DNA of 64,000 nucleotides from assembly GCF_002005225.1 (NCBI RefSeq), contig NZ_CP019724.1:6093501-6157500 (forward strand), given 5' to 3'. A model generated the notes under the pieces. It saw only the letters and a list, made by a program, of their open reading frames with translations, did not search any database and was not told where the DNA came from. The translations under genes were made by a program, and so were the position numbers. This DNA is from Streptomyces pactum (lineage in GTDB: Bacteria > Actinomycetota > Actinomycetes > Streptomycetales > Streptomycetaceae). Shown piece after piece: positions 1 through 64,000 of the stretch. The stretch's first letter is position 1. Each line of letters opens with the position of its first letter.

Positions 1-57
1 CGGCGGGTGGCGGCCGTCCTGCACTACCTGGAGAACGCGCGGGCGCGGCCCCGCTGA
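1..57 (+). CDS. C-terminal end of an unidentified protein (partial)
   Basis: Frame 1 is open from the window edge to a TGA at 55-57 and encodes 18 residues ending in ENARARPR. Codon use is GC3-rich like its neighbours. Only the tail is visible, so no family can be named. It lies 123 bp upstream of a TetR gene on the same strand; TetR regulators often sit beside the gene they control, so this could be the target, but that is inference. Confidence 0.4.
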   Translation, partial: RRVAAVLHYLENARARPR

Positions 58-144
58 CCGGTGCGCCCGGCCGGCCGCGACGGCCCTCCGGGCGCGTTGC
101 CCCGGCGCTCGCGGCCCCCCTCCTCGTGTCTCCGCCGTTCCGCG

Positions 145-157
145 AGACGTACCGTCT
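145..157. promoter_or_regulatory. inverted repeat, candidate TetR operator
   Basis: AGACG-TAC-CGTCT is a perfect 5-bp inverted repeat with a 3-bp spacer, ending 23 bp before the ATG of the TetR gene. Short palindromes here commonly serve as autoregulatory operators. A TAACTT sequence between it and the start could be a -10 element. Confidence 0.45.
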
Positions 158-180
158 TGTCAACCTGGTAACTTCGAGAC

Positions 181-831
181 ATGGCCGCCCAGAAACCAGC
201 CCACGCCCCCACTCCCGTGCCCGACCGGCCGCACCCCGACGCCACCCGGCGCAGCCAGCGGTCCCGTCAGGCCATCTACGACGCCGCCCTCGCCCTGGTC
301 GCGGAGGTCGGCTATCCCAAGACCACGATCGAGGGCATCGCCGCCCGCGCCGGCGTCGGCAAGCAGACGATCTACCGCTGGTGGGCCTCGAAGGCCGACG
401 TCCTGCTGGAGGCCTTCCTCGATCTGGGGGAGCAGGCCGTGCGGGCCGCCGGTGAGGCGGCGTACGCCATCCCGGACACCGGTGACGTCGCCGCCGACCT
501 CAAGGTCGTGCTGCGCGCCACCGTCGACGAACTGCGCGACCCGAAGTTCGAGGCCCCCTACCGCGCCCTGGCCGCGGAGGGCGTCGTCAACGAACAGCTC
601 GGCCGGGAGTTCGTCACCAGGCTCCTGGAGCCGTCGCTCCAGCTCCACGCCGACCGGCTGCGCGCCGCCCAGGACGCCGGCCAGGTGCGACCGGAGATCG
701 ACCCGCGCATCGGACTGGAGCTCTTCGTCTCCCCGCTCGCCCAGCGCTGGCTCCAGCACACGGGGACCATCTCCCACGCCTACACCGACACGCTCGTCGA
801 CTACGCGCTCCACGGACTCGCCCCGAGGTGA
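181..831 (+). CDS. TetR/AcrR family transcriptional regulator
   Basis: The 216-residue product has a TetR-type helix-turn-helix at about residues 30-76, including the recognition-helix segment GVGKQTIYRWWASKA. The remainder is an alpha-helical ligand-binding/dimerisation domain of the usual size. The first 24 residues are a Pro/Arg-rich extension. The ATG at 181 is the only reasonable start and follows the inverted repeat at 145-157, suggesting autoregulation. The upstream neighbour is cut by the window edge; the downstream gene is an unrelated prim-pol-like gene on the same strand after a 134-bp gap. Family assignment is firm; ligand and target are unknown. Confidence 0.9.
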   Translation: MAAQKPAHAPTPVPDRPHPDATRRSQRSRQAIYDAALALVAEVGYPKTTIEGIAARAGVGKQTIYRWWASKADVLLEAFLDLGEQAVRAAGEAAYAIPDTGDVAADLKVVLRATVDELRDPKFEAPYRALAAEGVVNEQLGREFVTRLLEPSLQLHADRLRAAQDAGQVRPEIDPRIGLELFVSPLAQRWLQHTGTISHAYTDTLVDYALHGLAPR

Positions 832-965
832 CCACGGGGTGACCAGGACGCGATCAGGGGGATCAGGGGAGTGGCCAGGGGAATTTGTCCCTTCCCGACC
901 CCGAAGCGCGGAATGGTGCGACCATAAGGCATGCTGGTGCGCACGACGGCGAGCGAAGGGGATAG

Positions 966-1697
966 ATGAGCGCGGAGTTCGGCGGTCGGAGCGGTCTGCA
1001 GGGCAAACTCTCCCAGTGGCTGCGCGGACGCCGCCCCAAGGAGGCCCCCGGTGACGGTGGCCGGGAGGACCTGCTGCTCGCCGCCGCCGGCGCGGGACTG
1101 CCCCTGGCGCCCGCCGCGCACCCGGCCGGGTACCGCTGCTCCTGCGACCGCGTCGGCTGTCCCACCCCCGCCCGGCACCCCGTGTCGTTCGCCTGGCAGA
1201 CCCAGTCCACCACCGACCGCGCGCAGATCGAGCGTTGGGCCCGCCACCAGCCCGAGGCCAACTTCATCACCGCGACCGGCATGGTGCACGACGTCCTCGA
1301 CGTCCCCCTCCAGGCCGGTCGCGAGGCGCTCGACCGCCTGCTCGAGGCGGGCATCGAGGTGGGTCCGGTCGCCGAGAGCGACGACGGCCGCATGCTGCTG
1401 TTCACCCTCACCCGCGGCACCCCCGAGGACGAGGACGAGTGGTGGCCCTGCGAGCTGGACTGCCACCCCGAGACCATGGACGAGCATCCCGGCCTGCGCT
1501 GGCACTGCCGCGGCTCCTACGTCCTCGTACCGCCCGCCAGCCTGCCCGGCGAGGACCGGACGGTGCACTGGGTACGCGGCCCCGAGCACCCGCTGCCGGA
1601 CCCGCTGACCCTGCTGGAGACGCTGACCGACGCCTGCGCCCGGCACGCCGGTGAGGAGAGCGACCACGCGGGCGCGACCTGGCCCCTGCGCCGCTGA
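966..1697 (+). CDS. bifunctional primase/polymerase (prim-pol)-like protein
   Basis: This 243-residue protein resembles the stand-alone prim-pol-like proteins common in Streptomyces. The region from about residue 35 (LLLAAAGAGLPLAPAAHPAG) through the cysteine-containing segment RCSCDRVGCPTPARHPVSF to QIERWARHQPEANFITATG follows the pattern of the primase/polymerase N-terminal domain. An AAGGGG ribosome-binding site lies 4 bp upstream of the ATG at 966. The central part (GRMLLFTLTRGTPEDEDEWW) is acidic. No helicase domain follows, unlike in plasmid replication proteins, so replication origin activity should not be assumed. The 3' end meets a tandem repeat that also overlaps the convergent lipoprotein gene. 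The cellular role is unknown. Confidence 0.75.
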   Translation: MSAEFGGRSGLQGKLSQWLRGRRPKEAPGDGGREDLLLAAAGAGLPLAPAAHPAGYRCSCDRVGCPTPARHPVSFAWQTQSTTDRAQIERWARHQPEANFITATGMVHDVLDVPLQAGREALDRLLEAGIEVGPVAESDDGRMLLFTLTRGTPEDEDEWWPCELDCHPETMDEHPGLRWHCRGSYVLVPPASLPGEDRTVHWVRGPEHPLPDPLTLLETLTDACARHAGEESDHAGATWPLRR

Positions 1698-1754
1698 GCG
1701 AGCGCACCGCCACCGTCCTGCCACCCGGCCGTCGCCGTACTCCGCCTGAGCCGG

Positions 1755-1838
1755 CCTGCGCCCACCCGCCCTGCGCCTGCCCGCCCTGCGCCTGCCCGCC
1801 CTGCGCCTGCCCGCCCTGCGCCTACTCGCCCTGCGCCG
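1755..1838. repeat. 15-bp tandem repeat
   Basis: Six near-identical copies of CCTGCGCCTGCCCGC start at 1755, 1770, 1785, 1800, 1815 and 1830. The last two run into the 3' end of the lipoprotein gene, whose stop codon (1822-1824) falls inside the fifth copy. The array lies between two convergent genes. The fifth unit carries the substitutions that create the stop. Confidence 0.8.
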
Positions 1839-2823
1839 ACGTCAGACCCTGGACCCGCCCCAGGATCGACACCTGCCCGTCGCCGGAGCCCTCCGCCGGG
1901 TCGAGCGCGATCTCGTTGGAGACGAACTCCATCGTCAGCGACTGCTTGATCTCGCCGTCCGTCAGCGCCAGCACGTCCTTGTTCGGCGTCGGCACCGAGG
2001 CGCCGCGCGCGGCGGTCTGCTTCTCGAAGTGCCGGGTGGTGAAGAACACCAGCGCCCCGCCGTCCTCCGTGCGCAGCGCCAGCGGCGCGTAGTCGCCGTC
2101 GGTCAGCGGCTCGTCGATGTACTGCGTGACCAGGCCGGGCCGGGTCGACCGCTTCTCGCGCAACTCCCGCCAGGAACTGGTGTGGGCACCGTCCGCGAAG
2201 GTCTTCCCGCCGTCCTTCAGGTACGTCGTGTAGTCCTCGCTCAGGTCGGCCGGCGCTACGGCCAGTCCCGTGGAGTTCGCGGGAACGGCCTCGGCCCAGC
2301 CGTCCCGGTCGGTCTTGAACTCGGGCACCTTGCCGGGCGCGACCAGCGTCAGGTACGCCGCCTGCCAGGTCTCCTCCAGACCGTCGCGGGTGAAGACCAG
2401 CAACCAGCGGGCGTCGCCGCCCTTGTTGGCCTTGGTGTCCGCGACGAACCAGCGCGGCCAGCCCGCCTTCTTCGGGATGGTGAACTTCGCGTCCGTCAGC
2501 TCCAGCGGCGAGTGCGACGGATTGCCGTCCGGGTTGTTGGTCCGGCCCGCCTCCAGCCGCGCCGAGTCGATGGCGGCGAGGGCGCCGGTGGTGTGGTCGG
2601 CGTCCAGGGAGGGGTCGTACGCCTTGTCGGCCGCGTTGTAGGCGGCGGTGAACCGCTGGAGGGCCTTCGCGGCCTCGGCCCGGGTCGCCGACGGGAGCAC
2701 CTCGCGTTCGCCGTGCACCACCACGCATCCGCTCGCCGTCAGCGACAAAGCGGTCGCCGAGGCCGCTATGAGCGCGCTCCGGTCAAGCCTGCGGGGCCTA
2801 CGAGGGCCGCGGTTCCTGCTCAT
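1822..2823 (-). CDS. putative secreted lipoprotein
   Basis: The product is 333 residues. The N-terminus has a basic stretch (SRNRGPRRPRRLDRS), a hydrophobic core and a lipobox-like TASGC at about residues 29-33, so it is probably lipid-anchored on the outer face of the membrane. The mature part begins VVVHGEREVLPSATRAEAAK and contains FTAAYNAADKAYD, with no catalytic motif that I recognise. It resembles conserved hypothetical streptomycete lipoproteins. The gene ends inside the 15-bp repeat array, convergent with the prim-pol-like gene. It could be an extracytoplasmic sensor or binding protein; nothing in the sequence decides this. Confidence 0.65.
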   Translation of the reverse strand: MSRNRGPRRPRRLDRSALIAASATALSLTASGCVVVHGEREVLPSATRAEAAKALQRFTAAYNAADKAYDPSLDADHTTGALAAIDSARLEAGRTNNPDGNPSHSPLELTDAKFTIPKKAGWPRWFVADTKANKGGDARWLLVFTRDGLEETWQAAYLTLVAPGKVPEFKTDRDGWAEAVPANSTGLAVAPADLSEDYTTYLKDGGKTFADGAHTSSWRELREKRSTRPGLVTQYIDEPLTDGDYAPLALRTEDGGALVFFTTRHFEKQTAARGASVPTPNKDVLALTDGEIKQSLTMEFVSNEIALDPAEGSGDGQVSILGRVQGLTSAQGE

Positions 2824-2916
2824 CAGGTTCCTTCACCTTCCCCTTCCCGGAGGCGAACCCTACCGGGGCGAGGAGGCGCGCGAGCGCCGGGACCGGGTAC
2901 GGCGGCCACACCGTGA

Positions 2917-3235
2917 CCTCACGTCCCGGGGCACCTCGACACGCCTGAACGGTTCGCGTCGTGGGACGCCTCCAACGCCGTCGCGGTTCGCGTCGCGGTC
3001 CACGTGACCCGGGGCGGCACGACCGAGGACGACGTGCCGCGGTGCCGACGAGGTCACCGCGGCGCACGAGGAACGCCTGGCCAGGCTGTCGGCGGGCCCC
3101 GCCGGACCGGACACCGAGCGCCGACGCGCCGCCCTGGCACGGGCGTACGCGGGCACACTCGCCGCCCTGCCGTACGACGAGGCCCCACGCCGGCCCGGCC
3201 GGCCGCGAGCGGTGCTTGAATGCCCCGGTGACTGA
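2917..3235 (+). pseudogene. frameshifted coding remnant
   Basis: Two adjacent open stretches show real-gene codon bias but lie in different frames. The first runs from 2917 to about 3045 (RFASWDASNAVAVRVAVHV, then TRGGTTEDDV). The second runs from about 3044 to a stop at 3233-3235 (ADEVTAAHEERLARLSAG, later AGTLAALPYDEAP). No good start or ribosome-binding site opens the first part. The simplest reading is one decayed gene with an indel near 3040. It overlaps the start of the phzF-like gene by 8 bp. The family is unrecognised, and a chance open frame in GC-rich DNA remains possible. Confidence 0.35.
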
Positions 3236-3872
3236 CTACGACGTACTGCGTGTCTTCTGCGCGCCGAACGGCGGATACGGCAACGAGCTCGGCGTCGTCC
3301 GGGACGGATCCGTGCTGCCGGACCCCGCCGGGCGGCAGGAGCTGGCCGCGAAGCTCGGCTTCAGCGAGACCGTGTTCGTCGACGACCCCGAACGCGGTGT
3401 CGTCGACATCTACACGCCTGCTCTCCGCCTGCCGTTCGCCGGCCACCCCTGCGTCGGCACGGCCTGGCTGCTCGACGTGCCCGAGCTCGTCACCCCGGCC
3501 GGAGTGGTGGGGGCCCGGCTGGACGGCGAGTTCAGTTGGATCGAGGCCCGCCCCGAGTGGGCCCCGCCGCGCACCCTGCGCCAGTACCCCACCGTCGCCG
3601 AGGTCGACGATCTGGCGGTGCCGCCGCCCGGGGAGTGGATCTACGCGTGGGCCTGGCAGGACGAGCCGGCGGGGCGGGTGCGGGCGCGTGCGTTCCCGGG
3701 ACGCGACGACGGCATCGAGGAGGACGAGGCGACCGGGGCGGCGGCGCTGCTGCTGACCGACCGGCTGGGGCGGGCCCTGAACATCACGCAGGGCACCGGC
3801 TCGCAGATTCTGACGGCGCCGCAGCCCGAAGGGTGGATCGAGATCGGCGGACGGGTGCGCCTGGAACGGTGA
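3228..3872 (+). CDS. short PhzF-family protein
   Basis: I place the start at GTG 3228, giving 214 residues beginning TDYDVLRVFCAPNGGYGNELG. The family signatures are GNELGVV near residue 20 (which carries the conserved acidic residue region of PhzF), LPFAGHPCVGTA near 65, and EEDEATGAAALLL near 165. Typical PhzF proteins are about 270-290 residues with two equal diaminopimelate-epimerase-like halves, so this is clearly shorter: residues are missing between the halves. Family members are isomerase/epimerase-fold enzymes; the substrate here is unknown. It is isolated, with a 22-bp repeat array directly downstream and no phenazine genes nearby. Confidence 0.75.
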   Translation: MTDYDVLRVFCAPNGGYGNELGVVRDGSVLPDPAGRQELAAKLGFSETVFVDDPERGVVDIYTPALRLPFAGHPCVGTAWLLDVPELVTPAGVVGARLDGEFSWIEARPEWAPPRTLRQYPTVAEVDDLAVPPPGEWIYAWAWQDEPAGRVRARAFPGRDDGIEEDEATGAAALLLTDRLGRALNITQGTGSQILTAPQPEGWIEIGGRVRLER

Positions 3873-3929
3873 CGGGCGCCACCGTCCGGCGGCGCCGCCA
3901 TGACGGCCGGCGGCGCCGCGACCGCCACG

Positions 3930-4113
3930 GCCTTCGACGGGCACCCGCGCGGCGACGGACGGGCCCCCGCGCGGCGACGGACGGGCCCCCGCACGGCGAC
4001 GGACGGGCCCCCGCACGGCGACGGACGGGCACCCGCGCGGCGACGGACGGGCCCCCGCACGGCGACGGACGGGCACCCGCGCGGCGATGGACGGGCACCC
4101 GCGCGGCGACGAG
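3930..4113. repeat. 22-bp tandem repeat array
   Basis: About eight copies of a 22-bp unit, GGCGACGGACGGGCMCCCGC plus RC, start at 3951, 3973, 3995, 4017, 4039, 4061, 4083 and 4105, with a degenerate copy before the first. Because 22 is not a multiple of three the array is open in several frames without being a gene. It fills most of the gap between the phzF-like gene and the convergent heme oxygenase gene. Variation is mainly C/A at position 15 and G/A at position 21. Confidence 0.85.
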
Positions 4114-4243
4114 GGCGCCATCCGCGGCCCGTACTTCGGCAGCTTCGCCACGGACATCACCGGTAGCGACGTGACCTGTGGCGGCATCAACCGCCGCAGC
4201 GACGACCACCGCATCGACAACCGAGGCCGGTGGGCCCTCGCTC

Positions 4244-4280
4244 CCGGTCCCCCTCGGCCACGGCGGCCGAGGGGGACCGG
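4244..4280. terminator. bidirectional hairpin terminator
   Basis: A perfect 16-bp stem, CCGGTCCCCCTCGGCC pairing with GGCCGAGGGGGACCGG, encloses a 5-nt loop. It lies 22 bp downstream of the heme oxygenase stop (minus strand) and also follows the convergent phzF-like gene. Confidence 0.8.
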
Positions 4281-4302
4281 TCCGTCCGCGGGCCGGGCTC
4301 GC

Positions 4303-4950
4303 TCACGCGGACAGCGGGAACTCCTCGGCGAGCGCCCGGAAGACCGCCGTGTTCAGGGCGAAGGCCCGCTTGCACTCGGCGACGACCCGCTGCTTGTCCA
4401 GGTCGTCCGCGCGGATGCCGTCCAGCAGCGCCCGGTACTCCCGCTTGAACGCGGCCGGGTTGCCGATGCCGTCGAAGACGTAGAAGCGGACCCCGTCGCC
4501 CTTCTTGGCGAAGCCCCACGTCCGCTCCGCCCGGTCGCGGACGACCTGGCCCCCGGCGAGGTCCCCGAGATAGCGGGTGTAGTGATGGGCCACGTACCCG
4601 GCCGGCCAGGTCTCGGCGCACTCGCGCACCCGGTCCGCGTAGGCCCGGGTGGTCGGCAGCTCGGTGAGGGACGCCCGCCAGGCGGGGCCCCGCAGGTGGG
4701 CCAGGTCCCGCTCCAGCGACGCCAGCCGCATCAGCTCGGGACGGATGAAGGGCCCCGCCACCGGGTCCGCCGTCAGCCGCGCGGCCCCGGACTCCAGGGC
4801 TTCGTACACGAACCAGAGCTGTTCGGTGTAGCGGGCGAAGGCGTCCACTCCCAACCTGCCGCCCAGCAGGTCGCTCATGAACGACGAGGTGTTCGCCTCT
4901 TCGTGCTGCTCGTGGGTGGCGGCTCTCAGGAGCGCCGAGAAGCTGTCCAT
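4303..4950 (-). CDS. heme oxygenase (biliverdin-producing)
   Basis: The 215-residue product has the size and motifs of bacterial heme oxygenases. The proximal heme ligand is probably the His in RAATHEQHEEAN (residues 9-20), and the distal helix signature appears as YLGDLAGGQ at about 130. The enzyme opens heme to biliverdin, iron and CO in the cytoplasm using reductant. An iron-box-like sequence overlaps the promoter (4964-4982), so expression is expected to be derepressed by iron starvation through a DtxR/IdeR/DmdR-type repressor, fitting iron scavenging from heme. No heme transporter lies next to it. A strong terminator follows. Confidence 0.92.
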   Translation of the reverse strand: MDSFSALLRAATHEQHEEANTSSFMSDLLGGRLGVDAFARYTEQLWFVYEALESGAARLTADPVAGPFIRPELMRLASLERDLAHLRGPAWRASLTELPTTRAYADRVRECAETWPAGYVAHHYTRYLGDLAGGQVVRDRAERTWGFAKKGDGVRFYVFDGIGNPAAFKREYRALLDGIRADDLDKQRVVAECKRAFALNTAVFRALAEEFPLSA

Positions 4951-4963
4951 GTGACCGATCTTC

Positions 4964-4982
4964 CATGGTTAGGCTTACCTAA
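4964..4982 (-). promoter_or_regulatory. iron box (DtxR/IdeR/DmdR-type operator)
   Basis: Plus-strand CATGGTTAGGCTTACCTAA matches 15 of 19 positions of the actinobacterial iron box TTAGGTTAGGCTAACCTAA as I remember it. It lies 14-32 bp upstream of the heme oxygenase ATG, with a minus-strand TTGACT directly next to it as a possible -35. Confidence 0.8.
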
Positions 4983-5080
4983 GTCAACAGTCTTTCCGAC
5001 GTCCTGTCGGTAAAAGCCTACCCGCACGCGAGCGGGCCCACCCTCCGAGGAGAGCGGGCCCGTGAAGGAGCGAGGTGCGG

Positions 5081-5938
5081 CTACGGAAGGGTCAGGATGT
5101 CGGCCCCGGAGTCGGTCACCACGAGCGTGTGCTCGAACTGCGCCGTCCGCCTGCGGTCCTTGGTCACGACCGTCCAGCCGTCGTCCCACATGTCGTACTC
5201 GTGCGTCCCGAGCGTCAGCATCGGCTCGATCGTGAAGGTCATCCCGGGCTGGATGACGGTGGTGGCGTGCGGGCTGTCGTAGTGCGGGACGATGAGCCCG
5301 GAGTGGAACGACGAGTTGATCCCGTGGCCGGTGAAGTCCCGCACCACCCCGTACCCGAACCGCTTCGCGTACGACTCGATGACCCGGCCGATGATGTTGA
5401 TCTGCCGGCCCGGCCTGACCGCCTTGATGGCGCGGGCCAGCGACTCCCGGGTGCGCTCGACCAGCAGCCGGCTCTCCTCGTCCACGTCGCCGACCAGGTA
5501 GGTCGCGTTGTTGTCGCCGTGCACGCCGCCGATGTACGCCGTCACGTCGAGGTTGACGATGTCACCGTCGCGCAGCACCGTCGAGTCGGGGATGCCGTGG
5601 CAGATGACCTCGTTGACCGAACTGCACAGGGACTTGGGGAAACCGCGGTAGCCGAGTGTCGAGGGGTAGGCGCCGTGGTCGCACATGTACTCGTGCGCCA
5701 CCCGGTCCAGCTCGTCCGTCGTCACACCGGGCGCGATGAGCTTCGCGGCCTCCTCCATCGCCCGCGCCGCGATCCGCCCGGCCACGCGCATCGCCTCGAT
5801 CGTCTCGGGCGTCTGCACCTCCGGCCCGGTGTACGGCGACGGCGCGGGTTTGCCCACGTACTCGGGCCGGCGGATGTTTCCGGGTACGGAACGGGTGGGA
5901 GACAGCTCCCCTGGTACGAGCAGCGACTGGCCAGACAT
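5081..5938 (-). CDS. map: type I methionine aminopeptidase
   Basis: This 285-residue protein starts at the ATG at 5938 ([13 protein letters not shown]); a longer open frame upstream is not needed. It removes the initiator methionine from nascent proteins. The dinuclear metal ligands are visible in order: Asp in [10 protein letters not shown], Asp in VHGDNNATY, His in GHGINSSFH, Glu in FTIEPML and Glu in AQFEHT. The substrate-side His is in CHGIPDS. The N-terminal extension of about 35 residues ([16 protein letters not shown]) is the SH3-ligand-like linker found in actinobacterial type Ic enzymes. It is divergent from the small gene at 6005. Confidence 0.96.
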
Positions 5939-6004
5939 GTCAGCGAGTCTAACCAGCGGGCATACGAGAGCATGTCCCTGGCGGGTGGACGAAAGGAGAC
6001 GGCC

Positions 6005-6238
6005 ATGGCCTTGTTCAAGAAGCGCACGGTCGGAAAGCCGGGCGAGTGGTACTACTGCCTGGAGCACCGGAGGGTCGAGGAGGGCCCGGACTGCCCGGGA
6101 AAGGACCGCTTCGGGCCGTACGCCTCCCGCACGGAGGCCGAGCAGGCGATGCGGACCGCCCGCGAGCGCAACCTCGAGTGGGAGAACGACCCCAAGTGGC
6201 ACGACGCCTCGGCCGCGGGGCGCGCGGACGAGGACTGA
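6005..6238 (+). CDS. small conserved actinobacterial protein (SPOR-like annotation)
   Basis: The 77-residue product begins [20 protein letters not shown] and has a strong AAAGGAGA ribosome-binding site 6 bp upstream of the ATG. It contains two cysteines (YYCLEHRR and [13 protein letters not shown]) and a segment [20 protein letters not shown] that has the look of a half SPOR-type repeat; similar streptomycete proteins are often labelled that way. It is soluble and charged. It is divergent from map with 66 bp between the starts, an arrangement I believe is conserved in streptomycetes. No function can be assigned. Confidence 0.8.
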
Positions 6239-6297
6239 CGGGGCACCTCCCCGCGGTCACCGCCGAGGCGATCGCCCGGCGTGCGCACCCGGGGGCG

Positions 6298-6900
6298 CTA
6301 CCAGCCGGACGGCGGCGGCGCCGTCAGGTGGTCGGCCAGCCGGGACAGGCGGTCCCGGAAACGGCGGCGGCCCCGGGGCGGCGGCACCGCGTTCTCCCCG
6401 GCCGCCGCGCTGACCAGGTGCTGCACGGTGTCCAGGTCCAGCTCGGCGTCGTCCGGCACGGTCAGCGTCTCGTGCGCCATCGCCGTCAGCTCCCGCTCGC
6501 CGGTGCCCAGCGCCAGCACCGTCGCGCCGGCCCGGCGGGCGTCGTGGACCCGTTCCAGGAGCGCTGCGCCGGGGTCGTCGGGCGTCACCACGAGCAGTGT
6601 CTCCCCGCGCCGGGCCGCCGCCAGCCGCCCCGGCCCCACCGCCAGGTGCGCCGGGTCCGAAGGGCGCGCGTCGTGCCGTACGAGCGTGGGGGCCAGCTCC
6701 GGAGTCCCCGACCAGGCGGCCTCGTCCACCAGGTGCGCCGCCAGATGCCAGGGCTCGTACTCGGCGGTGCCCACCAGCAGCAGCCCGCCGCCGTGCGGGA
6801 CCACCGACCCCCTGAGCGCCCCCGCGAACCTCCGGGTGGCCCCCAGCCACTCGGTCCCGGCGAGCACTTCCCGCAGCAGAGCGACCCGTACGGCGTCCAT
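6298..6900 (-). CDS. SIS-like (sugar-isomerase fold) hypothetical protein
   Basis: The 200-residue product starts at ATG 6900 (MDAVRVALLREVLAGTEWLG). The segment TLLVVTPDDPGAALLERVHD followed by ARRAGATVLALGTGEREL matches the beta-alpha-beta pattern of SIS domains that bind phosphosugars, and VPDDAELDLDTVQHLVSAAAG would be the following helix. The N-terminal 90 residues are less typical. It might be a sugar-phosphate isomerase or sensor-like protein. The C-terminus is Arg/Pro-rich. It is convergent with the small gene at 6005 and divergent from the F420 reductase gene, separated by a GC-rich repeat region. Confidence 0.6.
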   Translation of the reverse strand: MDAVRVALLREVLAGTEWLGATRRFAGALRGSVVPHGGGLLLVGTAEYEPWHLAAHLVDEAAWSGTPELAPTLVRHDARPSDPAHLAVGPGRLAAARRGETLLVVTPDDPGAALLERVHDARRAGATVLALGTGERELTAMAHETLTVPDDAELDLDTVQHLVSAAAGENAVPPPRGRRRFRDRLSRLADHLTAPPPSGW

Positions 6901-7250
6901 GCGCCCGCATCCTGCCGCACCCCGGCCCGCGCGGCCCGGCATTCGCCCCGGATTCGCCCGACTCGGGGACGATCCGGGTGCGGCCCGGGGACTGCTGGGA
7001 CGGTCCGAGGACGGCTCGGGGACAGCCCGGGGGTGACCCGGCAGGCGATCCGGGGCGCCCCGGGGGCTGCCCGGGAACGGCCCGGGGACGGGCCGGGAGC
7101 GTCCCGGGGGCGGCTCGGGGACAGCCCGGGGGTGACCCGGCAGACGATCCGGGGAGCCCTAGGGGCGGCCCGGGAGCGGCCCGGGGACGGCCCGGCAGCC
7201 GGGTGGGGCCTGAACCCGCCCGGCGGTCGGGACGGACGTAGGGTCGGCCC
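6901..7250. repeat. GC-rich intergenic region with 44-bp duplication
   Basis: This 350-bp divergent intergenic region is rich in degenerate CCCGGGGAC and GGCCCGGGG motifs. A 44-bp segment beginning CGGCTCGGGGACAGCCCGGG at 7012-7055 recurs at 7111-7154 with one mismatch (offset 99 bp). No open frame here has convincing start signals. It must contain the promoters of both flanking genes, but no clear -10/-35 could be read. Confidence 0.7.
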
Positions 7251-7958
7251 ATGACCTCTACCGACAGTGCTGCACAGAAGGCCCCCGCCAAGGACCCCTG
7301 GGACCTGCCCGACGTCTCCGGGCTGGTCGTCGGCGTGCTCGGCGGCACCGGCCCCCAGGGCAAGGGCCTCGCCTACCGCCTCGCCAAGGCCGGCCAGAAG
7401 GTGATCGTCGGCTCGCGCGCCGCCGAGCGCGCCCGGGCCGCCGCCGAGGAGATCGGGCACGGCGTCGAGGGCGCCGACAACGCCGAGACCGCCCGCCGCA
7501 GCGACATCGTGATCGTCGCCGTGCCCTGGGACGGCCACGGCAAGACCCTCGAATCCCTGCGCGGGGAGCTGGCCGGCAAGCTCGTCGTCGACTGCGTCAA
7601 CCCGCTCGGCTTCGACAAGAAGGGCGCCTACGCGCTCAAGCCCGAGGAGGGCAGCGCCGCCGAGCAGGCCGCCGCGCTGCTGCCGGACAGCCGGGTCACC
7701 GCCGCCTTCCACCACCTGTCCGCCGTCCTCCTCCAGGACCCGGAGATCGACGAGATCGACACCGACGTCATGGTGCTGGGCGAGGTGCGCGCCGACGTGG
7801 AGATCGTGCAGGCCCTGGCCGGGCGCATCGCCGGCATGCGGGGCGTCTTCGCCGGGCGGCTGCGCAATGCCCACCAGGTCGAGTCGCTGGTCGCCAACCT
7901 GATCTCCGTCAACCGCCGCTACAAGGCACACGCCGGGCTCCGCGTCACCGACGTGTGA
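7251..7958 (+). CDS. npdG: F420H2:NADP+ oxidoreductase
   Basis: The 235-residue product transfers hydride between coenzyme F420 and NADP. After a 26-residue leader the Rossmann motif VVGVLGGTGPQGKGLAYRLA appears, followed by GQKVIVGSRAAERA, where the Ser-Arg after the second strand favours NADP phosphate. DIVIVAVPWDGH and KLVVDCVNPLGF are the next dinucleotide-fold strands. The family (NpdG/Fno) is widespread in actinomycetes that make F420 and links the NADPH pool to F420-dependent reductases. It is a single gene with no F420 biosynthesis gene alongside. Identity is strong; direction of flux in vivo is not visible. Confidence 0.92.
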   Translation: MTSTDSAAQKAPAKDPWDLPDVSGLVVGVLGGTGPQGKGLAYRLAKAGQKVIVGSRAAERARAAAEEIGHGVEGADNAETARRSDIVIVAVPWDGHGKTLESLRGELAGKLVVDCVNPLGFDKKGAYALKPEEGSAAEQAAALLPDSRVTAAFHHLSAVLLQDPEIDEIDTDVMVLGEVRADVEIVQALAGRIAGMRGVFAGRLRNAHQVESLVANLISVNRRYKAHAGLRVTDV

Positions 7959-8050
7959 GGCGATGGGGGACACTGGTGGGTGCCGGCGGTACCCGTACCG
8001 CCCGTGTTCACCGCAGTACCCGCACGTGTCCCCCGACAGGAGCCCGCACC

Positions 8051-8242
8051 ATGCCCCGCCTCGCCCTCTACGCCCTGGCCGTCTGCGTACTCGCCGTGGC
8101 CGCCGCCGTCGTCTCCTTCGGGCAGGGCAGCGTGCTGATCGGCGTCGTGTGGGTGCTGCTGTCGGGGCTGTCCTCCAACATGTGCTGGTACTACGTCAAG
8201 CGCGGCAGGGAAGCCCGCCGCTCCACGTCCGTCACGGGCTGA
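8051..8242 (+). CDS. small membrane protein
   Basis: The 63-residue product starts at ATG 8051, 6 bp after an AGGAG ribosome-binding site. Two hydrophobic segments (about residues 5-22 and 27-45) are separated by SFGQGS, followed by a basic tail WYYVKRGREARRS, so it is probably a two-helix membrane protein with its C-terminus inside. It lies 92 bp after npdG on the same strand. Its 3' end overlaps the convergent site-2 protease gene by 11 bp. Function unknown; it looks like a conserved streptomycete small membrane protein. Confidence 0.75.
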   Translation: MPRLALYALAVCVLAVAAAVVSFGQGSVLIGVVWVLLSGLSSNMCWYYVKRGREARRSTSVTG

Positions 8243-9029
8243 CCGAGCACAGCTCGTCCGTCTGCCAGAAGCGGTACAGCTCGAAGCCGCAGTACGTGTC
8301 GATCTCGCCGATGCCGAGACCGCGCAGGAGCGCGTCGACCGCGCCGAAGAACACGCCGTTGACGGCCGGGATCCACAGCAGCGCGAACACGATCAGCAGC
8401 CCGAAGGGCGCGAGCGGCTCCACCTGCCGCCGTACGTTGTACGACAGCCACGGCTCGATCACCCCGTAGCCGTCCAGGCCCGGCACCGGCAGGAAGTTCA
8501 GGATCGCCGCCGTGACCTGGAGCAGCGCGAGGAAGGCCAGCGCGATCCGGAAGTCGCGCGGCACACCGTCCAGCGCGTCCAGCCAGAACGGGGCCGTGCA
8601 CACCACGGCGAACAGGACGTTCGTCAGCGGTCCCGCGGCCGAGATCAGGCTGTGCCGCCACCGCCCCCGGATCCGCCCGCGCTCGATGAAGACGGCACCG
8701 CCCGGCAGCCCGATGCCGCCCATGATCACGAACAGCACCGGCAGCACGATGCTCAGCAGCGCGTGCGTGTACTTCACCGGGTTCAGCGTCAGATAGCCCT
8801 TCGCGCCGACCGAGATGTCGCCGCTGTGCAGCGCGGTGCGCGCGTGCGCGTACTCGTGCAGGCACAGCGACACGACCCAGGCCGCCGTCACGAACAGGAA
8901 CACGGCCAGGCCCGGCTGCTCGGCGAACCCGGTCCAGGTGGCCCAGCCCGTGACCGCGGCGACGGCGACGATCCCGAGGAACACCGGACTGATCCGCCGG
9001 TCACTGGGGCGGGCGGTGGCGGTGGTCAT
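8232..9029 (-). CDS. site-2 protease family (M50) membrane metalloprotease
   Basis: The 265-residue protein starts at ATG 9029 (MTTATARPSDRRISPVF). The zinc motif HEYAH is at residues 58-62 inside a transmembrane helix, and the second signature NFLPVPGLDGY, the NxxPxxxxDG motif that gives the third metal ligand, lies about 130 residues later. About six hydrophobic helices are visible. There is no PDZ or CBS domain, so this is the minimal rhomboid-like-size S2P group. Such enzymes cut within membranes, often anti-sigma factors, but the substrate here is unknown. It is divergent from the AfsR-like regulator. Confidence 0.9.
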   Translation of the reverse strand: MTTATARPSDRRISPVFLGIVAVAAVTGWATWTGFAEQPGLAVFLFVTAAWVVSLCLHEYAHARTALHSGDISVGAKGYLTLNPVKYTHALLSIVLPVLFVIMGGIGLPGGAVFIERGRIRGRWRHSLISAAGPLTNVLFAVVCTAPFWLDALDGVPRDFRIALAFLALLQVTAAILNFLPVPGLDGYGVIEPWLSYNVRRQVEPLAPFGLLIVFALLWIPAVNGVFFGAVDALLRGLGIGEIDTYCGFELYRFWQTDELCSVSP

Positions 9030-9246
9030 GGGACTCCCTGGCGGTCGGACACACGTATGACCCGGCCGGGGCCGGCGGGGACTGCCCGACGGTACCGGGC
9101 GCACGGGGGGAACGTCTCGCGGGCGGCGGGAGGTTCCGGGGAGGCCGCCGCCCGCCTGGGGCCCGGACCACCGGACGGGCACCGGTTCCCGGACCTCACG
9201 CCGCGCCGTCGAAACCCCGTGACCGGCTCCGACGGCAGCGGGGACA

Positions 9247-12200
9247 ATGGGCCCCGTGCGCTATCGCATCCTCGGCACCACACAGGTACTCCGCCCCGAC
9301 GGCTCGGCCGTCCCGCTCGGCGGGGCGCGGCTGCGCGCGCTGCTGACCGTCCTCGCCCTGAGGCCCGGCCGCGCCGTGGCGGCGGGACTGCTGGTGGAGG
9401 AGGTGTGGGACGGCGATCCGCCCGCCGACGCGCCGGGTGCCCTGCAGGCCCTGGTCGGGCGGCTGCGCCGGACGCTCGGCGCGGAGGCGGTCGCCTCGGC
9501 CGACGGCGGCTACCGGCTCGCCGCCACCCCCGACGACGTCGACCTGCACCGCTTCGGCCGGCTGGCCGGCGAGGGCGCCCGCGCCCTGGCCGACGGCGAC
9601 CCCGGCAAGGCGGCCGTCGTGCTCGACGACGCCCTCGGCCTGTGGCGCGGCCCCGCCCTCGCCGACCTGCCCGACCGCACCGCCGAGGCGGCCCGCTGGG
9701 AGATGCGGCACCTGGACGCCCTGCGCGCCCGGCACGCCGCCGCCCTGGACCTCGGTCAGGCCGAGCGCTCCCTGCCCGAGCTGACCGCGCTGTGCGACGG
9801 CCGCCCCCTGGACGAGCCCCTCCAGGCGCTCCGGCTGCGCGCCCTGCGCGACACCGGCCGCACCGCCGAGGCGCTGGCCGCCTACGAGGCCGTACGCCGA
9901 CTGCTCGCGGACCGGCTCGGCACCGACCCCGGACCCGAGCTACGGGCTCTGCACGGGGAGTTGCTCAATCCCGCGGGGGCCGCGGCAACCGCGACCGGCG
10001 TGACCGGCGTGACCGGCGTGACCGGCGCCCCGGGCGCGGTGACCGCAACGGGCGGAACGGGCGCGGCGCCCGCCACACCCCCGACGCCCCCGACACCCCC
10101 GACGCCCGCGACGGGCGCGGCGCCGACGCCGGGCGTGCCGACCTCGCCGGGTGCGGCACCTGCGACGGGCGCGGCGGCCATGCCGGGCGTGGCGACCCCG
10201 CCGGGCGCGGCACCTGCGACGGGCGCGGCGACCATGCCGGGCGTGGCGACCCCGCCGGGTGCGGCACCTGCGACGGGCGCGGCGGCCATGCCGGGCGTGG
10301 CGACCCCGCCGGGCGCGGCACCTGCGACGGGCGCGGCGACCATGCCGGGCGTGGCGACCCCGCCGGGCGCGGCACCTGCGACGGGCGCGGCGACCATGCC
10401 GGGCGTGGCGACCCCGCCGGGCGCGGCACCTGCGACGGGCGCGGCGACCCCGCCGGGCGTGGCGACCCCGCCGGAGGCGGCACCTGCGACGCCCCCGGCG
10501 TCCGCCACCGGCGCGGCAACCGCGACGCCCCCGGCGTCCGCCACCGGCGCGAGGCCTGCCGCGTCCGCTGATCCCTCGGCGGGCGAGACCCCTGACGCCG
10601 TCGCTGCGGCCGCCGCCCGGCCCCGTGGCAACCTCCGCGCCCGGCTCACCTCCTTCGTCGGCCGGGACGCCGACATCGAGGCCCTGCGCGCCGATCTCAC
10701 GGCCGCACGTCTCGTCACCCTCCTCGGGCCCGGCGGCGCGGGCAAGACGCGGCTGTCCCAGGAGGTCGCCGAGGGCGCCGGCGACCCGGCGCGGGACGGC
10801 GCCTGGCTGGCCGAACTCGCCCCCGTCGACGACCCCGACGCCGTACCGGAGGCCGTGCTGACCGCCCTCGGCGCCCGCGAGACCGTGCTGTACGGCGCCG
10901 GCGCCGAGGAGATGCGGGTCGTCGCCGCCCCCGACCGGCGGGCCACCGCCGTGGAGCGCCTCGTCGAGCACTGCGGCCGGCGCCGCATGCTGATCGTCCT
11001 CGACAACTGCGAGCACGTCGTCGACGCCGCCGCCCGCCTCACCGAGGAACTGCTCGCCCGCTGCCCCGGCCTGACCGTCCTCGCCACCAGCCGCGAACCC
11101 CTCGGCGTACCGGGGGAGACGCTGCGCCCGGTGGAGCCCCTGCCCGAGCCCGCCGCGCTGCGGCTGCTCGCCGACCGGGGCGTCGCCGCCCGCCCCGGCT
11201 TCCGCCCCGACGCCGACGAGGAGACCGCGGCCGCCTGCGCCGAGATCTGCCGCCGCCTCGACGGCCTGCCGCTCGCCATCGAACTGGCCGCCGCCCGGCT
11301 GCGGATGATGACCGCCCGCCAGATCGCCGACCGCCTCGACGACCGCTTCCGCCTCCTCACCTCCGGCAGCCGCACCGTCCTGCCCCGCCAGCAGACCCTG
11401 CGGGCGGTCGTCGACTGGTCCTGGGACCTGCTGGACGCGGAGGAACGGGACGTGCTGGGGCGGCTGTCCGTCTTCGCGGGCGGCTGCGACCTCGTCGCCG
11501 CCGAGGCCGTGTGCGGGCCCGCCGCCCTGGACGCCCTCGGCTCCCTCGTCGACAAGTCCCTGGTCGTGGCCGCACCGTCCGGCGGTGACGGCATGCGCTA
11601 CCGGCTCCTGGAGACCGTCGCCGAATACGCCGCCGAACGCCTCGACGAGACCGGCGGCCGGCCCGCCGCCGAGCGCGCGCACCTGACGTACTACCGCGAA
11701 CTCGCCCGGACCGCGGACCCCTTGCTGCGCGGCCCGCAACAGCTCACCGCCATCGAGCGGCTGGAGCGCGAGTACGAGAACCTGCGCACCGCCCTGCGCC
11801 ACGCCATCGCCGAGCGCGACGAACAGGAGGCGCTCAGCCTGTCCCTCTCGCTGGTCTGGTACTGGCAGATGCGCGACCTGCGGGTGGAGGCCCGGAACTG
11901 GTTCAGCGAGGTCATGGCCCTCGGCCCCGACCCGTTCGCCGAGCCGGTGCGCCGCGCCGAGCCGGTGTGGGAGCGGTGCACGGCCGCCCCGCCCCCGATC
12001 ACCGGCGAAGTACTGGCCGAGGCCCGGCGCGGGGTCCACCTCGCCCACCTCGCCTGCATGGACACCGAGCGGGAGGCCTGGGAGCAGCCGCAGGCCAAGC
12101 GGAAACTGCGGGTCATCGCCGAGACCTACGAACCGGGCATGCCCCAGACCTGTTCCCCTCCCGGCCTGCTCTGGTTCTTCGCCGTGATGCTCTCCGGCGA

Positions 12201-13143
12201 CATGGAGCGGCTGCGCGAGATCATGGACGCCGCCGTGCGCACCTGCCGTGCGACACCCGGGTTCGAGTGGTCGCTGGCCGGCAGTCTGCAGATGCGCGCC
12301 AACTTCCACGCCAACCGCACCGAGTGGGCGGGCGACGCGGCCCGCGACGCCGACGAGGCACTGGATATCTACCGCCGCCTCGGCGACGCCTGGGGCACCG
12401 CCGAGGCGCTCGCCGCCCGCGGCGAGGCCCGTGAGCGCAAGGGCGAGTACCGACTCGCCGCCGCCGACTACCGGCTCGCCGCGGTGCACGCCGAACGGCT
12501 CGGCGCGCACGCCCAGGTGGACGTCCTGGAGGCCCGCCTCGGCAGCGTGCTGCTGGAGGCGGGGGACGGCGAGGAGGGCGAGCGCATCCTGACCGCCGTG
12601 ATCGACCGGACCGAGGGGACCGGGCACAACGGCGCCGTGCCGGCCGCCCGGCTCTTCCTGGCCGGCTGGCTCGGCATGACCGACCGGATCGCCGAGGCGC
12701 GTGTGCAGTTGCGGCTGCTGCGCGAGGACTTCGCCGTCTCCCACTTCATCGTCTTCGACGCCTTCATCCTCGCCGCCGAGGCATGGATCGCCACGCTGGA
12801 GGACCGGCACGAGGAGTGCCTGGACAAGACCCGCATGGCGCTGGAACGGGCCGAGGACCCGCTGTCCGCCGCCGTCGCCCCGCACATGCGCTCCGGGTAC
12901 CTGACCATCGCCGCGATGGCGCTGGCCCGCGTGGACGGCGGGCGCCGGGCCGCGGACGCCGCGCGCTGCATCGGCGCCGCCGACGCGCTGCTGCCGCCGG
13001 ACCACGTCCCGATGGGCCTGGAGCGGGACGCGCGCGCCCGGGCCGCCGGGCGGGTCCGCGAGGTGCTCGGCGCCCAGGCGTACGAGGCCGCGCACGCCGA
13101 GGGCGCCGGCCTCACCGCGGAGGAGGCCGTCGCCCTGCTCTGA
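9247..13143 (+). CDS. AfsR/SARP-like regulator with NB-ARC ATPase and TPR domains
   Basis: The 1298-residue product begins with an OmpR-type winged-helix domain (about residues 1-95: YRILGTTQVLRPDGS, later ALQALVGRLRRTLGAEA) and a bacterial transcriptional activation domain (about 95-240). Residues about 245-450 are a low-complexity Ala/Pro/Thr/Gly linker with 18-residue repeats. An NB-ARC type ATPase follows, with Walker A LLGPGGAGKTRL at about 493 and Walker B-like LIVLDNCEHV at about 582. The C-terminal 500 residues are helical repeats. It is thus a large SARP-type activator, possibly nucleotide-controlled. ATG 9247 and GTG 9256 are both possible starts. It is convergent with the ABC exporter genes, 12 bp apart. 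Confidence 0.9.
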   Translation: MGPVRYRILGTTQVLRPDGSAVPLGGARLRALLTVLALRPGRAVAAGLLVEEVWDGDPPADAPGALQALVGRLRRTLGAEAVASADGGYRLAATPDDVDLHRFGRLAGEGARALADGDPGKAAVVLDDALGLWRGPALADLPDRTAEAARWEMRHLDALRARHAAALDLGQAERSLPELTALCDGRPLDEPLQALRLRALRDTGRTAEALAAYEAVRRLLADRLGTDPGPELRALHGELLNPAGAAATATGVTGVTGVTGAPGAVTATGGTGAAPATPPTPPTPPTPATGAAPTPGVPTSPGAAPATGAAAMPGVATPPGAAPATGAATMPGVATPPGAAPATGAAAMPGVATPPGAAPATGAATMPGVATPPGAAPATGAATMPGVATPPGAAPATGAATPPGVATPPEAAPATPPASATGAATATPPASATGARPAASADPSAGETPDAVAAAAARPRGNLRARLTSFVGRDADIEALRADLTAARLVTLLGPGGAGKTRLSQEVAEGAGDPARDGAWLAELAPVDDPDAVPEAVLTALGARETVLYGAGAEEMRVVAAPDRRATAVERLVEHCGRRRMLIVLDNCEHVVDAAARLTEELLARCPGLTVLATSREPLGVPGETLRPVEPLPEPAALRLLADRGVAARPGFRPDADEETAAACAEICRRLDGLPLAIELAAARLRMMTARQIADRLDDRFRLLTSGSRTVLPRQQTLRAVVDWSWDLLDAEERDVLGRLSVFAGGCDLVAAEAVCGPAALDALGSLVDKSLVVAAPSGGDGMRYRLLETVAEYAAERLDETGGRPAAERAHLTYYRELARTADPLLRGPQQLTAIERLEREYENLRTALRHAIAERDEQEALSLSLSLVWYWQMRDLRVEARNWFSEVMALGPDPFAEPVRRAEPVWERCTAAPPPITGEVLAEARRGVHLAHLACMDTEREAWEQPQAKRKLRVIAETYEPGMPQTCSPPGLLWFFAVMLSGDMERLREIMDAAVRTCRATPGFEWSLAGSLQMRANFHANRTEWAGDAARDADEALDIYRRLGDAWGTAEALAARGEARERKGEYRLAAADYRLAAVHAERLGAHAQVDVLEARLGSVLLEAGDGEEGERILTAVIDRTEGTGHNGAVPAARLFLAGWLGMTDRIAEARVQLRLLREDFAVSHFIVFDAFILAAEAWIATLEDRHEECLDKTRMALERAEDPLSAAVAPHMRSGYLTIAAMALARVDGGRRAADAARCIGAADALLPPDHVPMGLERDARARAAGRVREVLGAQAYEAAHAEGAGLTAEEAVALL
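10130..10490 (+). repeat. 54-bp in-frame tandem repeat coding an 18-residue unit
   Basis: Inside the AfsR-like gene the unit GVATPPGAAPATGAATMP (or AAMP) is repeated about five times, starting near 10184 with period 54 bp, with partial units on both sides. Being a multiple of three, copy-number change would keep the frame. It lies between the activator domain and the ATPase and so sets linker length. Confidence 0.9.
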
Positions 13144-13155
13144 TCCCGGGCCGGG

Positions 13156-14025
13156 TCAGGTCTTCGTACGGAACTTGTGGATGGCGACCGGCGCCATCAC
13201 CGCCGTGATCGCCACCGACCAGCCGAGCGTCATCCACAGGTCGTGCGCGACCGGGCCGCCGACCATCAGTCCGCGCGCCGCGTCGGCGAGCGTGGACAGC
13301 GGGTTGTAGTCGGTGAAGGCCTGCAGCCAGCCCGGCATCGACTGCGGCGGGGCGAAGATGGACGAGCCGAACTGGAGCGGGAACAGCACCATGAATCCCA
13401 TCCCCTGCACGGCCTGGGCGTTCTTCAGGATCACGCCCAGGGTGAGGAACACCCACATGATCGACGAGGCGAACACCGCGGACAGGGCGACCGCCGCGAA
13501 CAGACCGGCCCAGTTCCGGATGTCGAAGCCGACCAGGACGGCGACGACCATCAGCACCGTCGTCGCGAACAGCATCCGCAGCATCTCCACCGAGATCTTC
13601 GCGAAGAGCACGGAGCCGCGCCCGATCGGCAGGGACCGGAAGCGGTCCATGACACCGGAGTTGAAGTCCTGGCTGAACCCGGTGCCGACACCCTGGGACA
13701 GCGTCATGCTCATCATCGCGATCATGCCGGGGATCACGTACTGCACATAGCCGTCCTGGCCGCCGCCCAGGGCCTGGCCGATCGAACCGCCGAAGACGTA
13801 CACGAACAGCAGGGTGAAGACGACCGGCATCAGCAGGGCGTCGAACATCGACTCCGGGTCCTGCCGGATCCACAGCAGGTTGCGGCGGACCAGGGCACCG
13901 GTGTGCCGGACATGTCCGCGCGGCGAGATCCGGGCGTCGGCACGGGGAGCGGGGGGCACGGTGACCGAAGGGGCGGCGCGAAGCGCCTCAGGCGGGGTGG
14001 TGGTGGGAGACGGGCGGGCGCTCAT
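13156..14025 (-). CDS. ABC-2 type (DrrB-like) transporter permease
   Basis: The 289-residue membrane protein has about six hydrophobic segments typical of ABC-2 permeases, for example LLMPVVFTLLFVYVFGG, LFATTVLMVVAVLVGFDI and LSAVFASSIMWVFLTLGVIL. The N-terminal 45 residues are cytoplasmic and Pro/Ala-rich. Its ATG (14023-14025) overlaps the stop of the upstream ATPase gene as ATGA, indicating translational coupling and a two-component exporter of the daunorubicin-resistance type. The substrate is unknown. It converges on the AfsR-like gene. Confidence 0.9.
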   Translation of the reverse strand: MSARPSPTTTPPEALRAAPSVTVPPAPRADARISPRGHVRHTGALVRRNLLWIRQDPESMFDALLMPVVFTLLFVYVFGGSIGQALGGGQDGYVQYVIPGMIAMMSMTLSQGVGTGFSQDFNSGVMDRFRSLPIGRGSVLFAKISVEMLRMLFATTVLMVVAVLVGFDIRNWAGLFAAVALSAVFASSIMWVFLTLGVILKNAQAVQGMGFMVLFPLQFGSSIFAPPQSMPGWLQAFTDYNPLSTLADAARGLMVGGPVAHDLWMTLGWSVAITAVMAPVAIHKFRTKT

Positions 14026-15050
14026 ACGGCGTCCTCCTCACGGGCGTCGGCGGGCGCGGAGTCCTGCGGGGCACTGGCGCGGTGGCCGGTGAGGGACAGG
14101 AAGACCTCGTCCAGGCTGGGCAGTTCGGTGGTGACGGAGGCGACCGTGATGCCGCGCGCGGTGACCGCGCCGACCACGGCGGTGAGCTGCTCGTCGCTGA
14201 GGATCGGCACCAGGACGTCACCGCGCCGCGCGTCCACCGTGGAGTTGGCGAGCCCGGTGATGCCCAGCTCGTCCAGGTAGGCGGCGAGCGGGCGCAGTTG
14301 GAGCGGGTCGGCCGGGCGGACGCGCAGGGTGCGGCCGCCGACCTTGGCCTTCAGCTCCTCGATGCCGCCGTTCGCGATGACCTTGCCGCGGTCGACGACG
14401 GTCAGCTCGGCGGCGAGCTGCTCGGCCTCCTCCATGTACTGGGTGGTCAGCAGCACGGTGACACCGTCGCCGACCATGCGCTTGACCTCGTCCCACACCT
14501 CGTTGCGGGTGCGCGGGTCCAGGCCGGTGGTGGGTTCGTCCAGGTAGAGGACGGCCGGGTGCCCGATCATGGAGGCGGCCAGGTCGAGCCGGCGCCGCAT
14601 GCCGCCCGAGTAGGTGGCCGCGGGCCGCTTGCCGGCCTCGGTGAGCGAGAACCGCTCGAGCAGTTGGTCGGCCCGGGTACGGGCGTTGCTGCGGGACAGG
14701 TCGAGCAGGCGCCCGATCATGTACAGGTTCTCCCAGCCGGGGAGCTTCTCGTCCACGGACGCGTACTGCCCGGTGAGCCCTATCACCCGCCGGAGCTGCC
14801 GCGGCTGCCGGACGACGTCGTAGCCGGCGACGTGCGCCTGGCCGGCGTCGGGCGTGACGAGGGTGGACAGGATGCGGACGAGGGTGGTCTTGCCGGCCCC
14901 GTTCGGCCCGAGCACGCCCATCACGGTGCCCTCGCGCACATCCAGGTCGACGCCGTCCAGCGCCTTGGTCTCGCCGTAGTGCTTGACCAGCCCCCGTACG
15001 GTGACCGCGCTGCCCGCGGCGGTCGGGGGGTTGCCGTCGATTCGCTTCAT
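14022..15050 (-). CDS. DrrA-like ABC transporter ATP-binding protein
   Basis: Starting at ATG 15050 (MKRIDGNPPTAAG) it encodes 342 residues. Walker A is VLGPNGAGKTTLVRIL near residue 50, the signature motif is YSGGMRRRLDLAASM, and Walker B with D-loop is LYLDEPTTGLDPRTR. The C-terminal region is the extension found in DrrA-type exporters. It energises export by the adjacent permease. The open frame extends upstream across a 31-bp repeat array, but the family start and loss of similarity argue for 15050. Expression may be controlled by that array. Substrate unknown; drug or lipid export are the usual roles. Confidence 0.92.
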   Translation of the reverse strand: MKRIDGNPPTAAGSAVTVRGLVKHYGETKALDGVDLDVREGTVMGVLGPNGAGKTTLVRILSTLVTPDAGQAHVAGYDVVRQPRQLRRVIGLTGQYASVDEKLPGWENLYMIGRLLDLSRSNARTRADQLLERFSLTEAGKRPAATYSGGMRRRLDLAASMIGHPAVLYLDEPTTGLDPRTRNEVWDEVKRMVGDGVTVLLTTQYMEEAEQLAAELTVVDRGKVIANGGIEELKAKVGGRTLRVRPADPLQLRPLAAYLDELGITGLANSTVDARRGDVLVPILSDEQLTAVVGAVTARGITVASVTTELPSLDEVFLSLTGHRASAPQDSAPADAREEDAV

Positions 15051-15080
15051 GCCGACGACGTTGTCAGCCCGCACCGACAA

Positions 15081-15224
15081 ACGACCGACATCCCGCCGAC
15101 AGCCGTCCGGTACGACCGACATCCCACCGACAGCCGTCCGGGTACGACCGACATCCCGCCGACAGCCGTCCGGTACGACCGACACCCCGCCGACAGCCGT
15201 CCGCCGCGACCGGCGTCCCGCCGA
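15081..15224. repeat. 31-bp direct-repeat array upstream of the ABC exporter
   Basis: Copies of a unit beginning ACGACCGACATCCCGCCGAC start at 15081, 15112, 15144 and 15175, with a diverged copy at 15206 (period 31, 32, 31, 31). On the minus strand each copy reads TGTCGGCGGGATGTCGG, itself a TGTCGG direct repeat spaced 11 bp. The array ends about 30 bp upstream of the exporter start, which is promoter position, and follows the panB terminator. Confidence 0.85.
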
Positions 15225-15275
15225 CGGGGATGTCGGCGCGGGCCGCGGGACGGACCGCCGGGCCGCCGCACATAC

Positions 15276-15315
15276 CACCGGCCCCGCCGACGGGGGAAGA
15301 TCGGCGGGGCCGGTG
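15276..15315 (-). terminator. panB hairpin terminator
   Basis: CACCGGCCCCGCCGA pairs perfectly with TCGGCGGGGCCGGTG (15-bp stem, 10-nt loop). It lies 18 bp downstream of the panB stop and isolates panB from the repeat array and exporter operon. Confidence 0.85.
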
Positions 15316-15332
15316 TGTGGTGCCGCGATGGC

Positions 15333-16208
15333 TCAGTGGACGGAGTGCTCCTCCTGCGGGAACGTTCCGCCGACGACGTCCTCGGCGAACGCCTTCGCCG
15401 CGTCGCCCATGACGCCGCGCAGGTCGGCGTACTGCTTGACGAACTTCGGCATCCGGCCGCCGGTCAGCCCGAGCATGTCGGTCCACACCAGCACCTGCGC
15501 GTCCGTGTCCGGACCCGCGCCGATGCCGACCGTGGGGATGTGCAGGGTCCGCGTCACCTCGGCGGCCAGCTCGGCCGGCACCAGCTCCAGGACGACCGCG
15601 AAGGCGCCCGCGTCCTGCACCGCCTTGGCGTCGCGCAGCAACTGCTGGGCCGCCTCCTCGCCCCGGCCCTGCACCCGGTAGCCCATCGAGTTGACGGACT
15701 GCGGGGTGAGGCCGATGTGCGCCATCACGGGGATGCCGGACTCCACCAGCAGCTCGATCTGCCGGTGCGAGCGCTCGCCGCCCTCCAGCTTGACCGCCCC
15801 GACCCCGGCCTCCTTGACCAGCCGGGTCGCCGAGCGCAGCGCCTGGACCGGGCCCTCCTGGTAGGAACCGAAGGGCAGGTCGGCCACGATCAGGGCGCGG
15901 CCGGTGCCCCGTACGACGGCGGCCGAGAGCATGGTCATCTGGTCCAGCGTGACGGGCACGGTGGTCTCGTAGCCGAGGTGGCAGTTGCCCGCGGAGTCGC
16001 CGACGAGCATGACCGGGATGCCGGCCTCGTCGAAGACGGACGCGGTCATGGCGTCGTAGGCGGTGAGCATGGGCCATTTCTCACCGCGCTCCTTGGCGGC
16101 GGTGATGTCCCGGACGGTGATGCGACGGTTGCTCTTGCCCCCGTACAGCGCCCTGTTCCCGTCGGCGGGCTTGCCCTGCGGCGTCGGGGCAGCCGAAAGC
16201 TGCGTCAT
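15333..16208 (-). CDS. panB: 3-methyl-2-oxobutanoate hydroxymethyltransferase (pantothenate synthesis)
   Basis: The 291-residue product makes ketopantoate from alpha-ketoisovalerate and methylene-tetrahydrofolate, the first committed step to pantothenate and CoA. Visible family motifs are [39 protein letters not shown] with the Mg-binding Asp, ADLPFGSYQ with the second Asp, [17 protein letters not shown] and [20 protein letters not shown]. The N-terminus carries about 30 extra residues, as in other actinomycetes. It is a single gene bounded by a strong terminator and a 314-bp divergent promoter region; panC/panD are not in the window. Confidence 0.96.
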
Positions 16209-16522
16209 GGCAACGGCTCCTTCATGTCATCTCGAGGCACCCTCACGGTGTCCCCGGATCCCTCCCATGGTGGCACCTCGTGCCTCCGGACGGCTAGGGG
16301 ACCTGCGACACGGCCGCGTCCCGGGGCGGGGAAGAGGGGGCGAATGTGATCGTTGTGTCACAGAGCGGCCCGTGTCGACCCCGTTCGGAACTCCGGACGC
16401 CGGCTCCCACGTCCTTGTGCCAGTACGGCCGTCACGGGACGGCGGGATCGGAACCGATCATCCCCTAGGGTGCTGAGTCACGGGGGGCGACGGTGTTGCA
16501 CGGCGGGTAGTGAGGCGACGGT
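16209..16522. other. divergent intergenic region panB / membrane nuclease-fold gene
   Basis: This 314-bp region holds the promoters of both flanking genes. The only structure I see is an imperfect CRP-like palindrome TGTGA-N8-TCACA at 16345-16362; the spacer is two longer than the usual six, so binding by Crp is doubtful. No convincing gene is present. Confidence 0.4.
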
Positions 16523-17575
16523 ATGGCGCAGCAGGCGTACATGACGGAGACGGACAACGGCGGCTCGGGGCCCGAGCGCCGAGAGCCCCGGCTTCGGCGC
16601 CTGCTCGCCCGGGTGGTCACCGGCTGGCGCGGCGACCCGCGGATCTGGCGCCGGGGCCTGGTCACCGCCGCGGTGGCCGTGGTCCTGGCCGTCGTCATGG
16701 CGGGTCACTCGCGCATCCCGAACGCCATCGGCAACCTCGGCAGCCTCACGGAGACGTTCCTGCCGTGGTTCGGCCTGCTGGTCCCGGTACTCCTGGTGAT
16801 CGCCCTCGCCCGCAAGTCGGCGACGGCGCTGATCGCGCTCCTGCTGCCGGTGTCCGTGTGGTTCAACCTCTTCGGCGGCCTGCTCTTCGACAAGACCGGC
16901 ACCGGCGGCGACCTCACGGTGGCCACGCACAACGTCAACGCCGACAACGCCGACCCGGCCGGCACCGCCCGCGCCGTGGCCGCCGCCGGCGCGGACGTGC
17001 TGGCCCTGGAGGAGCTGAAGGCGTCCGCCGTACCGACGTACGAGAAGGCGCTGGAGTCGAAGTACCGCCACCACGCGGTCGTCGGCACCGTCGGGCTGTG
17101 GAGCAAGTACCCGATGAGCGACGTGCAGGCCGTCGACATCCGGCTGGGCTGGAAGCGGGCGATGCGCGCCACGGTCGCCACCCCCTCCGGGCCGGTCGCG
17201 GTGTACGTCGCCCACCTGCCCTCCGTACGGGTCAAGCTGGAGGCGGGGTTCACCGCGCGGCAGCGGGACAAGAGCGCCGAGGCCCTCGGCGAGGTCATCG
17301 CCGACGAGAAGCTGCCCCGCAAGATCCTGCTCGGCGACCTCAACGGCACCATGAACGACCGCGCGCTCACCGCGATCACCTCCCAGATGCGCTCCCCGCA
17401 GGGCGCCGTGGGCGACGGCTTCGGGTTTAGCTGGCCGGCGTCCTTCCCGATGGCCCGCATCGACCAGATCCTGGTCAGCGGCGTCGAACCGACGACCAGT
17501 TGGACGCTCCCGGCGACCGGCAGCGACCACCTTCCGATCGCCGCGCGTGTGAAGGTCGACACAACCGCCTCCTGA
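16523..17575 (+). CDS. membrane-anchored endonuclease/exonuclease/phosphatase-fold protein
   Basis: The 350-residue product has three hydrophobic helices at about residues 45-63, 78-97 and 100-117 and then an outward-facing EEP-fold domain. Fold motifs visible are LTVATHNVNADNADP (first Asn strand), VLALEELK with the metal-binding Glu, VYVAHLPSV, ILLGDLNGTMND with the catalytic Asp-x-Asn, ARIDQILVS, and GSDHLPIAARV with the catalytic Asp-His. The active site therefore looks complete. An internal ATG at 16541 (TETDNGG) is an alternative start. Members hydrolyse phosphodiesters or phosphomonoesters; extracellular location suggests scavenging or envelope turnover. The substrate is not deducible. 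Confidence 0.85.
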   Translation: MAQQAYMTETDNGGSGPERREPRLRRLLARVVTGWRGDPRIWRRGLVTAAVAVVLAVVMAGHSRIPNAIGNLGSLTETFLPWFGLLVPVLLVIALARKSATALIALLLPVSVWFNLFGGLLFDKTGTGGDLTVATHNVNADNADPAGTARAVAAAGADVLALEELKASAVPTYEKALESKYRHHAVVGTVGLWSKYPMSDVQAVDIRLGWKRAMRATVATPSGPVAVYVAHLPSVRVKLEAGFTARQRDKSAEALGEVIADEKLPRKILLGDLNGTMNDRALTAITSQMRSPQGAVGDGFGFSWPASFPMARIDQILVSGVEPTTSWTLPATGSDHLPIAARVKVDTTAS

Positions 17576-17609
17576 GATTCGTCGGCGGAATACTCGCCCT
17601 GAGAGGCTT

Positions 17610-17626
17610 TGTTCCGTACGGGAACA
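17610..17626. promoter_or_regulatory. inverted repeat upstream of MFS gene
   Basis: TGTTCC-GTACG-GGAACA is a perfect 6-bp inverted repeat with 5-bp spacer, 83 bp before the MFS start. In the same 130-bp leader, CGTACGGGA (17615-17623) can pair with TCCCGTACG (17669-17677), and CCGGAAGTAC occurs twice 16 bp apart, so either a repressor site or an mRNA-level control element is possible. Confidence 0.5.
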
Positions 17627-17708
17627 TAGGCGTTCCGGAAGTACGGGCGCCGGAAGTACAGACGTACGTCCCGTACGCACCTCCCGCTCTCGAAAGGCGA
17701 GACCCTTC

Positions 17709-18935
17709 ATGCCCCTGGCCCTGCTCGCCCTTGCCGTGGGCGCCTTCGGCATCGGTACGACCGAGTTCGTGATGATGGGCCTGCTGCCCGAGGTCGCGGA
17801 CGACCTGCACATCTCGATCCCCGCCGCCGGCCACCTGGTCTCGGCCTACGCGCTGGGCGTGGTCATCGGCGCCCCGCTGCTCGCGGCGGCGACCGCGCGG
17901 ATGTCCCGTCGCACGGTCCTCGTCGCCCTGATGGCACTGTTCGTGCTCGGCAACGCCCTGTCGGCGGTGGCCCCCGGCGAGGTCTCCCTGCTCGCCGCCC
18001 GCTTCGTCAGCGGCCTGCCGCACGGCGCCTTCTTCGGCGTCGGCGCCGTGGTCGCCACCGGCATGGTGGCGCCGGAACGCAGGGCGCGCTCCGTCTCCCT
18101 GATGTTCCTCGGCCTGACCGTCGCCAACATCGTCGGCGTGCCCGCGGCCACGGCCATGGGCCAGCAGTTCGGCTGGCGGGCGACGTTCCTCGGCGTGAGC
18201 GCGATCGGCGTCGCGGCGATAGCGGCGCTGGTCGCGCTGATCCCGCGCGATGACGCCCCGGCCCCCGCCACGGGCCTGCGCGGCGAGCTGGCCGCCCTGC
18301 GTTCCCTGCCCGTCTGGCTGGCGCTCGGCACGACGGTCGCGGGCTTCGGGGCGCTCTTCGCCGCCTACAGCTACATCACGCCGATGCTCACGGACGCCGC
18401 CGGCTTCGCCGAGGCCGGCGTGACGCTGCTGCTCGCGCTCTTCGGCGTCGGCGCCACCGCGGGCAACCTGCTGGGCGGGCGGCTGGCCGACCACTCCCTG
18501 CGCGGCACCCTCTTCGGCGGCCTCGCCTCGCTGGTCGCGGTCCTCGCCCTCTTCCCGCTCCTGATGCGCACGGAGGTCAGCGCGGCCGTCGCGGTGGCCC
18601 TCCTGGGCATGGCCGCCTTCGTCACCGGCTCCCCGCTCCAGCTCATGGTCATGGAGAAGGCCTCGGCGGCCCCCTCCCTCGCCTCCTCCGCCAACCAGGC
18701 CGCCTTCAACCTCGCCAACGCCGGCGGCGCCTGGATCGGCGGCCTCGCCCTCGCGGCGGGCTTCGGCGCCACGTCCCCGGCGACGGCGGGCGCGGGGCTG
18801 GCGGTGCTCGGCCTGGCGGTCGCGGGCGCGGCGTACGCCGTGGACCGGCGGCGGGGCGCCGTCGCTGTGGCGGGCGGGCGCGAGCGTGTGGTCGCGACGT
18901 ATGTGCCGGAGGGGGCGGAGGCGGTACGGCGGTGA
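17709..18935 (+). CDS. MFS transporter (Cml/AraJ-type efflux family)
   Basis: The 408-residue product has 12 predicted transmembrane segments and the drug:H+ antiporter-1 pattern. The first helix GAFGIGTTEFVMMGLLPEVADDL is the family hallmark, with an MFS motif A equivalent after helix 2 (LLAAATARMSRRTVL) and the motif C region in helix 5 (LGLTVANIVGVPAATAMGQQFGWRATF). Relatives include chloramphenicol and sugar efflux proteins. A structured leader with a perfect inverted repeat precedes it. The C-terminal 35 residues are charged and cytoplasmic. Substrate unknown. Confidence 0.9.
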   Translation: MPLALLALAVGAFGIGTTEFVMMGLLPEVADDLHISIPAAGHLVSAYALGVVIGAPLLAAATARMSRRTVLVALMALFVLGNALSAVAPGEVSLLAARFVSGLPHGAFFGVGAVVATGMVAPERRARSVSLMFLGLTVANIVGVPAATAMGQQFGWRATFLGVSAIGVAAIAALVALIPRDDAPAPATGLRGELAALRSLPVWLALGTTVAGFGALFAAYSYITPMLTDAAGFAEAGVTLLLALFGVGATAGNLLGGRLADHSLRGTLFGGLASLVAVLALFPLLMRTEVSAAVAVALLGMAAFVTGSPLQLMVMEKASAAPSLASSANQAAFNLANAGGAWIGGLALAAGFGATSPATAGAGLAVLGLAVAGAAYAVDRRRGAVAVAGGRERVVATYVPEGAEAVRR

Positions 18936-18969
18936 CGGGCCGGGCAGCCGAGGCCTCGCTCCGTTCCCT

Positions 18970-19239
18970 TCAGCACCGGTCCTTCAGCACCTCGTAGAAG
19001 TCGTCGGCGAACTCCTCGTTCGTCCGGTCCGACCGATGCGCGGGGACGTTGATCGGCTGCTGCGGATCGTGTGCGTCGTACGCGGCGCAGTACCCCCGGC
19101 GTTCCGCCGCGCCGCTCTCGTACCAGGCGGCTTCCGCCGGGGACCGGGTCGGGTTGCCGGTCCCCGGCTCCTCCAGTGTGCATCCGGCGAGTAGAGCGGC
19201 CGACGACAGCGCTGCGACGGCGACCGGTGCGCGTTTCAT
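18970..19239 (-). CDS. small secreted lipoprotein
   Basis: The 89-residue precursor starts at ATG 19239 (MKRAPVAVAALSSAALLAGC); the LLAGC lipobox places the modified Cys at residue 20. The 70-residue mature part has two further cysteines (GYCAAYD and a terminal KDRC), which could form a disulfide. No catalytic motif is seen. It is convergent with the MFS gene. Identification as a lipoprotein is good; function is unknown. Confidence 0.75.
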   Translation of the reverse strand: MKRAPVAVAALSSAALLAGCTLEEPGTGNPTRSPAEAAWYESGAAERRGYCAAYDAHDPQQPINVPAHRSDRTNEEFADDFYEVLKDRC

Positions 19240-19508
19240 ACGTTCTCCGTAAGTTGTTGGGCGGCCCGGGAGGGCCGGGCCACTGTAGTGGAGCGGGGAT
19301 CCGGAGACGTCGCCCCCTCCGGCGCCCACCGTCGCGTCGTACCCGGCACCGCGGCGCCCTGCTGTGGACCCACGCCGAGCCGGCCATGACCTCGCGGCTG
19401 GCCCATCACTCGTTGGCGTGCGCGGAGTCCCGTTTCCCGTCCACGGGCACAGGGCGCCCTCTACCGTGTGGCCCCTCGCGATACGACGCGTACGGCGAAG
19501 GGATGCGG

Positions 19509-20362
19509 ATGTCGTTGAACGGCGGGACGGAAGAGCCGGGTTGGGAGGTCGACCCGGACGACGAGTGGGGTGTGGCCGTCCTCACCACCGTGGGGAGGCA
19601 GTTGAAGCTGCGGCGCGAGACGGTGGGGATGCGGGCGGCCGAGTTCGGTACGGCGGTGGGCTACGGGGAGGACCTGGTCTACAAGGTCGAGGGCGGGAAG
19701 CGGATTCCGCGGCGGGAGTACCTGGAGCGGGCCGACGAGGTGCTGGGGGCGGGTGGGCTGCTGACGGCGATGTGGGAGGACGTCGCGAGGGTCCGGTACC
19801 CGAAGCGCGTCCGGGAACTGGCGAAGCTGGAGGCCGGTGCGGTCGAGATCGGGTTGTAAGCACCCACAACGTCCACGGTCTGCTGCAGACCGAGGCTCAC
19901 ATGCGCGCGTTGTTCGATGCGTGGCTGCCCGCCTACACGGAGGAGGAGACCGAACGCATGGTTGCCGCGCGGCTGGCCCGCCGCTCGGTCTTCGAGCGGT
20001 CGCCGGCACCGACCCTCAGTTTCGTCCAGGAGGAAGCGACGCTCCGCCGACCGGTCGGGGGCAGAATGGTGTGGCGCAGGCAGCTCGAACGTCTGTTGGA
20101 GCTGGGGGAGTTGCGGCACGTGTCGATTCAGGTGATGCCGACCGACTGTGAGGAGCACGTCGGAACGGGCGGGCTGGTCGAGGTGCTCAAGTTCCCCGAC
20201 GGCACAGCGGTGGGGCGTTCCGAGGGGGCGTTCGCCGGGCGGCCGGTGACCGATCCGAAGCAGCTCAGAATCCTTGAACTGCGCTATGGCATGATCCGGG
20301 CCCAGGCTCTCACGCCCCGAGAGTCGCGGGCCGTCATCGAGCAGATGCTTGGAGAGTCATGA
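19509..20362 (+). pseudogene. XRE-family regulator (DUF5753 type), frameshifted
   Basis: Residues 1-116 (SLNGGTEEPGW to AGAVEIGL) carry the XRE helix-turn-helix (VGRQLKLRRETVGMRAAEFG) and stop at TAA 19857-19859. The expected continuation STHNVHGLLQTEAHMRALFD, the DUF5753 ligand/regulatory domain, follows at once in another frame and runs to 20362. Homologs normally read EIGLYSTHNVHGL here, so one base is missing around 19857-19860. No slippery heptamer is visible, so a mutation or a sequencing error is likelier than programmed frameshifting. GAAGGG at 19497-19502 supports ATG 19509. The stop overlaps the DUF397 gene start (ATGA), the usual pair arrangement. Confidence 0.8.
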
Positions 20363-20568
20363 TCCGCATCCCCGCAACCCCGGACGCTCCCGCCCTGGCG
20401 TGGTTCAGGAGCAGCTACAGCAGCAGCGGAGACGGCAACGACTGCGTCGAGGTCGCGATAACCCCCGCCATCGTCCGCGTCCGCGACTCCAAGCGTCCCC
20501 GGCGCGCCCGCCTCGCCGTCACGCGGGCGGCGTGGTCGGCGTTCGTGGCCGACGCCCGGCACGGGTGA
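20359..20568 (+). CDS. DUF397 small protein, partner of the XRE regulator
   Basis: The 69-residue product has the DUF397 hallmarks WFRSSYSSSGDGNDCVEVA, VRVRDSKRP and AWSAFVADARHG. Such proteins pair with XRE/DUF5753 regulators in streptomycetes, and some pairs influence development and antibiotic production; they are thought to act as partner/antagonist of the regulator. The ATG overlaps the last codon of the frameshifted XRE gene, so translation was probably coupled. With the XRE reading frame broken this partner may now be an orphan. A terminator begins at its stop codon. Confidence 0.9.
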   Translation: MIRIPATPDAPALAWFRSSYSSSGDGNDCVEVAITPAIVRVRDSKRPRRARLAVTRAAWSAFVADARHG

Positions 20569-20594
20569 GCCCCGGACGCGACGGTCCGGGGCTC
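20567..20594. terminator. bidirectional hairpin terminator
   Basis: GAGCCCCGGA pairs with TCCGGGGCTC (10-bp stem, 8-nt loop). It starts within the DUF397 stop codon and lies 22 bp beyond the stop of the convergent peptide gene. Confidence 0.7.
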
Positions 20595-20616
20595 GGGCAC
20601 GTTACGGTCGCGCGCC

Positions 20617-20850
20617 TCAGACCATGGTCGTGTGCGCGTGGCCCTGCGCCGCGGTGCCGCCGAGGGTCGCCGAGGCGCCCAGACCGGCGGTGACGGAGAG
20701 CGGGCCGGCCTCCGTGTGGAGGCCGCCACCGACGGCGCTGCCGGCGGTCACGACGGCCGTACCGGCGTCGACGCCGATGTTGCCGCCGGACACCTGGTCC
20801 AGGTCCGCGTCGGAGATTTCAGCCGTTTCGACCTGGGGGACGAGGTTCAT
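20617..20850 (-). CDS. double-glycine-leader peptide, candidate bacteriocin/RiPP-like precursor
   Basis: The 77-residue product starts at ATG 20850 behind the strong ribosome-binding site AAAGGAAAG. Residues 12-23 read ISDADLDQVSGG, matching the double-glycine leader pattern of class II bacteriocins and related peptides (hydrophobic-S-x-x-acidic-L-x-x-V-x-G-G). Cleavage after Gly23 would release a 54-residue core, NIGVDAGTAVVTAG onward, rich in Gly, Ala, Thr and Val, with VTAG occurring twice and a His-containing tail GHAHTTMV. There is no cysteine, so lanthionines are excluded. No C39-peptidase transporter, modification enzyme or immunity gene is recognisable nearby. The function is inferred from the leader only. 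Confidence 0.7.
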   Translation of the reverse strand: MNLVPQVETAEISDADLDQVSGGNIGVDAGTAVVTAGSAVGGGLHTEAGPLSVTAGLGASATLGGTAAQGHAHTTMV

Positions 20851-21233
20851 GACAGGTCTTTCCTTTCGTGCGAACGAAATGGGAGCGGTGAGACACGCAC
20901 ACGGATCCGGAGTTGGGGGGGTCCGGAACCGATCACCGGCGTGCCGCGCACCGATCAAAGCACGCTGGTGAACGGCCGACCATCCGCGCGCTGTCGGAGG
21001 TCGGCTCCCGGCGTCCGCACGTCCATCAGTGTGCGAATGCGGTCAGGGAAAAAGCCCGCGTCTTCACGCTACCCACCAGTAAGGGAGTCCTCCCGGGGCC
21101 GCCACGCGCGCGGTCGGCCCGGTCTGCCTCCACTCCGCCCTCTCCGTGCGACCGTGCGATGAACAGTGTGCGGGTCCGAGGGATTTTCGGGGCCGGTTCC
21201 CGGCCGGATCCCGGCTCAGGGGGAGTAACACGC
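20851..21233. other. intergenic region upstream of the peptide gene
   Basis: Between the glnA2 terminator and the peptide gene lies nearly 400 bp without a convincing open frame. It should contain the peptide gene promoter. A run CTTTTTCCCTGACC on the minus strand and a TAGCGT hexamer upstream of it are the only AT-leaning stretches; neither makes a clear -10/-35 pair. Confidence 0.4.
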
Positions 21234-21269
21234 GAGGGGGCCGGCAGTCGGTCGACCGCCGGCCCCCTC
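21234..21269 (-). terminator. glnA2 hairpin terminator
   Basis: GAGGGGGCCGGC pairs with GCCGGCCCCCTC (12-bp perfect stem, 12-nt loop), 34 bp downstream of the glutamine-synthetase-like gene stop. Confidence 0.8.
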
Positions 21270-21303
21270 GGCCACGACGGCGGGACGCGCCCGCCGGCCG
21301 TCT

Positions 21304-22665
21304 TCACAGCACCGGCAGCGACTTCCGCAGCTCGAACGCCGTCACCTGGGAGCGGTACTCCTCCCACTCCTGGCGCTTGTTGCGCAGGAAGAAGTCGAAG
21401 ACGTGCTCGCCGAGGGTCTCGGCGACCAGGTCGCTGCGTTCCATCAGGGCGAGGGCCTCGCCGAGGTTCTGGGGGAGGGGCTCGATGCCCAGCGCGCGGC
21501 GTTCCGAGTCGGACAGGGCCCAGACGTCGTCCTCGGCGCCCGGCGGGAGTTCGTAACCCTCCTCGATGCCCTTGAGGCCGGCGGCCAGGAGGACGGCGTA
21601 GGTCAGGTACGGGTTGGCGCCGGAGTCGATGGAGCGGACCTCGACGCGGGCCGAGCCGGTCTTGCCGGGCTTGTACATGGGGACGCGGACCAGGGCCGAG
21701 CGGTTGTTGTGGCCCCAGCAGATGTAGGACGGGGCCTCGCCGCCGGCGCCGGCGGTGCGCTCGCTGCCGCCCCAGATGCGCTTGTAGCTGTTCACCCACT
21801 GGTTGGTGACCGCCGAGATCTCCGCCGCGTGCCGCAGCAGGCCCGCGATGAAGGAGCGGCCGACCTTGGAGAGCTGGTACTCGGCGCCGGACTCGTAGAA
21901 GGCGTTGCGGTCGCCCTCGAAGAGGGACAGGTGCGAGTGCATGCCCGAGCCGGGGTACTCCGAGAAGGGCTTCGGCATGAAGGTGGCCTGGAGGCCCTGC
22001 TCCAGTGCGACCTGCTTCATGACCAGGCGGAACGTCATGATGTTGTCGGCCGTGGAGAGCGCGTCCGCGTAGCGCAGGTCGATCTCCTGCTGGCCCGGGG
22101 CGCCCTCGTGGTGGGAGAACTCCACCGAGATGCCCATCGACTCCAGCATCGTGATGGCCTGGCGGCGGAAGTCCATGCCGATGTTCTGCGGGGTGTGGTC
22201 GAAGTAGCCGGAGTTGTCGGCGGGGGTGGGGACCGTGCCGTCGACGGGCTTGTCCTTCAGCAGGAAGAACTCGATCTCCGGGTGGGTGTAGAAGGTGAAG
22301 CCGAGGTCCGAGGTGCGGGCCAGGGCGCGCTTGAGGACGTAGCGCGGGTCGGCGAAGGACGGGGAGCCGTCCGGCATCAGGATGTCGCAGAACATGCGGG
22401 CCGTACCGGGGGCCTCCGCGCGCCAGGGCAGGACCTGGAAGGTCGACGGGTCCGGCTTGGCGATCATGTCCGACTCGTAGACCCGGGCGAAGCCCTCGAT
22501 CGCGGAGCCGTCGAAACCGATGCCCTCGTCGAAGGCCTGCTCCAGCTCGGCCGGGGCCACGGCGACGGACTTGAGGAAGCCCAGTACGTCCGTGAACCAC
22601 AGGCGTACGAACCGGATGTCGCGCTCCTCCAGCGTCCGGATCACGAACTCCTGCTGCTTGTCCAT
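21304..22665 (-). CDS. glnA2: glutamine synthetase-like protein (GlnA2, probable gamma-glutamylpolyamine synthetase)
   Basis: From ATG 22665 (MDKQQEFVIRTLEERDIRFV) it encodes 453 residues; an ATG 15 bp upstream has a poorly spaced ribosome-binding site. GS type I signatures are GFDGSAIEGFARVYESDM, PEIEFFLL, HHEGAPGQQEID and the glycine/His motif FSEYPGSGMHSHLSLF. The region RVEVRSIDSGANPYL replaces the usual catalytic RFPDPSANPY wording, and no NLYDL-type adenylylation tyrosine motif is seen near the C-terminus, so GlnE control is unlikely. By position and sequence it corresponds to GlnA2 of S. coelicolor, described as a gamma-glutamylpolyamine synthetase in polyamine use. It is divergent from the DUF3105 gene. 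Confidence 0.85.
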   Translation of the reverse strand: MDKQQEFVIRTLEERDIRFVRLWFTDVLGFLKSVAVAPAELEQAFDEGIGFDGSAIEGFARVYESDMIAKPDPSTFQVLPWRAEAPGTARMFCDILMPDGSPSFADPRYVLKRALARTSDLGFTFYTHPEIEFFLLKDKPVDGTVPTPADNSGYFDHTPQNIGMDFRRQAITMLESMGISVEFSHHEGAPGQQEIDLRYADALSTADNIMTFRLVMKQVALEQGLQATFMPKPFSEYPGSGMHSHLSLFEGDRNAFYESGAEYQLSKVGRSFIAGLLRHAAEISAVTNQWVNSYKRIWGGSERTAGAGGEAPSYICWGHNNRSALVRVPMYKPGKTGSARVEVRSIDSGANPYLTYAVLLAAGLKGIEEGYELPPGAEDDVWALSDSERRALGIEPLPQNLGEALALMERSDLVAETLGEHVFDFFLRNKRQEWEEYRSQVTAFELRKSLPVL

Positions 22666-22939
22666 CTTCCGCTTCCCCATCCTTGCTGGTCAGGCCGTCT
22701 GTCTCCGGTACGGCGGGAGGCGGCCCCGCACCCGACATCACACCACGGCACGGTTTCGTACGCGTTGCGGACCTCGATCGGCCCTCCGGCCCTCCCCGCA
22801 GCGTAGAGGCCACCTGTTCGATCGGGCCATTCCTGGGGTCCCGCGGCGACAGATCCTGTGATCACCCTACGAATCAGCCCTCCTCCGCCATTACGATCAG
22901 CGGACTTCACCGCCCCCCTTTCCCAGAAGGGCACACCCC

Positions 22940-23608
22940 ATGGGTTCCGCCAAGAAGAGCAGCAACACGGCGCGACAGGCACGCATAGCCGAGATGCGGC
23001 GCGCCGAGGAGGCCCGCGACCGCCGGAACCGGATCCTCACCATCGCGGTCAGCGCCGTGGTCGTCGCCGGTCTGGCCGTCGGCGGGGTGGTCCTCGTCCG
23101 GTCGCAGTCCGACGACTCCTCCGGCGACACCGCCTCCGACGGCAAGACCTCCGGCAAGTTCGTCGCCGGGAAGGACGGGGTGCGGAAGTGGGAGGGGACA
23201 CTGTCCCGCAACCACGTCACCGAAGAGGTGTCCTACCCGGTCGACCCGCCGGTCGGCGGCGACCACGACCAGGTCTGGATGAACTGCGACGGCGACGTCT
23301 ACACCAAGCCGCTGAAGAACAGGAACGCCGTGCACTCGCTGGAGCACGGCGCCGTCTGGGTGACGTACTCCGGCAAGGCCCCCGAGGCCGACGTGGAGAA
23401 GCTGGCGGAGAAGGTGAGGAAGACGCCGTACACGCTGATGAGCCCGGACGACGAGCAGAAGGACCCGATCATGCTCACCGCCTGGGGGCACCAGCGCACG
23501 GTGACCGGCGCCGACGACCCGAACGTGGACAAGTTCTTCGAGAAGTTCGTGCAGGGCGAGCAGACCCCCGAGCCGGGGGCCGCCTGCACCAACGGACTGT
23601 CGCAGTGA
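22940..23608 (+). CDS. DUF3105 membrane-anchored protein
   Basis: The 222-residue protein has a basic cytoplasmic N-terminus (ARQARIAEMRRAEEARDRRN), one transmembrane helix at about 33-54 (LTIAVSAVVVAGLAVGGVVLV) and an extracytoplasmic DUF3105 domain. The domain shows its His-rich hallmarks: RNHVTEEVSYPVDPPVGGDH, VWMNCDGD, NAVHSLEHGAVWVTY and TAWGHQRTV. The conserved His/Cys residues suggest metal binding, but no activity is established to my knowledge. The stop overlaps the start of the DUF305 gene by 4 bp (GTGA), so the two are translationally coupled and probably cooperate. Confidence 0.88.
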   Translation: MGSAKKSSNTARQARIAEMRRAEEARDRRNRILTIAVSAVVVAGLAVGGVVLVRSQSDDSSGDTASDGKTSGKFVAGKDGVRKWEGTLSRNHVTEEVSYPVDPPVGGDHDQVWMNCDGDVYTKPLKNRNAVHSLEHGAVWVTYSGKAPEADVEKLAEKVRKTPYTLMSPDDEQKDPIMLTAWGHQRTVTGADDPNVDKFFEKFVQGEQTPEPGAACTNGLSQ

Positions 23609-24231
23609 CACCGAGGCGGGCCGGCTGGATCGCGGGGGCCGCCGCCGCGGCCCTCGTCGCCGCCGGCGCCATCACCTACGCCGGCGCCGGGGACGACGGC
23701 GCGGGCCGCGTCCCGACCGCCGACTCCGCGGACGCCGGTTTCGCGCGGGACATGTCGGTGCACCACCAGCAGGCCGTGGAGATGTCGTACCTCGTGCGCG
23801 ACCGCACGAAGGACGAGGAAGTGCGAAGGCTCGCGTACGACATCGCGCAGACCCAGGCCAACCAGCGCGGCATGATGATCGGCTGGCTCGACCTGTGGGG
23901 GCTGCCGAAGGTGTCGTCCGACCCGCCGATGACCTGGATGGGGATGGGCGACACGCCCTCCGCGGGTGAGGGCTCGCTGATGCCGGGGATGGCCACCGAC
24001 GCCGAGATGGAGCAACTGGCCACGCTCGACGGGAAGCGGGCGGAGGTCTACTACCTCCAGCTCATGACCGAGCACCACCGGGGCGGTGTCCACATGGCCC
24101 AGGGGTGCGCGGACAAGTGCGCGGTCGGCGTGGAGAAGCGGCTGGCCCAGGGGATGGTGGAGTCGCAGGAGTCGGAGATCCGGCTGATGACGGACCTGCT
24201 GAAGGAGCGGGGCGCGAAGCCGCGGACGTGA
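23605..24231 (+). CDS. DUF305 secreted/membrane-anchored protein
   Basis: Starting at GTG 23605 inside the preceding stop, it encodes 208 residues. A hydrophobic segment at about 6-26 is a signal anchor. DUF305 hallmarks follow: FARDMSVHHQQAVEMSYLVR, AQTQANQRGMMIGWL and LMTEHHRGGVHMAQ, which form a ferritin-like four-helix arrangement with His and Met residues. Such proteins are frequently associated with copper handling in actinobacteria, so the DUF3105/DUF305 pair may bind metal outside the membrane; that is inference. Two cysteines occur in GCADKCAVG. Confidence 0.88.
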   Translation: MTPRRAGWIAGAAAAALVAAGAITYAGAGDDGAGRVPTADSADAGFARDMSVHHQQAVEMSYLVRDRTKDEEVRRLAYDIAQTQANQRGMMIGWLDLWGLPKVSSDPPMTWMGMGDTPSAGEGSLMPGMATDAEMEQLATLDGKRAEVYYLQLMTEHHRGGVHMAQGCADKCAVGVEKRLAQGMVESQESEIRLMTDLLKERGAKPRT

Positions 24232-24284
24232 GCCGGGCAGCGGTGCGGGGCCCCGCACGCCCCCCATCGTGTCGTTCTGACGAT

Positions 24285-24296
24285 TACACTGCCCGC
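24285..24296 (+). promoter_or_regulatory. -10-like element for leaderless nadE transcript
   Basis: TACACT at 24285-24290 ends only 6 nt before the nadE GTG, and no ribosome-binding site precedes the GTG. This spacing would put the transcription start at or next to the GTG, which is a leaderless mRNA. A matching -35 is not clear. Confidence 0.45.
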
Positions 24297-26051
24297 GTGC
24301 CTCAACTACGACTCGCCCTGAACCAGATCGACTCGTGCGTCGGCGACATCGCCTCGAACGCGGAGTCCGTCGTCCGCTGGACCCGGTACTCGGCCGAGCG
24401 GGGAGCGCACCTGGTGGCGTTCCCCGAGATGGTGCTGACCGGGTACCCCGTCGAGGACCTGGCCCTGAGGCCGTCCTTCGTGGAGGCGTCCCGCGCGGCC
24501 CTGCGCTCGCTCGCGGCGCGCCTGGCGGAGGAGGGCTTCGGCACGCTGCCGGTGGTCGTCGGCTACCTCGACCGCTCCGCGACCGCCCAGCCCAGGTACG
24601 GCCAGCCGGCCGGTGCCCCGCAGAACGCGGCGGCCGTGCTGTACGGCGGCGAGGTGGCGCTGAGCTTCGCCAAGCACCACCTGCCCAACTACGGCGTCTT
24701 CGACGAGTTCCGCTACTTCGTACCCGGCGACACCCTGCCGGTGGTGCGGGTGCGCGGCGTGGACGTGGCGCTGGCCATCTGCGAGGACCTGTGGCAGGAC
24801 GGCGGCCGGGTGCCGGCCGCGCGCGCGGCACGGGCCGGGCTGCTGCTCTCCGTCAACGCCTCGCCGTACGAGCGCGACAAGGACGACACCCGGCTGGAGC
24901 TGGTGCGGGGACGCGCCCGGGAGGCCGGCTGCACGACCGCCTACCTCGCGATGACCGGAGGGCAGGACGAGCTGGTCTTCGACGGCGACTCGATCGTGGT
25001 CGACCGGGACGGGGCGGTCGTGGCGCGGGCGCCGCAGTTCTCCGAGGGCTGCGTGGTCGTCGACCTGGACCTGCCGGCCGCCGACCCGGACGCACCGGCG
25101 GGCGTGGTGGACGACGGGCTGCGCATCGACCGGGTCGTGCTGTCCGGGGAGCCGGTGCCGGCGTACCCGCCGGAGCTGTCCGGCGGGTACGCGGAGCGGC
25201 TGGAGGACGACGAGGAGGTCTATTCGGCACTGGTCGTCGGGCTGCGGGCGTACGTCGCGAAGAACGGCTTCCGCTCGGTGCTGATCGGACTGTCCGGCGG
25301 CATCGACTCCGCGCTGGTCGCGGCGATCGCCTGCGACGCGCTCGGCGCGGAGAACGTGTACGGCGTCTCGATGCCGTCGAAGTACTCCTCCGAGCACTCC
25401 AGGGACGACGCGGCGGAGCTGGCGCGGCGTACCGGGCTGAACTACCGCACCGTGGCGATCGAGCCGATGTTCGACGCGTACACGGGGTCGCTGGACCTGA
25501 CCGGGCTGGCGGAGGAGAACCTCCAGTCCCGGCTGCGCGGGACGCTGCTGATGGCGATCTCCAACCAGGAGGGCCACCTCGTGCTCGCGCCCGGCAACAA
25601 GTCGGAGCTGGCGGTGGGCTACTCGACGCTGTACGGCGACTCGGTGGGCGCGTACGGGCCCGTCAAGGACGTGTACAAGACGTCCGTCTTCCGCCTCGCC
25701 GAGTGGCGCAACCGCGCGGCCGCGGCCCGTGGCCAGACCCCGCCGATCCCCGAGAACTCGATCACCAAGCCGCCGAGCGCCGAGCTGCGCCCGGGCCAGG
25801 TCGACACGGACTCGCTGCCGGACTACCCGGTGCTGGACGCGATCCTCGAGCTGTACGTCGACCGGGACCGGGGCGCGGACGAGATCGTGGCCGCCGGGTA
25901 CGACCGCGACCTGGTGACCAGGACGCTGCGCATGGTCGACACCGCGGAGTACAAGCGGCGCCAGTACCCGCCGGGCACCAAGATCTCACCGAAGGGCTTC
26001 GGCAAGGACCGCCGGCTCCCGATCACCAACCGGTGGCGGGAGACCGGCTGA
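24297..26051 (+). CDS. nadE: glutamine-dependent NAD+ synthetase
   Basis: The 584-residue protein starts at GTG 24297 (PQLRLALNQIDSCVGDIASN). The N-terminal nitrilase-type glutaminase domain has its triad: Glu44 in AFPEMVLTGYP, Lys near 126 in SFAKHHLPNYG, and Cys near 162 in AICEDLWQDGG. The C-terminal synthetase domain has the pyrophosphatase loop LSGGIDSALVAAIA at about 330 and APGNKSELAVGYSTLYGD. It converts deamido-NAD to NAD using ammonia channelled from glutamine. Actinobacterial NadE is usually longer (about 680 residues in mycobacteria), so this belongs to the shorter group. It shares a nitrogen-metabolism neighbourhood with glnA2 and glnE. Confidence 0.95.
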   Translation: MPQLRLALNQIDSCVGDIASNAESVVRWTRYSAERGAHLVAFPEMVLTGYPVEDLALRPSFVEASRAALRSLAARLAEEGFGTLPVVVGYLDRSATAQPRYGQPAGAPQNAAAVLYGGEVALSFAKHHLPNYGVFDEFRYFVPGDTLPVVRVRGVDVALAICEDLWQDGGRVPAARAARAGLLLSVNASPYERDKDDTRLELVRGRAREAGCTTAYLAMTGGQDELVFDGDSIVVDRDGAVVARAPQFSEGCVVVDLDLPAADPDAPAGVVDDGLRIDRVVLSGEPVPAYPPELSGGYAERLEDDEEVYSALVVGLRAYVAKNGFRSVLIGLSGGIDSALVAAIACDALGAENVYGVSMPSKYSSEHSRDDAAELARRTGLNYRTVAIEPMFDAYTGSLDLTGLAEENLQSRLRGTLLMAISNQEGHLVLAPGNKSELAVGYSTLYGDSVGAYGPVKDVYKTSVFRLAEWRNRAAAARGQTPPIPENSITKPPSAELRPGQVDTDSLPDYPVLDAILELYVDRDRGADEIVAAGYDRDLVTRTLRMVDTAEYKRRQYPPGTKISPKGFGKDRRLPITNRWRETG

Positions 26052-26066
26052 CCCCGCCGGGCCGGG

Positions 26067-26516
26067 TCAGCCCTGGCCCTGCCGCTTCTGGTCCGCCAGC
26101 AGTCGGTGCAGCGGCTCGGTCGCCCGGCGGCGGTACTCCTGGACCGCCCAGCCGTTGCCGTCCGGGTCCTTGAAGTACATGAACGTGGCGCCGTCGTCCG
26201 GCGTGTACCGCACCGGCTCGGAGACCTCCAGGCCGCGCCCCACCAGCTCCGCGTGGGCCGCCTCGATGTCGGCGACGCACAACTGCAGCCCCTGGTACGA
26301 GCCGGGGGCCGGCGGGGTCTGGCCCCCCATGTCCCAGATGGCCTCGCCGAGGGCGATCGAGCAGCCGGAGCCGGGCGGCGTGAGCTGGACGATGCGCATC
26401 CCCGGCATGACCTCCTGGTCGATGTCGACGTGGAAGCCGACCTTGTCCCGGTAGAAGTCCCGGGACCGGTCGAGGTCGGTCACGGGCAGCGGGATCACTT
26501 CGAGCGTGAAGTCCAT
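26067..26516 (-). CDS. VOC (glyoxalase/bleomycin resistance) superfamily protein
   Basis: The 149-residue protein carries two beta-alpha-beta-beta-beta modules: VIPLPVTDLDRSRDFYRDKV with GFHVDID at the start, and LQLCVADIEAAHAELVGRGL followed by MYFKDPDGNGWAVQEY near the end. The PDGNGWAVQE segment supplies the typical metal-ligand Glu. Family members include lyases, dioxygenases and antibiotic-binding proteins; nothing here specifies which. It stands alone, convergent with nadE. Confidence 0.88.
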   Translation of the reverse strand: MDFTLEVIPLPVTDLDRSRDFYRDKVGFHVDIDQEVMPGMRIVQLTPPGSGCSIALGEAIWDMGGQTPPAPGSYQGLQLCVADIEAAHAELVGRGLEVSEPVRYTPDDGATFMYFKDPDGNGWAVQEYRRRATEPLHRLLADQKRQGQG

Positions 26517-26578
26517 GGCATGGCTCCTTCGACGTCCTTGTCGAGCACGATGTCGCGATGTCGGTTCAGTCGGTGGTG

Positions 26579-26640
26579 GTGCCGCTCGGTCCGTAGGGGT
26601 GCTGCTCGGTCAGTAGTGGTGCCGCTTGATCAGTAGTGGT
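26579..26640. repeat. 20-bp imperfect tandem repeat
   Basis: GGTGCCGCTCGGTCCGTAGG-like units start at 26579, 26599 and 26619. The last copy overlaps the stop and final codons of the yoeB gene, so the 3' end of yoeB appears to have been the template for a short duplication. Confidence 0.6.
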
Positions 26641-26884
26641 AGCGCGCCTGCACGATGACCAGCACGTCATCGGCGGGCTTGTACACCAGACGGTGTGTGT
26701 CGTCGATGCGACGCGACCAGTAACCCGACAGGTCGCCCTTCAGCGGCTCCGGCTTGCCGATGCCCTTGAACGGGTCACGTGTGATGTCGGTGATCAGTCT
26801 GTTGATCCGCTTGGTCACCTTCCGGTCGCTCTCGGCCCAGTGGACGTAGTCCTCCCAGCCGTGCGACGTGAAAGTGATCCTCAC
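26630..26884 (-). CDS. yoeB: YoeB-type toxin (mRNA interferase)
   Basis: The 84-residue protein has exactly the family length. All residues I know to be catalytic in E. coli YoeB align by number: Glu46 (KPEPLKG), Arg65 (THRLVYK), His83 and Tyr84 at the C-terminus (ARYHY). It is a RelE-fold ribosome-dependent endonuclease that cleaves mRNA when free of its antitoxin. The GTG start at 26884 overlaps the yefM stop by 4 bp (GTGA), the classical coupled toxin-antitoxin arrangement. The toxin appears intact. Confidence 0.95.
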
Positions 26885-27144
26885 GTGCGCTCCGCGTCCG
26901 GATCGATGAGCTCGCGCCGGCGCGCGGCGCCGGACTCGGCCTCGGCGATGGAGTCGAGCAGGCGGCGGGCGTTCTTGGGGGAGCGCAGGAGGTGGACCGT
27001 CTCCGTCCAGGCCGTGAAGTCCTCCTCGGACATGAGCACGGCGTTTCCCCTGCGGGAGGTGATGTGCACCGGGGCGTGGTCCTCGTTGACCTGCTCTATC
27101 AGCGGGAACAGGTTCTGACGGGCTTCGCTGGCGGTGATGGACAT
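26881..27144 (-). CDS. yefM: YefM-type antitoxin
   Basis: The 87-residue protein starts at ATG 27144 ([20 protein letters not shown]) behind GGGAGG. It has the Phd/YefM fold: the N-terminal DNA-binding part ends with [21 protein letters not shown], and the C-terminal disordered segment, which wraps the toxin, is charged ([20 protein letters not shown]). It neutralises YoeB and should repress its own promoter at the palindromes just upstream (27165-27185). Translation is coupled to yoeB. Confidence 0.94.
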
Positions 27145-27164
27145 ACCAATGCCTCCCTTCGCGG

Positions 27165-27185
27165 CTTGTACAAGATATCGTACGA
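27165..27185 (-). promoter_or_regulatory. YefM operator candidates
   Basis: CTTGTACAAG (27165-27174), containing the TGTACA core reported for YefM operators, is followed closely by the palindrome TCGTACGA (27178-27185). Together they lie 21-41 bp upstream of the yefM start, where a long/short operator pair is expected. Confidence 0.75.
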
Positions 27186-27339
27186 GTGCGCAGCGGGCCA
27201 CCGGACAGCGGGCCCGAGGCCGGGACCGGGACGGCCCGAGGCCGGGACCGGCACCGGTACGTCCCAGCGCTCGCGCGCGGCTCCCCGGTTACGCTCGGGC
27301 CGTACGACCTTGATCCCACAGGTCCGACAGGAGGCCGAG

Positions 27340-30300
27340 ATGACGGCGCCGGGGCGCAGGAGCAGTACCTTCACGCGGCTGCTGCGGCACGGCTTCACGG
27401 ATCCCTCGGCCGCCGAGCGGCTGCTGGACGGCGTGGAGCTGGCACCGGTGCGCAACGACCCGGTGCTGCTGGAGGCGTTGGGCGCCACCGCCGACCCGGA
27501 CCTCGCCCTGCACGGCCTGGTCCGGCTCCTGGAGGCGCAGCCGGACCCCACCGCACGCAGGGAGCTGCTGGACACCCTGATAGCGTCCAAGCCGCTGCGC
27601 GACCGCCTCCTCGGTGTGCTCGGCGCCTCCGAGGCGCTCGCCGACCACCTCGCCCGGCACGCCGGGGACTGGCAGGCCCTGGTCACCTACGAGCCGCGGG
27701 ACCTGCACCGCGGGGTGGCGGAGTTCGAGTACGGCCTCGCCGAGGCCACCGACCCGGTCTCCCTGCGCGTCGCCTACCGGCGCTGCCTGCTGTCCATCGC
27801 CGCCCGTGACGTGTGCGGCACCATCGACGTCGCCGAGACCGCCGCCGAGCTGGCCGACCTCGCCACCGCCACCCTGCGCGCCGCCCTCGCCCTCGCCGAG
27901 GCCGCCGCGCCCGAGGACGCCGCGCGGTGCCGGCTCGCGGTGATCGCGATGGGCAAGTGCGGCGGACACGAGCTGAACTACGTCTCCGACGTGGACGTGA
28001 TCTTCGTGGGCGAACCCGCGGAAGGCACCGGGGGCACCGACGACGAGGCCAGAGCGATGCGGGCCGCGACCGCGCTCGCCTCGCACCTGATGCGGATCTG
28101 CTCCGAGACCACCGTCGAGGGCTCCATCTGGCCCGTCGACGCCAACCTCCGCCCCGAGGGCCGCAACGGCCCGCTGGTGCGCACCCTCAGCAGCCATCTC
28201 GCCTACTACCAGCGGTGGGCCAAGACCTGGGAGTTCCAGGCGCTGCTCAAGGCCCGCCCGGTGGCCGGCGACCCCGGGCTCGGCGCCGAGTACGTCGCCG
28301 CCCTCCAGCCCCTGGTGTGGCAGGCCGCCGACCGGGAGAACTTCGTCCCGGACGTGCAGAAGATGCGCCGCAGGGTGGTGGAGACCATCCCCGTCGCCGA
28401 GGTCGACCGGCAGCTCAAGCTCGGCCCGGGGGGCCTGCGGGACGTCGAGTTCGCCGTGCAGCTCCTCCAGCTCGTGCACGGCCGCTCCGACACCTCCCTG
28501 CACAGCGGTACGACGCTGGACGCGCTGGAGGCCCTAGCCGCGGGCGGGTACGTGGGCCGCGCGGACGCCGCCCAGCTCGACGAGGCGTACCGCTTCCTGC
28601 GCTCCATGGAGCACCGCATCCAGCTCCACCGGCTGCGGCGCACCCACCTCGTGCCCGAGGAGGAGGCCGACCTGCGCCGCCTCGGCCGCTCCCTCGGCCT
28701 GCGCACCGACCCGGTCGCCGGGCTGCTGCGCGCCTGGAGGCGGCACGCCTCCGTCGTACGCCGGCTGCACGAGAAGCTGTTCTACCGGCCGCTGCTCGAC
28801 GCCGTGGCCCAACTGGCGCCCGGCGAGGCCCGGCTGAGCGCCGAGGCGGCGCGGGAGCGGATGGTCGCCCTCGGGTACGCCGACCCGGCCGCCGCGCTGC
28901 GGCACCTGGAGGCGCTGGCGTCCGGCGTCACCCGCAAGGCGGCCATCCAGCGGACCCTGCTGCCGGTGCTGCTCGGCTGGTTCGCCGACTCCGCCGACCC
29001 GGACACCGGCCTGCTCAACTTCCGCAAGGTCTCCGACGCGCTCGGCCAGACGCCCTGGTACCTGCGGCTGCTGCGGGACGAGGGCGCGGCGGCCGAGAAC
29101 CTCGCCCGCGTGCTCTCCGCCGGGCGGCTCGCCCCCGACCTGCTGATGCGGGCGCCCGAGGCCGTCGCGCTGCTCGGGGACGGCAACGCCGGAGGGCTGG
29201 CGCCGCGCGGGCGGCTCCAGTTGGAGCAGGAGATACTGGCCGCGGTCCGCCGCGCCGACGGAGCGGTGCAGGCGGTGACGGCGGCACGCGGGGTCCGGCG
29301 CCGGGAGCTGTTCCGTACGGCCGCCGCGGACATCGTCGGTTCCTACGGCACCGAGGCGCAGCCCGTCGAGGCCGACCAGGGCGCCCTGGTGGACCTGGTC
29401 GGCGGTGCCGTGTCCGACCTGACGGCGGCGACCCTGGCCGGGACGCTGCGGGCCGTCGTGCGGGAAGGCTGGGGCGACACGCTGCCGACCCGGTTCGCGA
29501 TCATCGGCATGGGCCGGTTCGGCGGGCACGAGCTGGGCTACGGCTCGGACGCGGACGTGCTGTTCGTGCACGAGCCGCGGGACGGAGCCGGCGAGCGGGA
29601 GGCGGCGGACGCGGCGGGCAGGGTCGTCTCCGAGATGCGCCGCCTGCTCCAGGTCTCCAGCGCCGACCCGCCCCTCCTCATCGACGCCGACCTGCGGCCC
29701 GAGGGCAAGTCCGGCCCGCTGGTGCGGACCCTGAAGTCGTACGAGGCCTACTACCGGCGCTGGTCGCTGGTGTGGGAGCGGCACGCGCTGCTGCGGGCCG
29801 AGTTCGTCGCCGGCGACGCGGACCTCGGGCGCCGGTTCGTCGAGCTGGTCGACCCCCTGCGGTACCCGGCGGACGGGCTCGGGGAGGACGCCGTACGGGA
29901 GATCCGGCGGCTCAAGGCCCGGATGGAGTCCGAGCGGCTGCCGCGCGGCGCCGACCCCAAGCTGCACGCCAAGCTGGGGCCGGGCGGGCTGTCCGACGTG
30001 GAGTGGACCGTGCAGTTGCTCCAGTTGCGGCACGGGCACACGGAGCGGGGGCTGCGGACCACCCGGACGCGGCAGGCCCTGTCCGCCGCCTGCGCCGCCG
30101 GGCTCATCTCGGCGGAGAACGCCGGGACGCTCGACGAGGCGTGGGTCCTCGCGACGCGCGTCCGCAACGCGGTGATGCTGGTACGCGGCCGGGCCGCCGA
30201 CACCTTCCCGACCGACCCCCGCGAGCTGGCGGCGGTGGGCCGCTACCTGGGCCACGGACCCGGCCACGCGGGCGACATGCTCGACGAGTACCGCCGCACG

Positions 30301-30348
30301 GCCCGCCGGGCCCGGGCGGTGGTGGAGGACCTGTTCTACGCCTCCTGA
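27340..30348 (+). CDS. glnE: bifunctional glutamine synthetase adenylyltransferase/deadenylylase
   Basis: The 1002-residue protein starts at ATG 27340 after GGAGG. It has two nucleotidyltransferase halves, each with the family motif: [19 protein letters not shown] at about 204 (deadenylylating half) and [20 protein letters not shown] at about 724 (adenylylating half). Each is followed by a D-x-RPEG strand ([15 protein letters not shown] and [15 protein letters not shown]) and a [10 protein letters not shown] / [10 protein letters not shown] segment. It reversibly adenylylates GlnA-type synthetases to match activity to nitrogen supply. GlnII in this window is not the expected target; the type I GlnA probably lies outside. 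A double hairpin follows its stop. Confidence 0.97.
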
Positions 30349-30434
30349 GGTCCGGTCCGGCACGTCCCGCCCGCCCCGCGAGGGACGGCGGGATGTGCCG
30401 GACCGGACCCACGGCGGGACGTGCCGGACCGGAC
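30349..30434. terminator. glnE terminator with two alternative right arms
   Basis: A 23-nt left arm (30349-30371, starting GGTCCGGTCCGGCAC) can pair with 30387-30409 (22 of 23) or with 30412-30434 (23 of 23). The two right arms are near-identical direct copies. This is one of the strongest hairpins in the window and also follows the convergent oxidoreductase gene. Confidence 0.8.
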
Positions 30435-30481
30435 CCGCTCCGGTGCCCGCCGCCGGGCCGTGCGGCCGGGTGGGCGAGGGC

Positions 30482-31375
30482 TCAGACGACCAGGACCCGG
30501 CGCCCGCGCGTGTGACCGGCCTGGCTGTCGATGTGCGCCGCGGCGGCCTCGGCGAGCGGGTACGACTTCTCGACCGGGATGTGGAGCCTTCCCCGTGAGA
30601 TGAGGGCGACGGCCTCGGCGAGCGCGTCCGGCACGCTCCCGGCCACGCCGGAGAACCGGACACCGTACTCCGGCGCGGCGAGGTCGGCGATGGACACCAC
30701 CTTGTCCGGGTCCCCCGTCAGCCCGACCAGTTCGCGGATCACGCCCGAGCCGGCCAGATCGAGAGCCGCGTCGACCCGGCCGAGCCGCCGCACCCGTTCG
30801 ACCCAGCCCTCGCCGTACGTCGTGGCGAGGGCGCCCAGGCTCCGCAGATAGTCCTGGTTCGCGGCCCCGGCCGTGCCGATCACCGTGATGCCGCGGTCGC
30901 GGGCGATCTGCAACACCGCCGATCCGACACCCCCGGACGCGCCGCTGACCAGCAGGGTCTGCCCGGACCGCACGCCGGTCTCGCGGATGACGCGCAGTGC
31001 GGTCTCCACCACCGAGGGGTATCCGGCGGCCTCTTCGAACGTCAGCCCCTCGGGCATCCGGGCCCAGGCGTCCAGCACGGCGAACTCGGCATAGGTGCTC
31101 GAGCCCTCGCCGAACACCCGGTCGCCGACCTCGACGCCTTCGACGCCCTCGCCGACCTCGTCCACCACACCCGCCGCGTCCAGCCCGACTCCGGCGGGCA
31201 ACTCGATCGGATGGGCCTTGAGCATCTGGCCCTCGCGGACCCTCCAGTCGACGGGGTTCACACCCGCCGCGCGCACGGCGACGCGTATCCGGCCGGGGCC
31301 CGCGTGGGGCTCCTCGGCCTCTGTGAGTCGCAGGACGTCCGGACCGCCGAACTCGGCGAAGATCACTTTCTTCAT
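30482..31375 (-). CDS. zinc-independent quinone/NADP oxidoreductase (MDR superfamily)
   Basis: From ATG 31375 (MKKVIFAEFGGPDVLRL) it encodes 297 residues. GVNPVDWRVREGQ and PAGVGLDAAGVVDEVGEGVE are hallmarks of the N-terminal GroES-like domain, and LLVSGASGGVGSAVLQIARD is the NADP-binding motif of the Rossmann domain. Zinc-ligand cysteines are absent, as in quinone oxidoreductases. It is divergent from a TetR gene with an operator in the 71-bp gap, so it is probably repressed by that regulator and induced by an electrophile or quinone. The substrate is unknown. Confidence 0.9.
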   Translation of the reverse strand: MKKVIFAEFGGPDVLRLTEAEEPHAGPGRIRVAVRAAGVNPVDWRVREGQMLKAHPIELPAGVGLDAAGVVDEVGEGVEGVEVGDRVFGEGSSTYAEFAVLDAWARMPEGLTFEEAAGYPSVVETALRVIRETGVRSGQTLLVSGASGGVGSAVLQIARDRGITVIGTAGAANQDYLRSLGALATTYGEGWVERVRRLGRVDAALDLAGSGVIRELVGLTGDPDKVVSIADLAAPEYGVRFSGVAGSVPDALAEAVALISRGRLHIPVEKSYPLAEAAAAHIDSQAGHTRGRRVLVV

Positions 31376-31390
31376 GCCGCCGACCGTAGC

Positions 31391-31418
31391 GCTAACGGTT
31401 AGCTTAAAGCAACCGTTA
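31391..31418. promoter_or_regulatory. TetR operator between divergent genes
   Basis: TAACGGTT (31393-31400) and AACCGTTA (31411-31418) form a perfect 8-bp inverted repeat with 10-bp spacer; overlapping it, GCTAACGGTTAGC (31391-31403) is itself palindromic. The sites cover the promoters of both divergent genes. TAGTGT at 31434-31439 may be the -10 of the TetR gene. Confidence 0.75.
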
Positions 31419-31446
31419 CGCCTTCGCATTTGGTAGTGTCAGAGGC

Positions 31447-32034
31447 ATGACCGTGCCGACCGGGCGCAGGGAGCGCAAGAAGGCCGCGACCCGCCAGAAG
31501 ATCGCCGACGCCGCCCTGCGGCTGTTCCTGGAACGCGGCTACGACGCGGTGGGCATCAGGGACGTGGCCGCCGAGGCCGACGTGGCCGTCACCACGCTCT
31601 TCTCCCACTTCGCCTCGAAAGAGGCCCTGGTGTTCGAGCAGGACCGGGACTTCGAGCGACGCCTCACGCAGGCGGTCACCGGCCGGGCGCCGGACGAGTC
31701 GCTCGTCCCGGCGCTGCGCCGCGAGGTCCTGGCCCTGGTGCGGCACTGCACGGCGGACGGCGCCGCCCCGATCCGGCGCATGATCGACGGATCGCCCGCC
31801 CTGCGGGAGTACGAGGAGTCGATGAGGCTGCGCCACGCGGAGTCGCTGGCGGCGGTCATCGCCGCCGATCCCGGCCTGTCACGGAGCACGACGGTGTGCC
31901 GGACGATCGCGAGGTTCGCGATCGACGCCTATGCGCTGGCCCGGGAGGCGCCCGATCCGGAGGCGGCGCTGGACGAGATCTTCCGGATGATCGAGGCGGC
32001 CTGGGAGGTCACCCGCGCTCCTCGGGCGACCTGA
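31447..32034 (+). CDS. TetR/AcrR family regulator of the adjacent oxidoreductase
   Basis: The 195-residue protein has a TetR helix-turn-helix at about residues 15-62 (ATRQKIADAALRLFLERGYD, then DVAVTTLFSHFASKEALV). The C-terminal part is an all-helical ligand domain. It is divergent from the oxidoreductase gene, and a perfect inverted repeat lies between them, the standard local-repressor arrangement. Its 3' end overlaps the convergent PAP2 gene by 26 bp. Confidence 0.92.
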   Translation: MTVPTGRRERKKAATRQKIADAALRLFLERGYDAVGIRDVAAEADVAVTTLFSHFASKEALVFEQDRDFERRLTQAVTGRAPDESLVPALRREVLALVRHCTADGAAPIRRMIDGSPALREYEESMRLRHAESLAAVIAADPGLSRSTTVCRTIARFAIDAYALAREAPDPEAALDEIFRMIEAAWEVTRAPRAT

Positions 32035-32920
32035 ACGACCGTCCCCGCACGCCGGACGGGGTCGGTGCCACGCCCGCGTGGGCGACCGGTTCCCACCGCG
32101 TCGCCACCGTCCGCGGCAACGCGTGCGGCAGCCGCCCGTACCAGGCGGCCGCCACCATGTACCCGAACCCGAGACACAGCACCCCGCCCACCGCGTCCAG
32201 CCAGAAGTGGTTGGCGGTGGCGACGATCACGACCAGCGTGAGCGCCGGATACGCCAGCCCCAGCACCCGCACCCACGGCACCGAGGCCAGCGCGAAGATC
32301 GTCAGCCCGCACCACACCGACCACCCGATGTGCATCGACGGCATCGCCGCGTACTGGTTGGACATGTTCTTCAGGTCGCCGGACGCCATCGAACCCCACG
32401 TCTCGTGGACCATCACCGTGTCGATGAAGTGCCCGCCGTTCATCAGGCGGGGCGGGGCGAGCGGATACAGGTAGTAACCGGCCAGGGCGACGCCCGTCGT
32501 GGCGAACAGCACGAGCCGGGTCGCCGAGTACCGCCCGGGATGACTGCGGTACAGCCACACCAGCACACTCAGGGTCACCACGAAGTGCAGCGTGGCGTAG
32601 TAGTAGTTCATGCCGACGACCAGCCAAGTCACCGAGTTCACGGCGTGATTGACGGCCTGCTCGACGGCGATGCCGAGCTGCTGCTCGACGCGCCAGATCC
32701 AGTCGGCGTTGCGCAGCGCCTGCGCCCGCTGCTCCGGTACCGCGTTCCGGACGAGGGAGTACGTCCAGTAACTGACGGCGATCAGCAGGATCTCGAACCA
32801 CAGCCGGGGTCGGCGCGGGGCGCGGAGCCGGCGCAGCGCACCCCGCCCCGTCTCCTCCGTGACGGGGTGCGGAACGGCCTCTTCCAGGCGTTCCGTGGTC
32901 CTCACGGTCGCGTCACCCAT
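32009..32920 (-). CDS. PAP2-superfamily membrane phosphatase/phosphotransferase
   Basis: The 303-residue protein has about six transmembrane segments (for example LWFEILLIAVSYWTYSLVRN and YYYATLHFVVTLSVLVWLY). PAP2 motifs are YAAMPSMHIGWSVWCG (second motif, with His) and ATANHFWLDAVGG (third motif, with His and Asp). The layout resembles the inositol-phosphoryl-transferase (Aur1-like) branch in actinobacteria rather than classical undecaprenyl-pyrophosphatases. It probably acts on a lipid phosphate at the outer face of the membrane. It is not clearly in an operon; the LacI regulator malR follows on the same strand after 87 bp. Confidence 0.88.
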   Translation of the reverse strand: MGDATVRTTERLEEAVPHPVTEETGRGALRRLRAPRRPRLWFEILLIAVSYWTYSLVRNAVPEQRAQALRNADWIWRVEQQLGIAVEQAVNHAVNSVTWLVVGMNYYYATLHFVVTLSVLVWLYRSHPGRYSATRLVLFATTGVALAGYYLYPLAPPRLMNGGHFIDTVMVHETWGSMASGDLKNMSNQYAAMPSMHIGWSVWCGLTIFALASVPWVRVLGLAYPALTLVVIVATANHFWLDAVGGVLCLGFGYMVAAAWYGRLPHALPRTVATRWEPVAHAGVAPTPSGVRGRSFRSPEERG

Positions 32921-33007
32921 AGGTATGAAGTCTGCCAGAAAAGCACTCTCCCACCGATCATCCCCCCGTCGGATCCGGGCCGCATCCGCCCGCCTCGGGG
33001 GCCGGGA

Positions 33008-34147
33008 TCAGGTCCGGTTGCGCTCGCCCGGCGCCGACGCCGTAGAGCCGCGCACCACCAGCTCCGGCATGAACACGAACTCGCTGTGCGGCGCGGGCGT
33101 CCCGCCGATCTCCTCCAGCAGGGTGCGCACCGCCGCCTGCCCCATCGCCGGGACCGGCTTGCGGACGGTCGTCAGCGGCGGGTCGGTGAAGGCGATCAGC
33201 GGCGAGTCGTCGAAGCCGACGACCGAGAAGTCCTTGGGTACCTCCAGGCCGCGCTGGCGGGCCGCCCGTATCGCGCCCAGCGCCATCATGTCGCTGGCGC
33301 AGACCACCGCCGTGCAGTCGCGCTCGATGAGCGCGGTGGCCGCCGCCTGGCCCCCCTCCAGGGTGTAGAGCGAGTGCTGGACGAGTTCCGTCTCCACGGT
33401 CTCGGCACTCAGCTCCAGTTGGTCCTGGACGGTGCGGACGAAGCCCTCGATCTTGCGCTGCACCGGCACGAACCGCTTGGGGCCGAGGGCCAGCCCGATG
33501 CGGGTGTGCCCCAGCGAGACGAGGTGTGTGACGGCGAGGCTCATCGCGGCGCGGTCGTCGGGGGAGATGAACGGCGCCTGCACCTTGGACGAGAAACCGT
33601 CGACGAGGACGAACGGCACGCCCTGTGCGCGCAGCCGTTCGTAGCGCTGCATGTCGGCGGTGGTGTCGGCGTGCAGACCGGAGACGTAGATGATGCCGGC
33701 GACCCCGCGGTCGACCAGCATCTCCGTCAGCTCGTCCTCCGTGGAACCGCCCGGGGTCTGGGTGGCGAGGACCGGCGTGTAGCCCTGGCGCGTCAGCGCC
33801 TGGCCGATGACCTGGGCCAGCGCCGGGAATATCGGGTTCTCCAGCTCCGGGGTGATCAGACCCACCAGGCCCTCGCTGCGCTGCCGCAGCCTGACGGGGC
33901 GCTCGTAGCCCAGCACGTCGAGAGCGGCGAGAACGGACTGGCGGGTGGTGGCGGCGACGCCCGGCTTCCCGTTGAGGACGCGGCTGACGGTCGCTTCGCT
34001 CACCCCCGCCTGGGCAGCGATGTCGGCAAGCCGTGTGGTCACAGGGGTGGACTGTACCTGTCGGCCGCCGCCTTGCACACCGATCGGGCGCCGTGGGCGG
34101 CCTGTTGGACGGCCCGTCGGACGCCCCGGCGCGGGCTGCTGCGTCAT
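33008..34147 (-). CDS. malR: LacI-family maltose repressor
   Basis: The 379-residue frame starts at ATG 34147; an internal GTG at 34042 (TTRLADIAAQAGVSEATVSR) would give the usual LacI length, so the 35-residue Arg/Pro-rich extension is uncertain. The helix-turn-helix and hinge (VSRVLNGKPGVAATTRQSVL) come first, then a periplasmic-binding-protein-like ligand domain (GLVGLITPELENPIFPALAQ to ELVVRGSTA). It is divergent from malE with CTTGCA/TGCAAG repeats in the 283-bp gap. By analogy with S. coelicolor MalR it represses malEFG and probably amylase genes until maltodextrins are present. Confidence 0.93.
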   Translation of the reverse strand: MTQQPAPGRPTGRPTGRPRRPIGVQGGGRQVQSTPVTTRLADIAAQAGVSEATVSRVLNGKPGVAATTRQSVLAALDVLGYERPVRLRQRSEGLVGLITPELENPIFPALAQVIGQALTRQGYTPVLATQTPGGSTEDELTEMLVDRGVAGIIYVSGLHADTTADMQRYERLRAQGVPFVLVDGFSSKVQAPFISPDDRAAMSLAVTHLVSLGHTRIGLALGPKRFVPVQRKIEGFVRTVQDQLELSAETVETELVQHSLYTLEGGQAAATALIERDCTAVVCASDMMALGAIRAARQRGLEVPKDFSVVGFDDSPLIAFTDPPLTTVRKPVPAMGQAAVRTLLEEIGGTPAPHSEFVFMPELVVRGSTASAPGERNRT

Positions 34148-34169
34148 CGCGCTCCCTCAGGAAGTGGTG

Positions 34170-34298
34170 GCAAGAGCTTGCAGAGTCTTGCACAACCGGC
34201 CCGATACCGCTCGACCCCGTAAACAAGCGTCTCATGACGGTCGCCAGGAGGTCACGCCCGGATAACTTCGGAGATCTCTTGCACTTTTTTGCTGCAAG
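34170..34298. promoter_or_regulatory. MalR operator candidates in malR-malE intergenic region
   Basis: GCAAGAGCTTGC (34170-34181) is a perfect inverted repeat; a second CTTGCA follows 10 bp later (34187-34192). Nearer malE, CTTGCA (34278-34283) and TGCAAG (34293-34298) face each other across 9 bp. ACAGCGCTGT (34315-34324) is a further palindrome, followed by a TTACGT that could be the malE -10. The CTTGCA half-site recurs before the pullulanase gene. Confidence 0.75.
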
Positions 34299-34430
34299 AC
34301 CTTTCGCCGGGCTTACAGCGCTGTTACGTTCACGTCGCCCGACGGCGGCAACGACGCGGTCGGCAGCGGCAGGAGCGGCGGACGGGCCCGCACCCTGCAC
34401 CACACGGGCTTTCACCCTCAAGGAGAACTC

Positions 34431-35702
34431 ATGCGGCGTGGCATAGCGGCCACCGCGCTGGTGGCGTCCCTCGCTCTCGCGGCGACGGCGTGCGGCGGGG
34501 ACGGCGACAGCGACAGCGAGTCGGGCGGACCGGTCACCATCACGTACTGGGACACCTCGAACGCGACCAACGAGTCGCCGACCTACAAGGCCCTGGTCAA
34601 GGAGTTCGAGGCCGCCAACAAGGGCATCAAGGTCAACTTCGTCAACGTCCCCTTCGACCAGGCGCAGAACAAGTTCGACACCGCCGCCGGTTCCAAGGGC
34701 GCCCCCGACGTGCTGCGCGCCGAGGTCGGCTGGACCCCCGCCTTCGCCAAGAAGGGCTTCTTCCTGCCGCTGGACGGCACCGAGGCCCTCGCCGACCAGG
34801 ACGAGTTCCAGCCCAACCTGATCGAGCAGGCCAAGTACGAGGGCAAGACCTACGGCGTCCCGCTGGTCACCGACACCCTCGCCTTCGTCTACAACAAGGA
34901 ACTGTTCGAGAAGGCCGGCGTCGAGGTTCCCAAGACCTGGGACGACCTGAAGAAGGCCGCCGCCACCATCAAGGACAAGACCGGCGTCGACGGCTACTGG
35001 GCCTCCACGGCCGGCTACTACGCGCAGCCGTTCCTCTACGGCGAGGGCACCGACACGGTCGACGCCGACGCCAAGAAGATCACCGTCAACTCGCCCGAGG
35101 CGAAGAAGGCGTACGGCACCTGGCTGAGCCTGTTCGAGGGCGAGGGCCTGCACAAGGCCGACGTCACCGCCGACGCCTACGCCCACATCCAGGAGGCGTT
35201 CGTCAGCGGCAAGGTCGCCTCGATCATCCAGGGGCCGTGGGAGATCACCAACTTCTACAAGGGCTCCGCCTTCAAGGACAAGAGCAACCTCGGCATCGCC
35301 ACCGTCCCGGCCGGCTCCACCGGCAAGGCGGGCGCCCCGACCGGCGGCCACAACCTGTCGGTGTACGCCGGCTCGGACAAGGCCCACCAGGAGGCGTCGC
35401 TGAAGTTCGTGAAGTTCATGACCTCGGCGAAGTCCCAGGAGACCATCGCCCTGAAGAACTCCACGCTGCCGACGCGCGACGACGCCTACACCGACGAGGT
35501 CAAGGCCGACCCGGGCATCGCCGGCTTCCAGACGGTCCTGCCCGCCGCCCAGCCGCGCCCCGCCCTGCCGGAGTACAGCTCCCTGTGGACCCCGCTCGAC
35601 GACGAGCTGCCGCAGATCGCCGGCGGCAAGCAGTCCCTGGACGAGGGTCTGAGCGACGCCGAGACGGCGATCGCCAAGCTGGTGCCGGACTTCAGCAAGT
35701 GA
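34431..35702 (+). CDS. malE: maltose/maltodextrin-binding lipoprotein of an ABC importer
   Basis: The 423-residue precursor has a signal peptide ending in lipobox LAATAC (modified Cys at about residue 21). The mature part is a family-1 solute-binding protein: ITYWDTSNATNESPTYKALV, AAGSKGAPDVLRAEVGWTPA, YGVPLVTDTLAFVYNKELF and SIIQGPWEITNFYKG. It captures maltose and maltodextrins outside the membrane for MalF/MalG. It is first in the operon malE-malF-malG-aglA. An 18-bp hairpin directly after the stop probably reduces expression of the downstream genes. The ATPase (MsiK-type, shared) is not in the window. Confidence 0.95.
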   Translation: MRRGIAATALVASLALAATACGGDGDSDSESGGPVTITYWDTSNATNESPTYKALVKEFEAANKGIKVNFVNVPFDQAQNKFDTAAGSKGAPDVLRAEVGWTPAFAKKGFFLPLDGTEALADQDEFQPNLIEQAKYEGKTYGVPLVTDTLAFVYNKELFEKAGVEVPKTWDDLKKAAATIKDKTGVDGYWASTAGYYAQPFLYGEGTDTVDADAKKITVNSPEAKKAYGTWLSLFEGEGLHKADVTADAYAHIQEAFVSGKVASIIQGPWEITNFYKGSAFKDKSNLGIATVPAGSTGKAGAPTGGHNLSVYAGSDKAHQEASLKFVKFMTSAKSQETIALKNSTLPTRDDAYTDEVKADPGIAGFQTVLPAAQPRPALPEYSSLWTPLDDELPQIAGGKQSLDEGLSDAETAIAKLVPDFSK

Positions 35703-35707
35703 CTCCG

Positions 35708-35756
35708 GGTGGCCGCCGGGTCCCCCGCTGTGGGGGGAGGGGACCCGGCGGCCACC
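35708..35756 (+). terminator. malE-malF intercistronic hairpin
   Basis: GGTGGCCGCCGGGTCCCC pairs perfectly with GGGGACCCGGCGGCCACC (18-bp stem, 13-nt loop), beginning 6 bp after the malE stop. It can act as a partial terminator and as a 3' stabiliser of a malE-only transcript, giving more binding protein than permease. Confidence 0.8.
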
Positions 35757-35827
35757 GGCCTGCGCGCCGCACCCCTTGATCGTCCCGCACGTCCCGCTCG
35801 TCCAGATGCTCCCGAAGGTGTCGAACC

Positions 35828-36832
35828 ATGACAGTCGCCATCGACCGCGCGACCGGCAAGCGCCGCGGTGACCGCACCCCGCGGCCCGGCCTTGGCCGGC
35901 GTCTGAAAGACGGCTACCAGAAGCACTGGTACGCCTACGCCATGATCGCGCCGGTGGCCGTCGTGATCGGCGTCCTCGTGCTGTACCCGCTGGGGTACGG
36001 CCTCTACCTCACCCTCACCGACGCCAACAGCCTCAACACCGGGCGCACCATCGGCGTCAACGAGATCGAGGCCACCTACGAGTTCATCGGCCTGGACAAC
36101 TACGCCGACATCCTGTGGGGCCCGACCGCCTACGACCGCTTCTGGTCGCACTTCATCTGGACCATCGTGTGGACGGCGGTCTGCGTCGGCCTGCACTTCT
36201 TCATCGGCCTCGGCCTCGCCCTGCTGCTCAACCAGAACCTGCGCGGCCGCACCTTCTACCGGCTGATCCTGGTCCTGCCGTGGGCCGTGCCCACCTTCGT
36301 CACCGTCTTCGGCTGGCGCTTCATGCTCGCCGACGCCGGCATCGTCAACTCGGCCCTGGACTGGCTGCACCTGCCGACCCCCGCGTGGCTCGAGGACACC
36401 TTCTGGCAGCGGTTCTCCGCGATCATGGTCAACACCTGGTGCGGCGTGCCGTTCATGATGGTCTCGCTCCTCGGCGGCCTGCAGTCCATCGACAACAGCC
36501 TCTACGAGGCCGCCGAGATGGACGGCGCGAACGCCTGGCAGCGGTTCCGCTTCGTCACCCTGCCCGGCCTCAGGTCCGTCAGCTCCACCGTCGTCCTGCT
36601 CGGCATCATCTGGACCTTCAACCAGTTCGCCGTGATCTTCCTGCTGTTCGGCAACACCGCTCCCGACGCGCAGATCCTCGTCACCTGGGCGTACCACCTG
36701 GGCTTCGGGCAGCAACCACGCGACTTCGCGCAGTCCGCGGCCTACGGCATCCTGCTGCTGGCCATCCTGATCGTCTTCACCTCCTTCTACCGCCGCTGGC
36801 TGAACCGCAATGAGCAGCAGCTCGCGAACTGA
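35828..36832 (+). CDS. malF: maltose ABC transporter permease MalF
   Basis: The 334-residue inner-membrane permease has about six to seven helices (PVAVVIGVLVLYPLGYGLYL, FIWTIVWTAVCVGLHFFIGL and others). The EAA coupling motif is NSLYEAAEMDGANAWQRFRF in the cytoplasmic loop that contacts the ATPase. It is 125 bp downstream of malE after the hairpin and 13 bp upstream of malG. It pairs with MalG to form the translocation path. The short periplasmic loops match Gram-positive MalF rather than the larger E. coli form. Confidence 0.95.
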   Translation: MTVAIDRATGKRRGDRTPRPGLGRRLKDGYQKHWYAYAMIAPVAVVIGVLVLYPLGYGLYLTLTDANSLNTGRTIGVNEIEATYEFIGLDNYADILWGPTAYDRFWSHFIWTIVWTAVCVGLHFFIGLGLALLLNQNLRGRTFYRLILVLPWAVPTFVTVFGWRFMLADAGIVNSALDWLHLPTPAWLEDTFWQRFSAIMVNTWCGVPFMMVSLLGGLQSIDNSLYEAAEMDGANAWQRFRFVTLPGLRSVSSTVVLLGIIWTFNQFAVIFLLFGNTAPDAQILVTWAYHLGFGQQPRDFAQSAAYGILLLAILIVFTSFYRRWLNRNEQQLAN

Positions 36833-36845
36833 GGCAGGAGCCGCC

Positions 36846-37757
36846 ATGAGTACCACCACCGCGCCGACCAAGGCCCCGGCCGAGCAGGTCACCGCGTCCA
36901 CCGCGCCGCCCCGCCGGGTGCGTGGCCGCGGCGAACGCGGCCGCGCCGCGTCCCTCGCCTCCCACGGCGTCCTGACCGTCGCGAGCCTCATCGCGCTCTT
37001 CCCCGTCGCCTGGCTGGTCTACCTCTCCCTCGGCCCGGACAAGAACGACTACCTGCACCCCGAGCGCATCTGGTCGAAGATGACCTTCGACAACTACGCG
37101 TTCGTGCTCCAGCACACGCAGTTCTTCGACTGGCTGAAGAGTTCGCTGATCGTCTCGCTGGGCACCACGGTCATCGGCGTCATGGTCGCCGCGACCACCG
37201 GTTACGCGGTCTCGCGGATGCGCTTCCCGGGCTACCGCAAGCTCATGTGGGTACTCCTGGTCACCCAGATGTTCCCCATCGCCGTGCTGATCGTGCCGAT
37301 GTACCAGATCCTGTCCGAGCTCCAGCTCGTCGACAGCTACCTCGGTCTGATCCTCGTCTACTGCTCGACCGCGGTGCCGTACTGCGCGTGGCTGCTCAAG
37401 GGCTACTTCGACACCATCCCGTTCGAGATCGACGAGGCGGGCCGCGTCGACGGGCTGAACCCCTTCGGCACCTTCTTCCGGCTGATCCTGCCGCTCGCCC
37501 GGCCGGGCCTCGCGGTGGCCGGCTTCTACAGCTTCATCACCGCGTTCGGCGAGGTCGCCTTCGCCTCGACGTTCATGCTGAGCGACACGAAGTACACCTT
37601 CGCGGTCGGTCTGCAGAGCTTCGTCAGCGAACACGACGCGCAGCGCCATCTGATGGCCGCCACCGCCGTGCTCGTCGCGATACCCGTCTCCGCGTTCTTC
37701 TACCTCGTGCAGAAGAACCTGGTCACCGGCCTGACCGCCGGCGGCACCAAGGGCTGA
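36846..37757 (+). CDS. malG: maltose ABC transporter permease MalG
   Basis: From ATG 36846 the 303-residue product has a 40-residue Pro/Arg-rich cytoplasmic N-terminus, then six helices. VTTRATTGYAVSRM-like segment (TTVIGVMVAATTGYAVSRMR) and the EAA motif FEIDEAGRVDGLNPFGTFFR are typical of MalG. It is the second permease subunit; an ATPase such as MsiK must be supplied from elsewhere. It is co-transcribed with malF and probably with the alpha-glucosidase gene 119 bp downstream. Confidence 0.95.
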   Translation: MSTTTAPTKAPAEQVTASTAPPRRVRGRGERGRAASLASHGVLTVASLIALFPVAWLVYLSLGPDKNDYLHPERIWSKMTFDNYAFVLQHTQFFDWLKSSLIVSLGTTVIGVMVAATTGYAVSRMRFPGYRKLMWVLLVTQMFPIAVLIVPMYQILSELQLVDSYLGLILVYCSTAVPYCAWLLKGYFDTIPFEIDEAGRVDGLNPFGTFFRLILPLARPGLAVAGFYSFITAFGEVAFASTFMLSDTKYTFAVGLQSFVSEHDAQRHLMAATAVLVAIPVSAFFYLVQKNLVTGLTAGGTKG

Positions 37758-37876
37758 CGCCCGACGGGGGAAAACGTCCGGCCGCGGTGCCCATCCGACC
37801 CCGCCGCACCGCGGCCGGCCGCCTCGTCCCCCACCCACGCATCCATGACCAGACCACCGTTACGTACAAGGACGCC

Positions 37877-39610
37877 ATGAGCCAGCAGCACTCCGCCGCA
37901 CCGGCCCCCACCTCCGCCACCGCCACCGTCGCGGGGCGCCGCGACTGGTGGCGGGACGCGGTCATCTACCAGGTGTACCCGCGCAGCTTCGCCGACAGCA
38001 ACGGCGACGGCATGGGCGACCTGGAGGGTGTCCGCACCCGCCTGCCGTACCTGCGCGACCTGGGCGTGGACGCCGTGTGGCTCAGCCCCTTCTACGCCTC
38101 TCCGCAGGCCGACGCCGGCTACGACGTCGCCGACTACCGGGCCGTCGACCCCATGTTCGGCTCCCTGCTGGACGCCGACGCGCTGATCCGCGACGCCCAC
38201 GCGCTGGACCTGCGCATCATCGTCGACCTGGTCCCGAACCACTCCTCCGACCAGTACGAGTGGTTCAAGCGCGCCCTCGCCGAGGGCCCCGGCTCGCCGT
38301 CCCGGGACCGCTACCACTTCCGCCCCGGCAAGGGCGAGAACGGCGAACTGCCGCCCAACGACTGGGAGTCCGTCTTCGGCGGACCCGCCTGGACCCGGGT
38401 CACCGAGCCCGACGGCACGCCGGGGGAGTGGTACCTGCACCTGTTCGCCCCCGAGCAGCCCGACTTCAACTGGGAGCACCCGGCCGTCGGCGACGAGTTC
38501 CGCTCGATCCTGCGGTTCTGGCTGGACATGGGCGTGGACGGCTTCCGCATCGACGTCGCCCACGGCATGGTGAAGGCCAAGGGCCTGCCCGACCTCGGAT
38601 CGCACGAGCAGTTGAAGCTGCTGGGCAACGATGTCATGCCGTTCTTCGACCAGGACGGCGTGCACGACATCTACCGCCAGTGGCGGCTGATCCTCGACGA
38701 GTACTCCGATGCGATGGGGCCCGGAGGGCCTTCCGCACAAGGGCGGGGGCGGGAGACGGGCGGGCGCATCTTCGTCGCCGAGGCGTGGACCCCGACCGTC
38801 GAGCGCACGGCCAACTACGTCCGTCCCGACGAGCTGCACCAGGCCTTCAACTTCCAGTACCTGGGCACCCACTGGGACGCCGAGGAGCTGCGCACGGTCA
38901 TCGACCGCACGCTGGACGCCATGCGCCCGGTCGGCGCGCCCGCCACCTGGGTCCTGTCCAACCACGACGTCACCCGGCACGCCACCCGCTTCGCCAACCC
39001 GCCCGGCCTCGGCACCCAGATCCGCCTGGCCGGCGACCGTGAACTGGGGCTGCGGCGGGCGCGCGCGGCGACCCTGCTGATGCTGGCGCTGCCCGGCTCG
39101 GCCTACGTCTACCAGGGCGAGGAGCTGGGCCTGCCGGACGTCGTCGACCTCCCCGACGAGGTGCGCCAGGACCCGGCGTACTTCCGGGGCGCCGGGCAGG
39201 ACGGCTTCCGCGACGGCTGCCGGGTGCCGATCCCCTGGACGCGCACGGGATCGTCGTACGGCTTCGGCGACGGCGGCAGTTGGCTGCCGCAGCCGGCGGG
39301 CTGGGGGGAGCTGAGTGTCGAGGCGCAGACCGGCGAGCCCGGCTCCACCCTGGAGCTGTACCGCGCCGCGCTGGCGGTGCGCCGCGAGCAGCCCGACCTG
39401 GGCGCGGGCGACGCCGTCGAGTGGCTGCGCGCGCCCGAGGGCGTCGTCGCCTTCCGGCGCGGGGAGTTCGTGTGCGTGGCCAACACCACCGGCGAGTCGG
39501 TGGCGACGCCCGCGTACGGGCGGGTGCTGCTGGCCAGCGGTGAGGTGACCGAGGCGGCCGGCGAGGCGAAGGTGCCGGCGGACACGACGGTGTGGTGGTC
39601 GCGGGCCTGA
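37877..39610 (+). CDS. aglA: cytoplasmic alpha-glucosidase (GH13)
   Basis: From ATG 37877 (MSQQHSAAPAPTSATATVAG) it encodes 577 residues with no signal peptide. The four GH13 regions are present: IVDLVPNHSS, VDGFRIDVAHG with the nucleophile Asp at about 223, IFVAEAW with the acid/base Glu at about 302, and VLSNHDVTRH with the stabilising Asp at about 363. QVYPRSFADSNGDGMGDLEG is typical of oligo-glucosidases. It would hydrolyse imported maltose and maltodextrins to glucose. The segment GPGGPSAQGRGRETG just before the Glu region looks like an in-frame insertion of repetitive DNA in a loop. Last gene of the mal operon. Confidence 0.93.
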   Translation: MSQQHSAAPAPTSATATVAGRRDWWRDAVIYQVYPRSFADSNGDGMGDLEGVRTRLPYLRDLGVDAVWLSPFYASPQADAGYDVADYRAVDPMFGSLLDADALIRDAHALDLRIIVDLVPNHSSDQYEWFKRALAEGPGSPSRDRYHFRPGKGENGELPPNDWESVFGGPAWTRVTEPDGTPGEWYLHLFAPEQPDFNWEHPAVGDEFRSILRFWLDMGVDGFRIDVAHGMVKAKGLPDLGSHEQLKLLGNDVMPFFDQDGVHDIYRQWRLILDEYSDAMGPGGPSAQGRGRETGGRIFVAEAWTPTVERTANYVRPDELHQAFNFQYLGTHWDAEELRTVIDRTLDAMRPVGAPATWVLSNHDVTRHATRFANPPGLGTQIRLAGDRELGLRRARAATLLMLALPGSAYVYQGEELGLPDVVDLPDEVRQDPAYFRGAGQDGFRDGCRVPIPWTRTGSSYGFGDGGSWLPQPAGWGELSVEAQTGEPGSTLELYRAALAVRREQPDLGAGDAVEWLRAPEGVVAFRRGEFVCVANTTGESVATPAYGRVLLASGEVTEAAGEAKVPADTTVWWSRA

Positions 39611-39623
39611 CCGCCCGCCCACC

Positions 39624-39663
39624 GAGGGGCCCGCCGTTTCCCCCGGGGAGCGGCGGGCCCCTC
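39624..39663. terminator. mal operon terminator
   Basis: GAGGGGCCCGCCG pairs with CGGCGGGCCCCTC (13-bp stem, 14-nt loop) 14 bp after the alpha-glucosidase stop; it also serves the convergent hypothetical gene. Confidence 0.8.
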
Positions 39664-39686
39664 GCCCGGTGCGCGGCTGACGCCCG

Positions 39687-40697
39687 TCAGCCGTCGCGCC
39701 GCGCCCACCGGGCGGCCCGGACCGTCCCCTCCTCGATGTCCTCGCGGGGCAGTCCCAGACCCAGCGAGGTCTCCAGGGCGTGGAAGTACAGCGCGAACTC
39801 GTCGGTCAGCTCGGGGTGGTCCAGTTCGGCGCGGCGGATGGCCCGGTTGACGAAGTCGAGCGGTCCGCGCCGGTCGAAGGGGGAGCGGCCCCGGTCGTAC
39901 CAGATCAGTTCGATGATTCCGCCGTCGTCGACGCGGTGGCCGTCGCGCACGTAGTCGAAGGTGTAGATGGCCTTCGCGGAACAGGCGCTCAGGCACACGG
40001 TCTCCGTGATCCCCAGCTCGGCGAAGGCGTCGGCGTCGGCCCAGGCGCCGGGCGGCGTGTCGTGGTACAGCAGGAACGTCCAGTCGCCCGTCTGCCCGAA
40101 ACAGTACGACTTCCCGAGCGTGTCCCAGTCGGCGCGGCCGTCCGCACCGCGCAGGTCCGACAGGCGTGTCCCGGCGGCGACCTGCTCGGGGTCGGCTCCG
40201 TGGAGCAGGGCGATCCGCTCGGCACTGACCCGCTCGCCGCGGAAGAAGGTGAGATTGGTGTAGGGGGCCTGCTCGCGCCACGAGCCGGCGATCCAGGCGA
40301 AGCCCTCCAGCGGGTCGCGTCCGCACGGCGGCGCGGGCGCCGTACCGTCCGCGCCGCCGCCGCGGAACCTGCGGCCCCAGCCGGCGTCTATCCGGTCCAT
40401 CAGCCCGGCCCGGCCGGTGACCGTCCCGTCGAGCCCGCGGACGGCCTCCTCGGCGAGGCAGTACAGCGCCTCGTCCAGGCCCTCGGCGACGAAGACCTCG
40501 TCGTAGGGGCCGCTGTGGCCCCACACCGTGCCGTCCTCCTCGAGGACGAGGAAGAGGCCGGTGTACCCGTCCTCCACATGCTCCTCGTACTGCCCGTACG
40601 ACGTGCCGGTGGGCGGGAACATGGCGTCGTCGAGCAGGTCGGAGCCCGCGGCCAGTCGGTGCCAGGCCTGCTTGAGCGCTTCCTCGGTGATCCGCAT
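39687..40697 (-). CDS. conserved hypothetical protein (possible DUF6461-like part)
   Basis: The 336-residue soluble protein begins MRITEEALKQAWHRLAAGSD. It may contain two related halves: GLFLVLEEDGTVWGHSGPYD in the first, and FAWIAGSWREQAPYTNLTFF with GQTGDWTFLLYHDTPPGAW in the second. The second half has the flavour of streptomycete DUF6461-type proteins, a guess from pattern only. The C-terminal part (RAIRRAELDHPELTDEFALYFH) is helical. It lies between the mal operon and the amylase gene on the opposite strand. Function unknown. Confidence 0.6.
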   Translation of the reverse strand: MRITEEALKQAWHRLAAGSDLLDDAMFPPTGTSYGQYEEHVEDGYTGLFLVLEEDGTVWGHSGPYDEVFVAEGLDEALYCLAEEAVRGLDGTVTGRAGLMDRIDAGWGRRFRGGGADGTAPAPPCGRDPLEGFAWIAGSWREQAPYTNLTFFRGERVSAERIALLHGADPEQVAAGTRLSDLRGADGRADWDTLGKSYCFGQTGDWTFLLYHDTPPGAWADADAFAELGITETVCLSACSAKAIYTFDYVRDGHRVDDGGIIELIWYDRGRSPFDRRGPLDFVNRAIRRAELDHPELTDEFALYFHALETSLGLGLPREDIEEGTVRAARWARRDG

Positions 40698-40819
40698 GGG
40701 GGCAGTATGCGGCCGGGCACTGACAGCGCCCCGGCGCCGGCTCCCCGGCGGAACTTCTCACCCCGACTTCGCCCCGACCGCTGCCCTTTCGGTCGGTGAA
40801 CCCTTAACATCTGCGTCAC

Positions 40820-40856
40820 CGCAAGGTTTCTGAAGGTTTCAGCAAGAGTCTTCAAG
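40820..40856 (+). promoter_or_regulatory. direct repeats upstream of alpha-amylase gene
   Basis: AAGGTTTCTG and AAGGTTTCAG stand 11 bp apart, flanked by GCAAG at 40821 and at 40842 and by CTTCAAGC. They resemble the GCAAG/CTTGC half-sites before malE and the pullulanase gene, only weaker, and such repeats are known operators of streptomycete amylase genes. Confidence 0.5.
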
Positions 40857-40914
40857 CGGGCCTCCGGGCACCTTCGGCTCCCCCCAACGCCTTCGACGAT
40901 GAAGGAAACCCCAC

Positions 40915-42288
40915 ATGGCACGCACAGCCCTCACGGGGGCCGTCGCTCTGGCGGCGGCCACCCTTGTCATGACCCCGACGTCCGCGCAGGCCTCCCCGCC
41001 CGGCGCCAAGGACGTCACCGCGGTCCTCTTCGAGTGGAACTTCGCCTCCGTGGCCCGGGAGTGCACGAACACCCTCGGTCCCGCCGGATACGGCTACGTC
41101 CAGGTCTCCCCGCCCGCCGAGCACATACAGGGCGGGCAGTGGTGGACCTCGTACCAGCCCGTCAGCTACCGGATCGCCGGGCGGCTCGGCGACCGCGCCG
41201 CCTTCAAGGACATGGTGGACACCTGCCACGCGGCCGGTGTGAAGGTCGTCGCCGACGCCGTGGTCAACCACATGTCGGCGGGCGGCGGCACCGGCACCGG
41301 CGGCTCCTCGTACGGCAAGTACGACTACCCGGGCCTCTACTCCTCGTACGACTTCGACGACTGCCGCTCGGAGATCAACAACTACGGAGACCGGTACAAC
41401 GTCCAGCACTGCGAGCTGGTCGGCCTCGCCGACCTCGACACCGGCGAGGACTACGTCCGCGGGAAGATCGCCGGATACCTGAACGACCTGCTCTCCCTCG
41501 GCGTCGACGGCTTCCGCGTCGACGCGGCCAAGCACATCCCGGCCTCGGACCTCGCCGACGTCAAGTCCCGGCTGAGCAACCCGGGCGTGTACTGGAAGCA
41601 GGAGGTCATCCACGGTGCCGGAGAGGCCGTCCAGCCGGGCGAGTACACCGGCAACGGCGACGTGCAGGAGTTCCGCTACGCCTACGACCTCAAGCGCGTC
41701 TTCAACAACGAGAACCTCGCCTACCTGAAGAACTACGGCGAGGGCTGGGGGTACCTGAACAGCGGCGTCGCCGGTGTCTTCGTCGACAACCACGACACCG
41801 AGCGCAACGGCTCCACGCTCAGCTACAAGGACAACGCCACCTACACCCTGGCCAACGTCTTCATGCTGGCCTGGCCCTACGGCGCCCCCGACGTCAACTC
41901 CGGCTACGAGTGGTCGGACCACGACGCCGGACCGCCGAACGGCGGCCGGGTCGACGCCTGCTGGCAGGACGGCTGGAAGTGCCAGCACGCCTGGCCGGAG
42001 ATCAAGTCGATGGTCGCCTTCCGCAACGCCACCCGGGGGCAGGCCGTCACGAACTGGTGGGACAACGGCAACGACGCCATCGCCTTCGGGCGCGGCAGCA
42101 AGGGCTACGTCGTCGTCAACCACGAGTCGGGCGCCCTGACCCGCACCTACCAGACCTCGCTGCCGGCCGGGACGTACTGCGACGTCCAGAGCGGCAGGCC
42201 GGTGACCGTGAACGGCTCCGGCCAGTTCACCGCGACGCTCGGCGCCCACACGGCGCTCGCGCTGCACGCGGGCAAGTCCGCCTGCTGA
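40915..42288 (+). CDS. secreted alpha-amylase (GH13)
   Basis: The 457-residue precursor has a signal peptide with cleavage expected after SAQA (about residue 26). The mature enzyme begins [20 protein letters not shown], typical of streptomycete alpha-amylases. GH13 regions are [29 protein letters not shown] with the nucleophile Asp, the Glu-containing [16 protein letters not shown], and [12 protein letters not shown] with the stabilising Asp. The C-terminal beta domain ends [12 protein letters not shown]. No starch-binding (CBM20) domain is present; most large amylases of the genus have one, so this is the short form. It supplies maltodextrins to MalEFG. Confidence 0.95.
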
Positions 42289-42350
42289 ACGGACGTACCG
42301 GGCAGGGGTCGTGAGAGTTCGTGAAAGTTCTTACCGCTGCTTTCACGACC

Positions 42351-42368
42351 CTTGCCGCAAGTCTTGCG
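42351..42368 (+). promoter_or_regulatory. MalR-type operator before amylopullulanase gene
   Basis: CTTGC-C-GCAAG (42351-42361) and CGCAAG-T-CTTGCG (42356-42368) are overlapping perfect inverted repeats, 63 bp before the GTG start. They reuse the CTTGC/GCAAG half-sites found in the malR-malE region. Confidence 0.7.
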
Positions 42369-42430
42369 CGGGCGTTACCGTCTCGCCGGGGTCGGACCCG
42401 ATCGAGCCGTCATCGCAAGGAGCTCACGCC

Positions 42431-47848
<5,418 letters not shown>

Positions 47849-47903
47849 CGGCCGTAGGACTGCGGTTAGGGTGAGCCCTGCTGTTCACGCAACGGGAGGG
47901 CTC

Positions 47904-48260
47904 ATGCCGCAGATCACCGTCGACTACTCCGCCCGGCTCGCGGACGACTTCGACCGGCCCGCGTTCGCGCGGGCGCTGCACACCGCCGTCGTCGACATCG
48001 CGGCCGCGAAGCCGCCGGCGTGCAAGACGCAGTTCCGCCGGACCGAGGACACCACGGTCGGCCCCGACACCGAGGGACACGCCGTGGTACACGTCACCCT
48101 CGGGCTGCTCGCGGGCCGCACCGAGGAGACCAGGGCACGTCTCACCGAGGCCGTCCTGGAACTGCTGCGGCAGTACGTGAAACCGGGCGACGGCCTCGCC
48201 CTGCACGCCTCCGCCGAGGTCCGCGACCTGGACCCGTCGTACCGCAAGTTCGAGAACTGA
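47904..48260 (+). CDS. tautomerase-superfamily protein (5-carboxymethyl-2-hydroxymuconate isomerase-like)
   Basis: The 118-residue protein starts PQITVDYSARLADDFDRPAF after the initiator Met; the N-terminal Pro is the general base of the tautomerase superfamily. FRRTEDTTVGPDTEGHAVVH carries the Arg pair expected for CHMI, and VHVTLGLLAGRTEETRARLT is the second beta-alpha unit. It would isomerise a carboxy-hydroxymuconate in aromatic catabolism, but no other gene of such a pathway is near, so its natural substrate is open. Start chosen for the GGGAGG site 7 bp upstream. Confidence 0.85.
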   Translation: MPQITVDYSARLADDFDRPAFARALHTAVVDIAAAKPPACKTQFRRTEDTTVGPDTEGHAVVHVTLGLLAGRTEETRARLTEAVLELLRQYVKPGDGLALHASAEVRDLDPSYRKFEN

Positions 48261-48264
48261 GCAG

Positions 48265-48954
48265 CTAGCCCGCGAGCCCGACGAGCCGGCCGACCAGGTC
48301 CCCGAAGTGGCCGTCGGCCGGCTCGGCCTCGATGACACGGCGCAGCAGGGCGCCCATCTCCTCGTCGTAGGCGGCGCTCACCGCCATCAGCGCGGCGAAG
48401 TCGTGCACGAGCTGGACCTCCAGCTCGGCGCGCGGGATACGGCGCCCGTCCAGCCAGATCAGCGCCGTCGACTCGGCGAGCGAGATCCAGGAACGGACGA
48501 CCAGTTCCAGGCGCGCGGGCGGATCGGTGACGCCCAGGTGCGAAAGGATCTGGACATACGCGGCCTGCCGTACGGAGTCGACGAGCGCGTTCGTGGTCGA
48601 GGAGCCGACCGCCGGGCCGCCGCGCATCAGCGCCGAGAAACCCGGCCCGTGCTCGTCGACGAAGTCGAAGTAGCGGCCCATGACGCGCAGCAGCCGCGCG
48701 CCCAGCGGGCCCTGTCTCGGCTCCACGAACCGGGCCGCCAGATCGTCCGAGGCACGCTGCAACGCGGCCTCGTACAAGCTGAGTTTGCCGGGGAAGTAGT
48801 GGTAGACCAGCGGGCGCGAGATGCCCGCGGCCGACGCTATCTCGTCGATGGAGACCTCGTCGGGCGAGCGGCGGCTGAACAGATCGAGCGCGACGCCGAT
48901 CAACTGCTGCCGCCGCTCCTCGACGCCCATCCTGCGGCGCACCCCGATAGTCAT
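48265..48954 (-). CDS. TetR/AcrR family transcriptional regulator
   Basis: The 229-residue protein has a helix-turn-helix at about residues 13-60 (EERRQQLIGVALDLFSRRSP, then AAGISRPLVYHYFPGKLSLY). The C-terminal helical domain includes ALMRGGPAVGSSTTNALVDS. It lies immediately upstream (58 bp downstream on the plus map) of the truncated reductase gene, so it may once have controlled an oxygenase-type operon. It is convergent with the tautomerase gene, 4 bp apart. Confidence 0.92.
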   Translation of the reverse strand: MTIGVRRRMGVEERRQQLIGVALDLFSRRSPDEVSIDEIASAAGISRPLVYHYFPGKLSLYEAALQRASDDLAARFVEPRQGPLGARLLRVMGRYFDFVDEHGPGFSALMRGGPAVGSSTTNALVDSVRQAAYVQILSHLGVTDPPARLELVVRSWISLAESTALIWLDGRRIPRAELEVQLVHDFAALMAVSAAYDEEMGALLRRVIEAEPADGHFGDLVGRLVGLAG

Positions 48955-49011
48955 ACGAACACCTTACCGATCGAATCCGGCCTTCGAACGGGCCGGACCG
49001 GGCACAGGCGT

Positions 49012-49704
49012 TCACATGTCCAGCACGAGCCGGTTCCCCCGGGCGCGGGACACGCAGATCAGCATCGAGTCGCCGCGCTCCGAGTCGGTCAGCAGCTCGT
49101 CGCGGTGATCGATCTCGCCCTCCAGCACCTTCTGTTGGCAGGTCCCGCACCATCCCTGCTCACAGGAGTACGGAGTGTTCGGCAGCTCGGCGCGCACGGC
49201 GGCCAGCACCGAGGTGTCCCCGTCCACGGTGAGCGTGCGCCCGCTGCGGTGCAGCTCGACCTCGAACTCCCCGTCGCCACCGGCCGTCGTACGCGGCGCG
49301 AACCGCTCCAGGTGCGGGGTGACGCCCGCCGGGAGGCGTTCCCCGACGGCCGCCATCAGGCCCTCCGGGCCGCAGCAGTACACCGCCGTGCCCTCGGGGA
49401 GGTCCGCCAGGAAGGCGTCGAGCCCCGGGCGCCCGTCCTCGTCCTCGGCGACGACGGTGACCCTCCCTGGGCCTTCGGCCGGGGGCACCCCCGTCTCGCT
49501 TCGCTCGTGGTCCGCATCCAGCTTCTCGATCTCCTCCAGGAACGGCATCGAGGCCCGCGTCCGCCCGCCGTACAGCAGCCGCCACTCGGTGCCCTCCGGC
49601 AGGGCCCGCAGCATCGGCAGGACGGGCGTGATGCCGATGCCGCCGGCCACGAAGGCGTAGGCGGGGGCCTCGACCAGCGGGAAGCGGTTGCGCGGTCCGC
49701 GCAC
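49012..49704 (-). pseudogene. truncated phthalate-dioxygenase-type reductase (C-terminal part)
   Basis: The frame begins VRGPRNRFPLVEAPAYAFVA and continues with the NAD-binding motif VAGGIGITPVLPMLRAL, VYCCGPEGLMAAV, and a plant-type 2Fe-2S ferredoxin domain with CEQGWCGTCQQKVLEG and CVSRARG. Normal family members have about 110 more N-terminal residues forming the flavin-binding beta-barrel; here the upstream gene's stop lies only 38 bp away, so that domain is gone. The 230-residue remnant may be translated from the GTG at 49704 but could not bind FMN normally. HERSETGVPPAEGPG at about residue 65 looks like an in-frame short-repeat insertion. A partner oxygenase is absent. Confidence 0.75.
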
Positions 49705-49741
49705 CTCCCCCGCACGCCCCGGTTGGCGCCGTATGCCCCGG

Positions 49742-51673
49742 CTAGCGCAGGCCGCCGATGGTCCGGCCGCTCTCCAGGGTGCCCTTCAGCTCGGCCTGCG
49801 CTCCCTGCTCGGCCCCCGCCGTCAGCAGGTTCCCGTCGGCGGAGTCCTTGATGCCGCCCGTGGCCTCGACCGACTTGGTGTCGCGGTCGCCGGCGGCGAG
49901 CAGGTACCAGTGCCCGCCCTCCGACTTCCACAGCACCCCGGCCAGCACGTGCGGATCGCGCTCGCCGCACGCCGGTACGTCCTGGGCCTTCGCCGCCACC
50001 GCGCCCTGCGCCCCGCCCGGCGTCCGGAACTGGGCCATCACCCGGGTCCCGGCGCCCCGCCAGGTCTCGGCACGGGTGCACACCCAGGCGGCCGAGCCGC
50101 TCGCGTCGGGCAGCGGCTGCGCCGCGAACCGCCAGGCGTTCACCGACCGCACGCCCCGCCCGCGCACCGCGCCCAGCGAGCAGGCGTACGGCGCCCAGGT
50201 GTCCCGCGCCCCGGCACCGGCGGCGTCCTTCGCCGAGCCGGGACGCCCGGTGGTGAGGCGGGCCGGCACCAGCTCGCCCAGGTCGGTCACCAGACGGGTG
50301 TCCGAGCCGTCGGTCAGCTCCAGCGCGTTCCAGGACGTGCACCCGTCGGACCGCTGCTGCACCGGGCTGGCCACCGGCGAGGTCACACCGTCGGTCAGTG
50401 TCAGGTCCCGGGCACCGGCGTCCGGGTCGGTGAGGTCCCGCCCGGCCGCCTTCGTCACCCAGGGCGCCGTCAGGTAGCGGACGTTGCCGTCGGCCCGGCC
50501 CAGGACGACGGCGGTCGCCTCCGCCCGTCCGGCACCGTCGATGCGCGCGAAGTCCAGGGCGGCACCGGCCGTGCCGTCCTTCGGCTCGGCGTACCTGGCG
50601 ATGCGCAGACCGTCGTGCAGGATCACCACGCGGGCGTTGTCGACGTTCCCGGCGTACAGGAGCTGGGGCGGGCCGGACGGACCGCCGGTCGGCGTGCCCG
50701 GCGTCGCCGAGACCCCCACGCTCTCCCCGGGCCGGGCCCAGACGGCGAGGGCGCGGCGCAGCAGTTCCTCGTCACCGGTGAGGTCCCCGCGGGCCGGCCA
50801 CACCGAGAAGTCGGTGCGCGCGGAGGTCTTCCAGGCGGCCGGGGCCACCTTCGTCAGCTCGGCCGGGTCGAGGGCGGCCTGGGCCGCGGGGTTTCGGGAG
50901 TACGGCGGGGCCGCGGCGCCGTCCGGCCCCCAGCCGTCGCCGGGCAGTACCAGCAGCGCCCCGCACACCACCAGGGCCGCCCCGGCGACCAGCGCGGCCT
51001 TCGTGTGCTGCCGGCGGCGCATCAGATCGGTCGGCCGGGCCTGGAGCGAGCAGGGGTCGAACTCCGGGGAGCCGAGCAGCGCGTACTGGCCGGGCACCTC
51101 GTCGGCCTCCCGCAGCGCGGCCTGCGCGTCGGCGACCCCGGCGGCCCCGAGCAACTGCCGGACGCCGTCGTCGGGGAGCTTCTCCAGGCCCCGCAGCACG
51201 TACGCCGCCCGGGCCGGTGAGGAGAGGGCGGACAGCCGCTGGTCGAGGGCGAGCTCGTCGGCGCCGCCGGAGCGCGGGAAGAGCTTGAGTCCGCGCACCT
51301 GGGGCAGCAGCGGCGGCAACTGGGAACGCTTGGGCCATGCCCGCCGCCTCAGCGGAAGGCCCGCCTCCAGTGCCGCACGGACGACCCGGAGGCGGACCAG
51401 GGCGTAGCCGGGGTCCACCTCGCGGCCGGTCGGCTGGGCCGGGATCACGGGGGTCGTCGTCCGGTTCCGGGGCAGTGCGCGCTGGGTGAGGGCGTGCGCG
51501 GTCAGCACCCGGCGGCCCCGGCCGAGGCGCGGCGGCAGCACCAGATAGGCGAGCCGGACCAGGCGCGGGTAGTGCTCGACGAGCGCGGCCTCGGCCTGCT
51601 CGACGTCGACGACCGGGCCGGCCGGGGAGGCGGAGGACGGTGCGGGGCGCGGGGCGACATCCTGTGACTGCAC
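49742..51673 (-). CDS. membrane protein with degenerate sigma-factor-like N-terminus
   Basis: The 643-residue protein has a cytoplasmic N-terminal third (about 1-220) whose start (AEAALVEHYPRLVRLAYLVL) and later ARAAYVLRGLEKLPDDGVRQ resemble ECF sigma region 2 and region 4, though the DNA-binding parts are poorly kept. One transmembrane helix (TKAALVAGAALVVCGALLVL, about 228-247) is followed by a 390-residue extracytoplasmic domain with paired cysteines (DGCTSWN, PYACSLG, WVCTRAE, VPACGERD). It could be a transmembrane signalling protein. Its 3' end abuts the truncated reductase. I do not recognise the outer domain. Confidence 0.65.
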   Translation of the reverse strand: MQSQDVAPRPAPSSASPAGPVVDVEQAEAALVEHYPRLVRLAYLVLPPRLGRGRRVLTAHALTQRALPRNRTTTPVIPAQPTGREVDPGYALVRLRVVRAALEAGLPLRRRAWPKRSQLPPLLPQVRGLKLFPRSGGADELALDQRLSALSSPARAAYVLRGLEKLPDDGVRQLLGAAGVADAQAALREADEVPGQYALLGSPEFDPCSLQARPTDLMRRRQHTKAALVAGAALVVCGALLVLPGDGWGPDGAAAPPYSRNPAAQAALDPAELTKVAPAAWKTSARTDFSVWPARGDLTGDEELLRRALAVWARPGESVGVSATPGTPTGGPSGPPQLLYAGNVDNARVVILHDGLRIARYAEPKDGTAGAALDFARIDGAGRAEATAVVLGRADGNVRYLTAPWVTKAAGRDLTDPDAGARDLTLTDGVTSPVASPVQQRSDGCTSWNALELTDGSDTRLVTDLGELVPARLTTGRPGSAKDAAGAGARDTWAPYACSLGAVRGRGVRSVNAWRFAAQPLPDASGSAAWVCTRAETWRGAGTRVMAQFRTPGGAQGAVAAKAQDVPACGERDPHVLAGVLWKSEGGHWYLLAAGDRDTKSVEATGGIKDSADGNLLTAGAEQGAQAELKGTLESGRTIGGLR

Positions 51674-51717
51674 GTTCAGCAGAACGAGCGAATCGGTGGT
51701 TGGTCACCGTGCCCGGG

Positions 51718-52227
51718 TCAGTCCCCGGGCTCCACCAGCAGCCGTGCGTAGGCGGCCATCGAGCGCTGGTAGCGCGGCAGATGGGGCGCGAGCGCGCCGA
51801 GCACCAGCGACAGGCCCTCACGGTCCCGGCCCGTGCTCGACAGGCACAGGGCGAGCGTGGCCCGGACGGCGTCGTCCAACTCGTCGGACGGCGCCGACAG
51901 TTCGGGAGTCAGGAGCTCGACGCCCTCCTGTGGGTGTCCGGTGTTCCGCAGGGAACTGGAGAGCTGGATCCTCGCCCGGCGGCCCTTGTAGCGGCTGACC
52001 CCGCCCAGGCCGCGCGCCAGCGCCTCGCGGTACAGCGGCACCGCGCGGTCGGAGTGGCTCGTGGAGTCCCAGGCGCAGGCCCGCTCGAACAGGCCGAGGG
52101 GACTGTCCGGGGGCAACTCGTCGGCGAGGGCGCCGATCACCGCCCGGAAGGCGGCCGCGTCTCCTTCGGCGAGGTCGTCGAACGTCGCCCACGCGGCGGT
52201 CACACGGTCTTCCCAGTCCTGGTCCAC
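51718..52227 (-). CDS. tetratricopeptide-repeat-like protein
   Basis: From GTG 52227 (DQDWEDRVTAAWATFDDLAE) it encodes 169 residues. Helical repeats are visible: LGLFERACAWDSTSHSDRAV with PLYREALARGL, ARIQLSSSLRNTGHPQEGVE and TLALCLSSTGRDREGLSLVL, each fitting the TPR spacing. It resembles a streptomycete family of small TPR proteins conserved alone. The longer upstream frame (to 52416) overlaps the divergent lipoprotein promoter and is not needed. TPR domains mediate protein contacts; the partner is unknown. Confidence 0.8.
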   Translation of the reverse strand: MDQDWEDRVTAAWATFDDLAEGDAAAFRAVIGALADELPPDSPLGLFERACAWDSTSHSDRAVPLYREALARGLGGVSRYKGRRARIQLSSSLRNTGHPQEGVELLTPELSAPSDELDDAVRATLALCLSSTGRDREGLSLVLGALAPHLPRYQRSMAAYARLLVEPGD

Positions 52228-52361
52228 GGCGTCACTCTCGCACGGGCGGGCCGGCAACGGCACCAGGATTCTGAGTGGTTCGCGCCCCGTGGCCGTATCG
52301 ATGGCGAGAGCCCTCGCCGGGGCTCCGTGCGGCATGTCGCCGGAACGGACCGGAGGAACAC

Positions 52362-52802
52362 ATGAGGCTGACCCGACCGATGCTCGCGCTGGCCGGAGCG
52401 GCGGCGCTCCTGGCACTGACGGGCTGCGGATCCGACGGGGACGGCGGGTCCGCCGTGCCCGAGACGGCCACCGGCAGCCTGGAGCACCTGGCCGCCGAGG
52501 TGAAGTGCGCCCCGAACATGCAGACCGACGAGGACACCATCCGCCAGGCCATCTGCGAGGAGGGCGACGAGAAGTACGTCCTCGCCACCTTCTCCACCGA
52601 CCGGGGCCAGCGCGAGTGGATCAACACGGCCAAGGACTACGGCGGTTACTACCTCGTCGGCCGCAAGTGGGTCGCCGTCGGCCACGAGGACGTCGTGGCG
52701 GACCTGCGCGGGCGGCTGGGCGGCACCCTGGAGCAGGGCACGCAGCACGGTGGCGGCAGCCACGAGGAGGGAGACGGCGGGCATGGCGGGCACGGCGGCT
52801 GA
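52362..52802 (+). CDS. small secreted lipoprotein with His/Gly-rich tail
   Basis: The 146-residue precursor starts at ATG 52362 after GGAGG and has lipobox LTGC (modified Cys at about 22). The mature domain has two cysteines (VKCAPNMQTDED, QAICEEGDEKYV) that could be linked. The C-terminal 20 residues are Gly/His-rich (HEEGDGGHGGHGG), suggesting metal binding. It is divergent from the TPR gene and is followed by a strong shared terminator. Confidence 0.8.
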   Translation: MRLTRPMLALAGAAALLALTGCGSDGDGGSAVPETATGSLEHLAAEVKCAPNMQTDEDTIRQAICEEGDEKYVLATFSTDRGQREWINTAKDYGGYYLVGRKWVAVGHEDVVADLRGRLGGTLEQGTQHGGGSHEEGDGGHGGHGG

Positions 52803-52820
52803 CCCGTAGGGGGACGCGAA

Positions 52821-52855
52821 GGGGGCCGGTGGCGAATGCCGCCACCGGCCCCCTC
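52821..52855. terminator. bidirectional hairpin terminator
   Basis: AGGGGGCCGGTGGCG pairs perfectly with CGCCACCGGCCCCCT (15-bp stem, 5-nt loop) between the convergent lipoprotein and DUF1996 genes. Confidence 0.85.
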
Positions 52856-52873
52856 ATGCGGCCCCCGCGAGGA

Positions 52874-54400
52874 CTACTGGCAGTCCTCGCCGCTGTTGAT
52901 GCAGTCGACCACCTCGTTCATCAGGTCCTCGTCCATGACGTTGATGAAGTCGTTGTGATCGGTGATCGGCTTGTGCAACTGCTCCGGGAAGCCGTCCACC
53001 GCGTACGGGTTCTGCACCTGTCCGTTCTCGATGGTCGGTGCGGGCACGTCGTACACCAGGCGGACCTGGAGCTGCGGAATGGCCTGGAAGCCGTTCGGGC
53101 AGCTACCGTCCTGCTGGACGAAGGCCACGTGGTCACGGTGGTTGGCGCTGTCGATGTTCTGGCCGTCCCAGCAGCTCTGGAAGTTGGAGGTGCGCACGAC
53201 CTGGCTGCCCTCCGGGCAGAGCACGTACTTGTCCGTCACCTGCCTGTCCTCGAAGCCGGTACAACTGAACGAGCTGTTGGCGTTCGCGACCCCATTGGTG
53301 AACGCCTTGGCGTCACCGGTGATGATGCGCAGGAACTTCGGCATGGCGACGACGTCGCTCCGCTGGTTGCCCACGAACTTGATCTCGGCCTCGCTGGCTT
53401 TGAGAATCTTGCCGACGTTGCCTTCGGCGCCACCGCCCAGATCCCCCGCGTCGAACTCCTGGGTGCCGTCCTGGAGACGCAGCACCGGCCAGTAGTACGT
53501 GGACTTGTCACCCTGGTTCTGGCACGACGTGTCGGCGGCCGCCAGGTCCTCGTCACTGGAGAAGGCGTCGTTGTCCTGGTTGCCGACGTAGTCGTGCGTG
53601 TGGTGCGCGCCGTTGTCGACGCCCGGGGCCACGATCAGGTTGTCGCTGTTGAACAGGTTGTTCTCGTTGACACCGCAGTTCGCGGTGAACGAGCCCGTGG
53701 ACCCGCCCTCTCCGTTGGCGGCCAGGCCGTTCTCCAGGTCCCGCGAGCCCGGCTGGACGTCGTTGATGTCGACGAAGTCCTCGGCGAAGGGGCCCGCCGC
53801 TCCGTTCCCGTTGTCGCCCTGGTTCTGGCCGTCGTCCTGGCCCTGGCCGTCACCGCCTTGACCGTCACCGTTCTGGCCGTCGCCGTTCTGGCCGTCGCCG
53901 TTGTCCTGGCCGTCGCCGTTCTGCGGCTGTTGCGCGGGCTGCCCCTGGCACCCGGCCAGCTCGTCCAGGTTGTCGTCGGCCTGGCCGCCGGCCCGGTTGA
54001 TCTCTAGCTGGATCCGGTCGATGATCGCCTTTCGGCGGTCCTTGAGCGGGCCGAGAATGGCGTTCTGGACGAACTGCGCGTCACCCGCCTGCGCCCGTCG
54101 CGTGGTGGCGAGGCGCTTGTAAGCTTCGGTGATCTGGCTGTCCATCGTGGCCAGTTCGCCGTCGACCTCCCCGCGCGCCCGGTCCGGCACGTCGGAGAGC
54201 TGCTGGCCGACGTCCGGACAGTCGATCGTCGCCACCTGCGCGGCGGCGGACCTCGTCCGGTTGTGCCCCGGATTCTCCTCGTGCGCCGAGGCGTAGAAGT
54301 TGGCCCAGACCAGCCCGCCCCCGCCGACCGCCAGGGCCGCCGCCCCGGCAACGACCTTGGTGGCCAGCGGCGTACGGCGTTTTCTTGTGTTGCGTCCCAT
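52874..54400 (-). CDS. DUF1996 secreted/cell-surface protein
   Basis: The 508-residue protein has a basic N-terminus and one hydrophobic helix (about 14-34). Residues 60-150 form a helical, probably coiled-coil region ([20 protein letters not shown]). A linker of about 50 residues is built of DGQNG-type repeats rich in Asp, Gly, Gln and Asn. The C-terminal DUF1996 domain (about 205-500) shows [64 protein letters not shown] and cysteines for disulfides. DUF1996 occurs in secreted fungal and actinobacterial proteins of unknown activity, possibly carbohydrate-active. A protein of similar N-terminal layout lies at 60110. Confidence 0.85.
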
Positions 54401-54532
54401 GGAACTCCTCTGACTTCCTTGCGGGGCATCGAGGGCGCCCGACAGGAGTGAAGCGGCTCCCTTCCATACGGAGGCCGTCCCGGGGGTGTTCAGTCGTCTG
54501 CGGAATTGATGGGTCCTGTGAGGCCGGCGAGG

Positions 54533-55186
54533 TCAGCGGCCGCGGTCCAGATACGCCAGAACCGCCAGCACACGGCGGTTGTCGTCGTCCGAAACCTCGA
54601 GGCTCAACTTCGCGAAGATGTTCGCGGTGTGCTTCGCGATCGCCCGCTCCGTGACGACGAGCCGGCCGGCGATCGCCGCGTTGGTCCGCCCCTGCGCCAT
54701 CAGCTCCAGCACCTCCAGCTCGCGGGGCGTCAGCCGCTCCAGCGGCCGGTCCTCCGCCGCACGCCGGCTCAGGAGCTGCTGGATGACCTGCGGGTCCATC
54801 GCCGTACCGCCCGCCGCCACCCGCCGTACCGCGTCCACGAACTGCTCCGCGTCGAACACCCGGTCCTTGAGCAGGTACCCGACCCCGCCGCTGCCGTCGG
54901 CGAGCAGCTCCCGGGCGTACAACTGCTCCACGTGCTGGGAGAGCACCAGAACCGGCATTCCCGGCCGCCTGCGGCGGGCCTCGAGTGCGCACTGCAGGCC
55001 CTCGTCGGTCAGCGTGGGCGGCAGGCGTACGTCGACGACGGCGACGTCCGGCTCGAGTTCGGCCAGCGCCCGGGACAGCTCGGGACCGGTCTCGACGGCC
55101 GCGGCGATCTCGAAGTCGTGGGCCTCCAGCAGCCGGACCAGCCCGTCGCGCAGCAGGAACAGGTCTTCGGCTAGGACAACGCGCAA
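54533..55186 (-). CDS. NarL/LuxR-type response regulator
   Basis: The 217-residue protein has a receiver domain with phospho-acceptor Asp52 in DVAVVDVRLPPT, acidic pocket AEDLF at residues 6-10 and Lys in YLLKDRVFD. A LuxR helix-turn-helix is at about 150-210 (LTPRELEVLELMAQGRTNAA, IAGRLVVTERAIAKHTANIF). It is translated from a frame overlapping the 3' end of the sensor kinase gene by 16 bp, so the two form a coupled two-component system. Targets are unknown. Confidence 0.95.
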   Translation of the reverse strand: MRVVLAEDLFLLRDGLVRLLEAHDFEIAAAVETGPELSRALAELEPDVAVVDVRLPPTLTDEGLQCALEARRRRPGMPVLVLSQHVEQLYARELLADGSGGVGYLLKDRVFDAEQFVDAVRRVAAGGTAMDPQVIQQLLSRRAAEDRPLERLTPRELEVLELMAQGRTNAAIAGRLVVTERAIAKHTANIFAKLSLEVSDDDNRRVLAVLAYLDRGR

Positions 55187-56448
55187 GGGATCTCCATGGT
55201 GACCATGGTGGGGCCGCCGACGGGCGAGCTGACGGCCAGGACGCCGTCGAATGTACCCAGCCGGCGCTCCACCCCGGCCAGCCCCGACCCCGCTCCGGTC
55301 ACCGCGCCGCCCCGGCCGTTATCGGTGACGGCGACGCGCAGCCGCCCCTGGTCGTGGTGCATGTCGATCCAGACCCGGTCGGCGCCGGAGTGCTTCACGG
55401 TGTTGGTGAGGATCTCGCTGACCGCGAAGTACGCGGCGGACTCCACGGGTGCCTCGGCGCGGCCGGGCAGTTCCACGTCGACCTCGGCGGCGACGGGCAG
55501 CCGCAGCACCAGGGCGCGTACGGCGTCCCCGAGGCCGCGTTCGGCGAGCACCGGCGGGTGGATGCCGCGCACCAGCTCGCGCAGCTCGGTCAGGGCGTCG
55601 GCGGAGGACCGGCGGGCCTGCGCGAGCAGTTCCCGGGCCTTCGCCGGGTCCTTCTCCAGCAGTGCCTCGATCGTCCCGAGGTCCATGCCCATGGCGACCA
55701 GCCGGGCCTGCGCCCCGTCGTGCAGGTCCCGCTCGATGCGGCGCAGTTCGGCGGCGGAGGTGTCGACGGCGTCGCGGCGGGTCTCGGTCAGCACGCGCAC
55801 CCGTTCGGCCAGTTCGCCCTGCCCGGAGCCGAGAAGGGCGGCGGTGAGCCGGAAGTGCGCCCGCAGCAGGCGCGGGGCGAGCCAGAGGGCGACGACGAGG
55901 AGCACGGCGCCGAGGCCCGCGGCGTAGAAGGCGGAGCTCTGGTCGGTGACCCGGACGAAGCCGTACCAGTACCCGTCGGGCAGGACCCGCCACAGCCCGG
56001 CCGCGATCGCGAAGCCCTCCAGCGGGTAGAGCGGCAGCGCGAAGGCCAGCAGCGCGGTGACGAAGCCGGCCGTCATGTCGGCCGGCAGCCACAGGAAGTC
56101 CCGCCAGGTCGCCGGGTCGCGCAGCATCCCGAAGGTACGCCCCCACGGATTGGCGTCCTCGGGCAGCGGCCGGTACGCCCGCTGGATCCGCACGCCGCCC
56201 CACTCGGCGGCGAGCAGCCGCCGCCGGTCCGCGAACGCCCGCACGCCGGTCAGGACCCAGGGTGTGGTGACGATGCCGATCCCGACCGGGACGAGGGCGA
56301 CGGACACGAGGGTCAGGCAGAAGCACAGCACCGCGCCGGGCAGGGCGATCAGCGCGAGTGCGAGTCCGCGCCCGGCGGACAGTGCCACACCCCGCGTCCG
56401 GGTCCTCCGGCCGGTGCGCCGGCCGTCGCTCTTCGTCTCGAGGTTCAT
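55171..56448 (-). CDS. sensor histidine kinase (HPK7, NarL-partner type)
   Basis: The 425-residue membrane kinase has four to five hydrophobic segments in the first 210 residues (LALALIALPGAVLCFCLTLV, GFVTALLAFALPLYPLEGFA, AAGLGAVLLVVALWLAPRLL). The dimerisation/phospho-acceptor site is RIERDLHDGAQARLV, followed by LVRGIHPPVLAERGLGDAVR and the ATPase domain with SEILTNTVKHSGAD (N box) and VTDNGRGG plus GSGLAGVERRL (G boxes). No large external sensor domain is present, so the signal is likely sensed in the membrane. It is co-transcribed with the response regulator gene. Confidence 0.95.
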   Translation of the reverse strand: MNLETKSDGRRTGRRTRTRGVALSAGRGLALALIALPGAVLCFCLTLVSVALVPVGIGIVTTPWVLTGVRAFADRRRLLAAEWGGVRIQRAYRPLPEDANPWGRTFGMLRDPATWRDFLWLPADMTAGFVTALLAFALPLYPLEGFAIAAGLWRVLPDGYWYGFVRVTDQSSAFYAAGLGAVLLVVALWLAPRLLRAHFRLTAALLGSGQGELAERVRVLTETRRDAVDTSAAELRRIERDLHDGAQARLVAMGMDLGTIEALLEKDPAKARELLAQARRSSADALTELRELVRGIHPPVLAERGLGDAVRALVLRLPVAAEVDVELPGRAEAPVESAAYFAVSEILTNTVKHSGADRVWIDMHHDQGRLRVAVTDNGRGGAVTGAGSGLAGVERRLGTFDGVLAVSSPVGGPTMVTMEIPCALS

Positions 56449-56499
56449 GCCGCAAGTCTCGCGGAGCCGACGGCGCGGGGCACTGGGCCCGGCCCCCGG

Positions 56500-57534
56500 T
56501 CAGGGGGTGGTGCCAGGTACACCACCGCCGGGTCCGCTCCCGCCGCCCGCGAGCACCTTCGCCTCCGTCTCCGGGTCCAGGCCGACCGGCGGCCGGTCCG
56601 GGCGCTGCGGCGCCGTGCCGCCGATGTCCCGCAGCCAGGCCCAGGTGTCGGTGACGGTGTCGCCGACCGGGCGGCAGCTCAGGCCCGTCGCCAGCGCCCG
56701 GGACACGTCCGCGCTCTGCAGGGCGTCGTGCAGGTCGCTGCCGGGCGGTGTCCACACGGGCAACTGCCCCCACGGTTCGAGGCCGGCGGCGAGAACGGCT
56801 TCCGGGGCGGTCCAGCGCAGCTCGGCGGCGCCGCCCGTGGCCGCCGCGCAGGCGTCGAGCAGGGCGCCCATGGTGGTGTGCCCGGGCGGGGAGACCAGGT
56901 TGTACGGTCCGCTCAGCTCCTGCTCCACCGCGCCCAGGACCCAGGCGGCGAGGTCGCGGACGTCGACGTACTGGAGGGGGAGGTCCCGCGGGCCCGGCGC
57001 GAGCACCGGGCCGCCGCGTGCGACGCGGTTCAGCCACCACGGCAGCCGCCCGATGTTCTCGTACGGGCCGAGGATCAGCCCGGCCCTGACGAGCACCGAA
57101 CGGTCCGGGCCGAAGGCGTCCCGGACGGCCAGCTCGGCGCCCCGCTTGTCCCGGGCGTAGTCGCTCGGCCCGGCGTCCGCCGAGGCGCCCTCGACGAGCG
57201 GCGCGTCCTCGGCGTACCCGGCGGGCGGGGCCCAGGCGTACACCGAGCAGCTCGACACGTACACGTACCGGCCGGCGCGGCCCCGCAGCAGCCGCGCCGC
57301 GTCCCGCACCGCGCGGGGCGCCGCCGACCAGGTGTCGACGACGGCGTCCCACGTGCCGTCGGACAGGGCGGTCAGCCCGTCGGGTTCGGTGCGGTCGCCG
57401 TGCAGCGACCGCACCCCGTCCGGCGGGGCGTGCCGCCCGCGGTGGAAGACGGTCACCTCCCAGCCGCGCCCGAGCGCCGCCTCCACCACGGCCCGCCCCA
57501 CGAACTCCGTACCGCCCAGCACCAGTAGCCTCAT
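56500..57534 (-). CDS. NAD-dependent epimerase/reductase (extended SDR)
   Basis: From ATG 57534 (MRLLVLGGTEFVGRAVVEAA) it encodes 344 residues. The Rossmann motif GGTEFVG replaces the usual GxxGxxG, as in the atypical SDR group that also contains isoflavone-reductase and RNA-binding-type members. VYVSSCSVYAW and SDYARDKRGAE supply the S/Y/K catalytic residues. LPLQYVDVRDLAAWVLGAVE is the substrate-side segment. Substrate unknown. It is on the same strand as the kinase operon, 51 bp upstream of the kinase start, so could be co-transcribed. C-terminus is Gly/Pro-rich. Confidence 0.88.
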   Translation of the reverse strand: MRLLVLGGTEFVGRAVVEAALGRGWEVTVFHRGRHAPPDGVRSLHGDRTEPDGLTALSDGTWDAVVDTWSAAPRAVRDAARLLRGRAGRYVYVSSCSVYAWAPPAGYAEDAPLVEGASADAGPSDYARDKRGAELAVRDAFGPDRSVLVRAGLILGPYENIGRLPWWLNRVARGGPVLAPGPRDLPLQYVDVRDLAAWVLGAVEQELSGPYNLVSPPGHTTMGALLDACAAATGGAAELRWTAPEAVLAAGLEPWGQLPVWTPPGSDLHDALQSADVSRALATGLSCRPVGDTVTDTWAWLRDIGGTAPQRPDRPPVGLDPETEAKVLAGGGSGPGGGVPGTTP

Positions 57535-57673
57535 GCGGATCACTGTGCCCGGCGCGCCGGACGGAGGGAACACCCGTCTGCCGACAGCTAAGGCCAAGCG
57601 CCTCGTGGGCGGCGCTTACCGGGGCCTCCTGCTGCGTGGGCGTCGCTCCGGCGTGGAGCCGACACCGAACCGG

Positions 57674-58603
57674 TCAGCCCACCAGCCGTTTGCGCCAGTT
57701 CAGCGGCGTGACGGTGATGGCCCGGCCCGGATCGCCGTCCCATCGCGTGGCCAGCCCGGCCGCCGTGAACGCCGCCACGACCTCGTGTCCGACCGCCGTG
57801 GTGGTGTCCTCGGAACCGTCGAAACCGCCGTAGTGCAAGGTGAGTCCGTACCCCTCGGCCGCACTCTCCGTGCTCTGCCGGTGGAAGAAGACGAAGCCCC
57901 GCGCGCCCGCGCGCTCCGCGCCTATCTCCGCCATGCCGCAGCCGCGGCAGCACGCGAAGTCCTCCCGGGCGGTGATCCCGGCCGCGTCCAGCGTCCCGAA
58001 GACCCGGGTGACCCGGTCGGGGTCGGTGGCGCCGTCGTCCCAGCACTCCTGCTCCGCGAGCCGTTCCAGCCACAGCCGGTCCACCAGCCGCCTTGCCTGG
58101 GCCTTGGACACCGGCCGCTCCCCGTGGTCACCGCCGGTCAGGAAGTCCTCGGCGATCTCGGCCAGGGACCCGCGGCCGTCGTAGCCGCAGCGCAGCCGCT
58201 CCCGCACCCGCCGCTCGACCTTCTCCCGGACCTCCTCGGGCAGTTCCGGCACCTCCTGCTGCGGACCGAGGTCGATCGGCTCCCAGTCGACGCCGGTGTC
58301 CCAGCCGGTCTCCTGGCGTGCCCAGCCGGTCAGGAGGTCCGCCACGCGGCCGGGATCGCCGAGGGCCGTGCCGAAGAACGCTTCCTCGGCGGCCCGGTGC
58401 TCCAGCCGGTAGTCCCCGCCCTCCTCGTGCCACACCTGCGCGAACACGTCGGGGATGTCCGGTATCCGCTGGACGACCAGGTAACGGTCGCCGGTGCCGC
58501 CGATCCGTGTCACCAGCTCGCGCAGCGCGGCCGCCCGGATCCCGGTGTGCGTCTGCCAGTTCTCCGTCTCGACCCTGATGGCGAGGTCCCCGTCGATCTC
58601 CAT
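57674..58603 (-). CDS. DUF6891-type conserved hypothetical protein
   Basis: From ATG 58603 (MEIDGDLAIRVETENWQTHT) it encodes 309 residues. The C-terminal half matches what I recall of DUF6891: TLDAAGITAREDFACCRGCG, MAEIGAERAGARGFVFFHRQ, TTTAVGHEVVAAFTAAGLAT and WDGDPGRAITVTPLNWRKRL. The CCRGC cysteines may bind metal. The start at 58642 is excluded because it lies in a tandem repeat. Its promoter region consists of the 16-bp repeat array. No function known. Confidence 0.75.
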   Translation of the reverse strand: MEIDGDLAIRVETENWQTHTGIRAAALRELVTRIGGTGDRYLVVQRIPDIPDVFAQVWHEEGGDYRLEHRAAEEAFFGTALGDPGRVADLLTGWARQETGWDTGVDWEPIDLGPQQEVPELPEEVREKVERRVRERLRCGYDGRGSLAEIAEDFLTGGDHGERPVSKAQARRLVDRLWLERLAEQECWDDGATDPDRVTRVFGTLDAAGITAREDFACCRGCGMAEIGAERAGARGFVFFHRQSTESAAEGYGLTLHYGGFDGSEDTTTAVGHEVVAAFTAAGLATRWDGDPGRAITVTPLNWRKRLVG

Positions 58604-58638
58604 GCCCTCCACGATGGCACGCGCCACTGACAACGCGA

Positions 58639-58800
58639 TCACGACGGCGGCGGGTCACGACGGCGGCGGGTCACGACGGTGGCGAGTCATGACGGCGGCG
58701 AGTCATGACGGCGGCGAGTCATGACGGTGGCGGGCCTGACGGTGGCGGGCCTGACGGTGGTGGCGGGCCTGACGGCGGCGCGGGTCGTGACGGCGGCGCG
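58639..58800. repeat. 16-bp tandem repeat array
   Basis: Ten copies of TCACGACGGCGGCGGG-like units run from 58639 to 58800, the first six with an exact 16-bp period (C/T, C/T and G/A variants), the later ones 15-18 bp. The array fills the gap between the glnII terminator and the start of the DUF6891 gene, and so lies in that gene's promoter region. Confidence 0.85.
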
Positions 58801-58834
58801 AAGGGGCGCCCACCGACGTGGTGGACGCCCCTTC
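58800..58834 (-). terminator. glnII hairpin terminator
   Basis: GAAGGGGCGCCCACC pairs with GGTGGACGCCCCTTC (14 of 15 bp, 5-nt loop), 17 bp downstream of the glnII stop. Confidence 0.8.
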
Positions 58835-58851
58835 GCCGGAGCCGGGCCGGA

Positions 58852-59883
58852 TCAGACCTGGCCGGCCTTCTCCAGCGCCGTGCAGCAGGTGTCCACCAGC
58901 AGGCGGGTCACCACGTACGGGTCGACGTTGGCGTTCGGACGGCGGTCCTCGATGTAGCCCTTGCCGTCCTTCTCGACCTGCCACGGGATGCGGACCGAGG
59001 CACCGCGGTCGGAGACGCCGTAGGAGTACTCGTTCCACGGGGCCGTCTCGTGCAGGCCGGTCAGTCGGTCGTCGATGCCGGCACCGTAGTTCTTGACGTG
59101 GTCGAGCGGCTTGGAGCCCTCGCCGAGCGACTCGGCCGCGGTGATGATCGCCTCGTAGCCCTCGCGCATCGCCTTGGTGGAGAAGTTGGTGTGCGCACCG
59201 GCGCCGTTCCAGTCGCCCTTGACCGGCTTGGGGTCCAGGGTGGCGGAGACCTCGAAGTCCTCGGCCGTGCGGTAGAGCAGCCAACGGGCCACCCAGAGCT
59301 GGTCGGAGACCTCCAGCGGCGACAGCGGGCCGACCTGGAACTCCCACTGGCCCGGCATGACCTCGGCGTTGATGCCGGAGATGCCGAGGCCGGCCTTCAG
59401 GCAGTTCTCCAGGTGCGCCTCGACGACGTCACGGCCGAAGATCTCGTCCGAGCCGACACCGCAGTAGTAGCCGCCCTGCGCGGCCGGGAAGCCGCCCTCG
59501 GGGAAGCCGAGCGGGCGGGCGCCCTTGAAGAACGTGTACTCCTGCTCGATGCCGAAGATCGGCTCCTGCGCGGCGAAGCGCTCGGAGAGCTCGGCCAGCG
59601 CGGCGCGGGTGTTGCTCGGGTGCGGGGTCATGTCCGTGTCGAGGACCTCGCACAGCACCAGGATGTCGTCGCCGCCGCGGATCGGGTCGGGGCAGGAGAA
59701 GACCGGCTTGAGCACGCAGTCCGAGGAGCTGCCCTCGGCCTGGTTGGTGGAGGAACCGTCGAAGCCCCAGATCGGCAGGGTGTCCAGGCCGGCGGGGGCG
59801 TCCGTGATGATCTTCGTCTTGGAACGGAGCTTGGCCGTCGGCTCGGTGCCGTCGATCCAGATGTACTCGGCCTTGAAGGTCAC
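58852..59883 (-). CDS. glnII: eukaryotic-type glutamine synthetase II
   Basis: From GTG 59883 (TFKAEYIWIDGTEPTAKLRS) the product is 343 residues, the usual GlnII length. Signatures are PIWGFDGSSTNQAEGSSSDC, PIFGIEQEYTFFKG, the glutamate/ATP site NAEVMPGQWEFQVGP, WNGAGAHTNFSTKAMREG and RGASVRIPWQVEKDGKGYIE. It makes glutamine from glutamate, ammonia and ATP; GSII enzymes are octameric or decameric and are not adenylylated by GlnE. A GlnR-type operator stands about 100 bp upstream (59983-60020), so transcription should rise under nitrogen limitation. It is monocistronic with its own terminator. Confidence 0.97.
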   Translation of the reverse strand: MTFKAEYIWIDGTEPTAKLRSKTKIITDAPAGLDTLPIWGFDGSSTNQAEGSSSDCVLKPVFSCPDPIRGGDDILVLCEVLDTDMTPHPSNTRAALAELSERFAAQEPIFGIEQEYTFFKGARPLGFPEGGFPAAQGGYYCGVGSDEIFGRDVVEAHLENCLKAGLGISGINAEVMPGQWEFQVGPLSPLEVSDQLWVARWLLYRTAEDFEVSATLDPKPVKGDWNGAGAHTNFSTKAMREGYEAIITAAESLGEGSKPLDHVKNYGAGIDDRLTGLHETAPWNEYSYGVSDRGASVRIPWQVEKDGKGYIEDRRPNANVDPYVVTRLLVDTCCTALEKAGQV

Positions 59884-59982
59884 GGTGACACATCCTTCGG
59901 GGTGGGTCCGGGCGCACTGCGGGTGCTGCGGCGCTGCGGCACTGGGCGCCGCGACTACTGCCGTGCAGCGTGCCAACAGGCG

Positions 59983-60020
59983 ATTTCCCGTCCGTTGCCC
60001 GTTTGTGAACCCCGTGTTAC
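59983..60020 (-). promoter_or_regulatory. GlnR operator of glnII
   Basis: Read on the minus strand from 60020: GTAAC-N6-TTCAC-N6-GCAAC-N6-GAAAT, with all three spacers exactly six. This is the a-b-a-b arrangement of actinobacterial GlnR boxes (gTnAc-n6-GaAAc). The TTCAC site is the weakest match. Confidence 0.8.
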
Positions 60021-60109
60021 CTGGGGTCGGTGTGGCGCGTCTCCCACGGCTCCCGCCCGTCCGCGGCCGCCGCCTCCGTGACTTCCCCGCTCCGCCGGGT
60101 GGCCGAGAC

Positions 60110-60805
60110 TCACCCCACCCTCTCGACGAGTGCCCGCCGGACGAGGAACTTGCCCTGCTCGCGGACCTGCTCGAACGCCGCGTTGTTGAGCAGTACGCAG
60201 CTACCGGAGACGGAATCGACCTCAACCGTCGTGGACTTGTCGTTGTCCAGGTTGGTCACCTTCAGCTTGGTGCCGACCGGGAACTGGTTGCTGGAGGCGG
60301 CGGGTGCGCCGCCCTCGCCGGAGAGGGTGACGGTGGAGCCGTCGCAGACCTCCTCGCCTGCCTGGCCGGCGCCTCCGGCCTGCTCCCCGGCTTCCCGGCC
60401 CGCCTCCTGCCCGGTGTCCTGCCCGGTGTCCTGCCCGGCTTGCGGGCCGCCCTGCGGCGGCTGGGTGGCCTGGGAGTCCTGAGCCGACTCCCCGACCGCG
60501 CACCCGGACGCCTCCTGCTTGCGCTCGATCTCCGCGATGACAGCCTCGCGGTTGGCGATCCTGGCCTCCGACTGCGCGTCGGGAGCGGCCCGCTGGCCGT
60601 CGATGAACCGCTGGTTGTTGCCGAGCGCCGTGGCCAGGCCCTGGCAGACGGAGGAGTCCTGGGCGGACGTCGTCCGCGCGTTCTGGGTGGTCTGCGCGGC
60701 GTTCGAGGCGTTCGCCGTCACGAACGCCCCGCCGCCGGCCACCGCCGCCGCGCCGACCAGCAGCGCGACCTTCTTCTTCGTACCGAGAGTTTTCCTGCGC
60801 GACAT
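60110..60805 (-). CDS. secreted protein with C-terminal double-psi-barrel-like (RlpA-type) domain
   Basis: The 231-residue protein has a basic start and a signal/anchor helix (about 11-33: KVALLVGAAAVAGGGAFVTA). A helical part (TALGNNQRFIDGQRAAPDAQ, AREAVIAEIERKQEASG-like) leads to a Gln/Gly linker (QAGQDTGQDTGQEAGREAGE). The C-terminal 80 residues (STVTLSGEGGAPAASSNQFP, TKLKVTNLDNDKSTTVEVDS and SGSCVLLNNAAFEQV) look like an RlpA/expansin-type barrel that binds peptidoglycan. The catalytic Asp of active RlpA is not obvious. The layout mirrors the DUF1996 protein at 52874. Confidence 0.75.
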   Translation of the reverse strand: MSRRKTLGTKKKVALLVGAAAVAGGGAFVTANASNAAQTTQNARTTSAQDSSVCQGLATALGNNQRFIDGQRAAPDAQSEARIANREAVIAEIERKQEASGCAVGESAQDSQATQPPQGGPQAGQDTGQDTGQEAGREAGEQAGGAGQAGEEVCDGSTVTLSGEGGAPAASSNQFPVGTKLKVTNLDNDKSTTVEVDSVSGSCVLLNNAAFEQVREQGKFLVRRALVERVG

Positions 60806-60903
60806 GCGCGTCTCCTGAAGAGGTGGGGAAGCGTACGCCGTTATGTACGGGATACCGAACGAAGTTGCTCAGCGGTCGTGCCGGCACGCGCGGGTAACCC
60901 GTG

Positions 60904-61848
60904 TCACACCCCGCCCTCCTCGTACGCCACCACGTTGTCGTTGGCGTACTGGAGCAGGCCCTCCGTCTGCCGGGTGAGCGCCTCCTCCCCGGTTTCCGCC
61001 CCGTCGCCCCACTGGCCGTTCGAGAACACCACCGACCGCACGGTCATCAGCCGCCGGAAGACGCCGGCCGACCCGGGCGGCACCGTCGGCAGCCCTGCCT
61101 CGGGCGGCGGGTCGAGCGAGACCGTCTGGTACGTCACCGGGTCCATGGAAGCCATCGCGAACACCGTCCCGGCGTCCTCCGCGCGCACGAAGCTCGCCAC
61201 GGTCACGCTCACCTGCGAGCGCCGCTCGGCGTCCGTGAAGAGGGCCGCGGTGAGCCGCAGGCAGCCCTCGCCCTGGTCGACCAGGGCGGCGAGCTCCGGG
61301 GACATGCCCTGCGCGCACTCGGTGGTGGTGGCCAGGTCGACGCGCTTGTACCGGGAGCCGTCGGACAGGCGCACGCTCGTCTCCGGGAAGGCCTGCTCCG
61401 GACGCACCACCGGGCGTGCGAGCAGTGAGGGCAGGGCGGAGGGCGCGTCGGAGGGCGGGGCGGCGGAGACGGAGGGGACGGCGGCGGCCGTGGCGGACGC
61501 CGTGGCGGACGACGGCGCGGCCCGGTCGTCACCGTCATCGCCACCCGTGTACATCAGGGTGCCGGCGACGATGGCCGCGGCGAGGACACCACCCGTTCCC
61601 GTGACCACCGCGACCCGGGTGCGGCGGCGTCTGCGTATGCGTTGCTGTTCGGCCTCCCGGGCGGCCGTGGCCGCCGCGGGGCCGTACGGGCCGATTGGGC
61701 CGTAGGGAGGCTGCTGCCCGTACTGCCCGTACTGCGGCTCCTGCCCGTACTGCCCGTACTGCGGCTGCTGCCCGTACTGCGCGGCCCGGTCGTGCGCGCC
61801 GTGCTGCCCGTGCTGCCCGTGCTGCATTCCTTGATCATCGTGGGTCAT
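60904..61848 (-). CDS. membrane protein with N-terminal Gln/Tyr/Gly repeats
   Basis: The 314-residue protein begins with GMQHGQHGQHGAHD and tandem QYGQYGQEP units (residues about 8-55), then a basic stretch RRRRRTRVA, one transmembrane helix (about 80-100: VVTGTGGVLAAAIVAGTLMY) and an extracytoplasmic part after a Ser/Ala/Pro linker. The outer domain has AFPETSVRLSDGSRYKRVDL, two cysteines (TTECAQG, GEGCLRL) and MTVRSVVFSNGQWGDG. The repeats resemble low-complexity tails of cell-division or Ser/Thr-kinase-associated membrane proteins. Function unknown. It is 98 bp upstream of the RlpA-like gene on the same strand. Confidence 0.75.
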   Translation of the reverse strand: MTHDDQGMQHGQHGQHGAHDRAAQYGQQPQYGQYGQEPQYGQYGQQPPYGPIGPYGPAAATAAREAEQQRIRRRRRTRVAVVTGTGGVLAAAIVAGTLMYTGGDDGDDRAAPSSATASATAAAVPSVSAAPPSDAPSALPSLLARPVVRPEQAFPETSVRLSDGSRYKRVDLATTTECAQGMSPELAALVDQGEGCLRLTAALFTDAERRSQVSVTVASFVRAEDAGTVFAMASMDPVTYQTVSLDPPPEAGLPTVPPGSAGVFRRLMTVRSVVFSNGQWGDGAETGEEALTRQTEGLLQYANDNVVAYEEGGV

Positions 61849-61906
61849 GGCGGCGCAGGGTAACAGCGCGGACGGTGTTGAGTCCCGGCGCCCGACAAGT
61901 CATCGG

Positions 61907-62266
61907 CTAACGGGACAGAACATCCCGGACCGCCTCGTCGGTGCGGCCCACGACGGCCGTTCCGTCGTCCGCCGTGATGATCGGACGCTGGATCAGCTTC
62001 GGGTGCTCGGCCAGCGCCCGGACCCAGCGGTCGCGTGACGCCTCGTCACGGGGCCAGTCCTTCAGGCCCAGTTCCTTCGCGGCGGCCTCCTGGGTGCGGG
62101 TGATGTCCCACGGCTCCAGGCCGAGGCGGGTGAGCACCTCGCGGATCTCGTCCTCGCTCGGTACGTCCTCCAGGTAGCGGCGGACGGTGTAGTCGGCGCC
62201 CTCGGCGTCGAGCAGGCTGATCGCGCTGCGGCACTTGGAACAGGCCGGGTTGATCCAGATCTCCAT
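61907..62266 (-). CDS. ArsC/Spx-family thioredoxin-fold protein (arsenate reductase-like)
   Basis: From ATG 62266 (MEIWINPACSKCRSAISLLD) it encodes 119 residues. The CSKC motif near the N-terminus and RPIITADDGTAVVGR near the C-terminus are those of the ArsC/YffB/Spx family. LGLKDWPRDEASRDRWVRAL is the helical insertion. Glutaredoxin-dependent arsenate reductases have Cys-x5-Arg with one Cys; the CxxC here suggests a redox role that may not be arsenate reduction. No ars operon is nearby. Confidence 0.85.
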   Translation of the reverse strand: MEIWINPACSKCRSAISLLDAEGADYTVRRYLEDVPSEDEIREVLTRLGLEPWDITRTQEAAAKELGLKDWPRDEASRDRWVRALAEHPKLIQRPIITADDGTAVVGRTDEAVRDVLSR

Positions 62267-62441
62267 GCCGCACACGGTAGCCCGGGGGGTGCGAAAACTC
62301 GTTCACCCCGTGCGTCACAGGGACCCCGAAAGCCCTTGTGGCCAGGGGCTTTTGTCAGTGGTGGGCGGTAAAATAGAAGCAGTGTTCGAGGGTGTCGCCG
62401 GGAGGTCCGGACGGCGCCCTGACCGCGACAGGAGGATGCCC

Positions 62442-62756
62442 GTGCCCGCTGCCGCACTGAAGCCGAAGCCGTTGCCCACCCAGTCCACCGCCAAGCGGCC
62501 CGTCCTGCTCGACCTGCCGTACGAACCCGTGGAGAAGCGTCCGCTGCCGGCGGGCCGACCCCGTGAGTGGTACGTCACGCACAACCGCCGGCTCAAGGCG
62601 ATGCGGCTCGCCATCGCCCTGCTCGACTCCGGCGTGTACCTGCCGAACCAGGCGCGCAACGAGAGGATACGCAGCGCCGCCGAGACGATCGGCGTCCACC
62701 CGCCGTCGGACACGACGTGCCACATGGTGCGGGCGCTGATGCGGTACTCGCGGTGA
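62442..62756 (+). CDS. conserved hypothetical basic protein
   Basis: Starting at GTG 62442, 6 bp after AGGAGG (the ATG at 62436 is too close to it), it encodes 104 residues: PAAALKPKPLPTQSTAKRPV then LLDLPYEPVEKRPLPAGRPR and EWYVTHNRRLKAMRLAIALL. The C-terminal half is helical (RIRSAAETIGVHPPSDTTCH). The protein is basic and may bind nucleic acid, though no known motif is present. A TAAAAT at 62369-62374 is the most AT-rich hexamer nearby and may be its -10. It looks like a conserved streptomycete protein of unknown role. Confidence 0.75.
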   Translation: MPAAALKPKPLPTQSTAKRPVLLDLPYEPVEKRPLPAGRPREWYVTHNRRLKAMRLAIALLDSGVYLPNQARNERIRSAAETIGVHPPSDTTCHMVRALMRYSR

Positions 62757-62977
62757 GCGGTGGCGCCGGGTGCCGCTCGTTGCGGGCGCCCGGCGTCGCT
62801 GTCGCGGTCTTCGGGGGCTGCCGCCCCCGGAGGGAAACCCGGCTCCGCCTGCACGGCCTCGTTGGCCCCGTCGGCCTCGTCCCCGGTCTCACCAGAGGGG
62901 AGCGAGAAGGTGGCCACCCGGCGGGCCGGGATTCCCGGCCCGGCGTCGAGGAGCCGTCCGGCGCCGCGTGAGCGTGC
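62757..62977. other. intergenic region with hairpin
   Basis: No gene is supported. A short hairpin, CGGGGGC-TGCC-GCCCCCG at about 62813-62830, lies 57 bp past the stop of the upstream gene and may terminate both convergent genes. Confidence 0.45.
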
Positions 62978-64000
62978 CTATGCCGACAGCTCCCGCTCCA
63001 GGGGAGTCCGGAACCGCGGAGTGACCCGTGTCGTCCCCACCCAGGACGCCAGCCGCTCCGCCTCCGCCGCGATCGCACTCTCCGCGTCGCGGCCGATCCC
63101 CTCGCCGGCCGGCACCCGCCAGACGATCTCGCCGTCGGCCCGCTGGGCCCAGCCGCCGATCACGCGGCCGTTCCACCACACCGTCGGCCCCACGTTGCCG
63201 CTGCGGTCGAACAGCATCGGCCGCAGCTCGGGCGCGAGGTACCAGTCCCGCTGCCGCCGGCCCATCGCGGTCGGGTCCAGCGCGGGCAGCAGCGCCGCCC
63301 ACGGTTCGGGAGGTCCGGCGACCGGACCGGCGTCACCCGCGACGACGTACCCGGTGCCCTCGTCCAGTGACACCGTCTCCGCGCCGATCGCGGCCAGCGC
63401 CCGGCGCACCTCCGTCACGCGCCACCCCGTCCACCACTTCAGGTCTTCCTCGGTGGCCGGCCCGCACGCCGCCAGCCACCGCCGCAGCAGCTCCGCCTGC
63501 GCCTCGGCCGGGTCCAGCGCGGGATGCTCGGGCGCCGGCGCCCAGCGGAACTGGCCGGACGTCCACGAGCCCAGCGGCCGGCCCCGGACGACCTTGCCCT
63601 CCACGCCCAGCACCTTGAGCAGCCGGGTGGAGACGGTGTGCACGCCCTCGTAGCTCTTCCCGGCCGCGTAGACGAACTGCTCCTTCAGGCGCGGCTCGTC
63701 CCGGGCCAGCTCGGCCGCCGTGGCCTGGCCGCGCCGGGCCAGCGCGGCCAGCGCCGACTCCTCGACCTCCGTCAGCCAGGCCGCGTCCGGCGCCCCGGCC
63801 TCCGCCATGTTCCTGAGCAACGTGGCCCGCTCGCGGGCGGCGACGGTGCGACCGGTCGAGGCGTGCACGACCGCCGTCAGCTCCGTCGGGAACACGAACA
63901 CGGTGTGCCGCATGCCGTGCATCCGGACCAGTGTCCCGTCCTCGTACAGCGCCCGCTCCGTATCACCCACGGTCTTCGCCGCGTCCGCCAGCCGTGCGCC
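62978..64000 (-). CDS. winged-helix DNA-binding domain protein (HTH_42/YcaQ-like), N-terminus outside window
   Basis: The 341 visible residues continue in frame to the window edge (GARLADAAKTVGDTERALYE), so the start lies beyond 64000. Typical segments are LYEDGTLVRMHGMRHTVFVF, AALARRGQATAAELARDEPR, WTGWRVTEVRRALAAIGAE and WNGRVIGGWAQRADGEIVWR, characteristic of the winged-helix proteins related to AlkZ/YcaQ DNA glycosylases. The glycosylase QxQ motif is not visible in the part seen, so enzymatic repair activity cannot be claimed. Single gene on the minus strand. Confidence 0.85.
   Translation of the reverse strand, partial: GARLADAAKTVGDTERALYEDGTLVRMHGMRHTVFVFPTELTAVVHASTGRTVAARERATLLRNMAEAGAPDAAWLTEVEESALAALARRGQATAAELARDEPRLKEQFVYAAGKSYEGVHTVSTRLLKVLGVEGKVVRGRPLGSWTSGQFRWAPAPEHPALDPAEAQAELLRRWLAACGPATEEDLKWWTGWRVTEVRRALAAIGAETVSLDEGTGYVVAGDAGPVAGPPEPWAALLPALDPTAMGRRQRDWYLAPELRPMLFDRSGNVGPTVWWNGRVIGGWAQRADGEIVWRVPAGEGIGRDAESAIAAEAERLASWVGTTRVTPRFRTPLERELSA

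Follow-up and report, generated by a model that had tools for sequence, protein, structure and literature searches.

A double-glycine precursor of Streptomyces pactum and its probable export in trans by a distant C39 exporter

Among the described systems in which peptides with a double-glycine (GG) leader are handled by C39 peptidase exporters, the NHLM/NHLP system stands closest to the locus discussed here. In the accessible part of PMC2887384, Haft et al. (2010) described the exporter families TIGR03794, TIGR03796 and TIGR03797, and argued that conservation of the leader tracks the exporter. The Streptomyces system shares with it, as far as that text goes, the three exporter protein families and precursors with a GG leader. 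It differs in that the Streptomyces precursors have no match to the NHLP or Nif11 leader models of NCBIfam (none at E ≤ 1 for the gene under study, none at E ≤ 0.01 for the precursor linked to the exporter), in that no tailoring enzyme recurs, and in that the precursors encoded apart from the exporter, the orphans, share a promoter-like element with it. For pneumococcus, the available text of PMC7018657 reports that transporter choice is dictated by the signal sequence alone, and it notes orphan GG peptides; as presented there, the orphan peptides of the streptococcal ComAB/BlpAB/RtgAB systems are encoded apart from the exporter and chosen by signal sequence, as is proposed below for Streptomyces, whereas exporter type and organism are different and the near-unique shared DNA element is a Streptomyces feature.

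MAM of Faecalibacterium has been proposed, in the portion of PMC12184118 that is accessible, to be a surface protein exported by a C39 exporter. It resembles the present case in its GG leader, the co-occurring C39 exporter and the proposed cell-surface product, but its sequence is different and its exporter gene is described there as nearby. Within the genus, a 'type A2 lantipeptide' gene has been placed in a Peptidase_C39 region of one Streptomyces genome (PMC13047742, accessible part). Orphan LanT exporters, whose peptides are possibly encoded elsewhere, are treated in the available section of PMC3951391. Database entries named 'type A2 lantipeptide' belong to the same family as the gene under study, the name standing on many exporter-linked and on some orphan homologues, but the exporter-linked cores lack cysteine (51/51). 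For this genus, in which secreted products have been sought intensively, a literature search that lay mostly outside subscription papers found no paper on an arrangement of hub exporter and orphan precursors or on its promoter.

The precursor gene and its leader

The window, i.e. the whole stretch of 64,000 nucleotides of S. pactum DNA that was analysed, contains on its minus strand (20850-20617; C1:6,114,117 on the genome) a gene of 77 codons with an ATG start. A purine-rich ribosome-binding site, GAAAGGAAAG, precedes it at 20858..20867 (minus), and a similar purine stretch is found upstream of relatives. Residues 1-23 form the leader MNLVPQVETAEISDADLDQVSGG (20782..20850, minus), with a predicted cut after the GG; residues 24-77, together with the stop codon, occupy 20617..20781 (minus) and give a core of 54 residues, NIGVDAG...HTTMV, with 0 Cys, 0 Lys and 0 Arg. 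In the leader, the segment ISDADLDQVSGG (residues 12-23) holds the hydrophobic residues V20, L17 and I12 at about -4, -7 and -12 and G22G23 at -2/-1, which is the pattern of C39 substrates.

Homologues of the protein number 73 at E ≤ 0.01, from Streptomyces wherever the listing names a source organism. In an alignment of 37 of them, picked by hand, the GG is invariant (37/37), as are S13, D14 and L17, while much of the core varies. Pooled over six syntenic orthologues, dN/dS amounts to 0.24 in the leader and 0.63 in the core, so that the protein is under purifying selection, the leader more strongly than the core; a chance open reading frame is ruled out by the homologues, the invariant GG and these ratios. 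A leader profile (A2) built from 33 diverse leaders, in which 5 of 23 positions are invariant and the GG and L17 hold in these 33 as in the 37 homologues, matches the window gene with 61 bits (E 1.4e-15, own-genome search). Two strong matches to this profile occur in the 8.55 Mb genome, the window gene and the exporter-linked precursor described below, the next match standing at E 0.44. A class-wide search of 296 genomes found the leader in 22, all in one genus among 114.

The preliminary description, drawn from the letters of the window, had proposed a real 77-residue gene with a ribosome-binding site, a double-glycine leader at residues 12-23 and a Cys-free, non-lanthipeptide core of 54 residues starting NIGVDAG, and all of this is borne out for the window protein. 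It had also asked for a search for homologues with a conserved leader and a variable core, naming a leader without conservation or a lost GG as the opposite outcomes; leader and GG proved conserved and the core variable, and neither opposite outcome was seen among the 37 aligned homologues.

A known peptide family was considered for the window gene and set aside, as Pfam and NCBIfam returned no match over any cut-off. The AlphaFold2 model, in which three strands are predicted for the core, is weak (pLDDT 56, pTM 0.30) and hence too poor for a fold search. As a separate observation, synonymous divergence between the window gene and five orthologues is lower in the leader (20782-20850; pS 0.09) than in the core (pS 0.20), which perhaps reflects gene conversion from leader to leader or a constraint at the DNA or RNA level, the region being so short that chance could also account for it.

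The distant C39 exporter and its co-occurrence with the leader

The genome of S. pactum (8,550,793 bp, one contig) holds a sole C39 peptidase match at E ≤ 0.01. It lies outside the window, at C1:725,428-725,826, in an NHLM-type exporter operon (C1:724,210-730,387) that is, by coordinates, ≈ 5.4 Mb distant from the window gene. The genes stand in an operon-like order, with a 71-residue precursor (C1:724,210), which is a paralogue of the window gene with a matching leader, followed by an HlyD-like protein, a peptidase-ABC protein and a second ABC protein. The peptidase-ABC protein scores 1026 bits against TIGR03796, above the cut-off of 853, and the second ABC protein 907 bits against TIGR03797, above that of 709; the HlyD-like protein reaches 142.9 bits against TIGR03794, below the cut-off of 156.2, yet this is the best family for the protein. 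The C39 domain aligns to 6mpz, a double-glycine protease of solved structure (E 1.6e-40), and the columns of the catalytic Cys, His and Asp are matched.

Across the genus, the exporter-linked peptide is mostly 66-94% identical to the copy in S. pactum, with 49% as the lowest value. Inspected by eye, the exporter-linked core (L032:10210-10425), which begins LSVNAV, resembles an internal near-duplication, GTVTGLVDGIAPVSGLV and GTVEGVTGLNTAPVTGLV. In 50 exporter loci the HlyD-like gene was found in 50 and the ABC genes in 49, and no further neighbour family was near-universal, the next one occurring in 37. That family, whose S. pactum member is trypsin-like, is represented at L032:8275-9591 (minus) by a gene for a trypsin/alpha-lytic-type protease, divergent from the exporter-linked precursor; the protease might process exported peptides.

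Closer to the precursor, the exporter at 13156-15278 of the window was considered and rejected as a peptidase exporter: it is DrrA/DrrB-like, and no peptidase family stands among the listed matches of its two proteins (for one of them, the best 25 of 196). The preliminary description had found no peptidase domain in this nearest exporter and no transporter-peptidase anywhere in the window, and both statements hold, the only C39 match of the genome lying elsewhere. Its suggestion of an uncharacterised peptide family with processing enzymes encoded at a distance is likewise upheld by the conserved leader and GG, by the sole C39 domain standing beside a paralogous precursor, by a common upstream element and by the distribution of leader and exporter among genomes.

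This distribution was surveyed in 151 Streptomyces genomes (minimum completeness 95; leader at E ≤ 1e-4, exporter over cut-off). The leader was present in 104 genomes and the exporter in 112, with both in 104, the leader alone in 0, the exporter alone in 8 and neither in 39, so that all 104 leader-positive genomes carry the exporter; these counts disregard relatedness, and many leader matches are linked to the exporter by position. The listed leader matches number 150; the exporter is no more than 6 kb away from 94 of them, and the other 56 are unlinked. The unlinked matches sit in 47 genomes, every one exporter-positive (47/47), and the chance of drawing zero exporter-negative genomes, again computed without regard to relatedness, is 3e-8 for the 47, or 4e-7 when the 41 with an additional linked match are taken. 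Six genomes have unlinked matches only; one of them (G148) does possess a linked precursor, whose leader has diverged, and contig breaks perhaps explain some of the cases.

Six of the eight exporter-only genomes were inspected; in the other two, G028 and G139, the exporter gene begins no more than 200 bases from the end of its contig. Five of the six have an exporter-linked GG precursor with an MRNDIETREI-like leader and a variant of the upstream element, and two further genomes with weak leader matches only (G070, G083) resemble these five; in the sixth, G062, neither a GG precursor nor a variant element was found. A clade of exporter operons (L168-L172, L174, L175) has the diverged leader MR/DN..ETREI.D.ELDA(V/I)SGG along with variant elements such as GTGCTTTCATC.

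The shared upstream element and the scattered orphans

The window gene and the exporter-linked precursor are preceded by the same architecture, TGGnnG - 17/18 nt - TTTGAT, the second box lying within the conserved 12-mer CGTGCTTTGATC. In the window, the 12-mer is located at 20953..20964 (minus) with its -10-like TTTGAT at 20959-20954, and the -35-like box TGGTCG at 20977..20982 (minus) stands 17 nt before TTTGAT. The 12-mer has 2 exact sites in 8.55 Mb, as has the 11-mer GTGCTTTGATC (reversed control 0), which begins 113 nt ahead of the window gene's ATG and 138 nt ahead of the start codon of the exporter-linked precursor, distances being counted from its first base. With at most one mismatch, the 11-mer occurs upstream of 46/46 orphans and 47/51 exporter-linked precursors, compared with 10 of 4,850 dinucleotide shuffles, and the remaining 4/51 upstream regions have 2-3 mismatches. 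Its distance to the ATG is 58-143 nt for orphans and 82-167 nt for exporter-linked precursors.

Throughout the 151 genomes, the exact 12-mer has 108 sites (reversed control 5), and 97 of these precede a GG precursor: 96 stand upstream of a listed leader, accounting for 96 of the 150 listed matches, and 1 upstream of an exporter-linked precursor whose leader has diverged. For the remaining 11 the gene calls show no GG precursor, 6 of these sites lying in exporter-positive and 5 in exporter-negative genomes. In two genomes (G160, G144) the 12-mer, set in similar local sequence, precedes genes other than GG precursors (L143, L144), possibly by chance or as another member of the regulon. The genome of S. 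pactum has four sites that differ from the 12-mer at one base (reversed control one), and the gene calls place a GG precursor downstream of none. At one of them, CGTACTTTGATC (L162, G000:C1:2624313), inspected by eye, TTGACG stands 18 nt before TTTGAT and an ftsY-like gene follows, a hint that TTTGAT is able to serve as a -10 box.

A spacing of 17-18 nt is that of a sigma-70 family promoter. Among 95 upstream sequences, 91 have the TGG 17-18 nt ahead of TTTGAT, compared with 5-35 that have it at one of four shifted positions. A scan of 20300-21320 for the sigma-70 consensus returned no promoter, and the element was recognised by comparison alone. We infer from these comparisons that the shared element is a promoter, presumably read by some factor. 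Twelve exactly conserved bases would seem to exceed the needs of an ordinary -10 box, which lends something to the alternative that the 12-mer is an operator or an RNA element of the 5' leader, under which export in trans would still hold. This alternative is nevertheless unlikely, given the near-constant spacing of the second box, an element-to-ATG distance that varies from 58 to 167 nt, and the variants GTGCTTTCATC, GTGCTTACATC and GTGCTTATATC of members with diverged leaders, which retain the -10-like core. A known RNA element was also rejected, as Rfam gave no match at E ≤ 1 within the 3 kb surrounding either 11-mer site.

At least 8 flanking contexts can be told apart among the 46 orphan loci, the element (at most one mismatch) being present in each, and no neighbour gene is common to all. 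Two contexts predominate, the glnA neighbourhood of the window gene, with which one locus (L039) was pooled solely through shared gene families, and a locus where a Tad-like gene is accompanied by a prepilin peptidase, families that were tested in one representative (L033) and extended to the others by clustering. Core types cross contexts, as seen in L062, a Tad-like locus whose window-like core is 71% identical. The Tad-pilus-like hotspot comprises 24 loci, including L033, L062, L064, L065 and L067, and a small gene on the opposite strand is frequent there (cluster C11; no Pfam match in L033).

Convergent to the window orphan lies a regulator-type pair, HTH/DUF5753 and DUF397 (window 19364-20568), and DUF5753/DUF397-like genes also flank orphans of the Tad context (L068, L079, L081). 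As functional partners they were discarded, with 24 DUF5753 matches in the genome and only part of the orphans adjoined by such genes. Two equal-scoring DUF5753 matches are placed as mirror images with respect to the contig ends (G000:C1:24943-25476 and 8525318-8525851), which suggests a linear chromosome with long terminal inverted repeats.

Proposed route of export and role of the cores

Judged from sequence, the window gene most probably encodes a double-glycine precursor that is co-expressed with the single C39 exporter of the genome and processed by it in trans. A factor would read TGGnnG - 17/18 nt - TTTGAT in CGTGCTTTGATC, the near-unique element that both loci share, and would, provided that the element acts as a promoter, switch on exporter and orphan together. 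The C39 domain, which looks intact, would recognise the common leader, conserved and co-occurring with the exporter, and would cut after GG23. The peptidase-ABC, second ABC and HlyD-like proteins would then export the core of 54 residues, probably unmodified. The best reading at the level of the genus is a Streptomyces peptide-export regulon, in which a hub exporter with its conserved linked peptide would also serve, in trans, dispersed orphans with variable Gly/Ala-rich cores.

The cores are hydrophobic. Lys and Arg make up 0.7% of residues in orphans (none in 29/46) and 0.04% in exporter-linked cores (none in 50/51), the mean core charge being -2.5 and -2.4, respectively. Composition and conservation point, if weakly, to a role at the cell surface: tentatively, the mature window peptide may be a hydrophobic peptide that acts at or near the surface of its own producer, and on the same tentative footing the exporter-linked peptide may be the conserved product to which orphans add strain-specific cores. 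A ranking of roles, itself weakly founded, places this surface peptide before a bacteriocin and a bacteriocin before a signal.

C39 exporters often serve bacteriocins, and the exporter families met with here bear bacteriocin names. An unmodified bacteriocin directed against close relatives and using the same export machinery, the variable orphan cores in at least 8 contexts and the glnA and Tad-like hotspots then reflecting competition, is accordingly conceivable, though we consider it the lesser prospect. The near-absence of Lys and Arg is a mild argument against a classical cationic bacteriocin; moreover, the exporter-linked peptide is well conserved genus-wide, unlike a fast-changing bacteriocin, and no neighbour that might confer immunity is shared by all orphan contexts.

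A role as a secreted signal that the strain's other cells sense, with feedback through the shared promoter, seems doubtful. Core lengths of about 48-54 residues exceed what is usual for a signal and count against it, and the exporter loci have no near-universal receptor or two-component gene; the dedicated shared element speaks for it, as do the GG peptides that signal in other bacteria according to the accessible text of PMC7018657.

That the product is a lanthipeptide or another modified peptide, as the name 'type A2 lantipeptide' of relatives would have it, is highly improbable. Besides that name, given by the sources, LanC-like matches elsewhere in the genome, among them two strong ones, and Cys in 12/46 orphan cores could be cited in its favour, but the window core and 51/51 exporter-linked cores are free of Cys, so that the name is unsupported, and after the near-universal HlyD-like and ABC genes the most frequent neighbour family of the 50 exporter loci is a protease.

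Equally remote is the view that leader and element are left over, in decay, from a duplicated exporter-linked gene and that the orphan is not exported. The parts shared by the two loci are indeed leader and element, and constraint on the core is weaker (dN/dS 0.63), but purifying selection on the core persists, 73 homologues exist and the element is kept in every examined orphan context.

Returning to the peptide-export regulon, it may be carried one step further, although here we would lean to the sceptical side: throughout the genus, a dedicated transcription or sigma factor reading TGGnnG - 17/18 - TTTGAT (CGTGCTTTGATC) as a near-unique extended promoter would bring about joint expression of the hub NHLM exporter, its conserved, hydrophobic and Lys/Arg-free peptide and the dispersed strain-specific orphans, in the service of surface or signalling functions and not of killing. 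Apart from this further step, the analysis assigns a probable exporter and a shared regulatory signature to scattered Streptomyces peptides that are now unannotated or doubtfully labelled lantipeptide; export in trans and co-expression can both be tested by single gene deletions. The 12-mer offers a cheap means of finding new members, those with diverged leaders included.
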